Source: Salegentibacter lacus (GTDB lineage: Bacteria > Bacteroidota > Bacteroidia > Flavobacteriales > Flavobacteriaceae). Taken from it: a stretch of 64,000 nucleotides of DNA. Position numbers and translations under genes: made by a program. The DNA lies in assembly GCF_020164555.1 (NCBI RefSeq), contig NZ_JAIQZB010000006.1:1-64000 (forward strand), written 5' to 3'. A model generated the notes under the pieces. It did no database searches. It saw nothing but the letters and a program-made list of their open reading frames with translations, and was not told the DNA's origin. Of this stretch, positions 1 to 64,000 are shown piece by piece (the first letter of the stretch is position 1; every line of letters starts with the position of its first letter).

Positions 1-373
1 CCTGGTTGAAGATATTTTTAAACTTCCCTTTTAAGCGTTTGCCCCTAAAATCATTGATGGTATTATGATCGGGTTTACTTTGACCGCTGAGCCACATAAA
101 ATGAATGTTCTCCTGAAGGGCCTGCTCAATTTTTCGAGAGGAATACATATTGCGCAGGTATGCATAGATGGTCACCTTGAGCAACATCCGGGGATGGTAA
201 CTGGAAGTACCTCCTCCTTTATAACTTCGCTCCAGGTCAGCGATGTCGATTTGATCAATAATCGTATTGACGATCCTAATGGGATGATGGGCAGGGACCA
301 GATCATCATAACTGGGAGGTAAAAGACTTAACTGCGACTGGTCATAGGTCTTAAATACTGCTTTGGCTTTCAT
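1..373 (-). CDS. IS1182-type transposase, N-terminal part (cut by window edge)
   Basis: The minus strand reads from an ATG at 373 and stays open to the window edge, giving about 124 residues. The protein begins MKAKAVFKTYDQSQ and contains SLLPPSYDDLVPAHHPIRIV, then a segment with LLKVTIYAYLRNMYSSRKIE and IHFMWLSGQSKPDHNTI. This is the DUF772-type N-terminal domain of IS1182 (IS5-like) DDE transposases. The catalytic domain lies beyond the window, so whether the element is intact cannot be judged. The small plus-strand reading frame over the same bases is its shadow. No terminal inverted repeat could be fixed between 374 and 480. Confidence 0.85.
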   Translation of the reverse strand, partial: MKAKAVFKTYDQSQLSLLPPSYDDLVPAHHPIRIVNTIIDQIDIADLERSYKGGGTSSYHPRMLLKVTIYAYLRNMYSSRKIEQALQENIHFMWLSGQSKPDHNTINDFRGKRLKGKFKNIFNQ

Positions 374-408
374 TACATGAAAATACTAAAAACCAGAAAA
401 TAATACAA

Positions 409-445
409 CAAAAAAGGCTGCCTTTTCAGACAGCCTCTTTTATGC
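409..445. repeat. AGGCTG...CAGCCT hairpin upstream of the transposase
   Basis: A hairpin has arms AGGCTG (415-420) and CAGCCT (431-436). The loop carries TTTTCAGA, and there is a T-run on either side depending on strand. The same words (GGCTGTCTGAAAA / TTTTCAGACAGCC) form the outer arms of the nested element at 31403-31531. It sits between two divergently oriented genes. It could therefore be the IS end, a terminator guarding the element, or a member of a dispersed hairpin family. Confidence 0.5.
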
Positions 446-481
446 AAAAAAAGTATCTTTACCAGATAAATTTAAAAACTT

Positions 482-1222
482 ATGGATACGAACCTTGCGG
501 TGCTAATTGATGGCGATAATATCCCATCGGCCTATATAAAAGAAATGATGGAAGAAATTGCCAAATATGGCAATCCAACTGTTAAACGGATTTATGGCGA
601 CTGGACAAAACCCCATTTAGTAAAATGGAAAAATGTTTTACTCGAAAACGCTATTAATCCCATTCAGCAATATGGCTATACGCAAGGAAAAAACGCTACA
701 GATTCTGCGATGATCATCGATGCCATGGATATTTTATATTCAGATAAGGTAGACGGTTTCTGCCTGGTTTCCAGCGATAGTGATTTCACAAGATTAGCCA
801 CCAGACTTCGCGAAGCAGGAAAAAATGTAATAGGTATTGGGGAAAAGAAAACCCCTGAACCTTTTATAGTTGCCTGCGATCGATTTATTTATATTGAAAT
901 TCTAAAGAATACAGATAAAGATAGCGACCAAAGCACTGAAAAAGGCGGAAAAAGTACTAAAAAGAAAAACGTAGATAAAATCACTCCAAAAGTTGTAAGA
1001 CTTATCTCTCAAACAATTTCAGATGTTGCCGATGAAGATGGCTGGGCGTTCCTTGGTGATGTGGGAAGTTTACTTCAGAAAAAACAACCCAATTTTGATT
1101 CCCGTAATTACGGATTTCAAAAGCTAACCCCAATGATTCATTCCATAGATAAATTTGAAATTGAATCACGTACTAATCAAAACAGTAAATTCAAACTAAT
1201 TTACGTTAGGAACAAGGATTAA
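482..1222 (+). CDS. NYN domain protein with C-terminal OST-HTH/LOTUS domain (LabA-like)
   Basis: This is a 246-residue protein with no signal peptide. The N-terminal 140 residues form a NYN (PIN-like) nuclease fold. Acidic residues are visible in AVLIDGDNIP (Asp10, Asp12), in NATDSAMIIDAMD and in LVSSDSDF, the arrangement expected for metal-dependent RNA cleavage. A basic Lys-rich linker (about 150-162) leads to an OST-HTH/LOTUS-like domain (about 165-243, starting ITPKVVRLI), which is thought to bind RNA in such proteins. Family knowledge suggests a role in RNA turnover, but the substrate is unknown. It stands alone, with a transposase upstream and a gene relic downstream. Confidence 0.85.
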   Translation: MDTNLAVLIDGDNIPSAYIKEMMEEIAKYGNPTVKRIYGDWTKPHLVKWKNVLLENAINPIQQYGYTQGKNATDSAMIIDAMDILYSDKVDGFCLVSSDSDFTRLATRLREAGKNVIGIGEKKTPEPFIVACDRFIYIEILKNTDKDSDQSTEKGGKSTKKKNVDKITPKVVRLISQTISDVADEDGWAFLGDVGSLLQKKQPNFDSRNYGFQKLTPMIHSIDKFEIESRTNQNSKFKLIYVRNKD

Positions 1223-1291
1223 GTTTTAGTTATAATCCTCTTAAAATCATTGTATTCCTTTTTACAAGCTATAATTTAGGACAAATAAAAA

Positions 1292-1529
1292 CCTCAGATT
1301 ATCAATCTTAGGTTAGGACAGACACAAAAAGTTATTGCTGCAGGCGAAAGTTATCTCAAGCTGACGACCACTTTTTAATATTGAGCATTCCAACAACGGA
1401 CTTATAACCTTTCCCGGCGGAGTTCCCTTAAAAAATAAAAGCGGAGAAATTATTGGTGCCGTAGGAGTTTCCGGAAGCTCTGTGGAAAACGATCATGCTG
1501 TGGCCATTTTTGCCGCTGAAAGCATATAA
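1292..1529 (+). pseudogene. Remnant of a GlcG/HbpS-like (DUF336) gene
   Basis: Two pieces of one protein family lie here in different frames. The first (about 1304-1361) encodes LGQTQKVIAAGESYLK, which resembles the N-terminal helix of GlcG/HbpS proteins, and then runs into a stop. The second (1365-1529) encodes a segment with [33 protein letters not shown] and AVAIFAAE before a TAA, which is the family's C-terminal core. Roughly 60 residues of the middle are missing and no start codon is evident. I read it as an internally deleted, dead gene. It fills most of the 364-base gap between the NYN gene and hisIE. Confidence 0.7.
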
Positions 1530-1544
1530 TTTGATAAAAAATCA

Positions 1545-1589
1545 AAAAGAGCCGACTGTCATATTAATGTTTTAAGTCGGCTTTTTTTA
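1545..1589. terminator. Bidirectional terminator at the 3' end of the his operon
   Basis: Arms AGCCGAC (1550-1556) and GTCGGCT (1576-1582) are flanked by an A-run on the left and a T-run on the right, so it can act on both strands. The hisIE stop codon lies within its right flank. Confidence 0.8.
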
Positions 1590-2204
1590 ATGCCTTTTTT
1601 CCAGAACTTCGGTAATATCTTTTAAAGAATATCCTTTAGCTCTTAGTAAAATGAGGTAATGAAAAAGTAAATCGGCGCTTTCATTTAGAAACAATTCCGC
1701 GTTATCATCTTTAGCTTCGATAACCGTTTCCACCGCCTCCTCGCCTACTTTCTGGGCGATTTTATTCATTCCGGCATCAAAAAGTGAAACGACATAAGAG
1801 TTTTTATCTTCCCGAAGTTCAGGCTCCACCTCACTCATTCTTTTTCGTTTCGCAATAATACCTTCCAGCTTTGAAAAAAAACCAAAATTCGGTTCATTCT
1901 CTTCAGCCCAGCAGGTATCGGTACCTTTGTGACAAGTTGGTCCTTCAGGATCTACCGAAATTAACAGCGTATCATTATCACAATCATTTTTAATGCTCAC
2001 CAAATGAAGAAAATTACCGCTTTCTTCGCCTTTGGTCCATAAGCGCTTCTTGGTCCGACTGAAAAATGTCACTTTTTTGGTTTCATTGGTTTTCAAAAAA
2101 GCCTCTTCATTCATATAACCCAACATCAGCACATTCTTAGTCGATGCATCCTGAATTATCGCGGGCACTAAACCGTCGTTATTTTTATTAAAATCTATAT
2201 TCAT
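1587..2204 (-). CDS. hisIE: Bifunctional phosphoribosyl-AMP cyclohydrolase / phosphoribosyl-ATP pyrophosphatase
   Basis: This 205-residue enzyme catalyses the second and third steps of histidine synthesis. The N-terminal HisI domain (about 1-110) shows the zinc and metal residues in DPEGPTCHKGTDTCW. The C-terminal HisE domain (about 115-205) has KVGEEAVETVIEAKD, with the acidic residues expected for MazG-like pyrophosphohydrolysis. The length is normal for the fusion. It is the last gene of the operon. A 218-base spacer with repeats separates it from hisF, so transcript levels of hisIE may differ from the rest. The ATG at 2204 is used. Confidence 0.97.
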   Translation of the reverse strand: MNIDFNKNNDGLVPAIIQDASTKNVLMLGYMNEEAFLKTNETKKVTFFSRTKKRLWTKGEESGNFLHLVSIKNDCDNDTLLISVDPEGPTCHKGTDTCWAEENEPNFGFFSKLEGIIAKRKRMSEVEPELREDKNSYVVSLFDAGMNKIAQKVGEEAVETVIEAKDDNAELFLNESADLLFHYLILLRAKGYSLKDITEVLEKRH

Positions 2205-2217
2205 AATTATTTTTTTA

Positions 2218-2303
2218 CTCGATAATCGAGATTAATTACTCCGAGGCTTGGCTCGAAAATTAAACAATGTTCCCAATAAATGCCTCGTGAGCTTGCTCTG
2301 AGG
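2218..2303. repeat. Spacer repeats: CTCGATAATCGAG palindrome and CCTCG/GAGG hairpin
   Basis: The 13-bp palindrome CTCGATAATCGAG (2218-2230) recurs exactly upstream of the his promoter at 9427-9439, with the same flanks (TTTTA before, ATTA/ATTAG after). It is followed by CCGAGGCTTGGCTCG (about 2241-2255) and GCCTCGTGAGCTTG...GAGG (about 2282-2302), which can pair with each other or fold on themselves. I infer a dispersed palindromic element inserted between hisF and hisIE. Confidence 0.55.
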
Positions 2304-2311
2304 TATTGCAT

Positions 2312-2340
2312 GTCATCCTGAATTTATTTCAGGATCTAAT
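2312..2340. repeat. Single-hairpin copy of the ATCCTGAA/TTCAGGAT repeat family
   Basis: Arms ATCCTGAA (2315-2322) and TTCAGGAT (2328-2335), with the flanking GTC and CTAA, match one half of the longer elements at 6938, 20061, 31428, 43534 and 59470. This copy has only one half and lies in the hisF-hisIE spacer. Confidence 0.75.
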
Positions 2341-2422
2341 ATTTTTGTTGAAATAGAATAGAGATGAAAGAGCAAAGAATAAAGATCTCTCTAAACTATT
2401 CTCTTTTTTCTTTTCTTGAATC

Positions 2423-3178
2423 TTAAAGTCTAACTTCCACCCCATTCCTGCGAAGCTCTTCCTTTAAATCTTTAATCTCGATTTCCTTAAAATGAAAAAC
2501 ACTGGCTGCAAGTGCGGCATCGGCCTTTCCTTCAATAAAGGTATCGCAAAAATGCTGCATATTCCCGGCACCGCCTGAAGCGATTATAGGAATATTCAAT
2601 TCTGAAGATAAAACCGCTAATGCTTCATTGGCAAAACCAGCTTTGGTGCCATCATTATTCATAGAAGTAAATAGAATTTCTCCGGCACCACGTTCTTCAA
2701 CTTCTTTAGCCCATTGAAATAAATTGATATCAGTAGGCACTTTTCCGCCAACCAAATGAACCATCCATTCGCCGTTTATCTGCTTGGCATCAATTGCGAC
2801 CGTAATACACTGACTGCCAAATTTAGCTGCAAGCTCATTGATCAAGCCAGGATTTTTTACTGCTGAAGAATTTATCGAAACCTTATCAGCCCCATTTTTC
2901 AGTAAAATATCCACGTCTTCCACCGAAGAAATACCGCCGCCAACAGTAAACGGAATATTTACTTTTTCAGCCACCCTTCTTACTAAATTAGCAAGGGTTT
3001 TTCGTTTTTCCTCCGTTGCTGAAATATCAAGGAAAACCAGTTCATCTGCACCAGACTTAGCATAGATCTTAGCCAGTTCTACAGGATCACCAGCATCTCG
3101 TAAATCTATAAAATTTACGCCCTTTACGGTTCTACCGTCTTTGATATCCAGGCAGGGTATAATTCGTTTTGTAAGCAT
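2423..3178 (-). CDS. hisF: Imidazole glycerol phosphate synthase, cyclase subunit
   Basis: This 251-residue (beta/alpha)8 barrel makes imidazole glycerol phosphate and AICAR from PRFAR with ammonia delivered by HisH. The start [15 protein letters not shown] carries the catalytic Asp11, and VAIDAKQ (about residue 130) carries the second catalytic Asp. Phosphate-binding loops GGGISS and ASGGAG are present. Length is typical. The gene follows hisA at a 38-base spacing, and its partner hisH is one gene further upstream. Confidence 0.98.
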
Positions 3179-3216
3179 TTTTTTAAGTTAGAAGTAAAAA
3201 GTTAGAAACATGAATA

Positions 3217-3957
3217 CTAACCTCTTTCAATTATAAATTTTTCCAGTTCTTTTAGCTCAATACGGCCTTCATAAATCGCTTTCCCAATTATAGTACCCTC
3301 GCAACCAAGTTCAGCCAGTTTTGGCAACTCGCTAAATTCTGAAATCCCTCCAGAGGCGATTAAACTCAACTCTTTATCATCTGAAGATGTTTCCTCTAAA
3401 ATTCGCTGATAAAGTTTAAACGACGGACCTTCCAGCATCCCGTCTTTAGAGATATCGGTGCAAATTACATATTTTACACCTTCCTGCTGATATTCCTGAA
3501 TAAAAGGAATTAATTCTTTGGTAGATTCTTCCTGCCAGCCGCTAACCGCGATCTTTTCGTTATTCGCATCAGCACCCAGAATTATTTTATCTGAACCAAA
3601 TTTCTGAATCCAGCTTTTAAAAGTTTCGGGGTCTTTCACCGCGATACTTCCACCAGTAATTTGATGAGCGCCGCATTCAAAAGCAATTTTTAGATCTTTA
3701 TCGGTTTTAAGTCCGCCTCCAAAATCAACTTTTAAGTTGGTCTTTGAAGCAATTTCTTCAAGGATCTTATGATTTACAATATGTTTCGACTTCGCGCCAT
3801 CCAAATCTACCAAATGCAAATACTGAATACCGTGCGCCTCAAAATTCTTAGCCACTTCCAGCGGATGCTCATTGTAAATTTTCTTGGTATTATAATCACC
3901 TTTGGAAAGTCTTACGCATTTACCTTCAATTATATCTATAGCGGGTATAATTCTCAT
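3217..3957 (-). CDS. hisA: ProFAR isomerase
   Basis: This 246-residue barrel isomerises ProFAR to PRFAR. The N-terminus [22 protein letters not shown] has the catalytic Asp8. [12 protein letters not shown] supplies the second catalytic Asp and a phosphate loop, and IASGGIS supplies another. It is homologous to HisF, as expected from the ancient duplication. It lies in the operon between hisH and hisF. Confidence 0.98.
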
Positions 3958-4052
3958 TTTTTAATTTTGAAAGTTAGGTTGTTTTTATTTTTGCCACGAA
4001 TACACGAATAAAATTTTCTTCAAGGCTTACTCTCCCTTGGGGGTTGGGGGGC

Positions 4053-4634
4053 TTATATTTTTAAAAAATTCTCAAGTATTTTTTCCCCTGCATCACTGCT
4101 CTTTTCAGGGTGAAACTGGACACCGTAAAAATTATCTTTCTGAATTGCCGAAGTATACTCCACTCCATACTTCGTTGAAGCAATGGTTTCCTCACATTCT
4201 TTTACGTAAAAACTATGCACCAAATACACGAATTCCTGCTCTGAAATCCCGTTAAATAATTCTGATTTTAAATCATAAATCCGGTTCCAGCCAATTTGCG
4301 GAACTTTTAATTTATTATCGAATTTCACCACGTTAGCATGAAAAATTCCAAGTCCTTCAGTATCGCCCTCCTCGCAATAGGTACACATCAATTGCATCCC
4401 CAGGCAAATTCCCAAAACCGGTTGTTTTAAAGTTGGAATAACTTTATCCAGGCCGGTTGATTTTAGCATCTTCATCGCACTACTCGCCTCTCCTACTCCG
4501 GGGAAAATCACTTTATCTGCCGACTTGATCTCTTCAGCATCGCTGCTTAAAATCGCCTCATAACCAAGACGTTTAATCGCGAACTTTATGCTTTGAATAT
4601 TTCCGGCACCGTAATCAATTATTACTATTTTCAA
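4053..4634 (-). CDS. hisH: Imidazole glycerol phosphate synthase, glutaminase subunit
   Basis: This 193-residue class I glutamine amidotransferase supplies ammonia to HisF. The nucleophile Cys is in GICLGMQLM, and the His-Glu pair is in QFHPEKSSDAG. The start codon is TTG (4634). It is chosen because it places the canonical N-terminus KIVIIDYGAGN directly after it and no ATG lies nearby in frame. The gene is separated from hisA by about 95 bases. That spacer has a G-rich tract, GGGGGTTGGGGGG, ending just beyond the stop codon. Confidence 0.96.
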   Translation of the reverse strand: MKIVIIDYGAGNIQSIKFAIKRLGYEAILSSDAEEIKSADKVIFPGVGEASSAMKMLKSTGLDKVIPTLKQPVLGICLGMQLMCTYCEEGDTEGLGIFHANVVKFDNKLKVPQIGWNRIYDLKSELFNGISEQEFVYLVHSFYVKECEETIASTKYGVEYTSAIQKDNFYGVQFHPEKSSDAGEKILENFLKI

Positions 4635-4681
4635 TTTCTTTGGTATTGGGATTCAAAAGAAAGATTCTTCTGAATTCTTAT

Positions 4682-5824
4682 TTATAACATTCCTTTCGTT
4701 GATGGCAAAATCATTTTTTCTGCATCGCGTTTTACCGCCATTTTAATAGCTTTCGCAAAAGCTTTAAAAATCGCTTCGATTTTATGATGCTCGTTCTGGC
4801 CTTCAGCTTTTACGTTTAGGTTTGCTTTAGCTCCATCGGTGAAGGACTTAAAGAAATGGTAGAACATTTCGGTAGGCATTTTCCCAACCATTTCGCGTTT
4901 AAATTCAGTTTCCCAAACAATCCAGTTTCTTCCACCAAAATCTATGGCCACCTGTGACAGGCAATCGTCCATTGGCAAACAAAAACCGTAGCGTTCTATT
5001 CCCAATTTGTTCCCTAATGCTTTACTAAACACTTCTCCCAGGGCGATTGCAGTATCTTCTATAGTATGATGCTCATCCACTTCCAAATCACCTTTAACAC
5101 TCACTGTAAGGTCCATTTGTCCATGACGCGCAATTTGATCCAGCATATGGTCAAAGAACGCAATTCCTGTGCTTATTTCTGACTTCCCGGTGCCGTCTAA
5201 ATTCAATTGGATAAAAATATCAGTCTCATTGGTTTTTCGACCTATTTCTGCAGTTCTATCGTTTAATTTCAAAAATTCATAAATCTTCTTCCAGCTACCC
5301 GTTTTTAGGGCAATGGTTTCTTTTACTTTTTCCTGATCGTTCTGCACTTCATCAGTCGCCAGATTTTCGTGAGTATCGATAAAAATACCTTTTCCTCCAA
5401 AATTATAAGCAAACTCAATGTCTGTAAGTCGGTCCCCGATCATAAAAGAATTCTTTAGATCGTACTCCTTTTCATTATTCAGGTACTTTTCCTCTAAAAG
5501 TCCGGTATTGGGTTTTCGAGTTCGGGAATTATCTTTGGCGAATGTGCGATCCATCAAAATCTCGCTAAATTCCACACCTTCATTTTTAAAGGTTTGGATG
5601 ATAAAATTTTGAATAGGCCAGAACTTTTCTTCCGGATAAGCTTCAGTCCCTAAGCCATCCTGATTAGTGACCATTACCAACTCAAAATCCAGTTCTGCTG
5701 CGATTTTTTTTAGGTAATACAAAGCTTCCGGATAAAATTCCAGTTTCTCGATACTGTCTACCTGATAATCTTCCGGCTCGTGAATTAAAGTCCCATCACG
5801 ATCTATAAATAATACTTTTCTCAT
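4682..5824 (-). CDS. hisB: Bifunctional histidinol-phosphatase / imidazoleglycerol-phosphate dehydratase
   Basis: This 380-residue fusion has two domains. Residues 1-165 are a HAD phosphatase ([12 protein letters not shown], with Asp8 and Asp10, later [10 protein letters not shown]). Residues about 190-380 are the dehydratase, with Mn-binding histidines in [21 protein letters not shown] and [16 protein letters not shown]. It carries out steps 6 and 8 of the pathway. The fusion is common in Bacteroidetes and Enterobacteria. It follows hisC after a short repeat-bearing spacer. Confidence 0.97.
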
Positions 5825-5834
5825 AATCTATCTT

Positions 5835-5858
5835 GTCATTTCCGCGAAGGCGGAAATC
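5835..5858. repeat. GTCATTTCCG...CGGAAATC hairpin repeat
   Basis: ATTTCCG (5838-5844) and CGGAAAT (5851-5857) form a 7-bp stem with a 6-base loop in the hisC-hisB spacer. A near-identical copy lies at 50477-50500 and a degraded one at 50418-50460. Confidence 0.75.
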
Positions 5859-5859
5859 C

Positions 5860-6906
5860 TTATTCTATATTTTTTAAAGCTTCTATTAACTTTCTATTCT
5901 CTTCTCCAGTGCCAACTGTAAACCTCAATGTATTTTCACAAAGCGGTTGCGTGGTTCGGTTTCTAATTACAATACCTTTTTGAATTAACTGCTCATAACG
6001 TTTATTGGCATTATCTACTTTTAGCAAAATGAAATTAGCGTCTGAAGGATATATTTTTTCTATAAACCCAACTTGAACCAAAGCTTCACTTAAAATATCT
6101 CTTTCATTCAGTAAATCAGATATTTCAGAATTTACTCTTTGGACATCCAGTACACGGTTTAAAGCTCGTGACTGGGTTAATTCGTTAACGTTATATGGTG
6201 GCTTGATTTTGTTTAGAATCTCGATTATTTCTCCGGAAGCATAACAAATCCCTAAACGTATTCCCGCCATTCCATAGGCTTTGGAAAGCGTTTGAGTTAT
6301 TACCAGATTCTGGTAATCTTCCAATTTGTTTAACCAACTATCTTTTGCTGAGAAGTCAATATAAGCTTCATCAATAATCACTAATCCGTTAAATTTTTTA
6401 AGAATCTCTGAAATATTTTCTTCGGAAAAAGAATTCCCGGTTGGATTATTCGGAGAACAGAGAAAAATTATTTTTGTATTTTGATCTACCGAATTAAGAA
6501 TTTCTTCAACCTTAGGTTCGAAATCTGAATTAAGCAGAACCTCCCTGTTTTCAATATTATTGATGTTAGCCAGCACTTTGTACATTCCGTAAGTTGGCGG
6601 TAAAGTAATAACATTGTCTATCCCCGGTTCACAAAACGCCCTGAACAATAAATCCAGAACTTCATCGCTACCATTACCGAGTAAAATATTTTCGGTAGAT
6701 ACACTTTTTATCTTTGCTAATTCAGCCTTGAGATTGCGCTGTTGTGGGTCTGGATAGCGGTTAACATCGGTTTGAAACGGATTTTCGTTTGCATCAAGGA
6801 AAACCATTTCTGAACCGGTAGACTGGTATTCGTCCCTGGCGGAAGAATAAGGTTTTAAACCGGCCACGTTTGGCCTTACCAGGTTATTTATATTGAATTC
6901 TTTCAT
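5860..6906 (-). CDS. hisC: Histidinol-phosphate aminotransferase
   Basis: This 348-residue fold-type I PLP enzyme transfers the amino group from glutamate to imidazole acetol phosphate. The PLP lysine is in TQTLSKAYGMAGIRLG, and the cofactor-binding Asp-Tyr is in VIIDEAYIDF. NPFQTDVNRYPDP and SPNNPTGN are typical class II aminotransferase features. The length is normal. It is separated from hisD by a 122-base spacer filled by a palindromic repeat. Confidence 0.97.
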   Translation of the reverse strand: MKEFNINNLVRPNVAGLKPYSSARDEYQSTGSEMVFLDANENPFQTDVNRYPDPQQRNLKAELAKIKSVSTENILLGNGSDEVLDLLFRAFCEPGIDNVITLPPTYGMYKVLANINNIENREVLLNSDFEPKVEEILNSVDQNTKIIFLCSPNNPTGNSFSEENISEILKKFNGLVIIDEAYIDFSAKDSWLNKLEDYQNLVITQTLSKAYGMAGIRLGICYASGEIIEILNKIKPPYNVNELTQSRALNRVLDVQRVNSEISDLLNERDILSEALVQVGFIEKIYPSDANFILLKVDNANKRYEQLIQKGIVIRNRTTQPLCENTLRFTVGTGEENRKLIEALKNIE

Positions 6907-6937
6907 TTTTCTCTTGAGGCATTCAGATTATCTTTTG

Positions 6938-7016
6938 CGTCACCCTGAACTTGTTTCAGGGTCTAAGATATAGACTGTTAGAACATATTAGATTCTGAAA
7001 TAAATTCAGAATGACG
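6938..7016. repeat. Two-halved palindromic element in the hisD-hisC spacer
   Basis: The left half CGTCACCCTGAAC...TTCAGGGTCT (from 6938) forms one hairpin. The right half, AGATTCTGAA...TTCAGAATGACG (to 7016), forms another. The outermost CGTCA and TGACG also pair. It is one of the long members of the dispersed family. Confidence 0.8.
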
Positions 7017-7028
7017 ATATTTTTAGTA

Positions 7029-8312
7029 TTACTTTAATTCTTTTAAACGTAAGGTCACCGCATTTTTATGCGCTTCCAAACCTTCGGCTTCAGCCATTAA
7101 TTCTATGGCCGGGCCAATTTCACGAATTCCATTCTCTGATATTTTCTGAAAAGTCATGCTCTTCATAAAACTATCCAGGTTTACCCCACTGTACTGTTTT
7201 GCATAGCCGTTTGTAGGCAAGGTATGATTGGTGCCCGATGCATAATCTCCGGCGCTTTCAGGAGTGTAGTTTCCAATAAACACGGAACCTGCATTCTGAA
7301 TCCCTTCAGTATAAAAAGTTTCATCCTCAGCACAAACAATAAAGTGCTCAGGGCCGTATTCATTGATCAGTTCCAGCGCATCTTCTTTCTTTTCAACATA
7401 GATTAATCTAGAATGAGCGATAGCCTTTTCAGCAATACTTTTGCGGGGCAGATCTTTTAATTGATTCTCCACCTCTTTCTCTACGCTATCTATAAGCTCT
7501 TTAGAGTTAGATACTAAAATAACCTGACTATCGGCACCGTGTTCGGCCTGGCTTAATAAATCAGATGCTACAAAGGCGGTATTTGCGGTAGCATCTGCGA
7601 AAACCAATAACTCTGAAGGTCCAGCAGGCATATCTATAGCAACATTGTGACGGGTAGCCAGTTGTTTGGCAACAGTTACAAATTGATTTCCGGGGCCAAA
7701 AATCTTATACACTTTTGGAACATTTTCAGTCCCGAAAGTCATAGCGGCAATCGCCTGAATTCCACCAATTTTAAAGATTTTGGTTACTCCGCATAAAGCA
7801 GCGGTGTAAAGAATTGCCGGGTGCACATTGCCTTCTTTGTCAGGCGGTGTACAAAGCACAATCTCTTCGCAGCCTGCAATATTTGCCGGAGCAGCTAACA
7901 TTAAAATGGTTGAAAATAAAGGAGCGCTCCCACCGGGAATATATAAACCGACTTTCTGAATCGGTCTTTTTTCCTGCCAGCACTGTACGCCATTAGTAGT
8001 TTCTACCTCTATTTTCCCAGTTTTTTGAGCAGCATGGAACTTTTCGATATTAGCTTTGGCCAGTTGGATAGCCTGCTTTAAATCGTCAGAAATTTGTGCT
8101 TCAGCCGAACTTACTTCTTCCTTAGAAACACGGGTTTCTTCCAGATTGATCCCGTCAAAAAGTTCGGTGTATTTTGAAACGGCATCATTGCCTTTCACTT
8201 TTACTTCAGCAAAAACCTGGTTTACCGTTTCTTCGATATCTTCTACGGTTTGTGTGGGTCTTTTTAAAATTTCAGCCCATTCTGATCTGTCGGGATTGTA
8301 AAACTTTTTCAT
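7029..8312 (-). CDS. hisD: Histidinol dehydrogenase
   Basis: This roughly 427-residue zinc enzyme oxidises histidinol to histidine in two NAD-dependent steps. Family signatures are GLYIPGGSAPLFST, IFGPGNQFVTVAKQ, DMPAGPSELLVFAD and LLSQAEHGADSQ. The catalytic Glu-His pair is in YGPEHFI, and the zinc site is near SAGDYASGTNHTLPTNG. The reading frame extends seven codons upstream into hisG. I prefer the ATG at 8312, which gives the usual start MKKFYNPDR and leaves one base between hisG and hisD. Confidence 0.97.
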   Translation of the reverse strand: MKKFYNPDRSEWAEILKRPTQTVEDIEETVNQVFAEVKVKGNDAVSKYTELFDGINLEETRVSKEEVSSAEAQISDDLKQAIQLAKANIEKFHAAQKTGKIEVETTNGVQCWQEKRPIQKVGLYIPGGSAPLFSTILMLAAPANIAGCEEIVLCTPPDKEGNVHPAILYTAALCGVTKIFKIGGIQAIAAMTFGTENVPKVYKIFGPGNQFVTVAKQLATRHNVAIDMPAGPSELLVFADATANTAFVASDLLSQAEHGADSQVILVSNSKELIDSVEKEVENQLKDLPRKSIAEKAIAHSRLIYVEKKEDALELINEYGPEHFIVCAEDETFYTEGIQNAGSVFIGNYTPESAGDYASGTNHTLPTNGYAKQYSGVNLDSFMKSMTFQKISENGIREIGPAIELMAEAEGLEAHKNAVTLRLKELK

Positions 8313-8313
8313 T

Positions 8314-9177
8314 TTAAAGTACCATTTTTTCAATTGGTGCTACTAAAATTCCTTCGGCACCGTTTTCCTTTAATTCGTCTATTACTTCCCAGAAACGCTC
8401 TTCATTAATTACTGTATGGATGGAACTCCAACCATCTTCAGCAAGTGGTAAAACCGTTGGACTGCGCATTCCCGGAAGCAATTTAATAATATTATCCAGG
8501 TTTTCGTTTGGCGCGTTTAAGAGAATGTATTTTGAAGTTCGTGCGTTTAGAACAGATTTAATCCTGAACTGCAATTTCTCTAAAATCACTTTACGGTCGT
8601 CAGAGATCTTAGGAGAAATAGCGAGCACCGCTTCACTTTTCAGCATTACTTCTACTTCCTTCAACCCGTTTTTGAATAGGGTGCTTCCGCTGGAAACAAT
8701 ATCGCAAATACCATCGGCCAAGCCAATATTTGGAGCGATTTCAACGGAACCATTAATAATGTGCAGTTCGGCGCTTATGCCTTTCTTTTCAAGAAAATCA
8801 TTTACCGTATTCGGATAGGAAGTCGCAATTTTTTTACCATCCAGATCGTTAATTCCTGAATACTTCATTGATTTTGGAACAGCAAGAGAAACACGGCATT
8901 TTGAAAAGCCTAGTTTTTCCCCCTGGATAATATCATTCCCTTTTTCGATTAAAACGTTCTCTCCAATAATGGCAACATCCACAACTCCATCTCTTAAATA
9001 TTGTGGGATATCTCCATTTCGCAAATACATAACTTCCAGTGGAAAGTTACGGGAAGAAGCTTTAAGCTGCTCTTTTCCGTTGTCTATAGAAATTCCTGCG
9101 TCTTTTAATATTTTAAGCGAATCTTCGTTTAACCGACCCGATTTTTGAATAGCAATTCTTAATTTTTCCTGACTCAT
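8314..9177 (-). CDS. hisG: ATP phosphoribosyltransferase, long form
   Basis: This 287-residue enzyme catalyses the first, feedback-controlled step of histidine synthesis. The length and the C-terminal segment (about 215-287, ending ENGAEGILVAPIEKMV) show the long HisG with its own ACT-like regulatory domain. It should therefore not need HisZ, and no hisZ is present. The catalytic core has LRIAIQKSGRLNEDS and the PRPP loop IVSSGSTLFKNGL. It is the first structural gene behind the attenuator, so control is predicted at two levels: transcription attenuation and feedback on the enzyme. Confidence 0.97.
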   Translation of the reverse strand: MSQEKLRIAIQKSGRLNEDSLKILKDAGISIDNGKEQLKASSRNFPLEVMYLRNGDIPQYLRDGVVDVAIIGENVLIEKGNDIIQGEKLGFSKCRVSLAVPKSMKYSGINDLDGKKIATSYPNTVNDFLEKKGISAELHIINGSVEIAPNIGLADGICDIVSSGSTLFKNGLKEVEVMLKSEAVLAISPKISDDRKVILEKLQFRIKSVLNARTSKYILLNAPNENLDNIIKLLPGMRSPTVLPLAEDGWSSIHTVINEERFWEVIDELKENGAEGILVAPIEKMVL

Positions 9178-9194
9178 TTTTTAATTTTTCTATT

Positions 9195-9221
9195 AAACTT
9201 CAAAACTTTTAATTGAAGTTT
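9195..9221 (-). other. AAACTTCA/TGAAGTTT hairpin between attenuator and hisG
   Basis: Inverted arms of 8 bp lie just before the hisG start on the transcript, after the U-run of the attenuator. It may affect hisG translation or stabilise the 5' end of read-through mRNA. No direct support exists for either role. Confidence 0.4.
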
Positions 9222-9231
9222 GGTGGTTATC

Positions 9232-9269
9232 TAAAACAAAAAACCCGTTTGAATAGCTCAAACGGGTTT
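9232..9269 (-). terminator. his operon attenuator terminator
   Basis: On the minus strand, arms AAACCCGTTTGA and TCAAACGGGTTT (within 9241-9269) enclose a GCTAT loop and are followed by TTTTGTTTT. It lies between the leader peptide and hisG. The first arm plus loop (9256-9264, CGTTTGAGC) can instead pair with GCTCAGGCG (9307-9315) in the leader peptide tail. Confidence 0.9.
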
Positions 9270-9315
9270 TAAATATGCTGAAAATTACAACACACCAAAT
9301 TTACCTCGCCTGAGC
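9256..9315 (-). promoter_or_regulatory. his antiterminator pairing
   Basis: GCUCAGGCG (9315-9307) at the end of the leader peptide gene is complementary over nine consecutive positions, two of them G-U, to CGUUUGAGC (9264-9256) in the ascending arm of the terminator. A ribosome stalled on the four His codons leaves this segment free, giving read-through. A ribosome reaching the stop codon covers it, giving termination. This is an inference from base pairing. Confidence 0.75.
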
Positions 9316-9357
9316 GCAGTAGTAAATATGATGGTGATGTAATTGAGAGTTCTTCAT
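9301..9357 (-). CDS. hisL: his operon leader peptide
   Basis: An 18-codon reading frame, MKNSQLHHHHIYYCAQAR, begins at ATG 9357 and ends with TAA at 9301-9303. Four successive His codons (CAT CAC CAT CAT, residues 7-10) act as the histidine sensor. The last codons (Ala-Gln-Ala-Arg) overlap the antiterminator strand. Only about eight bases separate the putative -7 element from the ATG, so the transcript would have almost no 5' untranslated region. It was identified by reading the sequence because it is far too short for ordinary gene finding. Confidence 0.88.
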   Translation of the reverse strand: MKNSQLHHHHIYYCAQAR

Positions 9358-9365
9358 TGTGATTA

Positions 9366-9394
9366 CAAATCTAAATATAAATTTTAAACTGCAA
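9366..9394 (-). promoter_or_regulatory. his operon promoter (TTG-18-TAnnTTTG)
   Basis: On the minus strand a TTG (9394-9392) is followed after 18 bases by TAGATTTG (9373-9366). This matches the Bacteroidetes primary sigma consensus. The CTCGATAATCGAG palindrome lies 33 bases further upstream. Confidence 0.75.
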
Positions 9395-9426
9395 AACAGC
9401 TTTCTGGTTTTTTATGAATTGTTTTA

Positions 9427-9439
9427 CTCGATAATCGAG
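9427..9439. repeat. CTCGATAATCGAG palindrome upstream of the his promoter
   Basis: A perfect 13-base palindrome shares its flanking TTTTA and GATTA with the copy at 2218-2230. It could be an operator, a dispersed repeat or the end of one. Confidence 0.6.
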
Positions 9440-9514
9440 ATTAGATAGATTTTGACCTACTTACAAAGCATATTTTTATTAATAGAACTATACGTAGGCT
9501 AATAGGCTGATTAA

Positions 9515-10813
9515 TTAATCATCTATTGCGCTAAAAAGCATTTGCCTGAATTTCCAGGCGGTTTCATCCCCGGTATTACCCTGAGTTTGTTTCAACAGAA
9601 TACCAATTATTTGCTCTTCCGAGTCGGCAAAATACTGTGTATTGAAATAACCACCCCAATCAAAGGTGCCGGCACTACCCTGGCCTCCAGAAATCTCTCC
9701 CGTTTCACTAACTACTCCAAAAGCGAGCCCATGGTATTGATTGGGAAAATTGAATTTTTCACCGGTATGGTTTCCCATAATAATATTTACCGTTTTTCGG
9801 CTTAGTAAGCGCTCTCCATTATATTCACCACCATTTAGATACATTTGCAGAAATTTTGCATAATCTACTGCAGTTCCCGAAAGTCCCGCTCCGCCGGAGA
9901 AAAAAGTTCCTTCGCCCTTTATCGGGTAATCGGGATCATAAAAAGTGGTTTGCAAATCTTCCCAATTTTCATTCTTTTTATACTGAACAGCAACCAGGCG
10001 ATTTTTATTAGCCTCAGGTTGATAAAACCGGGTATCATCCATTTGCAGCGGGTCGAAAATTCTTTCATTTAAAAAATCGTCAAAATCCTGTCCTGAAATT
10101 ACTTCAACGAAATAACCAAGAACATCCAAACCTAAGCTATAGGTGAATTTTTCGCCGGGTTCGTGATGCAATGGTAAAACCGCTAATTTTTTAACACTTT
10201 CTTCAATAGTTACATCCTTGGTTGTAAACAGTTCGGTGATACCTGCCTTGGCATAAATCTTTTTAATACGTTCATCACCATCTATCATTCCATAGCCAAG
10301 ACCAGATGTATGCGTTAACAACTGCCTGATAGTGATTTCATTTTTGGTAGGAGCCGCATCATAGGTACTGTCCTGTTCCCGAAAAGTCGCTAAAATTTGG
10401 GGATCTTTAAATTCAGGAATATACTTTGAAATAGGATCGTCTAAACGAAATTTCCCTTCCTCCCAGAGCATCATCACGGCAGTTGCAGTAATCGCTTTTG
10501 TTTGAGAAGCCAACCTAAAAATTGCATCTTTTTCAAGCTCTTTACCTGACGCATTTGCATCTCCAAAGGCTTCGTGAAAAACAATTTTGCCGTCGCGAAC
10601 TATTAAAGCTACCGCTCCGGGAATTTGGTTTTCTTCGATTGCCGATTTCAGCATTACTTCAATCTTCTGTATCCTTTCTGAAGACATTCCAATTTCTTTG
10701 GGAGCAGCTGTTTCAAGTGTCCCCGAATTATTTACAGAACTGGTTTGTGCAGAAAGAGCAAGGCTTCCTATAAAAATAGAAAGCCTTGCAATATTTAAGA
10801 AAATAGATTTCAT
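9515..10813 (-). CDS. Exported beta-lactamase family serine hydrolase
   Basis: This 432-residue protein begins with a signal peptide ending near SLALSAQTSS. The class C/EstB-like fold is shown by the nucleophile motif Ser103-Gln-Thr-Lys106 in FRLASQTKAITA, by HTSGLGYG and by the Tyr motif in EKFTYSLGLDVLGY. The third motif is not a clear KTG. GGQGSAGTFDWGGYFNT fills that place, as in many esterases and D-aminopeptidases of this group. It is predicted to act in the periplasm or outside the cell on an ester, amide or peptide. The substrate is unknown. It is next to, and possibly cotranscribed with, the prohibitin gene (10-base gap). Confidence 0.9.
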   Translation of the reverse strand: MKSIFLNIARLSIFIGSLALSAQTSSVNNSGTLETAAPKEIGMSSERIQKIEVMLKSAIEENQIPGAVALIVRDGKIVFHEAFGDANASGKELEKDAIFRLASQTKAITATAVMMLWEEGKFRLDDPISKYIPEFKDPQILATFREQDSTYDAAPTKNEITIRQLLTHTSGLGYGMIDGDERIKKIYAKAGITELFTTKDVTIEESVKKLAVLPLHHEPGEKFTYSLGLDVLGYFVEVISGQDFDDFLNERIFDPLQMDDTRFYQPEANKNRLVAVQYKKNENWEDLQTTFYDPDYPIKGEGTFFSGGAGLSGTAVDYAKFLQMYLNGGEYNGERLLSRKTVNIIMGNHTGEKFNFPNQYHGLAFGVVSETGEISGGQGSAGTFDWGGYFNTQYFADSEEQIIGILLKQTQGNTGDETAWKFRQMLFSAIDD

Positions 10814-10823
10814 TTTCTATATT

Positions 10824-11642
10824 TTAATTTGCACCACCTAAAATTAAGGGCAATCCGCCTTCTCCTGAACCTATAACAACCGTTTTGGAATTATTGGATT
10901 TAGCAAGTTCTACAGTAGCCTGAATTCCTTTTTCCTTTAAAATGTTAGGAGTTAAGGAAGCATTCAAAATCTCGTTTGCACGAGCCTTACCTTCGGCATC
11001 AATACGCTGGCGTTCGGCTTCCTGAGTAGCTTTAGTCAACCTAAACTCATATTCCAAAGATTCCTGCTCCTGGCGTAATTTTCGCTCAATTGCATCTTTA
11101 ATGTTTGGAGGTAATGAAACATCTCTTACCAAAACCTCATTAACCTGAACATATTGGTCTTGAAGTAAAATTTGAGTTTCTTCTAAAATTTCTTTTTGAA
11201 TTGCTTCCCTTTTACTGGAATATAATTGTTCCGGGTTATATCTTCCTACAACCGATCTTGCAGCTGACCTTACTGCGGGTTGCAGTAAACGACTTATATA
11301 TTCTTCACCCTTTTCGCTATGTAAGCTTCCCAGTTTCTCATAAGAAGGCTGAAACCAGGTAGAAGCATCAATATCAATTTGAAGTCCGTTAGAACTTAAA
11401 ACCTGCATTTTTTCTTCCAGAGATTGCTGTCTCACTTCATATACAAAAACTTTGTTCCAGGGAGCTACAAAATGAAAGCCTTCATTTAAAGGCGGCTCAT
11501 CAGTAACTACACCATCATCAAAAGTTTTATAAAGAACGCCAGCCTGGCCGGAACCAATGGTAACAGTAGATTTAGCGACAAAAATTATTAAAATTACGAC
11601 TCCTATAAGAATAGGAATTGCGAGCTTGGGTAATCTTTCCAT
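10824..11642 (-). CDS. Prohibitin-family (SPFH/band 7) membrane protein
   Basis: This 272-residue protein has one N-terminal membrane segment (about 7-27, LAIPILIGVVILIIFV). It is followed by an SPFH/band 7 domain with GQAGVLYKTFDDGVV and VNEVLVRDVSLPPNIKDAIERK, and by a coiled coil rich in Gln/Glu/Arg (about 190-235). Family members form large rings in the membrane and often associate with FtsH-type proteases. It is 12 bases downstream of the VWA-type gene, so the three genes 13685-9515 probably form one unit. Confidence 0.92.
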   Translation of the reverse strand: MERLPKLAIPILIGVVILIIFVAKSTVTIGSGQAGVLYKTFDDGVVTDEPPLNEGFHFVAPWNKVFVYEVRQQSLEEKMQVLSSNGLQIDIDASTWFQPSYEKLGSLHSEKGEEYISRLLQPAVRSAARSVVGRYNPEQLYSSKREAIQKEILEETQILLQDQYVQVNEVLVRDVSLPPNIKDAIERKLRQEQESLEYEFRLTKATQEAERQRIDAEGKARANEILNASLTPNILKEKGIQATVELAKSNNSKTVVIGSGEGGLPLILGGAN

Positions 11643-11654
11643 AAATAATTGTAT

Positions 11655-13685
11655 TTAAATTAATCCTTTGTATTTTCTGAAAAACCATTCTGCGGCAAGT
11701 ATTGAAACAAGCAGAAATAGAAGGTAGTACCAGTTTATCAAAGGTACGTTTTTTTGCTGGCTTTTTTGAACAGGTTTGTATTTATCGGTACTTAGAAGAC
11801 CATTTATTAACTCCTGAATTTGATTTTGGTAATAAACTTCAGTTTCTGAATTTTTGGCTAAAGCGTCCATGGCATTTTTGTTAGCCGAAATAAATTTTTG
11901 TTCAATATTATATGCTATAACTTCGAAGCTTCCAGAACGAGAAAGCTGGGTTCCGGCTTCGGTAATTTGAAAATTATAAGTCCCTGGATCTAAACTTCCT
12001 AAATCAACTTCGTAGGCATTATTCTTTAAAATAAATTGGGACTCAATACTTTTTAACGAATCTTCTACTGAAATATTCAAATTAGCATTGGAATCAAATT
12101 GATAATTTTGATCAAAGAAATTAGCGGTAAGTTTCACAGATTCATTTTCATAATAAAATGACTTATAATCTAAGGTTAACCGTTCGCGTTTCTTTGCCGA
12201 TGCCAAATTCTGAATAAGTTTCCCAAAGAAATTATCGAATTTCTCGAAAGATTTATTTTCCAGGAAGCTTGCAGAACGCCATCTCCAGATATTTTCTCCA
12301 AAAATAAAAGCATTTTTATTTTGCCCGCTACCCTGTATCGCTATTAAAGGCTCTGAGGTTTCTACATTTTCAATTTTTTGAAAGTAAATACTTTCTAAAT
12401 TATTGCTTTCAACGCTAATTTTACCAAATTTATCTTCCAACGGAGGAAATTCAGAAAAACCTACTTCCTCAAATTGAAATTGATTGAAATTAGGGTTTTT
12501 TACCGCGAAAATTTCCTGCGTCTGATTGGTAAAATCTTTCTGTACAAAATCTTGAATTCTATTAAGGAAATTCCAATCGGTCTGAGTTCCTGAAACCAGC
12601 AGATAGTTTTGATCATTTTCGGCCAGATTTTCAAAAACAGAAGCAAAACCTGAAGTTGGCTGATATAATATTATTAATTGATAATCTTTTAAATTTGATA
12701 AATCGTCCTTAAGATATTTTATATCAATTTGCCGTTGTCTATTAGTTTCTATCGACTTTTTAAAGGTTCCAATATCCGGATGTGGAATCGCACTTATTAG
12801 CAAAATTTTACTACGCTCATCGATTACTTCTACCGTAAACTTTTTTTCGTTATTCGCTTTATTCTTTTCAATTTCTAATGGAATTATTTCAGCTTCATAT
12901 GATAAAACTCCAAGCCTTGAAGCCGGAAGTTCAGCTCGAATCACTGTAGAGTTACTTTCTGAATTCAGAGTAATTTCTTCAGAAAAAATGACATTTCCCC
13001 CAGATCTTATTACAAATTCTGAAGTCACCTCTTCTTCTCCGGAATAAGAAATAAAAGCTTCCACCGGAAAGCGATTATTTAAAAATGCATAAGTGTTTAC
13101 ATTTAATTGCGATAATTCTAAATCTAAATATTGCGTGGTATCGCCAACGACCAAGGGATAAATTTCCTGGTTATTTCCCGGCTTGAAATATCGAAAATCC
13201 CTTCCCCTACTTTGATTTCCGTCAGAAATAAGCACTAAGGCCGTTGATTTCTTTCTGGAAATATCCTTAACCGATTCCAGAGCAGCATAAATATTGGTTT
13301 GGGATGCCTGGAATTGCGGAGCATTTGAATTTAGTAATTTATTTCCGAAATTATATTGAACCAATTCAAACCGCTCCTGTAGAGCTTCATTAGATTTTAA
13401 CTTTTCGAGAAGTCCTCTTACTGTATCTTCCTGCTCCAGATGCGCAATAGATTCAGAATCGTCTACAGCCAGGATTAAATTAGGTTTTTCGAGTTCGTAT
13501 GTTGTAGAGGTAATTTTAGGATTGATGAGCACTAAAAGCAATATAAAAACAGAAAGAAAGCGTAAAGCAAAGAAAACATAAGTCTCCCTCCTCTTGTTCT
13601 TATTTTTATGGAGGTATTGAAAAAAAGCAAACCCCAGCGCGAAAATTGCAGCCAGGGCGATAAATAAAATTGTTGATAGATCCAT
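11655..13685 (-). CDS. Membrane-anchored VWA-like protein of unknown function
   Basis: This 676-residue protein has two N-terminal membrane segments (about 4-24 and 38-55) and a C-terminal one (about 650-668, NWYYLLFLLVSILAAEWFF). The soluble part begins with LILAVDDSESI, a MIDAS-like Asp-x-Ser-x-Ser (residues 75-79), and ALVLISDGNQSRGRDFRYF. This is the von Willebrand A fold, followed by Ig-like and glutamine-amidotransferase-like regions. Similar proteins lie near BatA/BatB-type aerotolerance genes in Bacteroidetes, but no MoxR or Bat gene is present here. Function is unknown. Confidence 0.75.
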   Translation of the reverse strand: MDLSTILFIALAAIFALGFAFFQYLHKNKNKRRETYVFFALRFLSVFILLLVLINPKITSTTYELEKPNLILAVDDSESIAHLEQEDTVRGLLEKLKSNEALQERFELVQYNFGNKLLNSNAPQFQASQTNIYAALESVKDISRKKSTALVLISDGNQSRGRDFRYFKPGNNQEIYPLVVGDTTQYLDLELSQLNVNTYAFLNNRFPVEAFISYSGEEEVTSEFVIRSGGNVIFSEEITLNSESNSTVIRAELPASRLGVLSYEAEIIPLEIEKNKANNEKKFTVEVIDERSKILLISAIPHPDIGTFKKSIETNRQRQIDIKYLKDDLSNLKDYQLIILYQPTSGFASVFENLAENDQNYLLVSGTQTDWNFLNRIQDFVQKDFTNQTQEIFAVKNPNFNQFQFEEVGFSEFPPLEDKFGKISVESNNLESIYFQKIENVETSEPLIAIQGSGQNKNAFIFGENIWRWRSASFLENKSFEKFDNFFGKLIQNLASAKKRERLTLDYKSFYYENESVKLTANFFDQNYQFDSNANLNISVEDSLKSIESQFILKNNAYEVDLGSLDPGTYNFQITEAGTQLSRSGSFEVIAYNIEQKFISANKNAMDALAKNSETEVYYQNQIQELINGLLSTDKYKPVQKSQQKNVPLINWYYLLFLLVSILAAEWFFRKYKGLI

Positions 13686-13762
13686 TAAAGTTAAGATAGT
13701 TAATCGTTATTGGTTAAAAGTTAAAAGTTCTAATAACAATTAACTCTTAACTACTAACTTAT

Positions 13763-14509
13763 CTAGGTATGCATTCCGCCGTCAACGTGAAGTACTTGTC
13801 CAGTGATATAAGAACTAAGGTCACTTCCAAGGAAAACGCAAGCGTTAGCTATATCTTCTGGAGCTCCACCACGTTTCAGAGGAATTGCCTGTCTCCAGCC
13901 ATCCACAACTTTCTCGTCTAGTTTTTCAGTCATTTCGGTTTCTATAAATCCTGGAGCGATCACGTTGGTTCTAATATTTCTGGAACCAAGTTCCTGCGCC
14001 ATAGATTTAGAAAAACCAATAATTCCGGCTTTTGAAGCTGCGTAGTTGGCCTGCCCTGCGTTTCCGGTAACTCCAACTACCGAACTCATATTGATAATGC
14101 TTCCTTTGCGTTGCTTCAGCATTGTACGCTGAACCGCTTTGGTCATGTTAAAAATAGACTTCAGGTTTACTTCAATAACCTTATCAAAATCTTCTTCGCT
14201 CATTCGCATTAATAGATTGTCTTTAGTGATCCCTGCATTATTAACCACAATGTCTATATCTCCAAAATCTGCAGCTACGTCTTTTATTAATTGTTCTGCT
14301 TCTTTAAAACTGGCTGCGTTAGATTGGTAAGCTTTTGCTTTTACTCCTAGTTTGCTTAATTCATCGGCTAATGCATTTGCAGATTCCGCAGAAGAATTAT
14401 AGGTAAAAGCTACATTAGCACCGTGTTCAGCAAAAACCTGGGCTATTCCTTTTCCTATTCCGCGGCTACCACCGGTTATTATGGCATTCTTTCCTTCTAA
14501 TAATTTCAT
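13763..14509 (-). CDS. fabG: 3-oxoacyl-[acyl-carrier-protein] reductase
   Basis: This 248-residue short-chain dehydrogenase reduces 3-oxoacyl-ACP with NADPH in fatty acid elongation. It shows the nucleotide loop TGGSRGIGKGIA, the NNAG motif in VVNNAGITKDN, the catalytic Ser in INMSSVVG, Tyr-x-x-x-Lys in YAASKAG, and the FabG ending YITGQVLHVDGGMHT. The length is typical. A TATATTTG element lies 27 bases upstream. No other fatty acid genes are adjacent except the lipid A cluster about 4 kb away. Confidence 0.93.
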   Translation of the reverse strand: MKLLEGKNAIITGGSRGIGKGIAQVFAEHGANVAFTYNSSAESANALADELSKLGVKAKAYQSNAASFKEAEQLIKDVAADFGDIDIVVNNAGITKDNLLMRMSEEDFDKVIEVNLKSIFNMTKAVQRTMLKQRKGSIINMSSVVGVTGNAGQANYAASKAGIIGFSKSMAQELGSRNIRTNVIAPGFIETEMTEKLDEKVVDGWRQAIPLKRGGAPEDIANACVFLGSDLSSYITGQVLHVDGGMHT

Positions 14510-14561
14510 TTTTTGGCTTATTTTTTAATATAAATCAAATATAATAATACTAAACTTAGGG

Positions 14562-14597
14562 TATAAAAAAACCTCCTGAAATCTCAGGAGGTTTTTA
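14562..14597 (-). terminator. Terminator after the M16 peptidase gene
   Basis: The minus strand reads arms AAACCTCCTGA and TCAGGAGGTTT (14569-14579 and 14584-14594) followed by a T-run, just past the stop codon at 14612. Confidence 0.9.
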
Positions 14598-14611
14598 CTT
14601 ATCTGTTTCGA

Positions 14612-17581
14612 TTACATTTCCACCTCAACAGGCACTTCTTTCTCATAATTGAATAAGAAATCAATATCCATTTCCTGAACTTCTCCAAGTTTGGCTAAGG
14701 CATTCATATTTACTTCTTCTTTGTCACCAATCACTAATACATTATAATTCTGGCCTTTGATATTCTCATTAAAGAAAGTTTTAAGATCTGCCAGGCTCAT
14801 ACCCTGAATGGTTTCATACATCTCCTTACGCATATCCTTATCCAGGCCTCTTTTCTTTAAAGACTCATAGCTCCAGAAAATTGAGGTTTTAGTAATACGC
14901 TCGGCTGCAATCTTTTTAAGTGCGGCTTCTTTAGCTGCTTGAAATTGTTCTTCAGCTTCAGGCATATTGGTCATTAACTCCATCATGGCATCTACAGCCT
15001 GTGGCATTTTATTAGCCTGGGTACCAATATAGGCCATCACATAATTTGGTTTATTAACCTCTGATGCCGTCTGATAACTGGAATAAGCAGAATATGCCAG
15101 GGATTTAGATTCTCTAATTTCCTGAAAAACTATAGAAGAAAGTCCGCTACCAAAATAAGTGTTGAACAATGAAGTTGCTGCCATTTTTTCGGCATCAAAA
15201 TCCTCTCCTTTGGCTAAAAACAACATCTCACTTTGCACCATATCATAATCTACAAAGTAAACATTGCCACCGGTTTCTTTTTCAGTATAAGTTTTTGCTT
15301 CAGGGTAATCCTTTAGATCACTCTGAACTTTGTAATTTTCATCTAAAGCTGCGACAGCGTTTTCTACATCTTTTCCGTAGTAAAAAATACGCTGCTTATA
15401 ATTGCGCATATCTTTTAGCTTTTGAACCAGATCCTCCGGATTTTTTTCCTGAAGTTCTGAAGCGGTATAAATGTTTCTTAAGCGAGAATCCTCGCCATAT
15501 TTACCGTAATTCATCAAACCATTAAAAAGAATATTGCCTTTTTGGGTTTTACCATCCTGGCGCCCTTTAAGAATTTGATCTACATATTTGTCATAAGCTT
15601 CTTCATTTACAGTTGCGTTCTCCCAAAGATGATTTAAAAGTTTCATGCCTTCAGGCAAATTTTCTTTTAATCCGCTTAAGCCAACATAGGTTCTATCGGT
15701 TCCTGAATTAACAAAATAATTAATCCCAAGTTTATAGAATTCCTGTTTAACTTCTTCCGGAGAATATTTGTCGGTTCCCAAATAGTCAAGATAACCGGCT
15801 GCCAGTGCTAGCTCCTTATCATTATCCTGCCCCATATCAAAAATGAAGTAAAGATTGAAGAGATCGTTAGTTTCATTTAAAATATAGGAAACCGGAAGTC
15901 CACTTTCAGTTTCAGATTCTTTAATTGCTTCTTTGTAATCTACAAATTGTGGTTTTAATTCAGGAGATTCCGTTTTATTAAATTCAGCTATAAAATCTGA
16001 TTCTTCATCTCTGTTTAACTGAATAGGAGTAATTCCTGGATTTTCTACTTTAGCAATATTTGGGTCTTCTCCCTTTCGCTTGTAAACGGCTACGTAATTA
16101 TCCTTATAATGAGCATTGGCAAAATCTACCAGTTCTTGCTTTGAAATAGTAGCAAGTTCATCCAGGAAGTTTAAGTTTTCTTCCCACTCCTGAAAATTAA
16201 TAAATGCATCTAAATGGGCATAAGCTACTGCCGAAGCGTTTTCGTACTGACGAATTTGAGATAGTTTAAGGTCGTTTATAACTGCCTCTATAAGCCAGTC
16301 TTCAAAGTCTCCACTTTTTATTTTTTCAACTTCTCCAATCAATAAATCCTTCACTTCTTCTAAAGACTGGTCTGCCTTTGGCATTCCATAAAGCAGGTGA
16401 AAACCATAATCTTTATCAAAATTGGTGAAAGATGATGCCCGTTGTACTTTTTGCTGCTGATTAAGATTTAAATCTATTAAACCGGCTTGTGAATTTGCTA
16501 GAATATAGTCTATTAAAACTACTTTCTTCTGATCTTCACTACCAACACCATTGGTTCTGTAGGCTAAATAAACAGATTCTGAAGTTGGCCCGAAAACTTC
16601 TTTTTCTATGGGAGCTGCAATTGGTTCAGCTTCAGGAAAAGAAGGATGGTTTACTTCTTTTTGCTCATAACTTCCAAAGGCATCATTTACTTTTTGAATA
16701 GTGGAATCAAAATCTAAATCTCCAGATAAAATTACCGCCATATTATTAGGTACATAATACGTATTGAAGTAATCGTGTATAGCCTCCATTGAAGGGTTCT
16801 TTAAATGTTCTGATTCTCCAATGGTGGTTTGGGTACCATAAGGATGATTTGGGAAAAGACCTTCTAAAACCGCCTGATACTGCTTGCGCCCGTCGCTATC
16901 CTGACCTCGATTAAATTCTTCATAAACCGCTTCCAGTTCTGTATGGAATAATCTCAAAACCAACTCGCTAAAACGTTCACTTTCCACCGTTAACCAGCGA
17001 TCAAGCTCATTAGATGGAATTTTGTTCACATATACAGTTTCTTCACTGGAGGTAAATGCGTTTGTACCTTCAGAACCAAGAGAACTTACCATTTTATCAT
17101 ATTCGTTAGCGATAGATAATTTAGAGGCTTCCTGAGAAACTGAATCTATTTTACGATAAATCCTTTTCTTCTCTTCCAGATCTGTAGAACTTTTATGTTC
17201 TTCGTAAAGATTTGAGATCTCTTCTAAAAGAACCTGCTCTTTTTCCCAGTCCTGAGTTCCGATTTCGCTGGTCCCTTTAAATACCATATGCTCTAAATAA
17301 TGCGCAAGACCGGTATTATCTGCGGGATCGTAAGTAGAACCGGCTCTAACCGCAATAAGGGTTTGAATTTTGGGCTCTTCCTCATTTTTACTAAGGTAAA
17401 CCTTGAGTCCGTTGTCTAAGGTGTAAAGACGTAAACCTGTTGGGTCGTTAGCGTAGGTTACATAATTAAAGCCTGCCTCATCTGTGTGATTTTCGGAAGC
17501 TTTTTCTTCCTTTTTATCGTTATTACAAGCCGAAGCCAAAACGAATAAAAAGGCAAATAATGGTAAATAAATTTTCTTCAT
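14612..17581 (-). CDS. Exported M16 (insulinase/pitrilysin) metallopeptidase, lipoprotein
   Basis: This 989-residue protein starts at ATG 17581. The frame continues nine codons upstream, but this start gives a proper lipoprotein signal (MKKIYLPLFAFLFVLASAC, Cys19). The active-site inverted zinc motif HYLEH is at about 94-98, with the downstream Glu in the EAVYEEFNRGQ region. A second M16 half without the zinc motif follows, as usual for full-length pitrilysin-type enzymes. It is predicted to degrade peptides at the periplasmic face. A terminator follows it, and another separates it from sucD, so it is transcribed alone. Confidence 0.93.
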   Translation of the reverse strand: MKKIYLPLFAFLFVLASACNNDKKEEKASENHTDEAGFNYVTYANDPTGLRLYTLDNGLKVYLSKNEEEPKIQTLIAVRAGSTYDPADNTGLAHYLEHMVFKGTSEIGTQDWEKEQVLLEEISNLYEEHKSSTDLEEKKRIYRKIDSVSQEASKLSIANEYDKMVSSLGSEGTNAFTSSEETVYVNKIPSNELDRWLTVESERFSELVLRLFHTELEAVYEEFNRGQDSDGRKQYQAVLEGLFPNHPYGTQTTIGESEHLKNPSMEAIHDYFNTYYVPNNMAVILSGDLDFDSTIQKVNDAFGSYEQKEVNHPSFPEAEPIAAPIEKEVFGPTSESVYLAYRTNGVGSEDQKKVVLIDYILANSQAGLIDLNLNQQQKVQRASSFTNFDKDYGFHLLYGMPKADQSLEEVKDLLIGEVEKIKSGDFEDWLIEAVINDLKLSQIRQYENASAVAYAHLDAFINFQEWEENLNFLDELATISKQELVDFANAHYKDNYVAVYKRKGEDPNIAKVENPGITPIQLNRDEESDFIAEFNKTESPELKPQFVDYKEAIKESETESGLPVSYILNETNDLFNLYFIFDMGQDNDKELALAAGYLDYLGTDKYSPEEVKQEFYKLGINYFVNSGTDRTYVGLSGLKENLPEGMKLLNHLWENATVNEEAYDKYVDQILKGRQDGKTQKGNILFNGLMNYGKYGEDSRLRNIYTASELQEKNPEDLVQKLKDMRNYKQRIFYYGKDVENAVAALDENYKVQSDLKDYPEAKTYTEKETGGNVYFVDYDMVQSEMLFLAKGEDFDAEKMAATSLFNTYFGSGLSSIVFQEIRESKSLAYSAYSSYQTASEVNKPNYVMAYIGTQANKMPQAVDAMMELMTNMPEAEEQFQAAKEAALKKIAAERITKTSIFWSYESLKKRGLDKDMRKEMYETIQGMSLADLKTFFNENIKGQNYNVLVIGDKEEVNMNALAKLGEVQEMDIDFLFNYEKEVPVEVEM

Positions 17582-17599
17582 ACTAAATAAAAATTGGTT

Positions 17600-17641
17600 A
17601 AAAAACAAAAAGTTCGCTAATGTTAGACATCAGCGAACTTA
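17600..17641 (-). terminator. Terminator after sucD
   Basis: The minus strand has AAGTTCGCT and AGCGAACTT arms (17632-17640 and 17610-17618) followed by TTTTTGTTTTTT. It lies about 30 bases beyond the sucD stop codon. Confidence 0.88.
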
Positions 17642-17672
17642 AAACGTTACATTTTTATTTAGATTTTCACAA

Positions 17673-18548
17673 TTAGCCTTTCATAACCTCGGCTACTTTT
17701 TTGCCAATTTCTGCTGGAGAATCAACAACGTGAATTCCATTTTCTTTAAGAATAGCTTTTTTGGCTTGCGCAGTATCTTCGCTTCCGCCAACAATTGCTC
17801 CGGCGTGACCCATTGTACGTCCTGCTGGTGCAGTTTCCCCTGCGATAAAACCTACAACCGGTTTTCTGTTTCCGTTTTCTTTAATCCAGGTAGCAGCATC
17901 TGCTTCTAACTGACCACCGATTTCACCAATCATTACGATACACTCGGTTTCTTCATCATTCATCAGTAATTCTACAGCTTCTTTTGTTGTAGTTCCAATA
18001 ATTGGATCTCCACCAATTCCAATAGCAGTAGTAATTCCAAGACCTTGTTTTACAACCTGATCGGCAGCTTCATAAGTTAATGTACCTGATTTAGATACAA
18101 TTCCTACTTTTCCTTTTTTGAAAACAAAACCTGGCATAATACCAACTTTTGCTTCTCCCGGAGTAATTACCCCCGGACAGTTAGGACCTACCAAACGGCA
18201 ATCCTTATCTTGAATATAATCGTAAGCTTTTACCATATCGGCCACAGGAATACCTTCTGTAATTGTAATAATCACTTTAATTCCTGCATCGGCAGCTTCC
18301 ATAATTGCATCAGCAGCGAAAGCTGGCGGCACAAAGATTATAGAAACATCTGCTCCCGTTTTTTCAACAGCATCAGAAACTGTATTGAAAACCGGTTTGT
18401 TAAGGTGTTTTTGACCTCCTTTACCCGGAGTTACACCTCCAACAACGTTGGTTCCGTATTCTATCATTTGTTCAGCGTGAAATGTACCTTCGCTACCGGT
18501 AAATCCCTGAACTATTATTTTTGAATTTTTATTGACTAAAACGCTCAT
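17673..18548 (-). CDS. sucD: Succinyl-CoA synthetase, alpha subunit
   Basis: This 291-residue subunit binds CoA through an N-terminal Rossmann domain ([12 protein letters not shown]) and carries the phosphohistidine in [11 protein letters not shown] (His248). [11 protein letters not shown] and the KSGTLTYE loop are typical. It converts succinyl-CoA to succinate with nucleotide phosphorylation in the TCA cycle. The beta subunit gene sucC is not in the window, so the two are unlinked here. TACTTTTG, a -7-like element, lies at 18572-18579 on the minus strand, suggesting its own promoter. Confidence 0.97.
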
Positions 18549-18687
18549 AAATTTTTTGATTTTTGCGATTACAAAAGTAGGTTTTTAAATATAAAACCTA
18601 AAGTTTTTGATTGGTTTATTAGGGCTTATGTCTTAAAATTGAACTAAAGTTTTAGCTTTAAAACCATTTTAAGAATATAGTTAAGAT

Positions 18688-19083
18688 TTAAGACCAGGGA
18701 CTTTCGTCTATCTCTTCACCAAGTTGTGAGATTTGCACGCCCTTAAAGAGTTTGTCGTCTTTTAATTCCCAAATGGCCATAAAATGCGCAAGAGGCATTT
18801 CCTCATCGGGGTTTTCTATGGTTTTTACGTGATAAGTAAATTGAATAGCAATTTGATGCCCTTCTTCTACGGTTTTTTCAACTTCGGCTTTAAGCGATTC
18901 GTAGTTTTTGGCCATATCATCCCTTAAAGATAGGATTTCATTAAAATCTAACTTTTTAAGTCCGGTTGTACCATACCAGGTAAGAGCTACATTGGGATGC
19001 AAATAATTGTCTAATATATCTTTTTCCCCATTAAATAAGGAAGTATAAAATTTCTCAACAATATCTTTACTTCTTAAGCCCAT
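18688..19083 (-). CDS. NTF2/SnoaL-like small protein
   Basis: This 131-residue protein has the cone-fold pattern of the NTF2/SnoaL superfamily. Helices around KDIVEKFYTSLFNGEKDILDN are followed by strands with VALTWYGTTGLKKL and AIQFTYHVKTIENPDEE. No catalytic set can be assigned. The gene starts six bases after the lpxD-like gene and is probably translated from the same mRNA. A conserved place beside sucD in flavobacteria would point to a housekeeping link, but the function is unknown. Confidence 0.75.
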   Translation of the reverse strand: MGLRSKDIVEKFYTSLFNGEKDILDNYLHPNVALTWYGTTGLKKLDFNEILSLRDDMAKNYESLKAEVEKTVEEGHQIAIQFTYHVKTIENPDEEMPLAHFMAIWELKDDKLFKGVQISQLGEEIDESPWS

Positions 19084-19089
19084 AGTATT

Positions 19090-20019
19090 TTATTTTAATT
19101 TGTCCAGCAATTTAGGTAATTGCCTTAAGAGTGCCAATTCTTTTAATTTGGCCCTAGCTTCCATTGCCGGATTTCCGGTATAAATTTTATTAGCTTTGGT
19201 AGATTTCGTAATTCCGGCTTTTCCCATAAGTACACCGCCTTTTTCGACAGTTATTCCACTTCGCATTCCAACCTGGCCCCAAACGGTTACTTCGTCTTCA
19301 ATAGTTACCGCACCGGCAATTCCTACCTGGCTCGCGATAAGACATTTTCTTCCAATTACACTATCGTGACCAACCTGGATTAAATTATCCAGTTTAGTAC
19401 CTTCTTTAATGGTAGTGTCTCCGGTCACACCTTTATCTATTGTGCAGTTCGCACCAATTTCTACATTGTCTTCTATAACTACACGTCCACCAGATCTTAA
19501 TTTATCAAAACCTTCCGGCCTGGTTTTATAATAAAAAGCATCACCTCCTAGAACAGTTCCGGAATGAATTATTACATTATTTCCAATCACCGCATTATCG
19601 TAGATACTCACATTAGAATGGATAAGACAATTACTACCAATTTTCACATTATTGCCGATAAAAGTATTGGGCTGAATATGTGTGCCTTCACCTATTTGAG
19701 CTGAATCTGAAATAGATTTTTCTGCTTTTTTAAAAGGCTTAAAATATTGAGTAAGTTTATTAAAATCTGAAAATGGATCTTCTGAAATTAGCAAAGCTTT
19801 CCCTTCTGGACAATCCACTTTCTTATTGATTAAAATTACAGTGGCGGCAGAATTTAAAGCTTTGTCGTAATATTTTGGATGATCTACAAAAACAATATCG
19901 CCGGGTGTCACCACGTGAATCTCGTTCATTCCCAACACCGGAAAATTAGCATCTCCAATATATTGAGCATCAATAATAGTGGCAATTTGTTGCAGCGTAT
20001 GTTCTTGTGGAAATTTCAT
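19090..20019 (-). CDS. Second LpxD-like acyltransferase
   Basis: This 309-residue protein has an N-terminal UDP-sugar-binding-like domain (about 1-100). A left-handed beta-helix of hexapeptide repeats follows (about 100-270, such as IGEGTHIQPNTFIGNNVKIG), then a C-terminal helix (ARAKLKELALLRQLPKLLDKL). His in IQVGHDSVIG matches the catalytic His of LpxD. It differs strongly from the other LpxD at 22937-23965, so it may acylate a different UDP-sugar or modify lipid A in another way. It is separated from efp by a palindromic repeat. Confidence 0.85.
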   Translation of the reverse strand: MKFPQEHTLQQIATIIDAQYIGDANFPVLGMNEIHVVTPGDIVFVDHPKYYDKALNSAATVILINKKVDCPEGKALLISEDPFSDFNKLTQYFKPFKKAEKSISDSAQIGEGTHIQPNTFIGNNVKIGSNCLIHSNVSIYDNAVIGNNVIIHSGTVLGGDAFYYKTRPEGFDKLRSGGRVVIEDNVEIGANCTIDKGVTGDTTIKEGTKLDNLIQVGHDSVIGRKCLIASQVGIAGAVTIEDEVTVWGQVGMRSGITVEKGGVLMGKAGITKSTKANKIYTGNPAMEARAKLKELALLRQLPKLLDKLK

Positions 20020-20060
20020 AGATTTAAATTAGTAAGAAGTTTACTGACCGATCTTATTTT

Positions 20061-20142
20061 CGTCAAGCTGAACTTGTTTCAGCTTCTAACATGAATATTA
20101 ATTTTCATAGAGGCTAGATCCTGAAATAAATTCAGAATGACG
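20061..20142. repeat. Two-halved palindromic element in the efp-lpxD2 spacer
   Basis: The left half is CGTCAAGCTGAAC...TTCAGCTTCTAA and the right half is TAGATCCTGAA...TTCAGAATGACG. The flanks GATCTTATTTT and GATCTTAAA are also similar to the copy at 31428. Confidence 0.8.
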
Positions 20143-20179
20143 ATCTTAAAAATCTTTCAATCCACTATTCTTGAAAAAA

Positions 20180-20746
20180 TTATTCTTTAATTCTTTCTTT
20201 ATAAGTACCTTTTTCGGTTTCAATTCTAACTTTATCACCTTCATTGATAAATAACGGAACATTTACTTCAGCTCCCGTTTCAACCGTTGCCGGTTTAGTC
20301 GCATTTGTTGCGGTGTTTCCTTTAAGTCCGGGTTCAGTGTGGGTTACTTCTAAAACAACACTCGCAGGCATTTCTACGGAAAGCGGCGCATTATCTTCAG
20401 TATTGATAATTACGGTAACCACTTCACCTTCTTTTAAAAGTTTTGGTTGATCTAAAACACTTTCAACCAAACGAATTTGGGTATAATCTTCAACATTCAT
20501 AAAATGATAGAATTCGCCATCATTATACAAATACTGAAACTTATGAGTTTCTACACGAACATCTTCTATCTTATGCCCGGCAGAAAAAGTATTTTCAATA
20601 ACTTTTCCGGTGGTTACACTTTTAAGCTTTGTTCTAACAAAAGCAGGCCCTTTTCCTGGCTTTACGTGTAAAAATTCAGTTATCTTATAAATATCGTGGT
20701 TGTAACGAATACATAGTCCGTTTCTAATATCACTTGTACTAGCCAT
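20180..20746 (-). CDS. efp: Translation elongation factor P
   Basis: This 188-residue factor relieves ribosome stalling at polyproline. It has three beta-barrel domains. The N-terminal loop KPGKGPAFVRTKLK carries the tip Lys that may be modified, and the C-terminal domain has GAEVNVPLFINEGDKVRIETEKGTY-like residues. It is nine bases downstream of lpxA, so it belongs to the lpx transcription unit. Confidence 0.97.
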   Translation of the reverse strand: MASTSDIRNGLCIRYNHDIYKITEFLHVKPGKGPAFVRTKLKSVTTGKVIENTFSAGHKIEDVRVETHKFQYLYNDGEFYHFMNVEDYTQIRLVESVLDQPKLLKEGEVVTVIINTEDNAPLSVEMPASVVLEVTHTEPGLKGNTATNATKPATVETGAEVNVPLFINEGDKVRIETEKGTYKERIKE

Positions 20747-20755
20747 TATTTCGTT

Positions 20756-21541
20756 TTAATTAGAGCTAAAGTATCCTTTCATGATACCTCGCTGTGAGTT
20801 TTTAATGAATTCCAAAATTTCGTCTCTTTCAGCGGTTGCCTGCATTTCAGCTTCAATAATTGCAACAGCCTGAGAATTATTATAGTTTTTCTGATATAAA
20901 ATTCTGTAAATATCCTGTATCTCCCGAATTTTATCGGTAGTAAACCCTCTTCGGCGTAAACCAATAGAATTAATACCAACATAAGATAAGGGTTCTCGTC
21001 CCGCTTTTACAAACGGTGGAACATCTTTTCTTACCAAAGATCCCCCGGTAACAAAAGCGTGCCTTCCTATACTACAGAACTGCTGGATAGCTGCCATTCC
21101 AGCAAGAATAACGTAATCACCAACATTTATATGACCGGCAAGTGTACTATTGTTGGAAAAGATACAATTATCTCCAACAATACAATCGTGTGCAATATGG
21201 CAATAAGCCATAATCCAACAATTTTTACCTATTACCGTTTTCATTCGGTCTGTGGTACCACGATTAATGGTTACACATTCCCTAATTGTAGTATTATCTC
21301 CAATAACCGTAATGGTATCTTCATCATCAAACTTTTTATCCTGCGGAATAGCAGAAATAACGGCTCCCGGAAAAATACTGCAATTCTTTCCAATTCGGGC
21401 ACCTTCCATTATAGTTACGTTAGATCCTATCCAGGTTCCTTCGCCAATTACTACATTGTTATGGATAGTGGTAAAAGGTTCTATCACTACGTTTTTAGCA
21501 ATTTTGGCTCCCGGATGTACGTAAGCTAAAGGCTGGTTCAT
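20756..21541 (-). CDS. lpxA: UDP-N-acetylglucosamine O-acyltransferase
   Basis: This 261-residue hexapeptide-repeat trimer catalyses the first step of lipid A synthesis. The start at ATG 21541 (MNQPLAYVHPGAKIAKN) is chosen over upstream in-frame codons, because it gives the family N-terminus and leaves a 5-base gap to lpxC-fabZ. The catalytic His lies in MAYCHIAHDCIVGDN, and the C-terminal helical domain begins near VGINSIGLRRRGF. The gene is in the usual lpxD-lpxC/fabZ-lpxA order. Confidence 0.96.
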   Translation of the reverse strand: MNQPLAYVHPGAKIAKNVVIEPFTTIHNNVVIGEGTWIGSNVTIMEGARIGKNCSIFPGAVISAIPQDKKFDDEDTITVIGDNTTIRECVTINRGTTDRMKTVIGKNCWIMAYCHIAHDCIVGDNCIFSNNSTLAGHINVGDYVILAGMAAIQQFCSIGRHAFVTGGSLVRKDVPPFVKAGREPLSYVGINSIGLRRRGFTTDKIREIQDIYRILYQKNYNNSQAVAIIEAEMQATAERDEILEFIKNSQRGIMKGYFSSN

Positions 21542-21546
21542 ATTTT

Positions 21547-22947
21547 TTATTTTGATTTTACAATTTGCGCCATAAGTACGGCTTCGGTAGCCAGTTTTCC
21601 ATTTACATAAGCGTAGCCCTGCATTTGGCAAATGCCACGTCTAATAGGCGCAAGTAATTCTAATTTGAATATTAAAGTATCTCCAGGTACTACCTGTTGT
21701 TTAAATCTCACATTATCTATTTTCATAAAATAAGTAAGATAGTTTTCGGGATCGGGCACAGATTTTAAAGCAAGTATTCCACCTGTTTGGGCCATAGCCT
21801 CCACCTGAAGTACACCAGGCATTACTGGTTTCCCCGGGAAATGTCCCACGAAGAATGGCTCATTCATCGTTACGTTCTTCAAACCAATAACGCAGGTATC
21901 TGTACAGCTATAAATCTTGTCAACAAGGAGAAATGGCGATCTATGAGGCAAAATATCCATAATGTCTGTCACATCCATCAACGGCTTTTGATCATAATCT
22001 ATCTTCGGAACGTTATTTCTCTTTTCAGCTTTAATTATTTTAGCTAATTTTTTGGCAAACTGGGTATTTACATAATGTCCCGGTTTGTTCGCGATTACTT
22101 TTCCGCGAATTCGAGTTCCTACTAATGCTAAATCTCCTACAACATCTAAAAGTTTATGACGCGCGGCTTCGTTAGGATAATGTAACGTTAAATTATCCAG
22201 AATTCCGTTTTGCTTTACCGAAATATCATCGCGATTAAAGGCAATGCGAAGTTTTTTAAAGGTTTCTTCGTTGATCTCTTTATCTACATAAACAATAGCA
22301 TTGTTGAGATCACCTCCTTTAATTAATCCGTGATCCAATAAAGATTCAAGCTCATGTAAAAAGCTGAAAGTTCTTGCATTCGCAATTTCATCTTTAAACT
22401 CCGACAGGTGTGAAATGGTGGCGTTTTGCGTACCCAAAACTTTAGTTTCAAAGTCTACCATAGTGGTTACCTGGTATTCTTCTGCTGGCATAACAATTAT
22501 TTCGCTTCCGCTTTCATCGTCGTGGTAAGTGATCACTTCCTCTACAATAAATTCTTCACGCTCAGCTTCCTGAGCAACTACTCCGGCTTTTTCCAGAGCT
22601 TCAACGAAAAATTTTGAAGAACCATCCATAATTGGAGGTTCTGATGCATTTAATTCAATTAAAATATTATCTATATCCATACCCACACAAGCGGCAAGTA
22701 CGTGTTCGGAAGTTTGAATTTTAACCCCTTTTTTCTCAAGATTAGTTCCTCTTTGAGTATTTACCACATAACTAACATCTGCTTCAATTTCCGGTTCTCC
22801 TTCCAGATCTATCCTTTTAAAAACATAACCGGTATTTTCTGAAGCAGGTTTAAAAGTCATTTTAACTTTTTGACCGGTATGAAGTCCAACCCCTTCAAGA
22901 GAAATCTCCCGATCTATAGTATGTTGTTTCGCCTGTTTATAAGCCAT
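21547..22947 (-). CDS. lpxC-fabZ: Bifunctional LpxC deacetylase / FabZ dehydratase
   Basis: This 466-residue fusion has LpxC at about 1-305 and FabZ at about 320-466. LpxC shows the zinc-site region [34 protein letters not shown] and the late His-Lys-x-x-Asp in [15 protein letters not shown]. FabZ shows [11 protein letters not shown] and the catalytic His-Glu in [20 protein letters not shown]. It joins committed lipid A synthesis to hydroxyacyl-ACP dehydration in a single chain. The fusion is characteristic of Bacteroidetes. It overlaps lpxD by 11 bases, implying coupled translation. Confidence 0.97.
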
Positions 22948-23965
22948 TATTAATCTTTTTTTCTAATTGGTTTAATGTATCTATGGTTTTAGGTAAGTTT
23001 TTAAAGTGAACATAAGATTTAGCAAAATCTCCATAACCAAATGCGGGAGAACCCTGCAGTATTTCATCATCTTTCACATTTCGACCGATACCCGACTGAG
23101 CCTGAATTTTTACTCGATCTCCTATCTGCAAGTGTCCTGCTATTCCAGCCTGCCCACCAATTAGACAGTTCTTACCAATTTTGGTAGATCCTGCAATTCC
23201 GGTTTGTGCGGCGATGGCAGTATTAGATCCAATTTCAACATTATGGGCAATCTGTATCTGGTTATCAAGTTTCACTCCTTCTCTTATAATAGTAGAACCT
23301 AAAGTAGCACGATCTATTGTTGTACCGGCCCCAATATCTACATTATCTTCTATAATTACATTCCCAATTTGGGGAACTTTGGTATATTTTCCGTTTTCAT
23401 CAGGACTAAAACCAAAACCATCAGCGCCAACTATTGCTCCGCTATGTAATACACAAGTACTACCAATAACTGTTTCTGAATACACTTTTACCCCTGGAAA
23501 AATTATTACATCGTTCCCGATTTTCACATTATCCCCGATGTACACATTAGGATAAATTTTTACATTATCGCCAATTTTTACGTTATCACCAATATATGCG
23601 AATGCACCTAAATAAAGATTTTCTCCAAATTTTGCTGAATCTGAAACAAAACTGGGTTGTTCAATTCCCTGCTTGTTTAATTTTATTTGGTTATAATATT
23701 CCAGTAACTTAGAAAATGCTTTGTAAGCATCCTTAACCTTTATTAAGGTAGTTGTTATTGGTTCTTCAGCTTTAAAATCACCATTTACAATGGTTATAGA
23801 AGCCTGGGTAGTATATATGTAAGAAGTATATTTTGGATTGCTTAAAAAGGTAAGAGAACCTTCTCCTCCTTCTTCAATTTTAGCTAATTCAGATACTTCG
23901 ACCTCGGGATCGCCCTCAATTTTTCCGTCGAGAATCTCTGCTATTTGTGCTGCTGTAAATTTCAT
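22937..23965 (-). CDS. lpxD: UDP-3-O-(3-hydroxyacyl)glucosamine N-acyltransferase
   Basis: This 342-residue enzyme catalyses the third step of lipid A synthesis. The N-terminal domain (about 1-100) has [13 protein letters not shown], and the beta-helix follows ([21 protein letters not shown]). [15 protein letters not shown] and the catalytic His in [16 protein letters not shown] match classical LpxD, so this is the true lpxD rather than the paralogue at 19090. A TACTTTTG element at 23971-23978 on the minus strand is very close to the ATG. It may mark a leaderless promoter or be chance. Confidence 0.95.
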
Positions 23966-23989
23966 TCTGGCAAAAGTAAAAAAAAAGCG

Positions 23990-25219
23990 TTAATGTTTGG
24001 CCTTCGGGTAGCACATATAATACTTAACCACGGTTTTTGAAAGTGCTTTTAAATTCAACTGGTCTGATGCTTTGGCTACATCACTAATCTTTCCGTTCTT
24101 ATGTAAGATATTTATATTATTGTTTTCACTTTTATAAGCAGTATTGGTAACTTCACCACTAAAAACAAAATAATCGGCTTCTTTTGCTGAAATATTTTCT
24201 TTCTCCTGAAGTGCTTTTCGGCGTTTTTCAAGTTTTTCTATAGAAGGTTTTTTCTTCTTAATCTTTACTTTTAACAGCTCCCGGTTTATAATCATATTGC
24301 ATAAATTACTCAGCACAAAATCGTCGTGATCCTGCCATTCTTTCATTGCCGAAATAATATCATAATCGTCTAAGCGAGCAAAAATGGATAAGGTTTCCGA
24401 AGAAAAATTCTCCGGACCTATTTTATTGTATAGAAAATAAGAAAGTGCCTTACTCGCATTTAATTTCTCTCCTTTTTCAACAAGTTCTTTAGCGCGTTTT
24501 AAAACCCTGATTAAAAGTTGTTCGGCAACAAGACTGGTTTTATGCAAGTAAACCTGCCAGTACATTAACCTTCTGGCTACTAGAAATTTTTCTACTGAAT
24601 AGATCCCTTTTTCCTCAATAACCAAATCATCATCAACCACATTCAACATCGTGATTAGACGTTCACTGTTAATGTTTCCTTCAGCGGCACCGGTATAAAA
24701 ACTATCGCGTTTTAAATAATCAAGCCTATCCATATCCAGTTGACTCGAGATTAACTGATTTAAAAATCTTCGGTTATAGGTTCCGCGAAAAATTTGAAGT
24801 GCCAGCGTTAAACTTTGGTTAAAGTCACGGTTCATTTCTTCCATAAAAAGCAAAGAAATACTTTCGTGATCAACGCCTTCTACAATACTATGTTCCATCG
24901 CGTGAGAGAAAGGTCCGTGGCCAATATCGTGTAATAAAATGGCAATTTGCAAGGCCTCTTCTTCGGCTTCAGAAATCATAACCCCTTTATGCCGAAGTAT
25001 CTGCACTGCTTTCTGCATTAAATGCACACAACCTATCGCGTGATGAAAACGGGTATGATGCGCACCGGGATAAACCAGATATGACATTCCCATTTGCGAA
25101 ATTCTACGCAGCCGTTGAAAGTAAGGATGCTCAATAATACTGAAGATTCGCTCACTCGGGATGGTAATAAATCCGTAAATTGGATCGTTTAATATTTTGA
25201 GTTTATTAGTTGAAATCAA
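23990..25219 (-). CDS. HD-domain phosphohydrolase
   Basis: This 409-residue protein of the dGTPase/SAMHD-like HD superfamily has metal ligands in HHTRFHHAIGC, LLHDIGHGPFSHAMEH and the Asp in SQLDMDRLDYLKRDSFY. The start codon appears to be TTG (25219), giving ISTNKLKILNDPIYGFI. No ATG is available before the conserved N-terminus. A TATCTTTG element at 25244-25251 (minus strand) fits a promoter. The substrate is not known, though nucleotide hydrolysis is likely. It precedes the lpx genes by 24 bases and could be cotranscribed with them. Confidence 0.88.
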   Translation of the reverse strand: MISTNKLKILNDPIYGFITIPSERIFSIIEHPYFQRLRRISQMGMSYLVYPGAHHTRFHHAIGCVHLMQKAVQILRHKGVMISEAEEEALQIAILLHDIGHGPFSHAMEHSIVEGVDHESISLLFMEEMNRDFNQSLTLALQIFRGTYNRRFLNQLISSQLDMDRLDYLKRDSFYTGAAEGNINSERLITMLNVVDDDLVIEEKGIYSVEKFLVARRLMYWQVYLHKTSLVAEQLLIRVLKRAKELVEKGEKLNASKALSYFLYNKIGPENFSSETLSIFARLDDYDIISAMKEWQDHDDFVLSNLCNMIINRELLKVKIKKKKPSIEKLEKRRKALQEKENISAKEADYFVFSGEVTNTAYKSENNNINILHKNGKISDVAKASDQLNLKALSKTVVKYYMCYPKAKH

Positions 25220-25409
25220 GCTTTGTAACGTATTAATTTAGAACAAAGATACATATATAGACTTGGGAAGTTTAAAAAGCAATAATTAAGTTATAAAAAA
25301 CAGGGATTTCCCAATAACTCAGAAAGAAACCATTAATTAAAAAGCGACTATTAAAGTCTAAACAACATAGACGAATCAAATCTCATTTTAATGAGTAAAA
25401 ATATAAGAT

Positions 25410-26960
25410 ATGAATAAGATAAAAATACTTTGGGTAGATGATGAAATAGATTTACTGAAACCGCATATTTTGTTTCTGGAGTCTAAGGATTATGAAGTTG
25501 TTACAAGCCAAAGCGGAACCGAAGCTTTAGAACAGATTGAAGAAGAGAGTTTTGATATAGTTTTCCTTGATGAAAATATGCCGGGACTTACCGGCCTGGA
25601 AACTCTTGCCGAGATGAAAGAGAAAAGAGAAAATCTTCCTGTTGTTATGATCACCAAAAGTGAGGAAGAATATATCATGGAAGAAGCCATTGGATCTAAA
25701 ATAGCCGATTATTTAATAAAACCGGTAAATCCGAACCAGATTCTACTCAGTATTAAAAAGAACCTTGATCACTCCCGACTTATTTCTGAAAAAACAACTT
25801 CAAATTACCAGCAGGAATTCAGGAAGATCGCCATGGATTTGAGCCAGGTAAATACTTTCGAAGAATGGGCAGAACTTTATCAAAAATTAATTTACTGGGA
25901 ACTTCAACTCGAAGGTCTGGAAGACAGCGGAATGTTCGAAATCCTGGAGTCTCAGAAGAATGAAGCCAATACCCAGTTTTGTAAATTTATAGACAAAAAT
26001 TATCCTTCCTGGTTTGAAAAAGGTGCCGAGGCGCCGATTATGTCCCATACTATTTTTAAGGAAAAAGTTGTTCCGGAAATAATCAAGGAACAACCTACAC
26101 TACTTGTAGTGGTAGATAATTTAAGGTACGACCAGTGGAAAGCTTTAGAACCTATAATTTCTAATTATTATAAGAAGGAAAAGGAAGAACCGTATTACAG
26201 TATTTTACCTACTGCAACGCAATATGCACGTAATGCTATGTTTTCTGGCTTGATGCCTAGTGAAATGGAAAAATTATTTCCACAATACTGGAAAAATGAT
26301 ACAGAGGAAGGTGGAAAAAATAATCATGAATCAGAATTTTTAAATGAGCAATTAAAAAGACTGGGTAAAAGCTTTAAACACGAGTATCATAAAATCACGA
26401 GTTTAAAGGCCGGAAGAAAGCTGGCGGAAAACTTCAAAACACAGAAAGGTAACGATCTTACGGTTGTAGTTTACAATTTTGTAGATATGCTCTCCCATTC
26501 CAAAACAGAGATGGAAGTAATTAAGGAATTAGCATCCAACGATAAGTCCTATCGATCACTAACCTACAGCTGGTTTAAGAATTCGCCGTTGCTGGATATT
26601 ATTCAGCAAGCCCGTCAACTCGGATTTAAATTGATCCTTACCACAGACCACGGAACTATCAACGCTAAAAATCCTTCAAAAGTTATTGGAGATAAAAACA
26701 CCAGTTTAAATCTTAGATATAAAACAGGAAAAAGTCTTACTTACGAAGAAAAAGATGTGCTGGCAGCTACAAATCCAAAGAGCATTTATTTACCTAGTAT
26801 TAATATGAGTAGCTCCTTTATTTTTGCCAAAGGAGACCTTTTCTTTGCTTATCCTAATAATTACAATCATTATGTAAGTTATTACAGAAACACCTATCAA
26901 CACGGCGGAGTTTCTTTAGAAGAGATGATCATTCCATTTGTAGTTATGAATCCGAAATAG
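25410..26960 (+). CDS. porX: T9SS regulator PorX (response regulator with PglZ phosphatase domain)
   Basis: This 516-residue cytoplasmic regulator has a CheY-like receiver (1-120; acidic pair Asp10-Asp11, phosphoacceptor Asp54 in VFLDENMPG, Lys in MITKSEEE). A three-helix linker follows, then a PglZ/alkaline-phosphatase-like domain (about 210-516) with VVVDNLRYDQWKAL, TATQYARNAMFSG and LILTTDHGT. In Porphyromonas and Flavobacterium, PorX works with the kinase PorY to control type IX secretion genes. porY is not in the window. The pgIZ domain hydrolyses oligonucleotides in studied homologues. It is transcribed alone from a 190-base intergenic region. Confidence 0.95.
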   Translation: MNKIKILWVDDEIDLLKPHILFLESKDYEVVTSQSGTEALEQIEEESFDIVFLDENMPGLTGLETLAEMKEKRENLPVVMITKSEEEYIMEEAIGSKIADYLIKPVNPNQILLSIKKNLDHSRLISEKTTSNYQQEFRKIAMDLSQVNTFEEWAELYQKLIYWELQLEGLEDSGMFEILESQKNEANTQFCKFIDKNYPSWFEKGAEAPIMSHTIFKEKVVPEIIKEQPTLLVVVDNLRYDQWKALEPIISNYYKKEKEEPYYSILPTATQYARNAMFSGLMPSEMEKLFPQYWKNDTEEGGKNNHESEFLNEQLKRLGKSFKHEYHKITSLKAGRKLAENFKTQKGNDLTVVVYNFVDMLSHSKTEMEVIKELASNDKSYRSLTYSWFKNSPLLDIIQQARQLGFKLILTTDHGTINAKNPSKVIGDKNTSLNLRYKTGKSLTYEEKDVLAATNPKSIYLPSINMSSSFIFAKGDLFFAYPNNYNHYVSYYRNTYQHGGVSLEEMIIPFVVMNPK

Positions 26961-27043
26961 GGGATTAATCCCTGATTTCTAGCAAAATATAGGGGATATT
27001 AATTTATTCCCTATCTTTGTTATGCCAAAAATCTATTTTATTA

Positions 27044-27448
27044 ATGTCTATTACCTACAATTTAGCCCAAATTGACGAGGCTGTGCAATACATAATTAAG
27101 CACGCTAAAAGTAATGTCTTATTATTTTATGGTGAGATGGGCGCTGGCAAAACCACGCTTATAAAAGCTTTAGTTAAAGCTTTAGGTAGCGAAGATAAAG
27201 TTTCAAGCCCAACATTTTCATTGGTTAATGAATATCATACTCCCCGGGAACCAATTTATCATTTTGACTTTTACAGACTGGAAGACCCAAATGAAGCTCT
27301 GGATATAGGAATTGAAGAATATTTTAATTCTCCTGGATGGATTTTAATAGAATGGCCACAAAAAATACAGGATTTCCTGGAGGAAAATTTTCAAAAAATT
27401 GAAATTTCGACGGAAAACGAAAATACAAGAATGTTAAAGTTGTGTTAA
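27044..27448 (+). CDS. tsaE: tRNA threonylcarbamoyladenosine biosynthesis ATPase TsaE
   Basis: This 134-residue P-loop protein shows Walker A in LFYGEMGAGKTTLIKAL, a switch-like SSPTFSLVNEY and the Walker B region in IYHFDFYRLEDP. It supports t6A37 formation in ANN-decoding tRNAs with TsaB, TsaD and TsaC. The ATG at 27044 is preferred. The frame extends to a TTG at 27017 but the extra residues are not family-like. The gene is 83 bases after porX, a common arrangement in Bacteroidetes. Confidence 0.95.
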   Translation: MSITYNLAQIDEAVQYIIKHAKSNVLLFYGEMGAGKTTLIKALVKALGSEDKVSSPTFSLVNEYHTPREPIYHFDFYRLEDPNEALDIGIEEYFNSPGWILIEWPQKIQDFLEENFQKIEISTENENTRMLKLC

Positions 27449-27727
27449 TAAAATCTAAAAACATTGCTTTTTCATTTTTAAACGCTGTGTTAGCGATTTT
27501 AAAGGTTTCAGTAAACGATTTAAAGTTAAACTTAAAAATAAAGAATAATTTCATATTTTTAACCAATAAATTTTTAGCAGTGTAAAGTAAAAACTTTTAA
27601 AAATAAGCTATTTTTTTGCTTAAAAAAAGGCGCAAAAGTACGATTAATGTATTAATTTTTAGTGTTTTATAATTCTATAGGTTTGCTTCAGTAAACAAAA
27701 CGAAATAACAATCTAAACTATATTATT
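27449..27727. other. AT-rich intergenic region with a possible promoter
   Basis: I see no gene here. A TAGGTTTG (-7-like) lies at 27678-27685, 42 bases before the start of the small peptide gene. A good TTG at the matching -33 distance is lacking. Confidence 0.4.
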
Positions 27728-27874
27728 ATGAAACTTAAAGCAGTACTTTTCTCAGTAGCAATTTTCGGAGCAAGTTTTTTTGTAACTTCAACTTCAGATA
27801 ACGATACTAATAATGACCAAATTAAAGAACAAGCTGTCGACAGATCAACAATCAAAATTCCTGCTGCTGGGTAG
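27728..27874 (+). CDS. Small exported peptide, 48 residues
   Basis: A reading frame from ATG 27728 to TAG 27874 encodes MKLKAVLFSVAIFGASFF, a signal-like hydrophobic segment. An acidic/Asn stretch (SDNDTNNDQ) follows, then a basic end with DRSTIKIPAAG. It has the shape of a small secreted or lipoprotein-like peptide, but has no lipobox Cys. I recall similar small proteins ending Arg-Ser-x-Ile/Val-Lys-Ile-Pro-x-x-Gly in flavobacteria, which I cannot verify here. Its last 62 bases overlap the next gene in another frame. Function is unknown. Confidence 0.6.
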   Translation: MKLKAVLFSVAIFGASFFVTSTSDNDTNNDQIKEQAVDRSTIKIPAAG

Positions 27875-28406
27875 TCTTATTGCTTTATCAATAGCATTTT
27901 CACCTTATTTATTTTATTTATATGAAATTTTCCCAAACGGCAAAGTTTGGGAAAATTCTTTTTTTATATATGAGAGTCTTTACTATGAAAATGTAATGAC
28001 GGCTGCCTGGACTTATTTAGGCAAAATAGTTCCTCTTTTTTTATTATTTATTTGGTTTTTTACCTGTAAACATTGGTGGTACCATGCAATATTGATCCCA
28101 ATTTCAATGTACACCTATCAATTGGTTATCAGTATTTACCAAGATGTCTATTTAAGAGTTGATCCATTGGATACAAATCAGTTAATTTATCTTGCTCCTT
28201 TCTTCATTGTAGTACTCTCAATTGTTTACCTTATTAGGATTAAAATTTTCGATAGGGTTTACGGTATAGATCTTAGTGAAATCGATGAAACCGATGTTTC
28301 TGTCTTTTCCCCAATTTCTGAAACCGACCGAAGGGAAGTAAAATCTTTCCAGGAAGAAGAAGAGTATTGGGAACCAACGCAGGAAGAATACTACACCCGA
28401 CTTTAA
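27813..28406 (+). CDS. Multi-pass membrane protein of unknown function
   Basis: This 197-residue protein begins at ATG 27813, inside the preceding peptide gene. No later in-frame ATG occurs before residue 63. Four hydrophobic segments are visible: about 16-38, 63-83, 89-108 and 125-143. An acidic, Glu- and Tyr-rich cytoplasmic tail follows (about 150-197, with QEEEEYWEPTQEEYYTRL). No family is recognised. Translation is probably coupled to the upstream peptide. It is followed by ald on the same strand. Confidence 0.75.
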   Translation: MTKLKNKLSTDQQSKFLLLGSLIALSIAFSPYLFYLYEIFPNGKVWENSFFIYESLYYENVMTAAWTYLGKIVPLFLLFIWFFTCKHWWYHAILIPISMYTYQLVISIYQDVYLRVDPLDTNQLIYLAPFFIVVLSIVYLIRIKIFDRVYGIDLSEIDETDVSVFSPISETDRREVKSFQEEEEYWEPTQEEYYTRL

Positions 28407-28465
28407 TTAATGTTATTTTTAAAAATAGTCGTAATTTCCATATTCTAAAGTTTTAGCAGTCAACT

Positions 28466-29665
28466 ATGGGCAAACAGGTTTCGCCTTTTACCAAAGAGCA
28501 ATTAATTCCGCAGGAAGAAACCCTGGAAATTTACAAAAACAAGGGACAGTTATTTATTGGCATTCCCAAGGAAACCTCTTACCAGGAAAAACGTATTTGT
28601 CTTAGTCCAGACGCCGTTGCAGCGATTACCGCGCACGGCCATCGAGTAATGATAGAGTCCGGGGCCGGTAAATGGGCTCGTTTTAGCGATAAAGATTATT
28701 CTAATGCCGGTGCCGAAATCACCAAAGACACAAAAAAAGTCTTCTCCTGCCCTACCATCCTTAAGATTGAACCACCTTCTATCGAAGAACTGGATTTAAT
28801 AAATCCGCAAACAATTTTAATTTCTGCGCTTCAACTAAAAACCCAGTGCAAGGAATATTTTCAGAAATTAGCTACTAAAAGGATTACCGCGCTTGGTTTC
28901 GAATTTATCAGAGACGATGACGGGAGTTATCCCATTGTTAGAGCGCTGAGTGAAATTGCAGGAACTGCTTCTGTTTTAATTGCTTCAGAAATTATGAGCA
29001 ATAACATAAACGGAAATGGTTTAATGTTTGGAAATATTAGCGGCGTCCCACCCGTTGAGGTTGTAATTCTTGGCGCAGGTACGGTTGGCGAGTTTGCCGC
29101 CAGGGCTTCATTAGGCCTGGGTGCCAGTATTAAGGTTTTTGATAGCTCATTAACCAGACTTAGAAATATTCAAACCAATCTTAATCAAACATTTTATACA
29201 TCTACCATTCAGCCCAAAAATCTCGCTAAAGCGATTAAGCGTTGTGATGTTTTAATTGGTGCTGTTCGCGGTAAAAACCGATCCCCGGTGCTTATTACCG
29301 AAGATATGGTGACCAGTATGAAACGCGGCGCGGTTATTATAGATGTAAGTATAGATATGGGCGGTTGTATAGAAACCAGCGAAATCACAACGCACGATAA
29401 ACCTATTTTTACCAAACACAATGTTTTACATTATTGTGTTCCAAATATTCCGTCTCGATACGCGCGTTCTTCCTCACTTTCAATCAGTAACATTTTCACG
29501 CCTTATCTTTTACACATCGCAGAAGAAGGCGGGCTCGAAAACACGTTAAGATTTGATAAAGGTTTGCGAAATGGTTTGTACTTTTACCACGGAATTTTAA
29601 CTAACAAATCTATAGCCGATTGGTTTGATCTTTCTTATCGGGACATTAATTTGCTCATTTTTTAG
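28466..29665 (+). CDS. ald: Alanine dehydrogenase
   Basis: This 399-residue NAD-dependent enzyme interconverts L-alanine and pyruvate plus ammonia. The substrate-binding region has IGIPKETSYQEKRICLSPDAV, ESGAGKWARFSDKDY and EPPSIEELDLI. The nucleotide-binding domain has VVILGAGTVGEFAARAS, and VIIDVSIDMGGCIETS is the alanine/transhydrogenase signature. The N-terminal extension of about 30 residues compared with short AlaDH is usual in flavobacterial forms. The DUF4258-type gene follows after 37 bases. Confidence 0.92.
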   Translation: MGKQVSPFTKEQLIPQEETLEIYKNKGQLFIGIPKETSYQEKRICLSPDAVAAITAHGHRVMIESGAGKWARFSDKDYSNAGAEITKDTKKVFSCPTILKIEPPSIEELDLINPQTILISALQLKTQCKEYFQKLATKRITALGFEFIRDDDGSYPIVRALSEIAGTASVLIASEIMSNNINGNGLMFGNISGVPPVEVVILGAGTVGEFAARASLGLGASIKVFDSSLTRLRNIQTNLNQTFYTSTIQPKNLAKAIKRCDVLIGAVRGKNRSPVLITEDMVTSMKRGAVIIDVSIDMGGCIETSEITTHDKPIFTKHNVLHYCVPNIPSRYARSSSLSISNIFTPYLLHIAEEGGLENTLRFDKGLRNGLYFYHGILTNKSIADWFDLSYRDINLLIF

Positions 29666-29702
29666 ATCAATTTAGCCAAATCGCTTCCTCAAAATTATAT
29701 AA

Positions 29703-30077
29703 ATGAAACTAATTCATAGAATTGGATATTTCTCCGTGGGCTTGTTCTTTGGAATTGTACTTTTATTTTTCTTTTTAAGTGGAAAAAAGACTTCCTGCGA
29801 TTATTCTCCTGAAGCCCGTGTTTTAAAGAATATCAGGATAAAAGAGCGCAAATTTTCTCCAGAAGCATTTAGTTATTTTGAGAATAATAAATTGGATACC
29901 GCTTTAGTTTCCCAAAGCCTGGAAGATGGCGATGTAGATTTTAGCCGCAGCAATACCGATAAAAACCCCTGCAATACTTACCTGGTTACAAGCGAAGTAA
30001 ATTCAGCAATCCTTGAGCTTCAAATTGAAAATTGCGACAGTACAGCTACCATTCAAAAAGCAATTTTAAAGGATTAA
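29703..30077 (+). CDS. DUF4258-type small membrane-anchored protein
   Basis: This 124-residue protein has an N-terminal membrane segment (about 7-27) and then a soluble domain with KNIRIKERKFSPEAFSYFENNK and NPCNTYLVTSEVNSAILELQIENCDS. It resembles DUF4258 proteins that sit beside ald in flavobacteria. Two cysteines in the soluble part (NPC and ENC) could form a disulfide if the domain is periplasmic. The function is unknown. Confidence 0.7.
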   Translation: MKLIHRIGYFSVGLFFGIVLLFFFLSGKKTSCDYSPEARVLKNIRIKERKFSPEAFSYFENNKLDTALVSQSLEDGDVDFSRSNTDKNPCNTYLVTSEVNSAILELQIENCDSTATIQKAILKD

Positions 30078-30085
30078 ATTGATAA

Positions 30086-30135
30086 AAACAAAAGAGTTTG
30101 CCTGGGTTTTAGCCAACAGACAAACTCTTTTAATA
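30086..30135. terminator. Bidirectional terminator between DUF4258 gene and bcp
   Basis: Arms AAAGAGTTTG (30091-30100) and CAAACTCTTT (30121-30130) lie between convergent genes, with A/T tracts on both sides. Confidence 0.85.
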
Positions 30136-30148
30136 TTAAAATTCTGTT

Positions 30149-30604
30149 CTATTCCGAAAGGATTTGATCAGTATGCTCTTTGGTTTTCACCTTTTTGATC
30201 ACTTCTTCAATTTTACCATCTTCATCGATAATAAAAGTAGTTCTGTGAATCCCTTCATACTCTTTTCCCATAAATTTCTTAGGACCCCAAACTCCATAAG
30301 CCTGGATTACCTCTTTATCTTCATCGGCTAATAGTGGAAATGGAAATTCGTATTTATTTTTAAAATTACTTTGCTTTTTTTGTGTATCTGCACTTACGCC
30401 TAAAATAGCATATCCTTTTTCCTGAAAACGTTCCCAGTTATCCCTAAGGTTACAGGCTTCAGCCGTGCAACCCGGCGTACTGGCTTTTGGGTAAAAAAAC
30501 AAAACCAGTTTTTTTCCTTTAAAATCTGATAATTTTACTGTATTTCCGTCCTGATCTTCTACTGAAAATTCCGGGGCCTTGTCGCCCGCTTCTAATGTTG
30601 TCAT
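30149..30604 (-). CDS. bcp: Thioredoxin-dependent thiol peroxidase (BCP/PrxQ)
   Basis: This 151-residue atypical 2-Cys peroxiredoxin reduces hydrogen peroxide and organic peroxides. Peroxidatic Cys46 and resolving Cys51 are in STPGCTAEACNLRDN, the PrxQ spacing, and the Thr and Arg of the active site are present (TPGC; HRTTFIID). It is cytoplasmic, with no signal peptide. It is divergent from nth with 122 bases between them. Confidence 0.95.
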   Translation of the reverse strand: MTTLEAGDKAPEFSVEDQDGNTVKLSDFKGKKLVLFFYPKASTPGCTAEACNLRDNWERFQEKGYAILGVSADTQKKQSNFKNKYEFPFPLLADEDKEVIQAYGVWGPKKFMGKEYEGIHRTTFIIDEDGKIEEVIKKVKTKEHTDQILSE

Positions 30605-30726
30605 AATTCTTATTTTTGCAATAATTAACCTCCAGGCTTTAACTGAAGGTATAAAAAATTTAATTTTAATATTTCGACATTAAGGTCGAAATTCTTAATC
30701 TCACTTATTGAGTAAATTTAAACAAT

Positions 30727-31383
30727 ATGACCAAACAAGAAAAGGTACAGTTCGTAATTGATACCTTAAATGATATTTATCCTGAAATCCCCATTCCTTT
30801 AGACCATAAAGATCCTTATACCTTATTGATTGCCGTTTTGCTTTCAGCCCAAAGTACCGATGTAAAAGTTAACCAGATCACCCCTAAACTCTTTGAAATA
30901 GCCGATAACCCGAAAGCTATGGTAAAACTATCCATAGAAGAAATTAGGGAAATAATTAAACCGGTTGGCCTTTCTCCTATGAAATCTAAAGGAATTCACG
31001 GTTTATCTGAAATCTTACTTGAGAAATATAAAGGTGAAGTTCCTGCTAGTTTTGAAGCACTGGAAGCATTACCAGCGGTTGGACATAAAACCGCGAGTGT
31101 AGTGATGGCACAGGCCTTTAATGTGCCTGCGTTTCCGGTAGATACGCATATTCACCGCTTAATGTATCGCTGGAATCTAAGTAATGGTAAAAATGTTACT
31201 CAAACAGAAAAGGACGCGAAACGCTTATTCCCAAAAGATCTTTGGAATAAACTTCATTTACAGATTATTTGGTACGGCCGACAATATTCGCCTGCAAGAG
31301 GATGGAACCTTGAAAAAGATATCATCACCAAAGAAATTGGAAGAAAAACAGTAATTAGCGAATACTATAAAAAGAAAAAGTAA
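30727..31383 (+). CDS. nth: Endonuclease III homologue lacking the iron-sulfur cysteines
   Basis: This 218-residue DNA glycosylase/AP lyase removes oxidised pyrimidines. The helix-hairpin-helix and catalytic Lys121 lie in LPAVGHKTASVVMAQAF, and catalytic Asp139 lies in VDTHIHRL. The C-terminal region, where E. coli Nth carries four Cys for a [4Fe-4S] cluster, reads YGRQYSPARGWNLEKDIITK instead. The whole protein contains no cysteine. The catalytic residues argue for activity, and the cluster loss appears genuine rather than a frameshift, since the C-terminus is continuous. Confidence 0.9.
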   Translation: MTKQEKVQFVIDTLNDIYPEIPIPLDHKDPYTLLIAVLLSAQSTDVKVNQITPKLFEIADNPKAMVKLSIEEIREIIKPVGLSPMKSKGIHGLSEILLEKYKGEVPASFEALEALPAVGHKTASVVMAQAFNVPAFPVDTHIHRLMYRWNLSNGKNVTQTEKDAKRLFPKDLWNKLHLQIIWYGRQYSPARGWNLEKDIITKEIGRKTVISEYYKKKK

Positions 31384-31402
31384 TAATCATTCATTAAAAA
31401 AA

Positions 31403-31531
31403 AGGGCTGTCTGAAAAGATCTGTTTTCGTCAAGCTGAACTTGTTTCAGCTTCTAACGTGTTTTGAATATTAATATATTAGATCCTGAAATAAATTCAGG
31501 ATGACGATCTTAATTAATTTTCAGACAGCCT
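31403..31531. repeat. Nested element: terminator arms enclosing a two-halved palindrome
   Basis: Outer arms are AGGGCTGTCTGAAAA (31403-31417) and TTTTCAGACAGCC (from 31518). Inside lies CGTCAAGCTGAAC...TTCAGCTTCTAA plus TAGATCCTGAA...TTCAGGATGACG (31428-31506). It is placed between convergent genes, nth and the 50-codon gene, so the outer stem probably acts as a two-way terminator. Confidence 0.78.
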
Positions 31532-31543
31532 CTTTGATAAATA

Positions 31544-31696
31544 CTAATTAAGAATGGTACCGAATTTAATTCCACGGCAATCAACCACTCTTAAAGCTTT
31601 TGAATAATTTAAAAGAAACTGTACAGTCTCTTTTCCGGGTTGTAAATCTTTCAACTGATCTTTTTTAGATAGTTTTTTAGTGTAAAGTTTCCTCAT
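31544..31696 (-). CDS. Small basic protein downstream of the ECF sigma gene, 50 residues
   Basis: ATG at 31696 to TAG at 31544-31546 gives a 50-residue protein, starting MRKLYTKKLSKKDQLKD and containing PGKETVQFLLNYSKALRVV. It is basic, has one Cys (VVDCRG) and no membrane segment. It is 59 bases downstream of the sigma factor gene on the same strand, so it is probably cotranscribed. An anti-sigma role would be guesswork. No family is recognised with confidence. Confidence 0.6.
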   Translation of the reverse strand: MRKLYTKKLSKKDQLKDLQPGKETVQFLLNYSKALRVVDCRGIKFGTILN

Positions 31697-31755
31697 TAGA
31701 TAATTTTTTGCGTTGGTTTCTTATTCTAACGCAATCTTTTGAGGAATATTATAGA

Positions 31756-32340
31756 TTAATTTGTTAAAACCAAATTATGCTTTTCTATAATTTTACGAAG
31801 ATTTATCAATGCGTAGCGCATTCTTCCCAAAGCAGTATTAATACTTACCCCGGTACGTTCAGAAATTTCCTTGAAACTCATATCTTTGTAGATTCTCATG
31901 GTAAGAACTTCTAACTGATCTTCCGGCAACTCTTTAATAAGCTCCTTAACATCATTCTCAATCTGATCTTTAATAATTTGAGTTTCTATGTTCAAATCAG
32001 AATCACTCAAAACCGAAAAAATATTAAAGTCTCCACTATTATCGAATTTAGGCATACGTTTATTTCTTCTAAAATGGTCTATCACCAGATTGTGTGCGAT
32101 ACGCATCACCCAGGGAAGAAATTTACCTTCTTCGTTATATTTCCCACGCTTAAGGGTATTGATCACTTTAATAAAGGTATCCTGAAAAATATCTTCAGAT
32201 ACATCACGATCATAAACCTTAGAGAAAATAAAACTGTAAATTCGGTGTTGGTGCCTGTTAATTAGCTTGCTTAGTGCATTCTCGTTTCCTTGCATGTATT
32301 CACGCACAAGAACGGCGTCAGTGATTTCAACGTTATTCAT
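31756..32340 (-). CDS. ECF-type RNA polymerase sigma factor
   Basis: This 194-residue sigma-70 family protein has region 2 (about 20-90, with YSFIFSKVYDRDVSEDIFQDTFIKV and WVMRIAHNLVIDHFRR) and region 4 (about 130-185, with LPEDQLEVLTMRIYKDMSFKEISERTGVS). The linker is about 40 residues and acidic. No transmembrane anti-sigma gene is adjacent. The general type is that of flavobacterial SigP/RpoE-like factors. In Porphyromonas a PorX-SigP link controls the T9SS, and porX is only 5 kb away here, but that connection is inference. Confidence 0.92.
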   Translation of the reverse strand: MNNVEITDAVLVREYMQGNENALSKLINRHQHRIYSFIFSKVYDRDVSEDIFQDTFIKVINTLKRGKYNEEGKFLPWVMRIAHNLVIDHFRRNKRMPKFDNSGDFNIFSVLSDSDLNIETQIIKDQIENDVKELIKELPEDQLEVLTMRIYKDMSFKEISERTGVSINTALGRMRYALINLRKIIEKHNLVLTN

Positions 32341-32448
32341 ATCAGTTACTTTTGTTCAGGAGGGTTGGGGTTCCCGAGATTAGGTTATTTAGATTCTAAA
32401 AGTAACTTTATGCGATAGGCAGGTGTATTTTTAATAAAAATGAATGAC

Positions 32449-32480
32449 CAAATATAGCAAGATAAATTTGACAATTGCAA
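32449..32480 (-). promoter_or_regulatory. Sigma factor gene promoter (TTG-21-TAnnTTTG)
   Basis: On the minus strand a TTG (32480-32478) and TATATTTG (32456-32449) are spaced by 21 bases. It predicts a 5' untranslated region of about 100 bases before the ATG at 32340. Confidence 0.6.
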
Positions 32481-32546
32481 ACAAAAATTTAATTTTTTAA
32501 CATTACAATAGGATTTTTAGGGCTTTTTACACTGCAGCTTATTGAG

Positions 32547-32554
32547 TACCTTTG
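32547..32554 (+). promoter_or_regulatory. -7 element of the uvrA promoter
   Basis: TACCTTTG matches TAnnTTTG and lies 18 bases before the uvrA ATG. No matching TTG was found at the expected distance upstream. Confidence 0.45.
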
Positions 32555-32572
32555 CATTCCTGAACTAGAAAA

Positions 32573-35365
32573 ATGAGCATGAATATTGATGTTGCCGAGG
32601 TAAATCCCAAGGAGAATATAATTATAAAAGGTGCAAAACTGCACAATCTTAAAAATATAAATGTAGTTATCCCAAGAAACAAGTTGGTGGTAATTACCGG
32701 CCTTTCGGGTTCCGGAAAGTCCAGTTTAGCATTTGATACACTTTATGCTGAAGGTCAGCGGCGCTATGTGGAAAGCCTTTCATCCTATGCCCGGCAGTTT
32801 TTAGGCCGATTGAATAAGCCGAAAGTTGATTATATTAAGGGAATTGCTCCAGCTATTGCCATTGAGCAAAAAGTGAATTCTACTAATCCGCGGTCTACCG
32901 TGGGAACTTCTACTGAAATTTACGATTATTTCAAACTGCTTTTTGCTCGAATTGGAAGAACCTACTCCCCTGTTTCAGGTAACGAAGTAAAACGCGATCG
33001 CGTAGCCGATGTTATAGATCACGTAAAATCTTTTGAAGAACGTGAAAAGTTATTATTGCTGGCCCCAATTCATGTTGAAGAAGGCAGGACACTTTCAGAA
33101 AAAATAAAGGTGCTGGCGCAACAAGGTTACAGCCGGATTAAAGTAAAAGATGAAGTTCTTAGGATAGACGAAGCCGATCTTGAAAAGATTAAAGCGAAAG
33201 ATACTTTATTGGTGGTAGATAGAATTATCACCAAAGATGAAGAAGATTTTTATAACCGACTGGCCGATGCTACTGATGCCGCCTTTTTTGAAGGAAAAGG
33301 CGAACTATATATCGAAAATTTAAAATCGGGCAAAAAGAGGCATTTCAGCAACAAGTTTGACTTAGATGGAATTAGTTTCCTGGAACCAAATGTGCATTTG
33401 TTCAGTTTTAATAACCCTTATGGCGCATGCCCTAAATGTGAAGGCTACGGTGATGTGATTGGAATTGACGAAGATCTCGTAATCCCTAATACCGGACTTT
33501 CAATTTATGAAAACGCGGTTTTTCCCTGGCGTGGAGATAGTATGAGCTGGTACCGCGATCAATTGGTGAATAATTCGCATAAGTTCGATTTTCCTATTCA
33601 TAAGCCCTGGTTTCAACTCACCGATGAGCAAAAAGATTTGGTTTGGAATGGAAATGAATATTTTGAAGGCTTAAACGATTTCTTCCAGTTTTTAGAAAGT
33701 AAAGCATATAAAATTCAGAATAGAGTGATGCTTTCTCGCTACCGCGGAAAAACACGCTGCACGACTTGTAAAGGCAAGAGGTTACGCCCCGAAGCAGAAT
33801 ATGTAAAAGTTGATGGCCATAGCATTACCGATCTGGTTGGAAAACCTTTAGATAAAGTGCGGGAATTTTTCGCTGATTTAAAATTAAATGAATATGATCA
33901 ACAAATTGCAAAACGTCTTTTAACAGAAATCAACAACCGACTCAAATTTTTATCGGAAGTTGGTTTAGATTATCTCACTTTAAATAGAAAGTCAAACACC
34001 TTGTCCGGTGGTGAGTCACAACGAATTAACCTCGCAACTTCCCTTGGAAGCAGTCTGGTGGGTTCTATGTATATTTTAGACGAACCATCTATTGGTTTGC
34101 ATCCACGCGACACAGAGCGTTTAATTGGCGTACTTAAAAATCTTCGGGATATCGGGAATACCGTAATTGTTGTGGAACACGATGAAGATATTATGAATGC
34201 CGCCGATGAAATTATTGATATTGGCCCAGAAGCAGGAACGCACGGAGGTGAAGTTGTAGCAACCGGAACGCTAAAGCAAATTTTAAAATCGAATTCCCTT
34301 ACCGCACAATATTTAAATGGCAAGGAAGAAATTCCGGTTCCAAAAGAACGCAGAAAGGCTTCGGGAGAAATCAGGATTTTGGGAGCACGGGAAAATAACC
34401 TTCAGAATTTAGATGTTACAATTCCACTTAGAACTTTTACTGCAATTACCGGGGTTTCCGGAAGTGGAAAAAGTACTCTGGTTAAGAAAATACTTTATCC
34501 TGCAGTTCAGAAGAAAATTGGAGGTTATGGAGAAAAAGCCGGGCAATATACCGATATAGAAGGTGATTTTAAGAATTTAGGTAGTGTAGAATATATAAAT
34601 CAAAATCCTATTGGTAGATCTTCGCGTTCCAATCCTGTAACTTATATAAAAGCTTACGATGATATAAGAAACCTGTTTTCTGATCAAAAATTATCGAATA
34701 TTCGAGGTTTTAAACCAAAGCATTTCTCGTTTAATGTTGAAGGTGGGCGTTGCGAAGTTTGTAAAGGTGAAGGCGAAGTAACTATAGAAATGCAGTTTAT
34801 GGCCGATGTTCACCTAGAATGTGAAGCCTGTAATGGAAAGCGTTTTCAAAAAGATGTGTTGGAAGTTCAGTTTGCCGGAAAGAATATTGACGATGTCCTG
34901 AACATGACCATAGACGATGCGACAAACTTTTTTGCAGAAAATAAGCTTGATAAGATCGTTAGAAAACTAAAACCTTTACAGGATGTAGGTTTAGGCTACG
35001 TGCAATTAGGGCAAAGCTCCTCTACCCTTTCGGGTGGGGAAGCGCAGCGAATAAAACTGGCTTCGTTCCTGGTAAAAGGCACTACCAAAGAAAAAGCTTT
35101 GTTTATTTTTGATGAACCTACAACCGGACTTCATTTTCACGATATAAAAAAGTTGCTAAAATCCTTTAATGCGCTTATTGAAAAAGGACATAGCGTGGTG
35201 GTGATAGAACACAATATGGATTTGGTAAAATGTGCCGATTATATTATTGATATTGGCCCTGGAGGCGGAGTGAACGGCGGAAATATTGTTGCAAACGGCA
35301 CTCCGGAAGAAATTATTAAATCAAAAAAATCTTTTACCGCAAAGTATCTCAAAGAAAAATTATAG
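32573..35365 (+). CDS. uvrA: Excinuclease ABC subunit A
   Basis: This 930-residue damage-recognition ATPase of nucleotide excision repair has two ABC modules. Walker A motifs are [16 protein letters not shown] (about 42-57) and [16 protein letters not shown] (about 620), with signatures [16 protein letters not shown] and [16 protein letters not shown]. Zinc modules are visible in [10 protein letters not shown] / CTTCKGKRL and [10 protein letters not shown] / CEACNGKRF. Length is standard. It is transcribed alone and ends at a strong terminator. uvrB and uvrC are not in the window. Confidence 0.98.
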
Positions 35366-35444
35366 CTACTATTCTTTCTGAAAAAATACACGCGAAATTT
35401 CATTTCTATTGAATATTTTCTATGGAATTATTCGATTTTTAATA

Positions 35445-35485
35445 TAAAACCTCTAAAAACAAGCTTTTTTAGAGGTTTTATATTT
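35445..35485 (+). terminator. uvrA terminator
   Basis: Arms TAAAACCTCTAAAA (35445-35458) and TTTTAGAGGTTTTA (35467-35480) form a 14-bp stem followed by a T-rich tract. Confidence 0.9.
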
Positions 35486-35556
35486 TTGGCACGCGGTTTG
35501 TATTTTATGTATTGATTCTAATGAGAATCATCATAATATCACCTAAAACGCAAACT

Positions 35557-36759
35557 ATGAAAAATATCGCCTTTTTAATCAGCTTTTTATTTATTGGCAT
35601 ATCGGCTTCAGCAGCTTTTGAAGCTGTCCCTAGAGCCTACAACGATGCTTTTATTTTTGTTGAAAATGGTGTTGAGTTTGCCGTTTATCCTAACGGGGAG
35701 TTTGACTTCTATTACAACCCGGAATTTAGAAGAACAAATGTTGTAAATTTTTCCACTCCAAATATGAATATCAGTTATAACTCAGGGCATAATTACGATG
35801 CTTACGTACAATATGACGATTATGGAGCGGTAATTCAAATTGAAAGTGTTCCGGTTTTTTATGATTACTATGGAAGAATTATTCGTGCTGGTGATGTTTT
35901 TATAGATTATAACCGTCGTGGTCGTATTGCCAGAGTTGGAGGTTTACATATCCATTATAACCGTTTTAACCGAATTACCAATTACACCGGTTATATAAAC
36001 CATTATAATAATAGATATGTTTACAGGCCTTGGCACCAGTATTATTCAAGACCCAGAAGTGGAGTAAGCATTGTTTTTGGACAGCCTTACAGGGCCTATT
36101 ATCAGCCAAACCGGGTTACATATGTGCAACACGTAAATTATTATAACAATCATTATTCTAATAACGTAAATCAAAATTTTTACAGGCCTAATCAAACAGC
36201 GGTGTCTTATAATAAAGGAAGAAGAACTTCCGGAAGACGCGATATAAAAGATATTAGAGGAGATGAAGGTCGTGTGGCTTCTAACACAAATAATGTGAGG
36301 AGCAATGCCAACTCTCAAAGATCTAAAGCTACTCAAAATAGAAGTAGAACTCTTAGCTCTGAAAGAAATAGCAGCACTAATTCTCGTGGAAATGTAGTAA
36401 GATCATCGCGAAGAGTAAATAACAATGATGCTGTAAAAGCCAGAAGCAGTCGTACAAGAACTGAGGCTAGAACAACAACAGCAAATACCAGGAACACCGC
36501 TGTGAGAAGCAGTAGATCTTCTGACACGAAAGTAAACTCTACTGCAAGAAATAGTAGAACTGTAAAAAATACTTCTGCGAGACAGACAAGTAAAGCCAGA
36601 ACTGCTCCCACCCAAAGAAGGACTCAGGCAACAAGTAGGAGTAGTAGAAGTAATAATACGAGAGCAGTAAAAAGTAGTACAAATACAAGATCTTCGGGTA
36701 GAACCTCAAATTCTTCTTCACGAGGAAGAAGTTCGGCACGAAATGTGAATAATAGATAA
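35557..36759 (+). CDS. Secreted protein with strongly basic Arg/Ser/Thr/Asn-rich tail
   Basis: The 400-residue product starts at ATG 35557 (MKNIAFLISFLFIGISASA, a signal peptide), rather than at the frame start 15 codons upstream. The middle (about 20-170) has Tyr-rich repeats of the kind DYYGRIIRAGDVFIDYNRRGR and HYNRFNRITNYTGYI, resembling short YD-type units. From about residue 210 to the end the sequence is low-complexity and almost only Arg, Ser, Thr, Asn, Lys and Ala (for example RSSRTRTEARTTTANTRN). It is very basic. No catalytic motif is seen. It may bind polyanions in the envelope or matrix. The family is unknown to me. Confidence 0.7.
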   Translation: MKNIAFLISFLFIGISASAAFEAVPRAYNDAFIFVENGVEFAVYPNGEFDFYYNPEFRRTNVVNFSTPNMNISYNSGHNYDAYVQYDDYGAVIQIESVPVFYDYYGRIIRAGDVFIDYNRRGRIARVGGLHIHYNRFNRITNYTGYINHYNNRYVYRPWHQYYSRPRSGVSIVFGQPYRAYYQPNRVTYVQHVNYYNNHYSNNVNQNFYRPNQTAVSYNKGRRTSGRRDIKDIRGDEGRVASNTNNVRSNANSQRSKATQNRSRTLSSERNSSTNSRGNVVRSSRRVNNNDAVKARSSRTRTEARTTTANTRNTAVRSSRSSDTKVNSTARNSRTVKNTSARQTSKARTAPTQRRTQATSRSSRSNNTRAVKSSTNTRSSGRTSNSSSRGRSSARNVNNR

Positions 36760-36794
36760 TAAAGAATTCATAATTTAATTTTTTGGTTGGTTAG

Positions 36795-36838
36795 TTGGAA
36801 ACCCCTTGAGACACGAAAGTGTTTCGGGGGTTTCCCGT
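36795..36838. terminator. Bidirectional terminator between the basic secreted protein and the flippase
   Basis: Arms GGAAACCCC (36797-36805) and GGGGTTTCC (36827-36835) enclose an inner ACAC-GAAA-GTGT stem-loop. The genes on both sides converge on it. Confidence 0.82.
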
Positions 36839-36840
36839 TT

Positions 36841-38304
36841 TTAGGAGGTTTTTAGACCTAAAGTCTTATTAATTATACTATTTACTTCTGAAGAAAATTT
36901 CAGGAAGTAAGCTAAACCAATATAGCTTATTCCTATTAAAATAGATTTAAGCGCAATATTTAAAATAGGATGAAAGCTGAAATCCCAGAAGTAAAAACCA
37001 AATGAAAGAATTAGTCCTGTAAAAAGAACCAACCAGGTTTTAGAAGTAAACGGAAGAAAGTCGAACTTTTTATTTACCAGCCAGATTTTAGAAGAATTAT
37101 AGATGAAAAACGCGATAAAGCTAGCAATTGCTGCTCCCTCTATCCCGAAGCGGGGAATAAATACCAGGTTTAAAATAAATGCTACTATAACAAGTAAAAC
37201 GCCAATAAATAAAACAATACGGTAGTAATCTGAATTAAAAAGAATACTGTTGTTATTCCCCAGAAGATTATCATAAAGCTTCACCAGCGAGATCAATAAA
37301 ACCACCAGAATGCTTAATTCATATTCATCAGGAATGAGTTCATAAAGCTGTTTAACATTGGTAAGAATCAGAATAAAAATCAGCAGACTTACAATCAATA
37401 AATTCAAAGAACTCTTTTTATATAGCTCCTCCAGGCTTTTCTTGTTTTTGGTATTTAGAAATTCAGCCGTCATTGGGTTTGTAATTTGGTGCATTGCCTT
37501 TTGTGGCACCGAAATAACCGTAGCGATATAAATTGCAATTCCGTAGATGGCTACGTTTTCTATGGGCATAAAATATTCTATCATCACTTTATCAAGATCT
37601 AATAAAGCAGTAGCTACAGATCCTGCAATAAGAATTAACGAGGTATATTTTAGAACCGGAGATAAATTGTCCGGAAACTTAAAATCTAAGCGAGGTAAAT
37701 AAAGAGAAAACGCATAGATCTTCATCGCGATAAGTCGAAGTATAAAAACACCGGCTATACAATAGATAAATTGGTGAACCGTGATCCAGTTAAAATAAAC
37801 CGCCAGCAATAATAAACTAATACAAAACCTATGAAAAACCTCTTTCATAAAATTTCCGAATACACTTTTATAATAAAGCTTAGACCACGCGAAAAAAATT
37901 TCAAAATAAGCGGTTGCAAAAGCGATTAGAAAAATTAGCCAAATATATGGACGAACCAATCCGTTTCCCTGGGTGAAATAGTTGATTAGAAATGAATAAC
38001 CAAAAGCCACGAATATTCCCAGGATCAGTGAAACTATTATGGGTAGAAACAACACCAAATTTAGCAGCTTATCTTTTTCTTCTTTGGTTTTGTAAAAAGT
38101 AAAGAACTTTATTAATGTGCTGTGAACTCCAAATCCCATAAAAGGCCAGAGCAAACTTGCAGCCGAAAGTAAAAAAGTAACCAATCCGTAATATTCGGGC
38201 TCGAGGAAATATGTGAAAAGAAACAAAGTATTAATCGCGCCAATCGCAAAACCAAAATAGGTAGTAATTAAGTTTTTGAAAGATTGTTTGATTATTATAC
38301 CCAT
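36841..38304 (-). CDS. Polysaccharide/oligosaccharide flippase (Wzx-like, MOP superfamily)
   Basis: This 487-residue integral membrane protein has about 12-14 hydrophobic segments spread over its whole length, beginning MGIIIKQSFKNLITTYFGFAIG. That is the typical N-terminus of MOP-type polysaccharide transporters. It probably flips lipid-linked glycans across the inner membrane. It follows the glycosyltransferase gene by four bases and YfhO lies further upstream, so the three genes form one unit on the minus strand. Confidence 0.88.
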   Translation of the reverse strand: MGIIIKQSFKNLITTYFGFAIGAINTLFLFTYFLEPEYYGLVTFLLSAASLLWPFMGFGVHSTLIKFFTFYKTKEEKDKLLNLVLFLPIIVSLILGIFVAFGYSFLINYFTQGNGLVRPYIWLIFLIAFATAYFEIFFAWSKLYYKSVFGNFMKEVFHRFCISLLLLAVYFNWITVHQFIYCIAGVFILRLIAMKIYAFSLYLPRLDFKFPDNLSPVLKYTSLILIAGSVATALLDLDKVMIEYFMPIENVAIYGIAIYIATVISVPQKAMHQITNPMTAEFLNTKNKKSLEELYKKSSLNLLIVSLLIFILILTNVKQLYELIPDEYELSILVVLLISLVKLYDNLLGNNNSILFNSDYYRIVLFIGVLLVIVAFILNLVFIPRFGIEGAAIASFIAFFIYNSSKIWLVNKKFDFLPFTSKTWLVLFTGLILSFGFYFWDFSFHPILNIALKSILIGISYIGLAYFLKFSSEVNSIINKTLGLKTS

Positions 38305-38308
38305 AATT

Positions 38309-39598
38309 CTAAACGCTCTTTATTAAATTGGCCAGTTTTTGGGTCAGATTTTTTCTATGATATTTCTGAATATCTCCCTTTAGAAAATTACTGTCTCCAT
38401 TTTTATAAGCCTCGTAGTGCCCCGAAATTAGGCTTTTAAGGCGGTCTTTTTCTGAATATTGAAAATATTCTCCTGAACCGGTTTCCTCCAGGATTTGATG
38501 AATATCCCATTTCTCGGGCCCTATGGCTAAAATTGGCCTTTTTGCACTTAAATATTCGAATAATTTCCCCGGAATAATTCCACGGGTTTCTTCGCTGTCA
38601 ATTTCAATCAATAATAACAACCTGCTTTTTTGCTGAAGCGCGATTGCCTGCGTATGACTTACATATCCGGGTAACTGAAGCTTCTCCCCTAACCCAACCA
38701 ATTTGATTGATTTTATGACTTCTTCACTAACTGTTCCTGCCAATTTTAGTTCAAGATCTTCAGAGAAATTTGAATTTTCCTTTACAAGTTCTGCTATGGC
38801 CAACCATAAATTTTTCGGATTTCTTTCGGAAAGTAAAGATCCAATATGAGAAATGCTGAATTTATCATCTAATTCAATGTTTTCCCCTGAATTTTCAATC
38901 CCATCAAATCCGTTAGTGATTACGTTTATGGGTTTAATGGTTTTTTCTGAAAATTCATTTTTTGTGGTAAAACTGGTAGTGATAATTTGATCGGCTGAAT
39001 TTAAAACTTCCCACTCCAGGTTTTCGTGTTTTTGCTTACTGTTTTTGGTAAGCTTCAATTTCTTATGATACCCAATTTGTGTCCAGGGATCCCTAAAATC
39101 GGCTATCCACTTTAAGTCGAGTTCCTGCTTTAATTTTAAACCAATGAGGTGTAAACTATGTGGCGGGCCGGTTGTAACGATTTTTTTAATGTCTTCTTCT
39201 TCCAGGTACTTTTTCAGGAATTTAACCGAAGGTTTAATCCAGAATTTTCGGGCATCTGGGATAAATAAATTACCACGAATAAAAAGCAGGCTTTTCTGTA
39301 AAAGCGACTGATTTTTTTCAGCAGCAATAATTCCTTTACTAATGGTTTTGGTTTGATTTTTAGCAAATATCCCGGCTAATTGATATGGCTCAAAAATAGG
39401 TTTCTTCAGAATAGTAATTCCCTGCGGAATTTCATTCACAAAAGATTTATCCAGCATGGGATAATTAGGATTTTCGGGAATATAAACTACTGGTTCAATT
39501 TCAAAATCGCGTAGGTACTTCACAAACTTAAGCCAGCGCTGCACGCCGGGACCTCCAGCCGGAGGCCAGTAATAAGTTATGATGAGTACCTTCTCCAT
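38309..39598 (-). CDS. GT-B glycosyltransferase (GT4-like)
   Basis: This 429-residue GT-B fold enzyme has an N-terminal acceptor domain (LIITYYWPPAGGPGVQRWLKF, the glycine-rich GPGVQR loop). Its C-terminal donor domain has ISHIGSLLSERNPKNLW, LPGYVSHTQAIALQQKSRLLLLI and RGIIPGKLFEYLSAKRPILAIG. The Glu region in the last segment is where nucleotide-sugar binding is expected. Sugar donor and acceptor are unknown. It is nine bases after the YfhO gene and overlaps its operon. Confidence 0.9.
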   Translation of the reverse strand: MEKVLIITYYWPPAGGPGVQRWLKFVKYLRDFEIEPVVYIPENPNYPMLDKSFVNEIPQGITILKKPIFEPYQLAGIFAKNQTKTISKGIIAAEKNQSLLQKSLLFIRGNLFIPDARKFWIKPSVKFLKKYLEEEDIKKIVTTGPPHSLHLIGLKLKQELDLKWIADFRDPWTQIGYHKKLKLTKNSKQKHENLEWEVLNSADQIITTSFTTKNEFSEKTIKPINVITNGFDGIENSGENIELDDKFSISHIGSLLSERNPKNLWLAIAELVKENSNFSEDLELKLAGTVSEEVIKSIKLVGLGEKLQLPGYVSHTQAIALQQKSRLLLLIEIDSEETRGIIPGKLFEYLSAKRPILAIGPEKWDIHQILEETGSGEYFQYSEKDRLKSLISGHYEAYKNGDSNFLKGDIQKYHRKNLTQKLANLIKSV

Positions 39599-39606
39599 TT
39601 AAGAAT

Positions 39607-42024
39607 TTATTCCCTCTTACGGGATTTGTAATAAAATCCGCCTAAAATAATTAACACTAAAATAATAGAACTTGCCAGGGCAATACTGCTCCCGGTATTT
39701 ACCACTTCGGGTTCAAATCTAAAGGTTACGGTATGTTCGCCTGCCGGAATATTCATAGCTCGCAACACATAATTTGCGCGAACGTGATCTACTTCTTTCC
39801 CGTCTAAATAAGCCTGCCAGCCCGGTTGATAATACATTTCAGAAAACACTGCAAGCTGCGGCGCTGAAGCATTGATCTTATAAACCAACTCATTAGGCTT
39901 ATAACTCTCTAAGGTAATTTCAGCATTTCCATCGGTATTCAATTCTTCAGAAACTTCATTCTTAAATTCCGAATTAATTACCGCTGTATTTTGAAGATCA
40001 ACTTCTTTTAAATTCAATATTTCCTCGTTGGCAGATTCAACCCACATAATATCATCTACAAACCAGGCATTTCCTAAGGCATTTGGATTTTGCTGGGCTT
40101 GTGGTTGGCCACTTTCAGAAGGAACTATAAAATATTTCGCATTCAACATATTTAGAATTTCCATATTATTTTGCGAAATATAGAAATCGTATAAGTCCTG
40201 CATTCGGCCGGGTTTAGCAGCGTGATAACCGCCTATGGCATTATGAAAATAGGAAGTTCTTCCGGTATTAAAAGGACTTCCGGAAACATCAAATACCCTG
40301 TAATGCCCATCGTCCTGCAAAATCTGTTGATCGGCCGCGTTGGGCTGAAATGGGCGATCCATCTGGCTGGCATTTACAAAATCATCGTCGTTTACGTATC
40401 GTTTATCAACAGGAATTAAATCGACCAAAATTAGAAGTGCCAAAACGGGTACCAACCAGTTTTGTGTAATTTTCTTTTCTATATACAACCAAAGTGCGGC
40501 CGCTGTTAACGCTGAAAAAATAAGCGAACGTATAAGATCTTCGGTATAAAGTGATTTTCTATCCTCTTTTAAAGCTCTCACGAAATCAGCACCCATTTGC
40601 TGAATTAAAGTTGAATCTCCAGCCCCGCTAAAATCGAATAATACTGAACGGAAAAGCAGCAAAGCAACGCCAATTCCTCCTACGATGATCCCAGACCATT
40701 TTAAAGCGTGAACTTTTGCTTCTTTCTGAATCTTAGGATCGAATAATCTATAAAGTCCGAAAACTGCTAAAACCGGAACACATAATTCTATAATTACCTG
40801 TATGGAAGAAACCGCCCTAAACTTATTGTAAAGTGGAACATAATCGATAAAAAATTCGGTAAAGAATCCGAAGTTTTTACCCCATGAAAGTAGTAGAGCT
40901 AAAACGCTTCCACCAACAATCCACCATTTTAATCTGCCTCGAACCAGGTAAAGCGCGAAAATAAAGAGAAATAGAACCGTAGCTCCAATATAGGCCGGAG
41001 CACCAACATAAGGTTGATCGCCCCAATAAGTAGGTGCATTTTCGGTGAAATTTGCCGCCTGGGCTGGAGAAGCACCGAGTTTGATAAGTGCATCATATAT
41101 TTCTGAATCTTCCCCAATATCTTCGGCATTTGAGCCGCCCATAAACCTGGGAGCAAAAAGGTTCAGAGATTCCAGTATTCCGTAGCTGTATTCTGTAATA
41201 TAATTGAATGTTAATCCGGCCGCAGGTTTGTCTGAACCATCGGGCGAAATGGTTAATCCGGTATCGCCACGGGTACTATGAGCAGTATATTCCTGTGTAG
41301 CGAGTAAATTGGTAGCATTAGCCCCTATTGCTAATACAACAGCCACCACCATAACTCCTAAAGCTTTGAAAAACTTAGGAAGCAAATTTTTGCGATAAGC
41401 ATCAACTAAATAAGCAATCCCCAGTACGATCACCAAGAGCAGAAGATAATACGTCATCTGGAAATGGTTTGCGCCAATTTGCAGCGCCATAGCCAGTGAT
41501 AACAGCAAAAATCCCCAAAGATATTTTTGTCTAAAAGTGAGGATAATTCCGCCTAAAACCATAGGCATATAAGCAATCGCATGCGCTTTGGCATTATGAC
41601 CGACGCCCAGAATAATAATGAGATAAGTAGAAAACCCGAAGGCCAGCGCACCTAAAAAAGCTAATCTAAAGTCGAGCTTTAAACAGAGCAATAAGATGTA
41701 AAATCCAATAAAATAGAGAAATAAGTAATCTGCAGGTCTTGGTAAAAACCGAAGTACAGAATCAAGTTTTTTTACGTAGTTATGCGGATAATAAGCACCT
41801 AATTGAAAAGTTGGCATTCCTCCAAAAGCAGAATCGGTCCAATAGGGTTCTTCCCCTGTTTGATCCCGAAAATCATTTTGCTCTTTGGCCATTCCGATAT
41901 ACTGAACGATATCGCTTTGGAAAATCTTTTTTCCTTCAAGAACGGGACTAAAATAAAATAAAGAAACTATTACGAAGCCTACCAAAACGAGAAGATGCGG
42001 TAGAAACTTTTTAAGATTGGCCAT
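39607..42024 (-). CDS. YfhO family membrane protein
   Basis: This 805-residue protein has about 12 membrane segments in its first 520 residues, including HLLVLVGFVIVSLFYFSPVL. A long extracytoplasmic loop follows TDSAFGGMPTFQLGAYYPHN. The C-terminal soluble domain (about 540-770) has VFDVSGSPFNTGRTSYFHN and YQPGWQAYLDGKEVD, and a last membrane segment closes the chain. YfhO proteins resemble GT-C glycosyltransferases and have been tied to lipoteichoic acid glycosylation in Gram-positives. In this Gram-negative it may glycosylate a surface glycan or lipid. It is the first gene of the unit that includes GT and flippase. Confidence 0.9.
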   Translation of the reverse strand: MANLKKFLPHLLVLVGFVIVSLFYFSPVLEGKKIFQSDIVQYIGMAKEQNDFRDQTGEEPYWTDSAFGGMPTFQLGAYYPHNYVKKLDSVLRFLPRPADYLFLYFIGFYILLLCLKLDFRLAFLGALAFGFSTYLIIILGVGHNAKAHAIAYMPMVLGGIILTFRQKYLWGFLLLSLAMALQIGANHFQMTYYLLLLVIVLGIAYLVDAYRKNLLPKFFKALGVMVVAVVLAIGANATNLLATQEYTAHSTRGDTGLTISPDGSDKPAAGLTFNYITEYSYGILESLNLFAPRFMGGSNAEDIGEDSEIYDALIKLGASPAQAANFTENAPTYWGDQPYVGAPAYIGATVLFLFIFALYLVRGRLKWWIVGGSVLALLLSWGKNFGFFTEFFIDYVPLYNKFRAVSSIQVIIELCVPVLAVFGLYRLFDPKIQKEAKVHALKWSGIIVGGIGVALLLFRSVLFDFSGAGDSTLIQQMGADFVRALKEDRKSLYTEDLIRSLIFSALTAAALWLYIEKKITQNWLVPVLALLILVDLIPVDKRYVNDDDFVNASQMDRPFQPNAADQQILQDDGHYRVFDVSGSPFNTGRTSYFHNAIGGYHAAKPGRMQDLYDFYISQNNMEILNMLNAKYFIVPSESGQPQAQQNPNALGNAWFVDDIMWVESANEEILNLKEVDLQNTAVINSEFKNEVSEELNTDGNAEITLESYKPNELVYKINASAPQLAVFSEMYYQPGWQAYLDGKEVDHVRANYVLRAMNIPAGEHTVTFRFEPEVVNTGSSIALASSIILVLIILGGFYYKSRKRE

Positions 42025-42104
42025 CTGGAATTTTTTAGATCATTTTCAGATTAAATTGAATGGGCAGCTTCTTCCCTTTTCAATATAAAAAATTGATCCC
42101 GAAA

Positions 42105-42380
42105 TTAATCAATTTCCTCGTAATCTATATATTCCCCAACGTTTTTATTAGATTTCCTGCCGCCTTTCGGCTTTTTGTCAATACTTACTTTACCTTCTTT
42201 TTTCTGAGAGGTCGGATTTTGTTGTTGCCTGAATTGCTGTTCAAAACGTTTCCCCATTTTCCGTAGGAAATATTTAAGAATAAGAGGACCAAACCATTTA
42301 ATTAGTAATTTAAAAGCAAAATATACTAATAGAATGACTAGAATCGTTTGTAATACATCGGAAAAAGAAGCTTCTAACAT
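42105..42380 (-). CDS. DUF4834 family small membrane protein
   Basis: This 91-residue protein starts at ATG 42380 (MLEASFSDVLQTILVILLVYF). The frame extends six codons further but this start gives the usual N-terminus. A hydrophobic segment (about 9-28) is followed by LIKWFGPLILKYFLRKMGKR and a hydrophilic basic tail ending GEYIDYEEID. This is the DUF4834 pattern of flavobacteria. It lies 80 bases upstream of YfhO on the same strand and may belong to its unit. Its function is unknown. Confidence 0.85.
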   Translation of the reverse strand: MLEASFSDVLQTILVILLVYFAFKLLIKWFGPLILKYFLRKMGKRFEQQFRQQQNPTSQKKEGKVSIDKKPKGGRKSNKNVGEYIDYEEID

Positions 42381-42486
42381 TTTCAGGACTTTATGCAAAA
42401 ATAAAAATAAGCCTTGAGAATAGAAGCTTTGGGCTCCTAAAAAAATAATAAATCTGCTATCTTTGAAAGTAACAAACCAATCTATT

Positions 42487-43461
42487 ATGCACTATTTAAA
42501 AGTAGGTATCGCTTTTATTTTCTTCGGTATATTTAGCGTAAATGCGCAATACACTGAAACTATAAACTCCAACCGCCCGGGAGAATCTCAAGGTGCTTTT
42601 GCTGTAGGTAAAAATGTGTTGCAACTGGAAGCGGGAGGTTATATGGGAAACAATAATCATAAATTCTTTAATAGTGAAACCGATATTTTGGGAGCGAGTT
42701 ATGGTTTTCGTTATGGTTTTTTAACTGAAATCCTGGAACTGAATTTCTTTGGTTCTTTTCAAGATCAGGTTACTTCTGTTCCTGTAGGAAATGGTAGCGA
42801 TGAATTTAGAATAAGTAACTTCAATACAAACACCATTGGTGCGAAATTTTTAATTTTTGATCCCCATATAAGTATCAAAGAAAGAAAAGTCAATCTTTAT
42901 AGTTGGGATGCCAATCAGCGTATAGATTTACGCGGTTTGATTCCTGCAATTTCTGTTTATGCGGGTGCTAATTTTAGTTGGTGGGAGAACCCTTATATGT
43001 TTGAAGGCGAATCGATAATAAGTCCGAAAGCTGCTGTAATTACGCAACATAATTGGGGACGCTGGGTTTTGGTTATGAATTTTATCGCCGATAAATTCAC
43101 AGAAGAATATCCGTCCTACGGCGGCGTGTTCACTCTTACCCACGCTATATCACCTAAATTAGCTGTTTTTGGGGAATTCCAGACCTATATAAGTGATCTA
43201 TATGCCGATGAGCTCTTGCGTGGCGGAGCTGCTTATTTGTTATCAAAAGATTTTCAAGTGGATATTTCGGGACTGGTTAATTTTAAAGATACTCCATCGC
43301 GATGGCAGGTAGCCGCAGGAGTTTCTTATCGGTTCGATTTTCACGAGGAAGATGAATATATAGAAGATACCTATGAAGGAGATCGAAATAAACGTGACAA
43401 AGAATTAGAAGAAACCGGATTTTATAAAGAAAGCGATGAGGGAACTGGTTCAGGTGAATAG
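42487..43461 (+). CDS. Outer-membrane barrel, phenol MetA-type transporter family
   Basis: This 324-residue protein has a signal peptide ending near SVNAQ, after ATG 42487 (MHYLKVGIAFIFF). It has antiparallel amphipathic strands such as TINSNRPGESQGAFAVGKNVLQLEAGGYM, and ends with VAAGVSYRFDFHEEDEY and a charged tail. It resembles 'MetA-pathway of phenol degradation' putative transporters, which are beta-barrels of unknown substrate. The C-terminal acidic/basic tail is beyond the barrel. The upstream in-frame codons are not used. Confidence 0.75.
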   Translation: MHYLKVGIAFIFFGIFSVNAQYTETINSNRPGESQGAFAVGKNVLQLEAGGYMGNNNHKFFNSETDILGASYGFRYGFLTEILELNFFGSFQDQVTSVPVGNGSDEFRISNFNTNTIGAKFLIFDPHISIKERKVNLYSWDANQRIDLRGLIPAISVYAGANFSWWENPYMFEGESIISPKAAVITQHNWGRWVLVMNFIADKFTEEYPSYGGVFTLTHAISPKLAVFGEFQTYISDLYADELLRGGAAYLLSKDFQVDISGLVNFKDTPSRWQVAAGVSYRFDFHEEDEYIEDTYEGDRNKRDKELEETGFYKESDEGTGSGE

Positions 43462-43500
43462 AATAATCTTAAACCTGATTTTTCTGAATTTTAGAAATAG

Positions 43501-43632
43501 AAAAGCCGTTTAAAAGTTCTTCTTTCTAACATCCGTCAAGTTGAATTTATTTCAGCTTCTAAATTTAATTGAAACTAGATTCTGAAACAAGTTCAGATTG
43601 ACGTGTGAAAGACCAGTTTTTAAACGGCTTTT
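43501..43632. repeat. Nested terminator plus palindromic insert
   Basis: Outer arms AAAAGCCGTTTAAAA (43501-43515) and TTTTAAACGGCTTTT (about 43618-43632) enclose the two-halved element CGTCAAGTTGAAT...TTCAGCTTCTAA and TAGATTCTGAAAC...TTCAGATTGACG (43534-43603). The flanking genes converge on it. Confidence 0.8.
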
Positions 43633-43654
43633 TTAAACTTTAATTAATCTGCGT

Positions 43655-44920
43655 TTATTCTTTACTCGCCATTGCAGCAGAAACAGAAGCTGATAGTCTT
43701 TTATAAGTTCCGTTTTCTAAACGCTCTCTAATTGCTGAAAAAGCAACCAGGGTTTCTTCGATATCCTGAATGGTATGCGAAGCGGTAGGAATCATTCTTA
43801 ATAAAATAAGTCCCTTTGGAATTACCGGATAAACTACTATAGAACAGAAAACTCCGTGGTTTTCCCTAAGATCCTTTACCAAAGCCATGGCTTCCGGAAT
43901 ACTTCCTTTTAAGTAAACAGGAGTTACACAACTTTGGGTAGTTCCAATATCAAAACCATTTTCTTTAAGCCCGTTTTGAAGTGCGTTCACATTTTCCCAA
44001 AGCTTTTCTTTAAGCTCTGGCATTGTTCTGAGCATTTCCAAACGCTTTAATGCTCCGACAACCAATTGCATTTGCAATGATTTGGCGAACATTTGTGAAC
44101 GTAAATTATATTTCAAATAATCTATAATTTCCTTATCAGCAGCGATAAATGCACCAGTACTGGCCAATGATTTCGCGAAAGTTGCGAAATAAACATCAAT
44201 ATCATCCTGAATACCTTGCTCCTCACCTGCTCCAGCTCCTGTTTTACCAAGTGTTCCAAATCCGTGGGCATCATCTACAAAAAGCCTGAAATTATATTTT
44301 TGTTTCAGCTCTACAATCTCTTTTAATCTTCCCTGTTCTCCACGCATTCCAAAAACACCTTCAGAAATCAACAAAATCCCTCCTCCGGTTTGTTCTGCAA
44401 TTTTAGTAGCGCGTTGCAGGTTTTTCTCTATACTTTCAAGATCATTGTGTTTATAAGTAAAACGCTGACCTAAATGTAAACGCACACCATCGATTATACA
44501 AGCGTGGGCATCTACATCATAAACAATAACATCTGCCTTAGAAACCAATGCATCTATGGTAGAAACCATTCCCTGGTAACCAAAATTAAGAAGGTAAGCC
44601 GATTGTTTATGAACAAAAGAAGCAAGCTCGTCTTCAAGTTTTTCGTGAAGGTGAGTGTGGCCACTCATCATTCTTGCACCCATTGGATACGCCGAGCCAT
44701 ATTCTGCTGCGGCTTCAGTATCTACTTTTCTTACTTCGGGATGATTGGCAAGCCCCAGGTAGTCGTTAATACTCCAGGTCACCACTTCTTTCCCTCTAAA
44801 TTTCATTCGGTTAGAAATTGGCCCTTCAAGTTTAGGAAATACAAAATACCCTTCTGCCTGCTCTGCCCATTTTCCTAATGGTCCTTTGTCTTTATATATT
44901 TTATCAAATAAATCCCTCAT
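43655..44920 (-). CDS. PLP-dependent alpha-oxoamine synthase (serine palmitoyltransferase/cysteate acyltransferase-like)
   Basis: This 421-residue fold-type I PLP enzyme condenses an amino acid with an acyl thioester with loss of CO2. The PLP lysine is Lys250 in FATFAKSLASTGAF, the cofactor Asp is in VDDAHGFGTLG (215-220), and SINDYLGLANHPEV and SAYPMGARMMSGHTHLH are typical of SPT/KBL. In Flavobacterium a close relative is required for capnine (sulfonolipid) base synthesis, using cysteate. The cysteine-synthase-like gene upstream supports that reading, but 8-amino-7-oxononanoate or 3-oxosphinganine synthesis cannot be excluded by sequence alone. Confidence 0.82.
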   Translation of the reverse strand: MRDLFDKIYKDKGPLGKWAEQAEGYFVFPKLEGPISNRMKFRGKEVVTWSINDYLGLANHPEVRKVDTEAAAEYGSAYPMGARMMSGHTHLHEKLEDELASFVHKQSAYLLNFGYQGMVSTIDALVSKADVIVYDVDAHACIIDGVRLHLGQRFTYKHNDLESIEKNLQRATKIAEQTGGGILLISEGVFGMRGEQGRLKEIVELKQKYNFRLFVDDAHGFGTLGKTGAGAGEEQGIQDDIDVYFATFAKSLASTGAFIAADKEIIDYLKYNLRSQMFAKSLQMQLVVGALKRLEMLRTMPELKEKLWENVNALQNGLKENGFDIGTTQSCVTPVYLKGSIPEAMALVKDLRENHGVFCSIVVYPVIPKGLILLRMIPTASHTIQDIEETLVAFSAIRERLENGTYKRLSASVSAAMASKE

Positions 44921-44942
44921 CGATCTTTTTTTAGTCGAGCCG

Positions 44943-44974
44943 CAAAAATACTTAAAATTGGCTCAATTGCACAA
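44943..44974 (-). promoter_or_regulatory. Promoter of the alpha-oxoamine synthase gene (TTG-21-TAnnTTTG)
   Basis: On the minus strand a TTG (44974-44972) is followed after 21 bases by TATTTTTG (44950-44943). It lies 22 bases before the ATG at 44920, past the terminator of the cysteine-synthase-like gene. Confidence 0.65.
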
Positions 44975-45002
44975 AGTTATTTTTTTCTTAAAATTCGAAT
45001 AA

Positions 45003-45034
45003 AAGAAAAGCATCCTGCCGGGGATGCTTTTGTA
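45003..45034 (-). terminator. Terminator after the cysteine-synthase-like gene
   Basis: Arms AAAAGCATCC (45006-45015) and GGATGCTTTT (45022-45031) lie beyond the stop codon at 45068 on the minus strand. Confidence 0.8.
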
Positions 45035-45067
45035 TTTTTTATTTCTGAATCAATTTCAAAATACTTC

Positions 45068-46108
45068 TTATTTTATAAATTCTATAGGCTGTGCCTCAAT
45101 TTCATTTTTAGTATCAAAAAAGCCCTGTTCTTCCATCCAGTCATCACTAAAGACTTTTCCCATATATCTTGAACCGTGATCCGGGAAAATTACAACAACT
45201 TTACTGTTCTCATCAAACTCTCCTTCTTCAGCAAGTTGTTTTAAACCCTGGGTTGCCGCACCACTAGTATAACCTACAAATAAACCTTCGGTTTTCGCAA
45301 GTTCTCTCGCGGTGTGCGCACTATCTTCATCACTAACCTTAATAAAACGGTCAATAATTTCAAAATCTGTTGCTGATGGAATAAGATTTTTCCCTAGGCC
45401 TTCAATTCTGTACGGATAAATCTCTCCAGAATCAAATTCTTTTGTTTCGTGATATTTCTTTAATACAGAACCATAAGCATCAATTCCAATAACTTTAATT
45501 TCTGGATTTTGCTGCTTCAGATATCTTGCTGTTCCAGAAATTGTTCCACCGGTTCCACTACAGGCAACAAGGTGGGTTATTTCTCCTTCGGTTTGTTTCC
45601 ATATTTCAGGACCGGTAGAAATAAAATGAGCGTCTATATTTAAATCATTAAAATATTGATTGATATAAACCGAACCTTTAGTTTCTGAATGCAACCTTTT
45701 AGCTACCTGGTAATAAGATCTGGGATCATCTGCCGAAACGTGGGCCGGGCAAACATAAACTTTGGCGCCCATTGTTTTTAGCATATCAATCTTATCGTTG
45801 GAAGCTTTGGAACTAACTGCAAGAATACATTCGTAACCCTTAATAACACTCACCATAGCAATACTAAAACCGGTATTACCAGAAGTAGTTTCTATAATTG
45901 TACTGCCGGGTTTAAGAATACCTTTTCTTTCGGCTTCTTCAATAATATAAAGTGCAATGCGGTCTTTAGCGGAGTGTCCCGGATTAAAGGCTTCTACTTT
46001 AGCGAAGAATTCTCCTTTAAATCCCTGGGTTATTTTGTTAAGTTGTATCAAAGGTGTATTGCCAATAAGTTGCAATACATTATCATATACTTGCAAATCT
46101 TCTTTCAT
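45068..46108 (-). CDS. Cysteine synthase-like PLP enzyme (possible cysteate synthase)
   Basis: This 346-residue fold-type II PLP enzyme has its Lys48 in [11 protein letters not shown], the substrate loop [13 protein letters not shown] and the phosphate-cup loop [15 protein letters not shown]. It lacks CBS domains and is about 30 residues longer at the C-terminus than CysK, ending [19 protein letters not shown]. It could make cysteine, cystathionine or, by exchange with sulfite, L-cysteate. The neighbour at 43655-44920, which uses an amino acid for a lipid base, makes the last option attractive. It has its own terminator, so the two genes are linked in place but probably not in one mRNA. Confidence 0.82.
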
Positions 46109-46196
46109 AAATCGAAGTTCTTTACAAAAATTTTGGTTAACTATTTCACTCTTTTAAGGAGTGTAAAATCCCCCAAATTTAAGGCAAATTTTTTAA

Positions 46197-48257
46197 TTAG
46201 TGGTCAATTCCTTCTAAATCCAGCAAAAACGCATATTCCTCTGCTACTTCTTTTAAAGCTTCAAAACGTCCTGAAGCCCCGCCGTGCCCAGCGTCCATAT
46301 TAGTATGGAATAATAATAAATTAGTATCGGTTTTTAATTCCCTTAATTTGGCAACCCATTTAGCCGGCTCCCAATATTGAACCTGGGAATCGTGCAAGCC
46401 GGTTGTTACCAGCAAGTTAGGGTGATCTTGCGCAACTACATTATCATAGGGCGAATATTGCATCATATATTCATAATAATCCTTATTATTCGGATTTCCC
46501 CATTCATCATATTCACCGGTGGTTAGCGGAATGCTATCATCTAACATCGTTGTCACTACATCTACAAAAGGAACTGCCGATATCACGCCGTTGTATAATT
46601 GCGGCGCCATATTAATTACCGCTCCCATGAGCAAGCCACCGGCTGAACCACCCATCGCGTAAAGATGCTTTGCGGAAGTATATTTTTCCTGAATTAAATA
46701 TTCTGAAACATCTATATAATCGGTAAAGGTGTTCATTTTATTGAAAAGTTTTCCATCTTCATACCAGTTTCGTCCAAGATATTCTCCGCCGCGAATATGT
46801 GCAATGGCATAGATAAAACCTCGATCTAATAAACTAAGTCTTACTGTAGAAAAATAAGGATCTATGGTAGAACCGTATGAACCATAAGCGTACTGTAATA
46901 ACGGGCTATTTCCATCTAGTTTAGTTCCCTTTTTATACACCAGGCTAACGGGAATTTTAATACCGTCTTTTGCCGTGGCCCAAATTCTTTCTGAGAGGTA
47001 ATTATTTTTATCAAATTCTTTACCTAAAACCTCCTGTTCTTTTAGAACCGTCTTTTCGCGAGTAGCCATATTAAAATCTACTACCGATGTTGGCGTGGTC
47101 ATAGAATTATAGGTAAACCTCAAGATCTCTGTATCAAAAGAAGGGTTAATAGAAGTAAATGCGGTATAGGTTTCATTATCAAAAGGAATGTAAAATTCTT
47201 CTGAATTATCCCAGCGTATTACCTTTATCTTGTTTAAGCCATTGTGACGCTCGCTAATTACAAGATATTTTTTAAAGATATCTACATCTTCTAGCAAGTA
47301 ATCCTCCCGGTGTGGAATTACATCTACCCAGTTTTCCTGGGTTGTTTTTTCAACAGGGGTTTTCATCAACCTGAAATTAGTCGCTTTATCTTTATTGGTC
47401 ATCACATAAAAATCACCTTCGTAATGCGCGATGCTATACTCCAACCCACGCTCCCTGGGTTGAAAAACCTTAAATTCACCCGAAGGATCATCGGCTTTTA
47501 AAATTCGATATTCTGTAGTTAAAGTGCTGTGACTTCCTATTATTATATATTCTTTTGACTTCGATTTATAAACATAGGTATTAAATGTTTCGTCTTCCTC
47601 TTCAAAAACCAATTCGTCTTCGGCAGAGTCTGTTCCTAAAATATGCTTGTAAATCCTATAAGAACGTAGCGTTTGCTCGTCTTTCTTTGTGTAGAAAAGC
47701 GTTTTATTATCTGCCGCCCAAGTAGAACCCCCGGTTGCATTTTCTATTTTATCAGTATAAATTTCGCCGGTTTGTAAATCTTTAATCTGAATGGTATATT
47801 TTCTTCGGCTTAAGGTGTCTACCCCAAAAGCAACCATTTTATTGTCTGGGCTAACATTTAAACCTCCAAGGCTATAGTATTCAAAGCCTTCGGCCATTTC
47901 ATTTACATCAAAAAGCAATTCTTCGGAAGCTGCTAGTTCCCCCTTTTTTCGGGAATAAATTGGGTAATCCTTTCCGGTTTCAAAACGGGTCAAATACCAG
48001 TAACCACTCAATTTATAGGGAACTGACTCATCATCTTCTTTAATTCGACCTTTCATTTCCTCAAATAACCGCTGTTGAAAATCTTTGGTATGCGCGGTCA
48101 TTTTTTGGTTATACTCATTCTCCTGGTTTAAATAGTCAATCACCTCCGGATTATCACGGTTGTTCATCCAATAATAATTATCTATTCTGACGTCTCCGTG
48201 AAACTCCAGGGTTTTAGGGATTTTCTTAGCTTTTGGCGGTAAAATTTCTTTTTTCAA
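46197..48257 (-). CDS. Prolyl oligopeptidase-like peptidase, family S9 (PtrB-type)
   Basis: This roughly 686-residue peptidase has an N-terminal beta-propeller (about 80-400) and an alpha/beta hydrolase domain. The nucleophile is in AMGGSAGGLLMGAV, and the Asp and His are in TGLHDSQVQYWEP and TNMDAGHGGASGR. The open frame starts at TTG 48284, but a TACATTTG (-7-like) element covers 48282-48289 and no ATG exists nearby. I therefore place the start at the TTG at 48257, just before KKEILPPKAKKIPKTLEFHGD. No clear signal peptide is seen, so it is probably cytoplasmic. Confidence 0.88.
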   Translation of the reverse strand: MKKEILPPKAKKIPKTLEFHGDVRIDNYYWMNNRDNPEVIDYLNQENEYNQKMTAHTKDFQQRLFEEMKGRIKEDDESVPYKLSGYWYLTRFETGKDYPIYSRKKGELAASEELLFDVNEMAEGFEYYSLGGLNVSPDNKMVAFGVDTLSRRKYTIQIKDLQTGEIYTDKIENATGGSTWAADNKTLFYTKKDEQTLRSYRIYKHILGTDSAEDELVFEEEDETFNTYVYKSKSKEYIIIGSHSTLTTEYRILKADDPSGEFKVFQPRERGLEYSIAHYEGDFYVMTNKDKATNFRLMKTPVEKTTQENWVDVIPHREDYLLEDVDIFKKYLVISERHNGLNKIKVIRWDNSEEFYIPFDNETYTAFTSINPSFDTEILRFTYNSMTTPTSVVDFNMATREKTVLKEQEVLGKEFDKNNYLSERIWATAKDGIKIPVSLVYKKGTKLDGNSPLLQYAYGSYGSTIDPYFSTVRLSLLDRGFIYAIAHIRGGEYLGRNWYEDGKLFNKMNTFTDYIDVSEYLIQEKYTSAKHLYAMGGSAGGLLMGAVINMAPQLYNGVISAVPFVDVVTTMLDDSIPLTTGEYDEWGNPNNKDYYEYMMQYSPYDNVVAQDHPNLLVTTGLHDSQVQYWEPAKWVAKLRELKTDTNLLLFHTNMDAGHGGASGRFEALKEVAEEYAFLLDLEGIDH

Positions 48258-48281
48258 ATCTGCATTATTTTTAAGCGCTTG

Positions 48282-48289
48282 CAAATGTA
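48282..48289 (-). promoter_or_regulatory. -7 element of the S9 peptidase promoter
   Basis: TACATTTG on the minus strand matches TAnnTTTG. It overlaps the first possible TTG start, which argues that translation begins further in. Confidence 0.5.
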
Positions 48290-48351
48290 AGGCTTCCCAA
48301 CTAAATACATAATTAGTCGCTTCATATTAACAGGATTAAACCTGTAATTAG

Positions 48352-48359
48352 TAAATTTG
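48352..48359 (+). promoter_or_regulatory. -7 element of the YbaB promoter
   Basis: TAAATTTG lies 28 bases before the ybaB ATG, a typical distance. A TTG at -33 was not found. Confidence 0.45.
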
Positions 48360-48387
48360 TGTTTGTTAAATTTAAAAAAAAGAGACT

Positions 48388-48711
48388 ATGTTTGGAGATA
48401 TGATGGGTATGATGAATAAAATCAAGGAAACCCAACAAAAAGTTGAAGAAACTAAAGAACGCCTAAAAACGGTAACTATAGAAGAAAAATCCAGTGACGG
48501 ACTTCTAAAAGTAACCATTAGCGCTACACGTGAAATTAAGAATATTAGCGTTGCAGATGAATTGATGCAGGATAAAGAACAGTTGGAAGATTACCTGGTT
48601 TTAACTTTAAACAAGGCAATTAGCAAAGCATCGGACATTCACGAAGCTGAACTCGCTGCTGTCGCTAAAGATGGTATGCCTGATATTCCCGGTTTAGACC
48701 AATTAAAGTAA
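48388..48711 (+). CDS. YbaB/EbfC nucleoid-associated protein
   Basis: This 107-residue dimeric DNA-binding protein starts [21 protein letters not shown]. It has an alpha helix, a beta-sheet segment ([27 protein letters not shown]) and a C-terminal helix ending [12 protein letters not shown]. It binds DNA and affects nucleoid structure in family members. The usual neighbours dnaX and recR are not present here. Confidence 0.93.
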
Positions 48712-48729
48712 ATTTTTATTTTGAAGATT

Positions 48730-48768
48730 AAAACCTCACAGGCTTTAAAAACCTGTGAGGTCTCTATT
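48730..48768. terminator. Bidirectional terminator between ybaB and the peroxiredoxin-like gene
   Basis: Arms CCTCACAGG (48734-48742) and CCTGTGAGG (48752-48760) lie between the two convergent genes. Confidence 0.85.
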
Positions 48769-48770
48769 TT

Positions 48771-49283
48771 TTAAGCTTCTCCCCTTGCAGGATAATCTTT
48801 ATCCAAAACAAAATCTATAGCTTTTAGCAACTCATCAAATTTTGGCCTGGCAAAAGGCATCGTTTGAATAGAAGCCGCGTATAAGGTATTATCAGATTTT
48901 ATCAGGAATAAGCCGGGTTCAAAGAACACTTCGGGTTCATCTTTAATTCCTTCAGAAATATATAAATCCCATTTCCTGGCATCTTCAGGATTAAAATCAT
49001 AGCCTATAGTAAGATTATCTACATCCCATTCTTTTACTGTTTTCTCGGCCAAAGCCTTGTTATTCGCGCTTATGCAAATAACATTCACACCTTTATCCTG
49101 GAATTTTTCAATTTTTTTATTTAATTCCTCTAAATACGATTTGCAAACCGGGCAGTGCAAGCCGCGATAAAATATAACCATGGTAAAGTTCTCCGGCTTT
49201 TGCTCGCGTAAATCCCATTGCATACCGCTGGTGGTTTTTACTCTTAATCTTGGCACTTCTTTTCTTGGCAAAACATTTTTCAT
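48771..49283 (-). CDS. Peroxiredoxin-like (AhpC/TSA) protein
   Basis: This 170-residue thioredoxin-fold protein has FYRGLHCPVCKSYLEEL, a Cys-x-x-Cys at the place of the peroxidatic Cys. It belongs to the 'peroxiredoxin-like' branch of AhpC/TSA. No signal peptide is seen, so it is cytoplasmic. The exact substrate is unknown and reductase rather than peroxidase activity is possible. Confidence 0.85.
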   Translation of the reverse strand: MKNVLPRKEVPRLRVKTTSGMQWDLREQKPENFTMVIFYRGLHCPVCKSYLEELNKKIEKFQDKGVNVICISANNKALAEKTVKEWDVDNLTIGYDFNPEDARKWDLYISEGIKDEPEVFFEPGLFLIKSDNTLYAASIQTMPFARPKFDELLKAIDFVLDKDYPARGEA

Positions 49284-49376
49284 AATTACAATTTTTTGGG
49301 TTATTGCAAATTATAAAAATAAGCTACCGGGATATATTAAAAGCATTGTAAGCTTAGGTTAAACTTTTCTAATGGA

Positions 49377-50405
49377 CTATAATTTAGTCTCCTTAAGTAC
49401 TTTTAAGAATTTTTGGTGCATTTCTTCGGAATAATCCAAATGGGTAACAATTCTTAATTTTCCCTGCCCCATATTGCTTATCCTGATATTTTCCTTTTGT
49501 AAGTTTTTCATAAATGCAGCTTCATCTGAAGCATTTTTCAGGTAGAAAATAACGATATTGGTTTCCACGGGCTCTACCTCACCTACATAGCTTGCAGCAT
49601 CCAGGGTTTCTGCAATGTCTGAAGCTCTTTTATGATCTTCGGTTAAACGTTCTACATGGTTATCCAGGGCGTAAATTCCGGCAGCAGCCATAAAACCTAC
49701 TTGCCGCATTCCGCCGCCTAAAACTTTTCGAACTCTTATGGCGTTTTTCATAAGTTCCTTATCACCAATAAGCACCGATCCCATTGGAATTCCCAATCCT
49801 TTAGAAAGGCAAACCGAAATTGTATCAAACAATTTCCCGTAATCTTTAGGATCTTCATTTTTAGCCACCAGCGCGTTAAATAATCGAGCGCCATCTAGAT
49901 GCAAACCTAGATTATGGGTATTGCAAACTTTTCTAATTTTCTTGATTTCTTTCAAATCGTAACAAGCGCCACCACCTTTATTAGTGGTGTTTTCTAAACA
50001 AACCAAACTCGTTAACGGACTATGATAAAAGTCCGGCGGATTAATATTTTCTTCAACCTGGGCCGCGGTAATCATTCCACGGTCGCCATCTACCAGCTTG
50101 CAGGAAACCCCGCTGTTAAAAGAAGCACCACCGCCTTCGTAATTAAAAACGTGCGCCCATTTATCGCAAATTAACTGTTCAGCTGGTTGTGTGTGTAACT
50201 TTATAGCTGCCTGGTTGGCCATACTCCCGGTAGGAAAAAACAGGGCCTCATCCTTCCCGAACATTTTTGCCAGTTTTTCTTCCAAAGCATTTACCGTAGG
50301 GTCTTCTTTGTAAACATCGTCGCCAACTTCAGCGCCCATTATAGCTTTCAACATTCCGCTGGTAGGGCGTGTTACCGTATCACTTCTTAAGTCTATTTCT
50401 TTCAT
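49377..50405 (-). CDS. ltaE: Low-specificity L-threonine aldolase
   Basis: This 342-residue PLP enzyme splits threonine to glycine and acetaldehyde. The start at ATG 50405 (MKEIDLRSDTVTRPTSGML) is chosen over the upstream codons because DLRSDTVTRP is the family N-terminus. The PLP lysine is in SVCLSKGLGIPMGSVLIG, and NTTNKGGGACYDLKEI and LHLDGARLFNA are typical. Homologues act on allo-threonine as well. It lies downstream of repeats that separate it from the metalloprotease gene. Confidence 0.93.
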   Translation of the reverse strand: MKEIDLRSDTVTRPTSGMLKAIMGAEVGDDVYKEDPTVNALEEKLAKMFGKDEALFFPTGSMANQAAIKLHTQPAEQLICDKWAHVFNYEGGGASFNSGVSCKLVDGDRGMITAAQVEENINPPDFYHSPLTSLVCLENTTNKGGGACYDLKEIKKIRKVCNTHNLGLHLDGARLFNALVAKNEDPKDYGKLFDTISVCLSKGLGIPMGSVLIGDKELMKNAIRVRKVLGGGMRQVGFMAAAGIYALDNHVERLTEDHKRASDIAETLDAASYVGEVEPVETNIVIFYLKNASDEAAFMKNLQKENIRISNMGQGKLRIVTHLDYSEEMHQKFLKVLKETKL

Positions 50406-50417
50406 AAATTTCATTTA

Positions 50418-50500
50418 TCATTTCCGTCCCGAAAAAAAGGGATAAACTGCGGCGGAAATCTTTTATTTGTTTTTTGGTCATTTCCGTGAAGACGGAAATC
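50418..50500. repeat. Two GTCATTTCCG...CGGAAATC hairpin copies
   Basis: A perfect copy (50477-50500, TTTCCGTgaagACGGAAA) and an expanded one (50418-50460, with TCATTTCCGTCCCG and GGCGGAAATC) fill the spacer between the metalloprotease and threonine aldolase genes. They match the copy in the hisC-hisB spacer. Confidence 0.72.
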
Positions 50501-50503
50501 TCT

Positions 50504-52921
50504 TTATTTAATTAAATCTATCCCTTCACATCTAAAACTCCCAATAGGGCTTCCATCAGGGATTTTAGTAATATTTAATTTGGTTTTATATTCATCGGGA
50601 TTTTCCCTGTAGTTTTCAATTTCTCTAAACATTTGTTGATGCAATGCCCCATCTTTATCGCTTAACCAATCTTTTAGTTTATCAATTTGAACATTGGCAA
50701 GCGCTTTTACTTTTGCAGTAGCCGATTCATTTTCAGCAAGTTTTATTAATTGTAGCAAAACCTGGTAATTTATCGCTTGTTGCACTTCATTTAAATATTC
50801 ATCACTGTGAGGCTTTTTTATGGTTTCGCTAATTAATTTCTCCAGAACTTCTTCCGGCCCCAACTGTTTATTATTTAAAGATTTTTGCTGAACCAATCTC
50901 GCCATTCTTTCCGGATGCAATAATAAGGAAAGTGATAAATTCGCTGAAGTTACAGGAGCGCCCAGCGCATCAAATGCTACGCCGGTATTGCTTTTAAAAG
51001 ATTCCCGGCTGCGATTATAACCAAAAGCTCGCGGAGGAAATAATTCCAGTTTTTCCTTCGGAATTGCAATTAATTCTGCATCTAAGGTTTTTAAAATTGA
51101 GTTTAGCGCATTTTCCTGCATTTTTGAATCAGCGCTTTCCCAAAGCTTATCTTTTCCTCCTTTTACCGCATAATTATAATCGAGTCCGCCGATGATTTTC
51201 ACTGCGGCTTCAACCTGGTAACGATGTAAAAAGTATAAAGGCACAAAAACATCTTCCAGAACCGAATAGGGCTCGTTGGTCCTAATATTATCTTCAGAAA
51301 AATTCTCGATTCCCTTTTTCCTGATTTTTAAGATTTTTTCCAGCTCTTCAATGGCACTTTCACCATTATCCCATAAATGCGCGTTTATGTGAGCACCACC
51401 TTGAGCTCGGGCATCAGCATCTGAGATAAACTGATGACCCGCTCTCTGCGCTTCTTCTAAAACCGAGTTTAGAAATTCCCGCTCTGAAGTATTCTCAGGA
51501 ATATCAGCATAAGAATATTTTACGGTGACTTTATCCCACTCGCCAATTCCGGTATCGTAAGCATTATCAATACTAATTTCGTCATTTTCCAAACTGAATT
51601 GCGGATGCGGATAATCCATTACCGAAGCATTATCGTTTACACTTGCCGCAAAATTATGAGCAAAACCTATGGTATGGCCAACTTCATGGGCAGAAAGCTG
51701 CCGAATTCGAGCTACCGCCATTTCCATCATTTTTTCGTGATTTTCATCATTTTCAGCAAAAGGTTTATTTAGTAAAGCCTGGGCGATCATAAAATCCTGG
51801 CGGATTCTCAAACTTCCCAAACTAACGTGTCCTTTTATAATTTCACCGGTTCTGGGATCTACCACGCTGGCACCATAACTCCAACCTCTGGTGGAACGAT
51901 GAACCCACTGAATCATATTATAACGCGTATCTAAAGGATCGGCATCCTCTGGTAACATTTTTACCTGAAAAGCGTCTTTGTAACCAATTTCTTCATAAGC
52001 TTCGTTCCACCAGCGTGCTCCTTCCAGCAAAGCCGATTTTACCGGCTCGGGAGTTCCCGGGTCCAGATAATAAATAATAGGTTCTTCGGCTTCGCTAATT
52101 TCCGCTTCTGGATTTTTCTTTTTTAAGCGGTGGCGAATAGCAAATTTCTTTTCTATAGGTTCATAAACCGGTGTAGAATAATCTAAATAGGAAATAGAAA
52201 TAGCACCGCTACGGGGATCAAACAGTCGCTTTTCATAATTATCGTCAGGTAATTTCACAAAAGAATGATGCTGAATTACACTAAGATTTTTAGCATTTGG
52301 CGCCACACTTTGTATTGTTCTGCCTTTGGGTTCACCTTCAAAAGTAAGCAGTGCTTCAAATTCTACATTTTCAGGAAAAGCTTTGGTGCGCTCTAAAGAA
52401 AGAGCGCTTTTAGATTTATCGAGTTTGTAAGTTCCGTACTCCCCTTTTTTAAGTCGGCCGGCAACATCGTGCGCATCTTCCATTAAAAATGGAGTAAAAT
52501 CTATAACGTAAACCGAATCTTTTTCTTCCTTTATTTCAAACCCATAGATCACCGATTTCGCGAAAGCCTGTTCTACGCTTCTTCTTTCCAACTCATTTTC
52601 TGTTTCAGCCCTGTATTTTTGATTTGGTTGCACCAGCAATAACTTATTCCCGGCCTTCTCAAATTTTACCACAGCTTCATTTCCCAACTGTCCACGATCT
52701 AAACCAATATCGTTAGAACCGAGCCCGCTGGTTAGGGCGTGAACATATAGAAATTCCGAATCAAGCATATCTACTTCCAGGTAAATTTCATCTTCGTCTT
52801 CATTATAATGGAAATTGAAAAAGCCTTCATATTCCTGGAGATTTTCTTTTTCTGAAAGAAATTGAGCCGTTCCCGGAACTGAGAAACTGACTAACAGCAA
52901 AATAAGTAAGAATTGCTTCAT
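50504..52921 (-). CDS. Exported zinc-dependent metalloprotease (DUF5117-like)
   Basis: This 805-residue protein has a signal peptide (MKQFLLILLLVSFSVPGTAQ). The N-terminal domain (about 30-290) is followed by a metzincin-type catalytic centre His412-Glu-x-x-His416-x-x-Gly-Phe-x-His422 in AHEVGHTIGFAHNFAAS. A later SVMDYPHPQFS region supplies a Met-turn. It fits the DUF5117/DUF4953 secreted zinc metalloproteases of Bacteroidetes. It is probably located in the periplasm or outer membrane. There is no recognisable T9SS C-terminal domain. The substrate is unknown. Confidence 0.88.
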   Translation of the reverse strand: MKQFLLILLLVSFSVPGTAQFLSEKENLQEYEGFFNFHYNEDEDEIYLEVDMLDSEFLYVHALTSGLGSNDIGLDRGQLGNEAVVKFEKAGNKLLLVQPNQKYRAETENELERRSVEQAFAKSVIYGFEIKEEKDSVYVIDFTPFLMEDAHDVAGRLKKGEYGTYKLDKSKSALSLERTKAFPENVEFEALLTFEGEPKGRTIQSVAPNAKNLSVIQHHSFVKLPDDNYEKRLFDPRSGAISISYLDYSTPVYEPIEKKFAIRHRLKKKNPEAEISEAEEPIIYYLDPGTPEPVKSALLEGARWWNEAYEEIGYKDAFQVKMLPEDADPLDTRYNMIQWVHRSTRGWSYGASVVDPRTGEIIKGHVSLGSLRIRQDFMIAQALLNKPFAENDENHEKMMEMAVARIRQLSAHEVGHTIGFAHNFAASVNDNASVMDYPHPQFSLENDEISIDNAYDTGIGEWDKVTVKYSYADIPENTSEREFLNSVLEEAQRAGHQFISDADARAQGGAHINAHLWDNGESAIEELEKILKIRKKGIENFSEDNIRTNEPYSVLEDVFVPLYFLHRYQVEAAVKIIGGLDYNYAVKGGKDKLWESADSKMQENALNSILKTLDAELIAIPKEKLELFPPRAFGYNRSRESFKSNTGVAFDALGAPVTSANLSLSLLLHPERMARLVQQKSLNNKQLGPEEVLEKLISETIKKPHSDEYLNEVQQAINYQVLLQLIKLAENESATAKVKALANVQIDKLKDWLSDKDGALHQQMFREIENYRENPDEYKTKLNITKIPDGSPIGSFRCEGIDLIK

Positions 52922-53019
52922 TTACGTGGTTTTATAGGATGTCTAAAACTATAAAAATATCGTTAAATACTTTCCCGTCGCAGTCTTAAATTCTATTTTT
53001 ACCTTATAAAATTTAGTAT

Positions 53020-54118
53020 ATGATCACAACTGAGCAGATCAAAGATCTCAGAGAGCGCCTTGGTGCGTTAAGGAGGTATCTTTGACATTGATGCCAAAAA
53101 AATAGAAATCTCCAATCAGGAAGAAAAAACCTTTGCTCCAGATTTTTGGGACGATCCTAAAAAAGCTGAGGCAATAATGCGTGATCTCAATGCTGAAAAA
53201 CAATGGGTAGACGAATTTGAAAAAGGACAAACCCTGATGGAAGATTTAGAGGTTCTGTATGAATTTTATAAGGAAGACGAAGCTACGCAGGAAGATGTGG
53301 AAGAAAAAAATAAGCAAGCTGTAGACCTTATAGAAGACCTTGAGTTTAAGAATATGCTTTCTGAAGAAGGCGACAAATTAAGTGCGGTATTACAAATTAC
53401 GGCTGGCGCCGGCGGTACCGAAAGTTGCGATTGGGCAGAAATGCTTATGCGGATGTATCTTATGTGGGCCGAAAAGCGCAAGTTCAAAATAAAGGAGCTG
53501 AATTATCAGGCAGGAGATGTTGCCGGTATTAAAACGGTAACGCTTGAAATTGAAGGCGAATTTGCTTTTGGCTGGTTAAAAGGTGAAAATGGTGTACACA
53601 GATTGGTACGAATTTCCCCTTTTGACAGTAACGCGAAAAGGCATACCTCGTTTGCTTCGGTTTATGTTTATCCGTTGGCCGATGATTCTATAGAAATTGA
53701 TATAAATCCTTCTGAAATTTCCTGGGAAACCATGCGTTCCTCGGGAGCTGGTGGGCAAAATGTAAATAAGGTAGAAACCGCAGTTAGGTTGCGCCACGCC
53801 CCTACCGGGATTGTTGTTGAGAATTCTGAAACACGCTCCCAGCTGGAAAATAAAACCAAGGCAATGCAGCTATTAAAAAGCCAATTGTATGAAATTGAAC
53901 TTCAGAAGCAACAAGCGCAGCGCCGGGAGATTGAAGATTCTAAGATGAAGATTGAATGGGGGTCACAAATCAGGAATTATGTAATGCATCCTTACAAACT
54001 GGTTAAAGATGTTCGAACTGCAGAAGAAACCGGAAATGTAGATGCCGTAATGAATGGAGATATAGATATGTTCCTAAAAGCTTTTTTAATGATGATGGGA
54101 CAACGGCAGGAAGATTGA
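53020..54118 (+). CDS. prfB: Peptide chain release factor 2, with programmed +1 frameshift
   Basis: The true gene begins at ATG 53020 (MITTEQIKDLRERLGALRRY). The reading frame meets TGA at 53083-53085 in the context AGGAGG-TAT-CTT-TGA-C, the classic prfB autoregulatory shift site. After a +1 slip on CTT it continues LDIDAKKIEISNQEEKTFAP to the stop at 54118. The full protein is about 365 residues. RISPFDSNAKR carries the SPF stop-codon reading motif and SSGAGGQNVNKVE the GGQ motif. The later ATG at 53177 would lack domain 1. Recognition of UGA and UAA is expected. The frameshift level falls as RF2 accumulates. Confidence 0.97.
53070..53086 (+). promoter_or_regulatory. prfB: prfB programmed frameshift site
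   Basis: AAGGAGG acts as an internal Shine-Dalgarno sequence just upstream of TAT-CTT-TGA-C, where the ribosome slips +1 from CTT to TTT. Confidence 0.95.
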
Positions 54119-54187
54119 TAAGTTTATGCCGATATATTTTAGATTTAGAATTTATTGTTTATTTTAAAGTAGCCAAAACCAATAATA

Positions 54188-54532
54188 ATGATTACTGTTT
54201 ACCACAATGCAAGATGTAAAAAATCGAGGGAAGGATTAGATTTAGTTAAAAATTCCGGGAAAGAATACCAGGTTAGGGAATATTTAAAAAAGCCACTTTC
54301 TGAATCGGAATTAAAACAAATTCTTGATAAATTAAGTTTTTATCCAATACAGTTAATTAGAACTAACGAAAAGATCTGGAAAGAAGAATACAAAGATAAA
54401 GATCTTAGCGATAAGGAACTGATTACTGTTATGGTAAAAAATCCAAAATTAATTGAACGCCCTATTGTAGAAACCAAAGATACGGCAGTAGTTGGCCGCC
54501 CGGAATCTAAAATTGAAGATTTATTGCATTAA
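54188..54532 (+). CDS. ArsC family thioredoxin-fold protein (arsenate reductase-like)
   Basis: This 114-residue protein of the ArsC/Spx/YffB family has Cys10 in HNARCKKSREGLDLV and Arg in LIERPIVETKD. This is the glutaredoxin-dependent ArsC form. Similar proteins in flavobacteria often lack arsenic operons. No arsR, arsB or acr3 is nearby, so a different role is possible. Confidence 0.85.
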   Translation: MITVYHNARCKKSREGLDLVKNSGKEYQVREYLKKPLSESELKQILDKLSFYPIQLIRTNEKIWKEEYKDKDLSDKELITVMVKNPKLIERPIVETKDTAVVGRPESKIEDLLH

Positions 54533-54561
54533 ATGTTCTGGTAAACCAAACCAATAATAAA

Positions 54562-54933
54562 ATGAAAACTCAACATAAAATAGCTATAATTGGTGCCGCC
54601 GGATTTTTAGTGGCGGGATTTGTTTTTTCACAATTTTACCTGCATAGAAAAAGTAGGGAAGAACTACTTGAAATTGCGAGGGAACTCGCCTATACATGGA
54701 AAAAAGAATTAGAACTGGACTTTGAGCAAACCGGTAAACTGGAAGATCTAATCATAGAATACACGCTTAAGAAAAACGAAATCCTTAATACCACAGCCTT
54801 ATCTGAAGATGAAATAATCTTTAAGCTAAAAGGAATTCAAAAAGCAGAACATAAAAAGCTGCAAAAGTTAATGACCGAAAGACAATTTCAAAAATATCTT
54901 GAATTAAATAAGAAAATTAGTCGGAAGTCTTAG
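54562..54933 (+). CDS. Small membrane-anchored helical protein
   Basis: This 123-residue protein has a membrane segment (about 8-26, IAIIGAAGFLVAGFVFSQF). A soluble, helical and charged domain follows, with EELLEIARELAYTWKKELELDFEQ and ending KYLELNKKISRKS. No family is recognised. The helical periplasmic layout is like that of Spy/CpxP-type proteins but no signature is present. It is 29 bases after the arsC-like gene. Confidence 0.65.
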   Translation: MKTQHKIAIIGAAGFLVAGFVFSQFYLHRKSREELLEIARELAYTWKKELELDFEQTGKLEDLIIEYTLKKNEILNTTALSEDEIIFKLKGIQKAEHKKLQKLMTERQFQKYLELNKKISRKS

Positions 54934-55052
54934 GTACTGGTGGCCAGGAGACAGAGCTCTTTTTAACATTTAAAAGTCGGTTTTAACGCCATTTTAACCG
55001 AATTCATATTAAACCATCCTTTAAAATCGGGGTCAAAGAATAAAAAATTTCT

Positions 55053-57569
55053 ATGACCACCAAAATGTTAAGTACGCTCAGTGTAGCGTTTTTTCTTTTT
55101 TTTAGTTTCAGCAGTTATGCACAATCTTATGAGATTTCAGGAAAAGTAATTGATAATGAACTCAATGTTCCATTAGAATATGCTACTATTTCTATTGTAG
55201 ATGTAAACGACCCGCAAAATGTTAATGGCGGTGTCACCAATTCCAATGGTGTTTTTAATATTGAAGTAGATCCTGGAACATATAATATAATCGTTGAATT
55301 TATTTCTTACGAAACCAAGCGGTTTAATAATCGCCAGGTTAATTCAGATTTAAACCTGGAAACTATAGAACTTGGTATTAGCTCAGATAACTTAGACGAA
55401 GTTGTAGTAAGAGCCGAGACCACACAGGTTGACATTAGGCTGGACAAAAAAATATATAATATTGGTAAAGATCTTACCACCGCCGGAGGTACCGTGAGCG
55501 ATGCCCTAAATAATGTACCATCCATTTCGGTAGATATTGAAGGGGGTATAAGTTTAAGAGGGAACGATAACGTAAGAATCCTTATTAACGGCAAACCTTC
55601 AGCAATGGCCGGTTTTGGGAATACCGATGTTTTAAGTCAATTACCTGCTGAGGCTATAGAACGTGTAGAAGTGATTACTTCTCCTTCTGCCAGATATGAT
55701 GCCGAAGGGACTGCCGGAATTATTAATATTATTCTTAGAAAAAAGGAAACTCTTGGGTTTAACGGATCCGTTACTGTAAATGGTGGTATTCCTGAAAACG
55801 GAAGCATTTCTACCAATCTAAATTATCGAACCGATAAATACAATCTTTTCACCACTACCGGTTACAGATATTCTGAATCACCTGGCTACGGTTTTTTTGA
55901 CACCCGTTATTTTGAACCACGGGAAGACGTTATTTTAGATAACCTGATGTATGACAGAAATATAGAGGACAGGGATTATGACAGGATCAACCGCGGTTTC
56001 AATACCAATGTTGGGATGGAATATTATTTATCTGATATGTCTTCTATTACAGGAGCTATATTCTATAGAACTGGTGATGATCGTGATGTGACCAATAATA
56101 TGAATGATTACCTAATGGGAGACACCGAGCTTTTAGGTACTAACAGGAGAGAAATTGAAAATGAAGAAGACGAGAGTATTCAATTCTCTCTTAATTATGT
56201 AAAAAAATTCGATAACAAAGGGCACAAGCTTACTGCAGATTTTCAATTTGAGAATGATACAGAGAGTCAGGATGCTTCTATTAATGAATTTACTGTATAT
56301 AATAATACAGAAATTGGTGAAATTAACATTCCTTCAGAATCTACACTTACAGACGAAGATCAAAAGGAATATTTGATTCAGGCAGATTACGTACTACCAA
56401 TTGGAGAGGAATCTCAGTTTGAAGCAGGCTATCGTGGGAATTTCGAAAATGAGATCACAGATTACAAACTTTTTCAGGAAAACAGCCTTGGGGAGTTTGT
56501 ACTAAATGAAACCCAAACAAATATTTTTGATTATTCAGAAAATGTTCAGGCTCTTTACACCCAATACGGTACTAAATTTGGAAGTTTTAGTTTCCTTTTA
56601 GGATTAAGACTAGAGAATACAAATTTAAAAGGTGAGATTGATTCAGAATTGACTGAAGAGGAATTACAGGAAGAATTTTCTTTTGCAGTAGATACAGATT
56701 TTGACAATAATTATCTTGGTTTGTTTCCTACTGTAAACCTTATTTATGAATTAGGCGAAGAGGAAAATATTACCCTAGGTTATAACCGAAGAATAAACAG
56801 ACCAAGAGGTTGGTATATAAATCCTTTCCCTTCCAGAAGTAGCCGTAACAATATTTTTCAGGGAAATCCAAACTTAAATCCTGCATTTTCTAATGCTTTC
56901 GATCTTGGGTACTTAAAGAAATGGGAAAAATTCACCTTAACCTCTTCAGTTTACTTCCAGAGAGAAACCGATGCTTTTCAAAGAGTTCAGGAGGAAGTTT
57001 TTATTAGCGGACCTTCTGGCCAACAAATAGAAGTAATTAGAAGTATTCCGTTTAACCTGGCTACTAACGACAGGATGGGTGGAGAATTAGGTTTCCTTTA
57101 TAACCCGGCAGAGTGGTTAAGACTTAACGGAAGTGTAAATGTATTCCGTTTTAAACTGGACGGTGAATTTAACGGAACAGATTATAGCCAGGATAACTCA
57201 AGCTGGTTTGGTAGATTCAGCTCAAAAGTTACTTTACCATGGAAGATAGACTGGCAAACCAACTTGTTTTATCGCGGACCTTCAGACGAAATTCAGGGAA
57301 CGCAAGAAGGAATTTTAAATGTAGATCTTGCTTTTAGTAAGGAGATTCTAAATGAGAGAGCTACACTTTCTTTAAACGTTAGGGATATTTTTAACGGAAG
57401 AAAAAGAAATAGTTCTACCACTACAGAATTCTTTAGCCAGGAGAGTGAATTCCAATGGAGACAGGGGCAATCTGTAAATGTATCTTTCATCTATAGATTT
57501 AATCAGCAGAAGCGAGAACAACGTCGTAATGATACTAATCAGGACTTTGATGAGGGATTTGAAGGATAA
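55053..57569 (+). CDS. TonB-dependent receptor-like outer-membrane barrel
   Basis: This 838-residue protein has a signal peptide (ends FSSYAQ). A CarboxypepD-reg-like domain follows (about 27-105, with GKVIDNELNVPLEYATISIVD), then a plug domain (about 125-225, with GGTVSDALNNVPSISVDIEGGISLRGNDNVRILINGKPS), then an OMP_b-brl_3 barrel to the C-terminus (VNVSFIYRFNQQK). It is predicted to move an unknown ligand across the outer membrane. The C-terminal basic/acidic tail (QQKREQRRNDTNQDFDEGFEG) is unusual for a barrel end. A strong terminator follows. Confidence 0.88.
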   Translation: MTTKMLSTLSVAFFLFFSFSSYAQSYEISGKVIDNELNVPLEYATISIVDVNDPQNVNGGVTNSNGVFNIEVDPGTYNIIVEFISYETKRFNNRQVNSDLNLETIELGISSDNLDEVVVRAETTQVDIRLDKKIYNIGKDLTTAGGTVSDALNNVPSISVDIEGGISLRGNDNVRILINGKPSAMAGFGNTDVLSQLPAEAIERVEVITSPSARYDAEGTAGIINIILRKKETLGFNGSVTVNGGIPENGSISTNLNYRTDKYNLFTTTGYRYSESPGYGFFDTRYFEPREDVILDNLMYDRNIEDRDYDRINRGFNTNVGMEYYLSDMSSITGAIFYRTGDDRDVTNNMNDYLMGDTELLGTNRREIENEEDESIQFSLNYVKKFDNKGHKLTADFQFENDTESQDASINEFTVYNNTEIGEINIPSESTLTDEDQKEYLIQADYVLPIGEESQFEAGYRGNFENEITDYKLFQENSLGEFVLNETQTNIFDYSENVQALYTQYGTKFGSFSFLLGLRLENTNLKGEIDSELTEEELQEEFSFAVDTDFDNNYLGLFPTVNLIYELGEEENITLGYNRRINRPRGWYINPFPSRSSRNNIFQGNPNLNPAFSNAFDLGYLKKWEKFTLTSSVYFQRETDAFQRVQEEVFISGPSGQQIEVIRSIPFNLATNDRMGGELGFLYNPAEWLRLNGSVNVFRFKLDGEFNGTDYSQDNSSWFGRFSSKVTLPWKIDWQTNLFYRGPSDEIQGTQEGILNVDLAFSKEILNERATLSLNVRDIFNGRKRNSSTTTEFFSQESEFQWRQGQSVNVSFIYRFNQQKREQRRNDTNQDFDEGFEG

Positions 57570-57581
57570 TAATTAACAAAC

Positions 57582-57612
57582 AAAACCGGCTTTATTCAAG
57601 CCGGTTTTTTAT
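57582..57612 (+). terminator. Terminator of the TonB-like receptor gene
   Basis: Arms AAACCGGCTT and AAGCCGGTT (57583-57606) with TTTTTT after them. Confidence 0.88.
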
Positions 57613-57631
57613 TATATTTCTTGAAAATAAA

Positions 57632-57670
57632 GCATAAAAAAAGGGACAATAAATGTCCCATTTTTTATGC
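57632..57670 (-). terminator. Terminator of the small membrane protein gene
   Basis: GCATAAAAAAAGGGACA (57632-57648) and its inverted copy TGTCCCATTTTTTATGC (57654-57670) make a stem of about 17 bp with one mismatch. The stop of the 58-residue gene lies inside its right arm. Confidence 0.85.
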
Positions 57671-57841
57671 TTTTTCTTGTTTGGCCTTTTTTCTTGCTTC
57701 TTTCTTTTCTTTAAGCAGTTCAGCGACCGAACCGCCTATCCAATAGGGTAAAATAGCCATTAGGAAAATCATAAGCCAGAATCCCATGGTAATAATAACC
57801 AGGAAAGCCAGAAAACCGAGGTATTGATCGAATTCGAACAT
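57665..57841 (-). CDS. Small membrane protein, 58 residues
   Basis: ATG at 57841 gives MFEFDQYLGFLAFLVIIT, with one or two hydrophobic segments (about 9-42, ITMGFWLMIFLMAILPYWIGG) and a basic tail (KEKKEARKKAKQEKA). An upstream in-frame extension is not family-like. The function is unknown. It is a single-gene unit between two outward-facing genes. Confidence 0.75.
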   Translation of the reverse strand: MFEFDQYLGFLAFLVIITMGFWLMIFLMAILPYWIGGSVAELLKEKKEARKKAKQEKA

Positions 57842-58022
57842 AATATCAAAATTTTTTGATCTGGTCAAATATACTAAGCTTTGATGGCTTATCACAATTT
57901 AATTTTAAGAAATTCATAACTCACTGAGTAAAATCAGAAAAATTATCGGCTAAATTCTTCGTATTTATACTTTTAAAAAGCCGCTAACTTGTAAATTTGT
58001 GTCACAACTAATAATAAACTTT

Positions 58023-59420
58023 ATGGATTATAGAATAGAGAAAGATACAATTGGAGATGTAAAGGTGTCGGCTGATAAACTCTGGGGTGCTCAAACCGAA
58101 CGTTCCCGCAATAACTTTAAAATTGGACCTGCCGGAAGCATGCCGCTGGAAATAGTTTACGGTTTTGCCTACCTTAAAAAGGCTGCGGCTTATACTAATT
58201 GTGAATTAGGTGTTTTGCCAGTAGATAAAAGAGATTATATTGCCCAGGTTTGTGATGAAATTCTTGAAGGCAAACACGACGACCAATTTCCATTGGTAAT
58301 TTGGCAAACCGGAAGCGGTACCCAAAGCAATATGAATGTAAACGAAGTTATTGCTAACCGTGCACATCAACTTGCAGGTAAAACCTTAGGTGAAGGCGAT
58401 AAAACACTTCAGGCGAATGACGATGTAAATAAATCACAATCATCTAACGACACCTTTCCTACAGGAATGCATATCGCGGCATATCAAAAAATCATAAAAG
58501 TGACACTTCCGGGCGTGAGACAACTTCGTGATACTTTAAAGAAAAAGTCTGAAGAATTTAAAGAAGTGGTGAAAATTGGACGTACGCATTTTATGGATGC
58601 CACTCCCCTAACGCTCGGGCAGGAATTTAGTGGCTATGTTTCTCAACTTGACCACGGGATTAATGCCCTTGAAAATACGCTTCCGCATTTAGCCGAATTA
58701 GCACTTGGTGGGACCGCAGTAGGAACCGGATTAAATACGCCAAAAGGATATTCAAAACGAGTATCAGAATTCATCGCAAAATTCACTGAATTACCTTTTA
58801 TTTCCGCAGGAAATAAATTTGAAGCGCTCGCTGCACACGATGCGTTTGTTGAAACCCACGGAGCCTTAAAACAATTAGCGGTTTCCTTAAATAAAATAGG
58901 GAATGATATTAGAATGCTTTCTTCTGGACCACGAAGTGGGATTGGTGAGATCAATATTCCTGCAAACGAGCCTGGATCTTCTATTATGCCCGGCAAAGTA
59001 AATCCTACGCAATGTGAAGCTTTAACTATGGTTTGCGCACAGGTAATGGGTAATGATGTAGCAATTGGAGTTGGTGGAATGCAGGGGCAATTTGAATTGA
59101 ACGTTTTTAAACCGGTTATGGCAGCTAACTTATTACAAAGCGCCGAACTTATTGGTGATGCCTGTGTATCCTTTGATGTTAACTGCGCTCGCGGAATTGA
59201 AGCAAATACCCCGAGAATCAAGGAACATTTAAATAATTCCCTGATGCTGGTTACTGCTTTAAATACCAAGATTGGCTACTACAAAGCTGCTGAAATTGCG
59301 AATAAAGCACACGAAGACGGAACTACACTGAAAGAAGCTGCCGTTGAATTAGGCCACCTCACTGAAGAACAATTTGATGAGTGGGTTCAACCTAAAGATA
59401 TGGTGGGGAATATTAAGTAG
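58023..59420 (+). CDS. fumC: Fumarase, class II
   Basis: This 465-residue enzyme interconverts fumarate and malate in the TCA cycle. The start is ATG 58023 ([32 protein letters not shown]). The TSSTMPGK-type signature is [29 protein letters not shown] and the His in [21 protein letters not shown] complete the site. A TAAATTTG (-7-like) lies at 57992-57999, with the frame continuing to 57999 as an unused upstream codon. Confidence 0.97.
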
Positions 59421-59440
59421 TTTTAATATTTCTAAGAATT

Positions 59441-59573
59441 AAAAAGGGCTGTTTGAGAAGTTTTGAAATCGTCATCCTGAACTTGTTTCAGTATCTAAGT
59501 TGTTAAGCAAACAATTAGAAGCTAAACCAGGTTCAGCTTGACGAAAACGAAATATTTTTAAACAGCCCTTTTT
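59441..59573. repeat. Nested terminator plus palindromic insert
   Basis: Outer arms AAAAAGGGCTGTTT (59441-59454) and AAACAGCCCTTTTT (59560-59573) enclose CGTCATCCTGAAC...TTCAGTATCTAA and AGCTAAACCAGG...TTCAGCTTGACG (59470-59543). It sits between the convergent fumC and ccsBA genes. Confidence 0.8.
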
Positions 59574-59589
59574 CTTTTAATTCAATAAC

Positions 59590-62500
59590 TTATTTCTCTA
59601 TTTTCTTCTTGCTTTTCTTCGCATAAAATTTCTGGAATCTCCAGTAAGAAACTGCTCCCAGCACGGCTACTACAGCAATGGCGTAATAAATAAATGTTGG
59701 AGTAATTACTTTATCTCCGCTAGCATAAGAATGTAAACCAGCTAAATAGAAGTTTACTCCAAAGTAGGTCATCATAATACTTGCAAAAGAGACTACAGCC
59801 ATTAAGTTAAAGAACCATCTGCTACGTAATCCAGGAACCAGTCGCATATGTATCACAAAGGCATAAACCATAATACTAATTAAAGCCCAGGTTTCTTTAG
59901 GATCCCAGCCCCAGTAGCGTCCCCAGCTTTCATTAGCCCATTGGCCTCCAAGGAAGTTTCCAATAGTTAACATTACCAAACCAACAGTTAAAGCCATTTC
60001 AGTAATAATGGTGATCTCTTTAATATTGAGATCCATCTTCTTTTTATTTTTTTCCGTAGTAAAAATCATTAAAAGTAATGCCACAGCTCCCAGGATCATT
60101 CCGAGGGTAAATGGACCATAACTTCCAACAATTACAGAAACGTGTATCATTAACCAATACGAATCTAATACTGGCTGTAGGTTTGCGATTGATGGATCCA
60201 TCCAGTTCCAGTGCGCGATCATTAAAATCATTGAAGTTACAAAAGCAGTAGAGGCAATGGTTAAAGTACTTTTTCTTCCAAAAGCCAACCCAAAGAACAT
60301 CGTAGCCCAGGCAACATATATCATAGACTCATAGGCATCACTCCACGGCGCGTGGCCAGAAATATACCACCTGGCAATTAAACCTAAAGTATGTAAAACA
60401 AAAAGGACTATTATTACTCCGGCACTAATTTTAACCAGCCAGTTAATGATAGTATTTTCTTTAAAAATCTTCACAATTACAATAACCAGCATAAAGAGGC
60501 CGGCTACCATGTACATCCAAAACAGGTTCCTGAAAATATCGTATTTGTTATAAGTGATCTCTGCGTTAATTTTATCTTTGGAAGGCAATACTTCTGACCC
60601 GAATTTCTTCTGAAATCCTTTTATACTTTCAAGAAACTGGTTGGCTTTCGAGTAATCTCCGGTCTCGGTTGCGTCAGAAAGTGACGTCATATACAACGGA
60701 AGGATCTGTTTAGTGTACACCGAATCCATTCCTTTGAAAGCACCTGCTTCGTCCTCTAATTCAGGATAAGAAACCCATTTATTATTTTCTTGCTCCGGAA
60801 TTGGGAAAATTCTTAGAATCTTACCCTGAAGCGCACGGTATAATAAATTCACCTTTTTATCGGTATTTATAAAATCCTTCTGAAATTTATTGGGAACAGC
60901 TGCCTGGTAGGCCTCTTCCAAAAGAGGAGCAAGTTTATAATTCCCCATATCGTCAAAGAAACTACTTAATGTGAGGTATTTTTTCCCTTGTTCTACGCCA
61001 AGAAGATTATGCAAACTGTCATTATGTTTCTCAACATATATAATTGGCACATTATACCAAATCATCGGGTTTTGAGTCAAAGAAACTAAAACCTGATCTG
61101 AACTTAAACCTTCGTAAGAATCAGATTTACTTAATTTCCGAAGCAATTCTGAAGAATAGGTATTAGCGGGCTTCATTCTTCCGCCGGCATCCTGAATTAC
61201 CAACCGGCCAAATTTAGCTGCGTGTTCTTCGCTTATGGCGTTGCTTTTAATAATGGAATCTACTTCCCTTTTAGCCGATTCAGCGTGTTCGTGCTCATCG
61301 TCCGGCATTTGGGCAAACATAGAACCTGCAGCCATAAAGAAAATAAGTACCGTAGATAACTTTTTCTTTTTTTCTTTTACTTTCTCCAGCATATCCTTAA
61401 GGTTTCCAAACCGCGAGCCTTTATCAAATAAAATGAGCATCAAGCCTAAATAGAGCAGAAAGTAACCTATATAAGTGACCCAAGTTCCCCAGAAATCGTG
61501 ATTTACAGAAAGTACTGTACCGCTTTCATCTGGCATAAAACTAGCCTGGAAAAACCTAAAACCTTTGTGATCTAATACATGGTTCATATAAATTTCATAA
61601 GGAAAATTCTCTTTTCCTTCTTCCACAATTTCCACCTTACTTTTAAAAGAGGAATAACTATTTTCAGTCCCGGGATATCTATCGGCAATAAAATCGTTGA
61701 GTTTTATGGCAAAAGGCAATTCTATCTCTTTACTTCCATAGTTTAAATAAAATTCAAGTCCGGCAAGTTCTACTTTTTGTGGTTCGCTGGGTATTCCCTG
61801 CCCTCCCATTATGGTTACTGTTTCAGATTCTCCTTGAGAAGAAACCTTTACAGTTAGTGCATCGCTTTGTCCATCGGTTTTTTCTGGTGTTCTTATAATA
61901 TCGTATTTTCCTTTAACTACCGGCTCAGGAATTACAAATTGCATCGTACCTATATTATAAAGAGAACGCAGCATCAGGTTCTGTGTAGAATCTTTAAGCA
62001 AATTTCCTTTCTCCTGGTCGGCCATTCGCATATAATCTCCCTCAAATGGAGAGTTTATAGTATATTTCCCACTTTCTTCGTCATAATTAATATTAATCGC
62101 ACCCTCTGTAGGTTCATTCAGCGCAAATAAAACATTATGAATATTTTGAACTTCTCCTTCCTTTAAATAATGATCGTGACGCCCACCGCCTCCAGCTTCA
62201 ACGAGTTTAAGATGATTTTCTCCATCTTCAGCAGGTACTAATTCTTCTTTAGCACCATAAATAAAGTTGGTAGCTTCAATAGTAACCGGCTGCCCGTTAT
62301 AATCGGTATTCAGTACGTAATCATTCTCGGTTTCCGGAGCAAAAAGTACTGGTTCTTCTAAAACCCTTCGGCGAGGTTCGCCATCAATTTCACCGTCTAT
62401 AAAGGCTGTGAAATAGGTCTTTTCTGAAAGCATGATATTGGTAGTTTCACCTTCAGTAATAGGCATCACCCCTTCGTAACTAATATACCGGGTAATAAAC

Positions 62501-62778
62501 GCACCCACTAAAATTAAAACAAACGATAAATGGATTAAAAGTGAAGACCATTTTTCGCGCTTATGAAGATTGTAACGTTTAATATTTCCGGCGAAATTGA
62601 TTACAAAAAACACCATAATGGCTTCAAACCACCAGGCGTTATAAATTAACACTCTCGCGGTTTCAATACTATACCAACTTTCTATAAATGTCCCGAACGC
62701 CATGGCTATTGAAAAAACCACAAATAAGACTGCCATTATACGTGTAGAAAATATGACAGAGGCTATTTTATCCTGCAT
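59590..62778 (-). CDS. ccsBA: Fused cytochrome c biogenesis protein CcsBA
   Basis: This 1062-residue System II cytochrome c maturation protein has a ResB/CcsB half (about 1-470). It includes N-terminal membrane segments, a large extracytoplasmic domain and the segment HDFWGTWVTYIGYFLLYLG. The CcsA half (about 730-1062) has the Trp-rich haem-handling motif in WGRYWGWDPKETWALISI and several membrane segments with His residues. It exports haem and attaches it to apocytochromes c. Fusion of the two subunits is frequent in Bacteroidetes. It is separated from the DUF2520 gene by about 120 bases. Confidence 0.95.
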   Translation of the reverse strand: MQDKIASVIFSTRIMAVLFVVFSIAMAFGTFIESWYSIETARVLIYNAWWFEAIMVFFVINFAGNIKRYNLHKREKWSSLLIHLSFVLILVGAFITRYISYEGVMPITEGETTNIMLSEKTYFTAFIDGEIDGEPRRRVLEEPVLFAPETENDYVLNTDYNGQPVTIEATNFIYGAKEELVPAEDGENHLKLVEAGGGGRHDHYLKEGEVQNIHNVLFALNEPTEGAININYDEESGKYTINSPFEGDYMRMADQEKGNLLKDSTQNLMLRSLYNIGTMQFVIPEPVVKGKYDIIRTPEKTDGQSDALTVKVSSQGESETVTIMGGQGIPSEPQKVELAGLEFYLNYGSKEIELPFAIKLNDFIADRYPGTENSYSSFKSKVEIVEEGKENFPYEIYMNHVLDHKGFRFFQASFMPDESGTVLSVNHDFWGTWVTYIGYFLLYLGLMLILFDKGSRFGNLKDMLEKVKEKKKKLSTVLIFFMAAGSMFAQMPDDEHEHAESAKREVDSIIKSNAISEEHAAKFGRLVIQDAGGRMKPANTYSSELLRKLSKSDSYEGLSSDQVLVSLTQNPMIWYNVPIIYVEKHNDSLHNLLGVEQGKKYLTLSSFFDDMGNYKLAPLLEEAYQAAVPNKFQKDFINTDKKVNLLYRALQGKILRIFPIPEQENNKWVSYPELEDEAGAFKGMDSVYTKQILPLYMTSLSDATETGDYSKANQFLESIKGFQKKFGSEVLPSKDKINAEITYNKYDIFRNLFWMYMVAGLFMLVIVIVKIFKENTIINWLVKISAGVIIVLFVLHTLGLIARWYISGHAPWSDAYESMIYVAWATMFFGLAFGRKSTLTIASTAFVTSMILMIAHWNWMDPSIANLQPVLDSYWLMIHVSVIVGSYGPFTLGMILGAVALLLMIFTTEKNKKKMDLNIKEITIITEMALTVGLVMLTIGNFLGGQWANESWGRYWGWDPKETWALISIMVYAFVIHMRLVPGLRSRWFFNLMAVVSFASIMMTYFGVNFYLAGLHSYASGDKVITPTFIYYAIAVVAVLGAVSYWRFQKFYAKKSKKKIEK

Positions 62779-62800
62779 GAAGTAACTCTTTTTACGGCTG

Positions 62801-62808
62801 CAAATTTA
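62801..62808 (-). promoter_or_regulatory. -7 element of the ccsBA promoter
   Basis: TAAATTTG on the minus strand lies 22 bases before the ATG at 62778. No TTG was found at -33. Confidence 0.4.
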
Positions 62809-62901
62809 AGGAATTTTAACGGTTTCATACCTTAAAAACTGAGACATTCTCCTACACGAATGTTAATTTTATTGCCTGATTATTTTTAATAATTTAGCCG
62901 A

Positions 62902-63663
62902 ATGAAAGAAGTGGTAATTTTAGGTGCCGGGAATGTAGCTTTCCACCTTTTCAAGGCGTTTTCTGAAGCGGAAAATACCAGGGTAATCCAGGTATATAAT
63001 CATCGGGAAGAAAGCTTGAAGTATTTTGAAGAATTCACCGATACCACAATTAATATAAGCGACTTAAAACCTGCCGATTTCTATTTACTCGCTTTAAAAG
63101 ATGATGTGATTTCTGAAATTGCCGATAATTTAAATGATCTTCCGGGTATTGTTTTACATACTTCGGGTGCGGTAAGTATAAATGCTCTGGAACGGTTGGA
63201 TAATTTCGGGGTGTTTTATCCGCTGCAAACTTTTTCAAAAAACAAATCGGTAAGTTTTGCTAAAATTCCGGTTTGCATCGAAGCAAATTCAGCTAAAAAT
63301 CTAGAAAAAATAAAAAATCTGGCTTCAGAAATCACAGAAGATGTTCGCGTGATTAATTCTGAACAACGCAAAGCTTTACACCTGGCTGCGGTTTTTGTGA
63401 ATAATTTCAGTAATCATCTATATAATATCGGAGCTGAAATTTGTGAAAAACACAAGGTAGATTTCAGCATTTTAAAGCCACTTATAAAGGAAACGGCTTC
63501 AAAAATTGAAAGTTTATCACCACAGAATGCACAAACCGGCCCGGCTTTAAGAAATGACCAACAAACAATCGAAGCACATTTAGCACTTTTGTCAACTAAT
63601 TATAAAGATATTTACAGCCTTTTAACTCAATCTATTCAGGATTTCCATGGAAAAAAATTATAA
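62902..63663 (+). CDS. Rossmann-fold DUF2520 protein
   Basis: This 253-residue protein starts MKEVVILGAGNVAFHLFKAFSEA, with the GxGxxA dinucleotide loop. VLHTSGAVSINALERLDNFGVFYPLQTFSK is typical of DUF2520 proteins. The C-terminal helical domain (about 155-253) has RKALHLAAVFVNNFSNHLY. It resembles F420-dependent NADP oxidoreductases and 6-phosphogluconate-like dehydrogenases, with unknown substrate. It overlaps the next gene by 17 bases, a frequent pairing in flavobacteria. Confidence 0.85.
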   Translation: MKEVVILGAGNVAFHLFKAFSEAENTRVIQVYNHREESLKYFEEFTDTTINISDLKPADFYLLALKDDVISEIADNLNDLPGIVLHTSGAVSINALERLDNFGVFYPLQTFSKNKSVSFAKIPVCIEANSAKNLEKIKNLASEITEDVRVINSEQRKALHLAAVFVNNFSNHLYNIGAEICEKHKVDFSILKPLIKETASKIESLSPQNAQTGPALRNDQQTIEAHLALLSTNYKDIYSLLTQSIQDFHGKKL

Positions 63664-64000
63664 AGAATACCTAAACCAGATCAACACTTTTGTATTTGAT
63701 GTCGACGGCGTTTTGACCGATGGTAGTATACAAATTAGCTCCGAAGGCGCTCTCTTACGAACAATGAACATAAAAGATGGGTATGCGCTTAAAGCAGCAA
63801 AAAATGCCGGTTATACTGTTTGTATAATTTCCGGCGGAAAAAACGAAGGCGTTCGTAAAAGGCTTAGAGATCTTGGAATTACCGATATTTATCTGGGTAT
63901 TCACGATAAAGTAGAACAAATGGATGAATTCTTCGATATATATGAAATAAACGCCGAAGACGTTCTCTATATGGGAGACGATATTCCCGATTATTACCCA
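63647..64000 (+). CDS. KdsC-like HAD phosphatase, cut by window edge
   Basis: Reading starts at ATG 63647 (MEKNYKEYLNQINTFVFDVDGVLTDGS) and stays open to the window end. The 118 residues visible carry the HAD nucleophile in FVFDVDGVLTDG, motif II IISGGKN, and motif III YMGDDIPDYYP. This matches 3-deoxy-D-manno-octulosonate 8-phosphate phosphatase or related sugar phosphatases. Overlap with the DUF2520 gene (17 bases) implies translational coupling. KDO synthesis would fit the lipid A genes in the window. Confidence 0.88.
   Translation, partial: MEKNYKEYLNQINTFVFDVDGVLTDGSIQISSEGALLRTMNIKDGYALKAAKNAGYTVCIISGGKNEGVRKRLRDLGITDIYLGIHDKVEQMDEFFDIYEINAEDVLYMGDDIPDYYP

Follow-up and report, generated by a model that had tools for sequence, protein, structure and literature searches.

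Known his attenuators and the leader of the window

The enterobacterial his attenuator follows an A to F strand order, in which B:C and D:E are the antitermination pairs; the antiterminator strand comes after the A:B hairpin instead of being enclosed by it. The element described here is located upstream of hisG, on the minus strand of the window (the whole stretch of 64,000 nucleotides that was analysed), in its his operon. It shares with the enterobacterial attenuator (RF00514) a His-codon run in a short ORF, alternative hairpins, an intrinsic terminator, and hisG directly downstream. On the other hand, the order of its parts is different: the His codons are followed by an antiterminator strand in the ORF, a post-stop strand, a helper strand and the terminator arms. 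A preliminary description of this DNA had taken the layout to follow enterobacterial his attenuation; this has to be corrected, because the antiterminator strand lies inside the leader ORF and inside the predicted leader hairpin. The His_leader model RF00514 gave no match at its gathering score in the whole window and is not among the 16 matches with E values up to 5 in 9150-9450. Thr_leader and the other weak Rfam matches in that region were rejected as chance, the top match scoring 25.3 bits against a gathering score of 55. An independent origin or a deep turnover of the element is suggested.

The Bacteroid-trp RNA (RF01692, Weinberg 2010) is, in the available part of its description, a candidate structured RNA of Bacteroidetes named for trp. 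The window does not match it: neither Bacteroid-trp nor Flavo-1 (RF01705) gave a match at gathering scores in the window or appears among the 16 matches in 9150-9450, and the T-box (RF00230) gave none at gathering scores in the window. The available text of PMC9723704 reports structured 5' elements in F. psychrophilum, those of hisG and pheA being among the ones present in other Flavobacteriaceae, without Rfam hits; for amino-acid operons, it states that there are strong clues to attenuation by leader peptides. A hisG 5' element is thus already in print and not unprecedented; it belongs to the same gene and family and is probably the same element as that of the window. The strands, peptide, mechanism, topology, ruler and family-wide tests for hisG do not occur in the available text of that paper. 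The trp attenuator of Sinorhizobium meliloti (PMC7298713, available part) has a leaderless trpL mRNA that starts at the AUG, and the start predicted in the window is similar, about 4 nt before it; that system is a Trp attenuator of Alphaproteobacteria and the window's a His one. In Firmicutes, His leader peptides precede hisZ/hisS paralogues according to the available part of PMC2965389, and they are, like that of the window, His-codon leaders outside Proteobacteria, but with other genes and in another phylum; neither "Bacteroidetes" nor "Flavobacteri" occurs in the main text of that paper. In the available text of PMC8305728, on his genes in the Bacteroidota superphylum, attenuation is mentioned once, for S. 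enterica and E. coli.

The leader ORF and its promoter

The genes hisG, hisD and hisC lie downstream of the leader, their identity being confirmed by NCBIfam, and the ORFs at 1587-5824 look like the remainder of the his operon. By HisG, the closest named relatives are Salegentibacter, with a best identity of 96%. Read along the transcript, the window has TTTG and TAGATTTG as its promoter pair; the leader ORF begins after a further 8 nt and is followed by a spacer, a terminator with a T tract, and hisG. The 18-codon leader with four His codons, the terminator, the promoter just upstream and hisG, all claimed in the preliminary description, are present, on the minus strand. The neighbouring gene upstream (9515-10813) is on the same strand as the leader.

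8314..9177, minus strand: hisG, first structural gene of the his operon (TIGR00070, 185.2 bits)
9301..9357, minus strand: leader ORF MKNSQLHHHHIYYCAQAR, 18 codons plus stop
9328..9339, minus strand: four regulatory His codons CAT CAC CAT CAT, read from the sequence
9366..9373, minus strand: putative sigma-A -7 box TAGATTTG, separated from the leader ATG by 8 nt
9392..9395, minus strand: putative -33 element TTTG, 18 nt upstream of the -7 box, read from the sequence

From 9357 to 9301, the leader ORF reads ATG AAG AAC TCT CAA TTA CAT CAC CAT CAT ATT TAC TAC TGC GCT CAG GCG AGG TAA. The promoter ahead of it is of the Bacteroidota type as judged by its sequence, with TTTG, which we take to be the -33 consensus. 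A sigma-70 scan with an E. coli-type consensus found no promoter at the window leader; the Bacteroidota-type box is present instead. Of the 80 leaders detected in the close set (the window, at 9366-9373, and L002-L081), 79 are preceded by a box of the form TAnnTT[TC][GA] with 6-9 nt between it and the ATG, and 51 of the 80 have the strict form TAnnTTTG. Since the sigma-A box is at -12 to -5 in F. psychrophilum (PMC9723704, available text), a 5' UTR of approximately 2-5 nt, and thus a nearly leaderless leader mRNA, is predicted; for the window, the predicted start is near 9361 and the 5' UTR about 4 nt. Among the 96 leaders of the wider family, the box is 6-9 nt before the ATG in just 30, only at 14-20 nt in 15 and at neither distance in 51, which implies that the near-leaderless start is a trait of the window's relatives and not of the whole family. 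According to the available text of PMC9723704, leaderless mRNAs are rare (5.5%), and Bacteroidota, as a group, initiate translation without reliance on Shine-Dalgarno sequences.

Conservation of a His-rich leader before hisG

To be counted as a leader, an ORF had to be 7-45 codons long, lie within 480 nt upstream of hisG and encode 3 or more His in a stretch of 7 residues. Besides the close relatives, the sample included 100 of the 122 other family genomes with hisG, and, beyond the family, 60 regions of its order, class and phylum. Of the 81 close relatives, counting the window, 80 have a His-rich ORF ahead of hisG (shuffle mean 1.5, maximum 3; opposite strand 4), as do 96 of 100 family genomes (shuffle mean 2.6; opposite strand 2), all 18 order and class genomes (shuffle mean 1.0; opposite strand 0) and 20 of 42 phylum genomes (shuffle mean 1.9; opposite strand 2); the other 22 phylum regions contain none under this rule. 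In another pass, 79 of 80 named loci had a His-rich leader, the exception (L077) having a leader with Tyr-His-His.

Terminator, leader hairpin and helper hairpin

The RNA elements between the His codons and hisG are as follows.

9304..9315, minus strand: antiterminator strand GCTCAGGCGAGG, formed by codons 15-18 (A Q A R) and separated from the last His codon by 12 nt; base N1 is at 9315
9283..9344, minus strand: leader hairpin, -20.2 kcal/mol, z -4.2; predicted fold, with covariation in 28 aligned relatives
9272..9296, minus strand: helper hairpin in the spacer, predicted to form when the leader hairpin is open
9256..9266, minus strand: terminator 5' arm CCCGTTTGAG plus loop base C, which can pair with the antiterminator strand instead; N2, the loop base that covaries, is at 9256
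9233..9270, minus strand: intrinsic terminator AAAACCCGTTTGAG-CTA-TTCAAACGGGTTTT with T tract; stem 9270..9240, then the T tract

The complete leader is predicted to fold into a hairpin of -20.2 kcal/mol and the terminator of -15.0 kcal/mol (z -5.8), which is the sole terminator-like site in a scan of 9150-9550 (shuffles have a mean of 0.1). One side of the predicted leader hairpin is the His-codon region, and the other is the sequence that spans the stop codon and continues past it; the antiterminator strand is enclosed between them. Once freed, the segment 9320..9250 is predicted to fold as an antiterminator around the helper hairpin (-25.1 kcal/mol, z -4.6). The terminator, the leader hairpin and this freed segment each fold better than all 200 shuffles, as isolated segments with kinetics not taken into account. 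The leader hairpin, the helper hairpin, the near-leaderless start and the 12-nt spacing treated below were absent from the preliminary description and are added here.

Support for the leader hairpin comes from alignment A2, whose 28 rows were picked by hand for one register, with L074 and L168 being the same element and the structure taken from one member. In it, 92.2% of the cells pair, and sliding the partners lowers this to 35-58%. Six pairs are changed on both sides, which was reached by 11 of 500 shuffles, and there are 15 double-change cells compared to 5.6 in shuffles (0/500); the number of pair types in A2 is not above shuffles (147/500). RNAalifold on 74 close relatives predicts the terminator only (alignment A1, from which 3 of 81 were dropped in building and 4 were identical). 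Our explanation is that register shifts of the leader hairpin are the reason.

Pairing of the leader tail with the terminator arm

The nine-position pairing claimed between the last leader codons and the first terminator arm exists: GCUCAGGCG:CGUUUGAGC contains nine pairs, two of them G-U, and three further pairs (two G-C and one U-A) beyond a bulged A extend it to a 12-bp helix. The duplex is predicted at -18.8 kcal/mol; tails shuffled by dinucleotides average -9.7 (p 0.002), and the same tail gives -7.0 when it is combined with terminator arms from other families. The helix around the helper hairpin is likewise predicted for 94 of the 96 family elements, one of which is the window, and for 79 of 80 further relatives, figures that are not independent because the folded elements had been chosen for having a matching core and arm. 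For each core pair (8 in total), 81-95 of 95 family elements retain the pairing, and core and arm were found in 95 of 100 further family genomes. Five of 181 rows without core or arm (L190, L226, L279, L273 and L240) were dropped, leaving 176 elements; four of these are present in both the named and the other set, so that 172 are distinct, and none of the 96 on the tree are identical. This set replaced an earlier pairing count in which 12 of 121 rows were dropped.

The outermost pair of the tail-arm helix, between N1 (the base before the core) and N2 (the base after the arm CCCGTTTGAG), is a standard pair in 60 of 95 family elements, compared to 40.0 in shuffles: A-U in 24, G-C in 16, U-A in 13, G-U in 5, and U-G and C-G in 1 each. 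With the window included, 61 of 96 are paired, and the means are 40.5 and 40.3 when either base alone is simulated along the HisG tree (p 0.011 and 0/1000). When N1 was instead matched, as a shifted control, to the two loop bases that follow N2, the same simulation yielded p 0.31-0.86. In the window N2 is in the terminator loop, and inspection of the relatives' sequences indicates that this is general; the terminator therefore does not explain the N1-N2 pairing. The antiterminator covariation is visible only across the wider family, not within the window's close relatives, where both tail and arm are almost invariant. Among the latter, N1-N2 pairing is not above chance (53/74, p 0.06; 52/81, p 0.39 in the updated set), and antiterminator covariation is not significant in A2. 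The outcome that the preliminary description had named as refuting, related genomes lacking a His-rich leader or covariation, is thus not seen at the level of the family. An independent-pairs test on supported branches only had just 2-3 supported pairs. A second candidate, core5-arm5, in which all 8 arms with C have G in the core, was set aside since it is not significant on the tree (p 0.31, 0.59).

Tails of the GCTCTTGCG type, mostly from Salinimicrobium, have two mismatches in the tail:arm helix. Salinimicrobium tails GCTCTTGCGAGG (L038-L040, L043, L044, L048 and L053) also show two arm mismatches, and a local UUCGC/GCGAG hairpin is possible in their predicted folds.

Tails and arms outside the family

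Of the 60 regions from the order, class and phylum, 38 have a leader within 480 nt, and 22 of those have a terminator of -9 kcal/mol or lower; the other 16 were excluded from the duplex test, 15 for having no terminator and 1 for a weak one. Tails and arms outside the family are unlike those of the window, for example GGGUAAGC with GCUUACCC, or GCGUCGG with CCGACGC. For these 22 elements and the window, the tail's duplex with its own arm has a mean of -11.2 kcal/mol, compared to -7.3 with arms of other families (Wilcoxon p 2.6e-5, members of one family not being independent); with shuffled tails the mean is -6.8, and when the sequence preceding the leader takes the place of the tail, it is -4.4. 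Seventeen of the 23 tails beat their shuffles at p<0.05 and 6 do not, and one (L119) pairs worse with its own arm than with swapped arms. By family, the median shuffle p is 0.002-0.046 in six of eight (f1, f2, f4, f5, f8 and f14), and 0.17 and 0.32 in f22 and f27, with one element each.

No intrinsic terminator was detected in 15 of the 38 leader-bearing regions outside the family (L089, L096, L097, L099, L100, L105, L116, L117, L122, L123, L126, L130, L133, L136 and L141). With these and the one weak case, the mechanism outside the family may differ, and control at such leaders may be Rho-dependent or of another kind. Some of these terminator-less His-rich ORFs have their His codons spread over leaders of 23-34 codons. 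The same 15 regions, which indicate that leaders may exist without an intrinsic terminator, speak for a different reading of the window, in which leader translation acts through translational coupling, Rho-dependent termination or RNA stability and the hairpins are secondary. However, the window has a strong terminator, at z -5.8, with a loop base that shows covariation with the tail at family level, and we consider this reading improbable.

RNA versus peptide, and the 12-nt spacing

It could also be proposed that the AQAR tail acts as a nascent peptide, either an arrest sequence or a small protein, and that the RNA pairing is a by-product, since AQAR or QA[RSKN] is common as the peptide end in the family. 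The frames of the tail argue against this. Among the 176 family elements, the core is in the AQAR frame in 164, in another frame in 7 and interrupted by a stop codon in 5, and the RNA is kept; among the 172 distinct elements, the numbers are 160, 7 and 5, with one of the 7 out-of-frame elements (L204) being without a proper His run. The tail RNA is thus kept in 12 of 172 despite a frame change or stop, and the end of the peptide looks dispensable where the RNA is not. In addition, leaders outside the family have different peptide ends, but most of their tails still complement the terminator of the same element. A peptide function of the tail is accordingly even less probable than a role of translation with secondary hairpins. 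The result supports the earlier proposal that RNA pairing, and not the function of the peptide, would determine the amino acids after the His run.

The antiterminator strand follows the final codon of the His run at a distance of exactly 12 nt in 81 of the 96 and 76 of the 80 elements, or in 154 of the 172 distinct ones, although the run varies from 2 to 6 codons. The ribosome covers about 12 nt downstream of the translated codon (PMC4833913, available part). In 22 elements from outside the family, the median distance to the start of the paired strand is 17 nt, with a range of 0-21; the exact 12 nt is therefore a family trait, and common descent adds to its constancy. Finally, a reading in which the terminator serves only the upstream gene, as the end of its transcript, and the His-rich ORF is a coincidence has almost no weight left, because, although that gene (9515-10813) is co-directional and 9150-9550 holds no second terminator-like site, the ORF is almost universal before hisG in the family, the promoter box sits between that gene and the terminator, and tail, spacing and arm are conserved together.

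Other leaders in the same genome

Two further leaders were observed in the genome of the window. A trp leader MKNRIANTWWWKDLRQTS with a terminator precedes an anthranilate synthase gene (L290, contig C96 near 143614); its last codons and stop, GTCGTGA, are complementary by eye to TCACGAC in the terminator loop and 3' arm, a register different from that of the his element, and pairing of its tail with the terminator 5' arm is not significant (p 0.72). A Phe/Tyr-rich leader MNHLISWNAFYFFYFYFRDRNGNAM with a terminator precedes a prephenate dehydratase gene (L293, contig C1 near 34487), and its tail is not significantly paired with the terminator 5' arm (p 0.115); a pheA 5' element is also named in the available text of PMC9723704. 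A tail shared among leaders of this genome was rejected: the pattern GGCGAGGT-N{30,60}-CCCG gave six rows, two of which are one tRNA-like place, and of the six only the his site is, in our reading, an attenuator.

Proposed mechanism of attenuation and its implications

Based on the results presented above, the element of the window very probably acts on the his operon as a ribosome-mediated transcription attenuator, and its layout is nested. We infer its start site, translation, stalling, termination and histidine response from the sequence parts, their conservation, predicted pairing and covariation. RNA polymerase would begin some 4 nt ahead of the leader AUG, with a ribosome following behind it. 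When His-tRNA is sufficient, the ribosome would reach the stop directly after the tail (codons 15-18) and cover the tail; consequently, the terminator would form and the operon would be off. If the ribosome has left or never loaded, the His-codon strand would pair with the post-stop strand and the tail would be held in the apical part of the hairpin, so that the terminator is again allowed. When His-tRNA is scarce, the ribosome would halt in the His run and cover about 12 nt ahead, ending just before the tail. With the 3' arm still to be synthesized, the freed tail would then pair with the terminator 5' arm around the helper hairpin, and transcription would continue into hisG-hisD-hisC and the remainder of the operon. 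Because the antiterminator strand is inside the ORF, between the His codons and their pairing strand, the predicted ON structure is the tail:terminator-arm helix around the helper hairpin.

Compared to the attenuator class as a whole, a short ORF with a run of the operon's own amino-acid codons is present, and an intrinsic terminator is seen in the sequence between this ORF and the first structural gene; for an antiterminator freed by stalling and excluding the terminator, the evidence consists of sequence, predicted fold and covariation. The central claim of the preliminary description, a his attenuator whose leader tail doubles as antiterminator, gains support from the pairing, the covariation across the family, the tails that are out of frame or contain a stop, the complementarity of tail and arm despite different sequences outside the family, and the 12-nt spacing. 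A conserved his attenuator, of a known functional kind and with a new layout, is thus well supported by comparison of sequences. Whether Bacteroidota have an attenuator class of their own is, in our estimate, an even call. In such a class, the antiterminator would lie in the last ORF codons of a nearly leaderless mRNA, one ribosome front (12 nt in the window's family) past the regulatory codons, and would pair around a helper hairpin, its sequence being wholly replaced between families while the complementarity of tail and arm is kept.

On this reading, Bacteroidota gain a well-supported case of amino-acid attenuation, with a specific and testable layout read from sequence, in which the C-terminus of a peptide would be fixed by RNA pairing instead of peptide function. 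The his leader element is a possible proposal for an Rfam family, and the fixed 12-nt gap between codon and antiterminator may serve as a natural ruler for ribosome position in transcription-translation coupling.
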